Of a stretch of 7,865 bases of DNA, positions 1-7,865 are shown piece after piece (the stretch's first letter is position 1; the number at the start of each line of letters is the position of its first letter). Below the pieces are notes generated by a model. That model was not told where the DNA came from, searched no databases, and was given only the letters and a program-made list of their open reading frames with translations. This DNA comes from Erysipelotrichia bacterium (lineage in GTDB: Bacteria > Bacillota_I > Bacilli_A > Erysipelotrichales > Erysipelotrichaceae). A program made the translations under genes and the position numbers. Location: NCBI GenBank assembly GCA_009916335.1, contig SAAR01000158.1:1-7865 (forward strand), read 5' to 3'.

Positions 1-93
1 TACTGATTCCTTATAGGGATTATTTATATTGATGGCTTATACTGATTACTTTTATTGTTGTTTTTATTGATTGCTTGTATGGATAGCTCTTTA
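1..93. repeat. Degenerate 13-bp tandem repeat, cut by the left edge
   Basis: Seven consecutive units can be aligned: 4-16 TGATTCCTTATAG, 17-29 GGATTATTTATAT, 30-42 TGATGGCTTATAC, 43-55 TGATTACTTTTAT, 56-67 TGTTGTTTTTAT (one base short), 68-80 TGATTGCTTGTAT and 81-93 GGATAGCTCTTTA. The consensus is about TGATTNCTTATAT. Bases 1-3 (TAC) match the end of a preceding unit, so the array probably continues to the left. A 13-bp period does not keep reading frame, and no coding frame was found across it on either strand, so it is more likely a non-coding repeat than a protein repeat. Units differ at several positions, which means the array is old or under weak constraint. Function is unknown. Confidence 0.6.
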
Positions 94-200
94 GTTTTCT
101 TTATTCACCATATCGTTCCTTTTTCCTTGGATAAGGCTACATAAAAGAAGATCAACTCACCATATGTATTTAGTAGTAAAAAAATAAAATATTTTTTCGT
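94..200. other. Intergenic stretch with no recognised gene
   Basis: This stretch between the 13-bp repeats and the first candidate promoter contains no convincing ORF on either strand. The only small landmark is a short inverted repeat, CCTT-GGAT-AAGG, near 125-136. I see no T-tract terminator for an upstream gene. The run of A and T at about 178-210, including two copies of TATTTTTT (190-197 and 200-207), could act as an UP-like AT-rich element for the promoter that follows. Confidence 0.5.
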
Positions 201-229
201 ATTTTTTAAAATAATGGCATATATATAAG
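200..229 (+). promoter_or_regulatory. Candidate promoter for the 23-codon ORF
   Basis: TATAAG at 224-229 matches the -10 consensus at five of six positions. It lies downstream of a very AT-rich tract. No good -35 hexamer sits 16-18 nt upstream (the sequence there is ATTTTT), so this rests mainly on the -10 and on position. A start of transcription near 236 would leave a leader of about 20 nt containing the ribosome binding site at 242-252. Low confidence. Confidence 0.3.
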
Positions 230-257
230 TAGAGGGAATGGAAAGGAGGAGGAAATA

Positions 258-329
258 ATGAGTTGGGTAACAATCTGTGTTGTACCATATGTAATCTTAA
301 GAAATATATTTATACTTTTTAGAAGATAG
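258..329 (+). CDS. Candidate 23-aa hydrophobic micro-protein
   Basis: An ATG at 258 follows AAAGGAGGAGG (242-252) by 5 nt, one of the best Shine-Dalgarno sequences in the window. It opens a frame of 23 codons ending in TAG at 327-329. The peptide begins MSWVTICVVPYVILRN and ends IFILFRR: a short polar start, a hydrophobic core with one proline, and a basic C-terminus. This could be a single membrane-associated helix. I do not recognise the family. No terminator separates it from the structured block that begins about 45 nt downstream, so both may share a transcript. Possible roles include a small membrane peptide, a type I toxin-like peptide or a leader peptide; none is demonstrated. The case rests on the ribosome binding site and the peptide's character, because a 23-codon frame can occur by chance. 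Confidence 0.45.
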   Translation: MSWVTICVVPYVILRNIFILFRR

Positions 330-341
330 CTTTTTAATTCT

Positions 342-370
342 TATACATATCATTATTTCAAGACGATTAT
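342..370 (+). promoter_or_regulatory. Weak candidate promoter for the structured RNA
   Basis: TATACA (342-347) and GATTAT (365-370) each match the -35 and -10 consensus at four of six positions and are separated by 17 nt. Initiation would fall at about 376-378, where the stem-loop-rich block begins. In such AT-rich DNA, matches of this quality are common. Read-through from the upstream ORF is an equally good explanation. Confidence 0.25.
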
Positions 371-375
371 TTTAA

Positions 376-640
376 AAGCATAGCGCTAAGAACTTCCAGA
401 ACCTTTAGGTTTGTGTAATGAATTGGTACATAAAACCTTAGGTTGTGATATCAAAAAAGAAGGACGTAAGACTACTAGAAGTAGCCTAAATCCTTGTTAT
501 AGTAGGTTAGGAACTAGCCAAACTTATACGCTTGTGGACTCTGCGTAAGATGGAAGAATAACCTTTCGGTTAAAAAACACAGTAGAGGTCGAAACAAGAA
601 GCATGGAAGCTTTCGCTTCGTGTGTAGTTCACAAAGAAAG
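376..640 (+). ncRNA. Candidate structured RNA, family not recognised
   Basis: The block contains a series of hairpins found by eye. At 400-444 there is a long stem: AACCT/AGGTT (400-404 with 440-444), GGTTT/AAACC (408-412 with 433-437) and GTGTA/TACAT (413-417 with 427-431). Others are CTACT/AGTAG (472-476 with 480-484), CCTAA/TTAGG plus CCT/AGG (485-511), TACGC/GCGTA (527-531 with 543-547), TAACC/GGTTA closing a TTTC loop (559-572), and GAAGC/GCTTC closing another TTTC loop (606-619, extended to 602-622 with a bulged G). CTTCCA at 393-398 can pair with TGGAAG at 551-556, enclosing most of the hairpins as a multibranch domain. CTTA at 523-526 could alternatively pair with TAAG at 387-390. The block ends just before the ribosome binding site of the 26-codon ORF, and a terminator follows that ORF. 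It could be a free-standing ncRNA (the raiA motif of Bacillota is one known family worth testing) or the leader of the small ORF. I saw no T-box, SAM, TPP, lysine, tmRNA, SRP or RNase P signature. Confidence 0.6.
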
Positions 641-654
641 GGAGGTAATTACAT

Positions 655-735
655 ATGTTTTACTTTGCAAGAGCAATTGGCTTTGCCTCAATTGCAGCAA
701 CTTTTTATTTGTATCGTTATTTCTTCTGCCGTTAA
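655..735 (+). CDS. Candidate 26-aa hydrophobic micro-protein
   Basis: An ATG at 655 is preceded by AAAGGGAGGT (637-646) with 8 nt spacing, a strong ribosome binding site. The frame runs 26 codons to TAA at 733-735, and a textbook terminator begins 4 nt later. That gives a compact start-to-terminator unit. The peptide starts MFYFARAIGFASIAATF and ends YLYRYFFCR: a small-residue hydrophobic centre followed by an aromatic, arginine-containing tail, consistent with a single short membrane-spanning or surface helix. I do not recognise it. It lies directly downstream of the stem-loop-rich block, so its translation may be controlled by that RNA, or the RNA may be the functional product and the ORF secondary. 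The tiny size, hydrophobicity and basic end resemble the ORF at 258-329 in general character, though not in sequence. Confidence 0.55.
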   Translation: MFYFARAIGFASIAATFYLYRYFFCR

Positions 736-739
736 TTCA

Positions 740-770
740 CAAAGGTGGCTTTTGCCACTTTTGTTTTTTT
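740..770 (+). terminator. Intrinsic terminator after the 26-codon ORF
   Basis: CAAAGGTGGC (740-749) pairs with GCCACTTTTG (754-763) around a TTTT loop, giving ten pairs with one G-U, followed at once by seven T (764-770). This is a classic rho-independent terminator on the + strand. It ends the transcript carrying the structured block and the small ORF, and isolates it from murF. Confidence 0.9.
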
Positions 771-826
771 ATGTATATTATGAAAATATCTATGGAAAAT
801 ATATTGAAACTTTTGTAACTAAATGA

Positions 827-848
827 TTTTTCTGATAGATTAGAAAAA
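827..848. repeat. Short inverted repeat in the murF promoter region
   Basis: TTTTTCT (827-833) and AGAAAAA (842-848) are perfect 7-bp inverted copies separated by 8 nt. They cover the place where a -35 element would lie for the murF promoter. This could be an operator, but the arms are low complexity and may be fortuitous in AT-rich DNA. Confidence 0.3.
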
Positions 849-862
849 AACTGTGCTATAAT
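832..862 (+). promoter_or_regulatory. Extended -10 promoter of the murF operon
   Basis: TATAAT (857-862) is a perfect -10 hexamer preceded by TG one base upstream (854-855), making an extended -10 element. The best -35 match is CTGATA (832-837), four of six with a long 19-nt spacer. That weakness is tolerable for an extended -10 promoter. Predicted initiation near 869 leaves a leader of about 15 nt containing the AGGAGGG site at 873-879 for murF. It lies just downstream of the terminator at 740-770, as expected for the head of a new transcription unit. Confidence 0.65.
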
Positions 863-884
863 TAATTGGTTACAGGAGGGTTGT

Positions 885-2279
885 ATGATTACCTTAAGTA
901 TAAAAGAAATTGCGGCGATGATGGATGGAGAATTAATGTTAAATTCTATGTCAGAAGATACAATCATTAAAGGCGTATGCATTGATTCAAGAAAAATAGA
1001 TCCATTGAATATGTATGTACCAATACTAGGTGAAAGAGTAGATGGTCATAAATTTATAGAAAATATTGAAAAAGAGGGTATCGCATTGACACTTTGTAGT
1101 GATGATCAATATATACCTACTCATATGGCAGTGATTAAAGTGAAGGACACAGTTGTTGCTTTACAACAGTTAGCCCATAATTATCGTATGTCGCTATCTT
1201 GCAAAGTGATTGGCATTACTGGTAGTAATGGAAAAACAAGTTGTAAAGACATATTAGCTGGTGCTTTATCTGCTAAGTATAAAACACAAAAAACACAAGG
1301 AAATAAAAATAATGAGATAGGGGTTCCGTTAACGTTATTGTCTTTAGATAAGGATGTTGAAATGGCAGTGATTGAAATGGGAATGGAAAATCGAGAAGAA
1401 ATCCATTTTCTAAATAAAATTGTTGCACAAGATGATGCCATTATCACAAATGTAGGGATTGCTCATTTAGAAAATTTAGGCTCTATTGAAAATATCGGAC
1501 ATGCAAAATTGGAAATTGTCGATGATCTGAAAGCGGGTAGTTTATTCTGTTATTATGGAGATGATCCTATTTTAAAAGCTTTGATGAAGAAAAAAGAATT
1601 ACCTAATGGTGTACAAGTACAAACGTTTGGGAAAGACCACAATAATGATTTGTATTTAACCTCACTTACACAAAGTGCAAAAGGAATTGATTTTACAATC
1701 AATATTAGTGATTTTGTTTTTCATATTGATATTTTGGGTGAGCATCAAGCACTGAATGCAATGGCTGCTATTAGTATTGCAAAAAAGTTAGGCTTATGCG
1801 ATGAAGAAATTCAAGCAGGTTTTCTAACGATGGAGAAAACAAGTATGCGTAATGAACTAATGCATTTAGATAAAGCAATCATTTTAAATGATGCATATAA
1901 ATCAAATCCACAAAGTGCAAAAGCTGCATTAGAAACATTCCATTTGTTTAAACATCCATATAAAATTGTCGTTTTGGCAGATATGCTGGATTTAGGAGAA
2001 ACGACGACTCATTTACATCATGCACTAGGTGCATCATTAAAGAAATACGATTTACAAGAAATCTTATGTATGGGGGAATTGTCTAAATATATTGAGGAAG
2101 GGGCAAAGGAAAGTTGTCCTGATGCGATTATACATCACTTTGATAATCGGGATACCTTGTTTTCATATATGAAAGAATATATACATAGAGATTGTATGAT
2201 TTTGTTTAAAGGTTCAAGAGGAATGGCATTGGATTTAGTAATAGATAAAATGAAGGAATATGGTGATAAAGATGAATAA
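885..2279 (+). CDS. murF: UDP-N-acetylmuramoyl-tripeptide--D-alanyl-D-alanine ligase
   Basis: MurF is the cytoplasmic ATP-dependent ligase that adds D-Ala-D-Ala to UDP-MurNAc-tripeptide, the last step in making the soluble peptidoglycan precursor. The 464-residue frame has normal family length and architecture. The N-terminal substrate-binding domain carries GERVDGHKF (49-57). The central ATPase domain carries the P-loop GITGSNGKT (110-118), the MurF-typical GNKNNEIGVPLTLL and EMGMENREEI, TNVGIAHLENLG, and K208 in AKLEI, which by homology is the carbamylated lysine. The C-terminal domain carries LNDAYKSNPQS (from 334) and KGSRGM (442-447). AGGAGGG at 873-879 lies 5 nt before the ATG. The end overlaps the start of ddl by 8 nt, implying translational coupling. 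Identification is secure, although YKSNP departs slightly from the commoner YNANP. Confidence 0.95.
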   Translation: MITLSIKEIAAMMDGELMLNSMSEDTIIKGVCIDSRKIDPLNMYVPILGERVDGHKFIENIEKEGIALTLCSDDQYIPTHMAVIKVKDTVVALQQLAHNYRMSLSCKVIGITGSNGKTSCKDILAGALSAKYKTQKTQGNKNNEIGVPLTLLSLDKDVEMAVIEMGMENREEIHFLNKIVAQDDAIITNVGIAHLENLGSIENIGHAKLEIVDDLKAGSLFCYYGDDPILKALMKKKELPNGVQVQTFGKDHNNDLYLTSLTQSAKGIDFTINISDFVFHIDILGEHQALNAMAAISIAKKLGLCDEEIQAGFLTMEKTSMRNELMHLDKAIILNDAYKSNPQSAKAALETFHLFKHPYKIVVLADMLDLGETTTHLHHALGASLKKYDLQEILCMGELSKYIEEGAKESCPDAIIHHFDNRDTLFSYMKEYIHRDCMILFKGSRGMALDLVIDKMKEYGDKDE

Positions 2280-3360
2280 AATAAAATTAGCTGTCATTTT
2301 TGGTGGGAAATCAAGTGAATATAGTGTTTCATTGCATTCAGCAAGTAGTGCAATTGAAAACTTGGATAGAAATTTGTATGAATTAATTTTTATCGGTATT
2401 GACGAAAGTGGTAAATGGTATTATTATCCAGGCGATGTTGAGGGAATTGAACACGATACATGGAAAAAACATGAAGGGTTATGTAATGTTGTTTTAAGCA
2501 GTAGTGAAGCATATAAAGGCTTTATCAAGTTAAAAGAGGACGGTTGTTTTGAATTATTAGCGGTCGATTGTATTTTTCCTATATTACATGGTAAAAATGG
2601 GGAAGATGGAACGATTCAAGGACTTTTTGCTTTAGCGAATATTCCTTTTGTTGGCTGTGATCATTTAAGTAGTGCGATTTCAATGGATAAAGATTATACA
2701 CACATCATCTGTGAGGCAGCAAATATCAAAATGGCTCCTTATCTTTGTGTAAAGAAATCTGCAGATTTAGATTATTCAGCGTTATTTAAGGAAGTAGAAA
2801 CAAAATTAACATTCCCTGTTTTTATTAAACCTGCCAATGCTGGTTCCTCTTATGGAATTAGTAAAATCAATACTTATGATGAATTTGAAGAAGGATTGAA
2901 AAAGGCATTTTTGCATGATCAGAAAGTGATTTTAGAAACAGGAATTGATGGTTTTGAAATAGGCTGTGCAGTTTTAGGAAATGATACATTAACAATTGGT
3001 GAATTAGATGAAATAGATACACATAATGATTTCTTTGATTTTGAAGCGAAATATGCATTAGAAAACACACAGATTCATTGTCCTGCTCGTATTAGTGAAA
3101 CGTTGACACTAGAGGCTAAGGAAATGGCTAAAAAAATCTATCGTGCATTAGGTTGCAGTGGTTTAGCTAGAGTAGACATGTTTGTTAGTACGCAAGGGGA
3201 AATCTTCTTTAATGAAGTGAATACCATTCCTGGCTTTACCAAAGCAAGTCGCTATCCAACGATGATGAAAACAGCAGGTGTTGATTTTAAAACATTGCTT
3301 AATCAACTAGTTAAATTGGCAATGGATAAAGCTTGTGGAGAAAATCATGCTACAAAGTAA
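2272..3360 (+). CDS. ddl: D-alanine--D-alanine ligase
   Basis: Ddl is an ATP-grasp enzyme joining two D-Ala in the cytoplasm; its product is the MurF substrate. From the ATG at 2272 the protein has 362 residues, normal for Gram-positive Ddl. The frame is open from an ATG at 2260, but the start at 2272 gives the usual N-terminus (MNKIKLAVIFGGKSSE) and has GGTGAT four nt upstream. Visible residues include E16 in the SSEYSVS segment, GSSYGIS (from 191), FFDFEAKY ending at Y261, D302 in ARVDMF, and NEVNT (314-318) followed by IPGFT for Mg and ATP. By homology E16, S192 and Y261 are the catalytic triad. Tyrosine rather than phenylalanine at 261 predicts D-Ala-D-Ala rather than D-Ala-D-lactate. GSSYG, where GSSVG is usual, is a mild oddity. 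The gene overlaps murF and alr. Confidence 0.95.
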   Translation: MNKIKLAVIFGGKSSEYSVSLHSASSAIENLDRNLYELIFIGIDESGKWYYYPGDVEGIEHDTWKKHEGLCNVVLSSSEAYKGFIKLKEDGCFELLAVDCIFPILHGKNGEDGTIQGLFALANIPFVGCDHLSSAISMDKDYTHIICEAANIKMAPYLCVKKSADLDYSALFKEVETKLTFPVFIKPANAGSSYGISKINTYDEFEEGLKKAFLHDQKVILETGIDGFEIGCAVLGNDTLTIGELDEIDTHNDFFDFEAKYALENTQIHCPARISETLTLEAKEMAKKIYRALGCSGLARVDMFVSTQGEIFFNEVNTIPGFTKASRYPTMMKTAGVDFKTLLNQLVKLAMDKACGENHATK

Positions 3361-4501
3361 AAGTAGAACATGGGTAGAAATTGATTTACAAAAAGTCATT
3401 CATAACACAAAAGTAGTAGATCGCTTAATTGGTAAAACGAAAATTATGGCAGTAGTGAAAGCGAATGCCTATGGACATGGAGATGTTGAGATTGCTACAT
3501 TGTTACAAAATGAATTGCATGTTGATTTTTTTGCTGTTTCTAGTGTTGATGAAGCGATTATTTTAAGAGAAAATGGAATTGATCAAAACATTTTAATTTT
3601 AGGCTATACACCAGTTGAACATTTTCATTACTTACATGAACTTAAAATAACCCAGTGTTTGTTAAGCTTAAAATATGCACAAAAATTAGATGCGTATGCG
3701 AAAAAGCATCAGCAATATATAAATGGACATATAAAAGTTGATACAGGGATGTCAAGATTAGGGATTGTTTGTTTAGATGATGATTATCATATTGATGAGG
3801 TATTAAAAATTTATCAATTAGAAAATGTCAAGGTAACAGGGATCTTTTCACATTTTAGTGTATCGGATAGTTTGGATAAGGAAGATGATATTGCCTTTAC
3901 AAAACATCAGATTGAGCTATTTGAAAAGGTATTGAAAGATGTAAAAGCAGCAGGTTATGATTGGGGAGTTCGCCATATTCATAATAGTTATGGGTGTTTA
4001 AATTATTTTGCTCTACAATATGAGTATGCACGTCCAGGTATAATTTTATTAGGTAATACAAGTAATGATCAAGATCGTTTAATACAACCCATTGATTTAC
4101 AACCAGCATTGGAGTGGAAAGCAAATATCTCATTAGTTAAAACAGTGAAAAAAGGTACCTATGTAGGTTATGGACGTAACTTTCAAGCACCTAATGATAT
4201 GAAGATAGCGAGTGTGAGTGTAGGGTATGCCGATGGATTGAATCGTAATGCATCACACCATCATCTTGCTTGTTTAATTCATGGAAAACGTTGTGAAATA
4301 ATCGCTAATATTTGTATGGATCAATGTTTAGTAGATGTGAGTGCAGTGGCTGATGTACAAGAAGGCGATATTGCAACTCTTGTTGGAAAAGATCAAGAAG
4401 AAGTGATTACCATTGATGAACTTTCAAGAGCAGCGAATACGATTAATAATGAATCGTTTACGTTGATTTCTAAACGTGTACCAAGATTTTATAAACGTTA
4501 G
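3347..4501 (+). CDS. alr: Alanine racemase, PLP-dependent
   Basis: Alr interconverts L- and D-alanine in the cytoplasm and supplies Ddl. The ATG at 3347 is chosen over a GTG at 3335 because GGAG (3337-3340) stands 6 nt before it and the N-terminus then reads MLQSKSRTWVEIDL, typical of the family. The 384-residue length is normal. In order: PLP lysine K38 in VVKANAYGHG, R137 in DTGMSRLG, the HNSYG segment, R229 in ARPG (pyridine nitrogen contact), the second catalytic base Y275 in VGYGRNF, Y294 in VGYADG, and M324-D325 in ICMDQ. These assignments follow the spacing of the Geobacillus enzyme (K39, R136, Y265, Y284, M312-D313). The start overlaps ddl by 14 nt, so the two are probably translationally coupled. 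All catalytic features are intact. Confidence 0.95.
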   Translation: MLQSKSRTWVEIDLQKVIHNTKVVDRLIGKTKIMAVVKANAYGHGDVEIATLLQNELHVDFFAVSSVDEAIILRENGIDQNILILGYTPVEHFHYLHELKITQCLLSLKYAQKLDAYAKKHQQYINGHIKVDTGMSRLGIVCLDDDYHIDEVLKIYQLENVKVTGIFSHFSVSDSLDKEDDIAFTKHQIELFEKVLKDVKAAGYDWGVRHIHNSYGCLNYFALQYEYARPGIILLGNTSNDQDRLIQPIDLQPALEWKANISLVKTVKKGTYVGYGRNFQAPNDMKIASVSVGYADGLNRNASHHHLACLIHGKRCEIIANICMDQCLVDVSAVADVQEGDIATLVGKDQEEVITIDELSRAANTINNESFTLISKRVPRFYKR

Positions 4502-4510
4502 TATAAAAAC

Positions 4511-4518
4511 AAGGAGGT
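4511..4518 (+). promoter_or_regulatory. Ribosome binding site that fixes the FAD enzyme start
   Basis: AAGGAGGT is an essentially perfect anti-SD complement in the 23-nt gap after alr. It stands 6 nt before the ATG at 4525. The in-frame GTG at 4519 directly abuts it and is too close to be used. Confidence 0.85.
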
Positions 4519-4524
4519 GTGTCA

Positions 4525-6120
4525 ATGTTAAGAGTCAGTCAAATTAAATTATCATTAGAAGAAAATGAAGATTGTCTACATGAAAAAATTATCAGCAAAT
4601 TAAAGCTTCCTAAAAAAAGCAAGTTACACTATCATATTCATCGACGTAATATTGATGCACGAGATAAGTCGATGATTTATTTTGTATATAGTGTCAATGT
4701 TGTACTAACAAAAGAATTGGAAAAAAGCATTTTGCGTAAGCATTTAAAAGATGTGAGTAAAGTAGCATCAACCGCTACTTATACATTGAAAAAAGGCTGT
4801 CAGTTTATGCAACATCGCCCGATTATTGTTGGTTTTGGACCAGCAGGTATGTTTGCGGCATATACCCTTTCTAAGTATGGCTATCGTCCTATTGTCTTTG
4901 AACGTGGAGAAGATGTAGATGCTCGTAGTAAAAGCGTAGAAACTTTTTTTCGTAAAGGGATTTTGAATGAGGAAAGTAATATTCAGTTTGGGGAAGGTGG
5001 TGCAGGTACTTTTTCTGATGGAAAATTAACAGCACGAAGTAAAGATATTCGTGTGCAAATGATTTACGATACTTTTGTATCCTTTGGTGCACCAAAGGAT
5101 ATTGCCTTTGAAAGCCTACCGCATATTGGTAGTGATCGTCTAAAAGAAGTAATTAAAAAAATGAGAGAAGAAATCATTGCTTTAGGTGGTGAAGTACATT
5201 TTTCCTCTAAAGTAGAGCAGTTAGTTCTTGAGCATAATGAGATTCAAGGGGTGATTGTTGATGGAAAAAGCTATCCAAGTAATCATGTGATTTTGGCATT
5301 AGGTAATAGTGCAAGAGATACGATTCGTACTTTTCATAAACAAGGGTTATTAATGGAAAGTAAAGCATTTGCGATTGGTGTTCGTGTTGAACAAAAACAA
5401 GCATTGATCAATCAAGCTTGCTATCATCAATTTGCAAATCATTCATCATTATCAGCAGCTAGCTATTTTTTGAGCAATCAAAAAGGAACGTATACATTTT
5501 GTATGTGTCCTGGAGGAATGGTTGTCGCAGCAACTTCTTTAAAAGAACATGTAGTTGTCAACGGTATGAGCAATCGAGCAAGAGATGGCAGTAATGCCAA
5601 TAGTGCAATTTTAGTTCAAGTAGACAGTTCTTTGTATGGTGATAACTTATTTGATGGAATGGATTTTATTGATGAATTAGAAAGAAAAGCATACCTATTA
5701 GGTGGTGCGAATTATCAAGCACCTGCACAGCGTGTTGTTGATTTTTTAAAGCGAACACCATCAAAATCACTCGCTAATTTAAAGCCAAGTTATCCTTTAA
5801 ATGTGCGTTTATGTTCATTAGATGAACTGCTACCAGCTACAATATGTGAACAGATGCGTAATGCTTTATATGATTTTGATCATAAAATAAAAGGTTTTAT
5901 TAATGAAGATGCACTTTTAACTGCCGTTGAAACAAGGTCCTCTTCACCAATTCGTATCTTGCGTGATAAAGAGAAGATGATGTCAATTAACATCAAAGGG
6001 GTGTACCCATGTGGAGAAGGGGCAGGTTATGCTGGGGGTATTATCTCTAGTGCGATTGATGGCGTAAAATGTGCTGAAAAGATTATTAGTGAATTTATTT
6101 ATATGGAGGAGGAGAAATAA
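4525..6120 (+). CDS. FAD-dependent dehydrogenase, COG2509-type, substrate unknown
   Basis: This 531-residue protein belongs to a widespread but functionally unassigned group of FAD/NAD(P)-binding oxidoreductases (COG2509 in my judgement). The first ~95 residues form a small N-terminal domain with the family-typical stretch RRNIDARDKSMIYFVYSV. The dinucleotide-binding fold then starts with PIIVGFGPAGMFAA (GFGPAG at 103-108), followed by an acidic strand end (VFERGE), GEGGAGTFSDGK (156-167), and a C-terminal flavin-contact motif CGEGAGYAGGI (496-506). An internal CMCPGG segment is also visible. No signal peptide or membrane helix is evident, so it is probably cytoplasmic. It follows alr by 23 nt and abuts the amidohydrolase, so it is likely in the same transcript. 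Physiological substrate and electron partner are unknown; placement beside D-Ala genes does not by itself make it a wall enzyme. Confidence 0.85.
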   Translation: MLRVSQIKLSLEENEDCLHEKIISKLKLPKKSKLHYHIHRRNIDARDKSMIYFVYSVNVVLTKELEKSILRKHLKDVSKVASTATYTLKKGCQFMQHRPIIVGFGPAGMFAAYTLSKYGYRPIVFERGEDVDARSKSVETFFRKGILNEESNIQFGEGGAGTFSDGKLTARSKDIRVQMIYDTFVSFGAPKDIAFESLPHIGSDRLKEVIKKMREEIIALGGEVHFSSKVEQLVLEHNEIQGVIVDGKSYPSNHVILALGNSARDTIRTFHKQGLLMESKAFAIGVRVEQKQALINQACYHQFANHSSLSAASYFLSNQKGTYTFCMCPGGMVVAATSLKEHVVVNGMSNRARDGSNANSAILVQVDSSLYGDNLFDGMDFIDELERKAYLLGGANYQAPAQRVVDFLKRTPSKSLANLKPSYPLNVRLCSLDELLPATICEQMRNALYDFDHKIKGFINEDALLTAVETRSSSPIRILRDKEKMMSINIKGVYPCGEGAGYAGGIISSAIDGVKCAEKIISEFIYMEEEK

Positions 6121-7268
6121 TGTTATTAATTAAAAATGGAACGGTGTATACAATGGAATCAGAACAACCTGAGAAATTGGACATTTTATTAGATGAGGAA
6201 GGAAAAATTGCTGCTATTGATCATAAGATTGAAGCAGATTGTGAAATCATTGATGCACAAGGGTGCAATGTATATCCTGGTCTTGTGGAGGCTCATTGTC
6301 ATTTAGGTTTAGAGGAAGCAGGAATCGGTTTTGAAGGGAATGATGTGAATGAAATGATTGATCCAATCACACCACAAGTTCGTGTTATTGATGGGATTAA
6401 CATTATGGACGAAAGCGTGCGATTAGCTAATGAACATGGAATTGTTAGTGTATGTGCAGCACCTGGAAGTGCGAACGTACTTGGTGGACAAGTGAGTGTT
6501 TATAAAACAGTCGGTTCTTGTATAGATGATGCCATTATCAAAGAAAATGCTGCGATGAAATGTGCGTTTGGTGAAAATCCTAAACGTGTTTATCGTGATA
6601 GCAAAATTAAAACAAGAATGGGAACAGCATCGCTTTTGCGTGAAACATTAATCAAGGCTAAAAATTATATGGCATTAAAAGAATTTGCAGATGATATTAG
6701 TAAAATGCCTACCTATGATATGAAACTAGAAGCATTAATTCCTGTTCTAAATAAAAAAATCCCTTTAAAAGCACATGCACATCGTGCAGATGATATTTTA
6801 ACTTCTATTAGAATTGCGAAGGAATTTGATTTAGATATGACACTAGATCATTGTACAGAAGGACATTTAATCGTTGATAAGATTGTGGAAAGTGGTTTTC
6901 CTGCGATTGTTGGACCATCACTAACGCATAAATCTAAATTTGAATTACAAAATAAAACGTTTAAGACACCAGCTGTTTTACAACAAGCTGGAATTAAAAT
7001 TGCGATTACGACTGATTCTCCTGTCATTCCACAAGAATATTTACCATTATGTGCAGGCTTAGCAGTAAAGAGTGGTTTAGATGAAATGGAGGCATTAAAA
7101 GCGATTACGATTCATGCCGCTGAAATTATCGGTGTGGCAGATCGTGTAGGAAGCTTAAAAGTTGGTAAAGATGGTGATGTTGTCATTTGTGATGGAAATA
7201 TTATGGATGTACAAACTAATGTTTTATATACTATTGTAGATGGTAAAATAAGCTATCAAAAAGGATAG
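6120..7268 (+). CDS. Imidazolonepropionase-like amidohydrolase, substrate unknown
   Basis: This is a 382-residue metal-dependent hydrolase of the amidohydrolase superfamily, in the imidazolonepropionase-like (COG1228) branch. The N-terminal strands (MLLIKNGTVYTM to VYPGLVEAHCH) and C-terminal GSLKVGKDGDVVICDG form the composite beta-sandwich around a TIM barrel. Expected metal or catalytic residues are H59 and H61 (HCH), H219 and H221 (HAHRADD), H244 and H249 (DHCTEGH) and D299 (TTDSP). No signal peptide is seen. The stop of the FAD enzyme and this ATG share one base (TAATG), and GGAGGAGGAG (6105-6114) precedes it, so the two genes are probably translationally coupled. It is not obviously histidine-utilisation HutI, since no hut genes are nearby. 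Related enzymes cleave Xaa-Pro or other dipeptides or cyclic amides. The substrate cannot be read from sequence alone. Confidence 0.82.
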   Translation: MLLIKNGTVYTMESEQPEKLDILLDEEGKIAAIDHKIEADCEIIDAQGCNVYPGLVEAHCHLGLEEAGIGFEGNDVNEMIDPITPQVRVIDGINIMDESVRLANEHGIVSVCAAPGSANVLGGQVSVYKTVGSCIDDAIIKENAAMKCAFGENPKRVYRDSKIKTRMGTASLLRETLIKAKNYMALKEFADDISKMPTYDMKLEALIPVLNKKIPLKAHAHRADDILTSIRIAKEFDLDMTLDHCTEGHLIVDKIVESGFPAIVGPSLTHKSKFELQNKTFKTPAVLQQAGIKIAITTDSPVIPQEYLPLCAGLAVKSGLDEMEALKAITIHAAEIIGVADRVGSLKVGKDGDVVICDGNIMDVQTNVLYTIVDGKISYQKG

Positions 7269-7282
7269 GATACAAGATAAAT

Positions 7283-7323
7283 AAAACACTCTATAAACGA
7301 TTATATCATTAGAGTGTTTTTTT
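7283..7323 (+). terminator. Intrinsic terminator of the murF operon
   Basis: AAAACACTCTA (7283-7293) is a perfect inverted match to TAGAGTGTTTT (7310-7320), with a 16-nt loop and a T tract running to 7323. It lies 15 nt after the amidohydrolase stop and marks the end of the five-gene operon. The A-rich 5' side could also allow weak termination from the right, but no opposing gene is present in the window. Confidence 0.88.
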
Positions 7324-7433
7324 CTACTTGGATAAGCATATGGCTATAAGAACAACGATATAGAATGAAAGTAAGAAAAAAGCTTTGATGAATATTTTAC
7401 ATGCAAATTACATATTCTGTATTGAGGTGGCTC
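7324..7433 (+). promoter_or_regulatory. Intergenic leader of the last gene; no clear promoter
   Basis: This 110-nt gap must hold the promoter of the following gene if the terminator works. Candidates are poor: TTGATG (7385-7390) with TTACAT 17 nt downstream (7408-7413), or isolated -10-like TATAAG (7345-7350) without a matching -35. GAGGTGG (7424-7430) is the ribosome binding site of the next gene, 3 nt before its ATG. Confidence 0.35.
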
Positions 7434-7865
7434 ATGTCAAAGAAATGTAAAATGATTGTCTATTTGATTATTAGTAGTATTATATTTGCTTTATTAGCAC
7501 TGATTGTTTATCTTGTGATACACTTTGGTGTCATACAGGCTAATTTTATTTTAAAAGGGGATAAAGAAGTGAGTATTGCCTTAAATGAAACATATGAAGA
7601 GAAAGGGTATGATGTTTACTATCATTTTAAATCATATAAAGATGAAGTAGTCATTACTTCTAATGTCGATGAAACAAACATCGGAGAGTATAAAATAACC
7701 TATAAAGTTCCTCGATTAAATAAACAGGTAACAAGAACCATTCATGTGGTTGATAAAATTAAACCATTGATTAAATTAAATGGTAATCAAGAGGTGTTTA
7801 CCTTTGTTAATAATGAATATATAGATGAAGGGGCAAGTGCAATTGATAACAATGATGGTGATTTG
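7434..7865 (+). CDS. Membrane-anchored Ig-like repeat protein, 3' end missing
   Basis: The frame is open for 144 codons and is cut by the right edge. GAGGTGG just upstream of the ATG supports the start. Residues 1-7 (MSKKCKM) are basic, and about 8-31 form one long hydrophobic helix (IVYLIISSIIFALLALIVYL), which predicts an N-terminal anchor or uncleaved signal with the rest outside the cell. Residues about 40-107 look like a first Ig-like beta-sandwich repeat (LNETYEEKGYDVY, then NIGEYKITYKV and TRTIHVVD). Residues about 109 onward begin a second repeat with the hallmark EYIDEGASAIDNNDGDL of DUF5011/bacterial Ig-like domains. In Bacillota such repeats often precede a wall-acting enzyme, for example a polysaccharide deacetylase, or belong to adhesins. 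What follows here lies outside the window, so the function is open. Confidence 0.75.
   Translation, partial: MSKKCKMIVYLIISSIIFALLALIVYLVIHFGVIQANFILKGDKEVSIALNETYEEKGYDVYYHFKSYKDEVVITSNVDETNIGEYKITYKVPRLNKQVTRTIHVVDKIKPLIKLNGNQEVFTFVNNEYIDEGASAIDNNDGDL

Follow-up and report, generated by a model that had tools for sequence, protein, structure and literature searches.

What is the structured RNA that lies ahead of a 26-codon hydrophobic reading frame, just upstream of murF, in this Erysipelotrichia contig? The window, meaning the whole stretch of 7,865 nucleotides analysed here, carries on its + strand a row of genes at 885-7268 for MurF, D-Ala-D-Ala ligase, alanine racemase, an FAD-dependent protein and an amidohydrolase. 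A protein with a bacterial Ig-like domain (PF16403) begins at 7401-7865 and is truncated there, where the window stops; by eye, its first residues look like a membrane anchor. An earlier note, made from the sequence alone, had described the block ahead of murF as a run of hairpins without a conventional gene, and had offered a riboswitch-type leader, or a non-coding RNA such as raiA, as explanations. We conclude that ~376-632 is almost certainly a non-autonomous miniature IS200/IS605 element of the PATE type, an internal-deletion derivative retaining the left end (LE), the last piece of tnpB, an omegaRNA scaffold of full length and the right end (RE). The structured RNA belongs to a type of element that is already known: it forms the guide-RNA end of an IS200/IS605 that has shrunk and lost its protein genes, and it does not constitute a new RNA class. 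The family of both ends, the family and structure of the RNA, and a length insufficient for tnpA or tnpB are established here.

PATEs are defined in PMC3119063, which describes some of them as derived from IS605 by repeat-mediated deletion of the core. At ~257 bp, the element in the window would fit neither tnpA nor tnpB and has no room for a transposase. Its palindromes lie near the termini, as in PATEs, and the LE and RE hairpins are common to tnpB-bearing elements. The six long ORFs of the window belong by Pfam and protein matches to families other than transposases.

The identity of the RNA rests first on a covariance model trained on 12 other sequences, the window excluded, whose full length aligns to 502-632 (99 bits, E 9.4e-21) and which matches nowhere else in the window up to E 1. 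The scaffold is homologous to the RNA at the 3' end of tnpB genes, and its omegaRNA/RE part is identical to that of the tnpB-bearing L126 at 112 of 131 positions. Throughout the alignment the window runs parallel to the other elements, down to a common RE terminus, GTAGTTCAC (GCAGTTCAC in L132).

Upstream of the scaffold, a blastn search with 330-790 found the stretch 450-550 in two plasmid records of Finegoldia magna (77.6%), in a region annotated as RNA-guided endonuclease TnpB, and matched 50 bases to the phage-collection record MT839778 (88%). The tnpB stop falls inside the Finegoldia match, and the MT839778 element encodes, directly ahead of its match, a Y1_Tnp protein as well as a TnpB bearing OrfB_IS605 and Cas12f1-like_TNB domains; what was matched is thus the tail of tnpB plus the RNA that follows. 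That the block lacks a conventional gene was nearly right, except that ~449-488 is the frameshifted last stretch of tnpB. ORF 411-548 was considered as a gene and rejected: it has no Pfam match, starts inside the LE and, by eye, is thrown out of the tnpB frame by an extra base.

The left end is identical to that of other elements at 56 of 64 (L232), 52 of 64 (L231), 46 of 65 (L193) and 44 of 67 positions (L132); the best local scores are 56 and 50, and none of 200 shuffled queries exceeds 36. L231, which equals L233 over the 700 bases compared, L233 itself and L132 each have tnpB and omegaRNA matches. A search with 388-428 matched one genome at 33 of 41 bases; the site lies in the L193 element, upstream of a frame that by eye looks like an IS200-type tnpA, and this element also has a tnpB match and an omegaRNA. 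A shorter LE pattern matched four viral contigs and the longer, full-length pattern no viral contig, while a strict motif for this LE type is present in 4 of 40 elements. L126, the best right-end relative, scores only 26 at the left and, by this local score, lacks the LE type; thus, no single autonomous element was found that matches both ends best.

The sequence GCATAG is preceded by TTTAA, with zero to two extra A, in the window, L231 and L232. From these three sites we infer a putative TTTAA target at 371-375 and place the element at about 376-632; neither L132 nor L193 fixes the left boundary. At the junction of the LE with the tnpB scrap, a second palindrome may mark the deletion event.

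Table 1. Features of the miniature element and its 3' flank (window coordinates)
Feature	Positions	Strand	Basis
TTTAA, putative target/TAM motif 5' of element	371-375	+	three sites only
Left end (LE) of IS200/IS605 element	376-434	+	identity to L232, L231, L193, L132
LE hairpin GAACC-TTTA-GGTTT	399-412	+	sequence
Junction with second palindrome AACCTTAGGTT, near-repeat of LE hairpin stem	435-448 (palindrome 435-445)	+	by eye
Frameshifted scrap of tnpB 3' end	449-488	+	match to Finegoldia tnpB end
5' helices within tnpB scrap region	460-464/491-495 and 472-476/480-484	+	by eye and folding
omegaRNA (reRNA) scaffold and right end (RE), terminus GTAGTTCAC	502-632	+	covariance model, covariation, L126 identity
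Helix H1 GGUUAG-GAA-CUAGCC	505-519	+	two-sided changes at 5/6 pairs; 92.3% of cells paired
Long helix CUCU/AGAG (539-542 with 584-587), closing pair 551-579, around hairpin 560-571	539-587	+	covariation
RE hairpin, TTTC loop	606-619	+	sequence
Guide slot, first 16 nt of flank, holding SD GGGAGG (640-645)	633-648	+	sequence after common RE terminus; ~16-nt guide length as given in PMC8612924
26-codon hydrophobic ORF	655-735	+	ORF list; weak for the reading as a host gene
Intrinsic terminator, perfect 11-bp	739-764	+	terminator scan

The base pairing of the omegaRNA is conserved, with parts lost in the window. A larger alignment (n=38) combined the window, five other sequences and the 32 of 48 extracted places that end in TTCAC; the 16 places ending in GTGTCAA were left out. 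Changes on both sides were found at 12 of 14 named pairs. Across these pairs 94.2% of cells pair, against 71.9% in shuffles and at most 44.1% when the partners are slid by 1-3 columns; the covariation score is 0.596, against 0.189 and at most 0.147, respectively. None of 500 shuffles reaches any of five measures, in a test that somewhat favours structure, since the pairs were picked after viewing the alignments and the sequences are related. The long helix changes on both sides at all four of its pairs (95.2% paired), reading CUCU/AGAG in the window and CACU/AGUG, CUUU/AAAG or CAUU/AAUG elsewhere.

Much of what the earlier note saw in the letters is real: the fold of 376-640 is superior to that of most dinucleotide shuffles (z -2.2; 5 of 200 equally good), as is that of 376-770 (z -2.0; 4 of 100), two hairpins do carry TTTC loops (560-571 and 606-619), and the strong ribosome binding site, the 26-codon ORF and the perfect terminator are all present. 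The long-range CTTCCA/TGGAAG pairing does not hold up, as its 5' side (393-398) reads CTCCCC or CTCTCC in L231, L232, L132 and L193, and TGGAAG is absent at 551-556 and at 604-609 in the other 37 aligned omegaRNAs. The absence of a known Rfam signature was confirmed: cmscan of the whole window up to E 5 gave no match in 376-770 and four elsewhere, all to snoRNA models and far below gathering scores, and three related records gave no match at the gathering threshold. The 4227 Rfam models scanned presumably include raiA. Covarying pairs without an Rfam match had been proposed as the mark of a new class, but this RNA is an IS200/IS605 omegaRNA/RE; what looks in a blind read like an orphan structured RNA can turn out to be the guide RNA of a transposon, missed here by the Rfam families.

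The element terminates at 632, leaving the Shine-Dalgarno sequence and the micro-ORF outside it. The ORF is probably a host micro-protein gene separate from the element, and the structured RNA and the ORF are connected only through the element's location. Two terminators were found in 1-2000, against a shuffle mean of 0.6. Among 50 regions taken from 49 genomes, a scripted scan detected a short, hydrophobic ORF with a Shine-Dalgarno sequence just upstream of murF in five (L107, L110, L113, L114 and L115); three of the 50 regions are shorter than 360 bases. These micro-ORFs are loosely similar, at 26-29 aa, and four of the five carry Y-R-(Y/M) near the C end, as does the peptide in the window. 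A lax terminator scan placed a hairpin at or beyond all five, followed by a run of at least five T in three; L113 and L115 are nearly identical. A sixth candidate, L215, has another make-up, and unlike matches arise elsewhere in the scan (e.g., L014, L032 and L050), so some of the similarity may be due to chance. It is possible that the micro-ORF is a membrane micro-protein gene linked in position to murF. A second small hydrophobic ORF of 23 codons (258-329), with a strong Shine-Dalgarno sequence and no Pfam match, was seen by eye immediately ahead of the mini-element. With both peptides of the window as queries, tblastn returned nothing better than E 0.15. The search for orthologous murF-upstream loci gave 74 loci from the genome scan with a best identity of 45%, and the DNA of 330-790 matched only piecewise, in 12 of 315 Erysipelotrichales genomes. 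MurF identity reaches at most 53% in the Erysipelotrichales genomes scanned; relatives at 63-80% are present as proteins only.

Is a scaffold without its tnpB peculiar to this window? omegaRNA matches at E <= 1e-6 occur in 35 of the 315 genomes (67 places listed). Of 48 places examined, 36 offer 1400 or more bases of upstream sequence, and a forward tnpB match is absent at six of these 36 (L170, L185, L199, L201, L203 and L209); at L188 the match is limited to residues 333-394, and at L206 it is weak (26%). Two of the six have a close copy with a tnpB match in the same genome: L170 (G034) is 93.5% identical to L195 over 200 bases, and L203 (G079) is 97.4% identical to L173 over 153 bases. In both, the identity begins near the scaffold, so that they appear as scaffold-plus-right-end copies; they are possible guide-RNA-only copies. 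No DNA match was found between L185 and L200, which share a genome, or between L209 and L134. L127, a candidate with a tnpB scrap and no tnpB match within the ~540 bases covered upstream, was not counted as a mini-element. The strict motif of the window's LE is in none of the six places. TnpB-less scaffolds recur, yet these six are not of the window's exact form. Among the matches listed by a literature search, no paper was devoted to TnpB-less omegaRNAs. omegaRNAs without an adjacent tnpB are recurrent in these bacteria, and the near-copies with tnpB in the same genome make guide supply in trans testable for two of the six.

How would such an element act? It would have entered on the 3' side of TTTAA, within the leader of a gene for a small membrane protein. 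The Y1 transposase of an autonomous relative could mobilise it through the end hairpins, and read-through transcripts would carry the omegaRNA, its guide being the ~16 nt of flank that come first. A TnpB provided in trans could then cut the empty site, which would favour retention of the element. We give roughly even chances that the omegaRNA can still be used by some TnpB.

Three other readings need to be weighed. The strongest, which we rate a little short of an even chance, is that the same element is a dead relic, with an omegaRNA no longer made or bound and hairpins that are merely an inherited shape. The frameshift in the tnpB scrap would fit this, as would the state of the stems: by eye, most of the lower portion of the 551-579 stem does not pair in the window, and a 4-bp helix, GCTT/AAGC, has one broken pair. 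At the scan threshold, no promoter-like site was found on the + strand upstream of the element. However, the covariance model finds the scaffold at full length, H1 and the 539-542/584-587 helix still pair, and the pair 551/579, C-G in 32 sequences, has changed on both sides to U-A in the window alone. Moreover, the base change at the broken pair recurs in L196, L198, L202 and L204, all with tnpB matches, and L136 likewise breaks one pair of this helix.

The second is a domesticated regulator, in which a TnpB or TldR acting in trans is directed by the RNA and controls either the micro-ORF or some other target. TldRs are RNA-guided repressors according to PMC13418256, which suggests that a broken tldR locus is a source of guide RNA in trans, and the Shine-Dalgarno sequence of the ORF does sit in the guide slot. 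The flank would fill this slot after any insertion here, however, and the best second match to the guide in the window is only 12 of 16; we regard this reading as very unlikely. Equally far-fetched is a TnpB-responsive switch, with the omegaRNA as leader of the micro-ORF and the guide segment as its Shine-Dalgarno sequence; if it held, a TnpB or TldR binding or trimming it in trans would hide the ribosome site or cut it away and so shut off the membrane micro-protein. The third, a riboswitch-type leader or raiA-like ncRNA, accounts for a structured block ahead of an ORF with a Shine-Dalgarno sequence and terminator, but we hold it to be close to impossible given the transposon left end, the end-to-end omegaRNA match and the block without any Rfam match: the structured RNA is real and conserved, but it is the omegaRNA/RE of a mini-element.

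The reading of a miniature IS200/IS605 element also agrees with known systems. According to PMC8612924, ISDra2 TnpB is guided by an RNA from the tnpB 3' end, the RE and ~16 nt of flank; the composition is the same here, whereas ISDra2 has its tnpB in cis and the TAM TTGAT. TnpB makes omegaRNA out of its own mRNA (PMC10278001). TldR guide RNAs, as described in PMC13418256, are omegaRNA-like and uncoupled from nuclease function, as in the window; they differ in that the window's long ORFs include neither a tldR nor a nuclease-dead TnpB, and that the window holds no second target. Among viral contigs, L126 and L231 keep by tblastn the tnpB that the window has lost, with a similar RE (L126) or LE (L231). 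L232 (IMGVR_UViG_3300035498_000553) is itself a mini-element, where LE, omegaRNA (78.5 bits) and RE lie within ~180 bases, too short for tnpA or tnpB, and no tnpB match was found on the 10-kb contig. Unlike the window, its LE is joined straight to the scaffold with no tnpB scrap, and it is shorter after GTGGACT, with the terminus GCAGTTCAC. Finally, section 3.8 of PMC7290912 (2020) describes a 'PATE-like' IS605 sequence of ~271 nt in Halanaerobium hydrogeniformans, which lacks tnpA and consists of a 28-nt LE bearing a hairpin, the final 58 nt of tnpB and the entire 160-nt RE. The host is another one and that section presents the element without an omegaRNA function; judged from the description, its layout of LE, tnpB end and RE is the same as that of the window. 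The mini-element is an ordinary kind of thing, well resolved, with its guide RNA kept.
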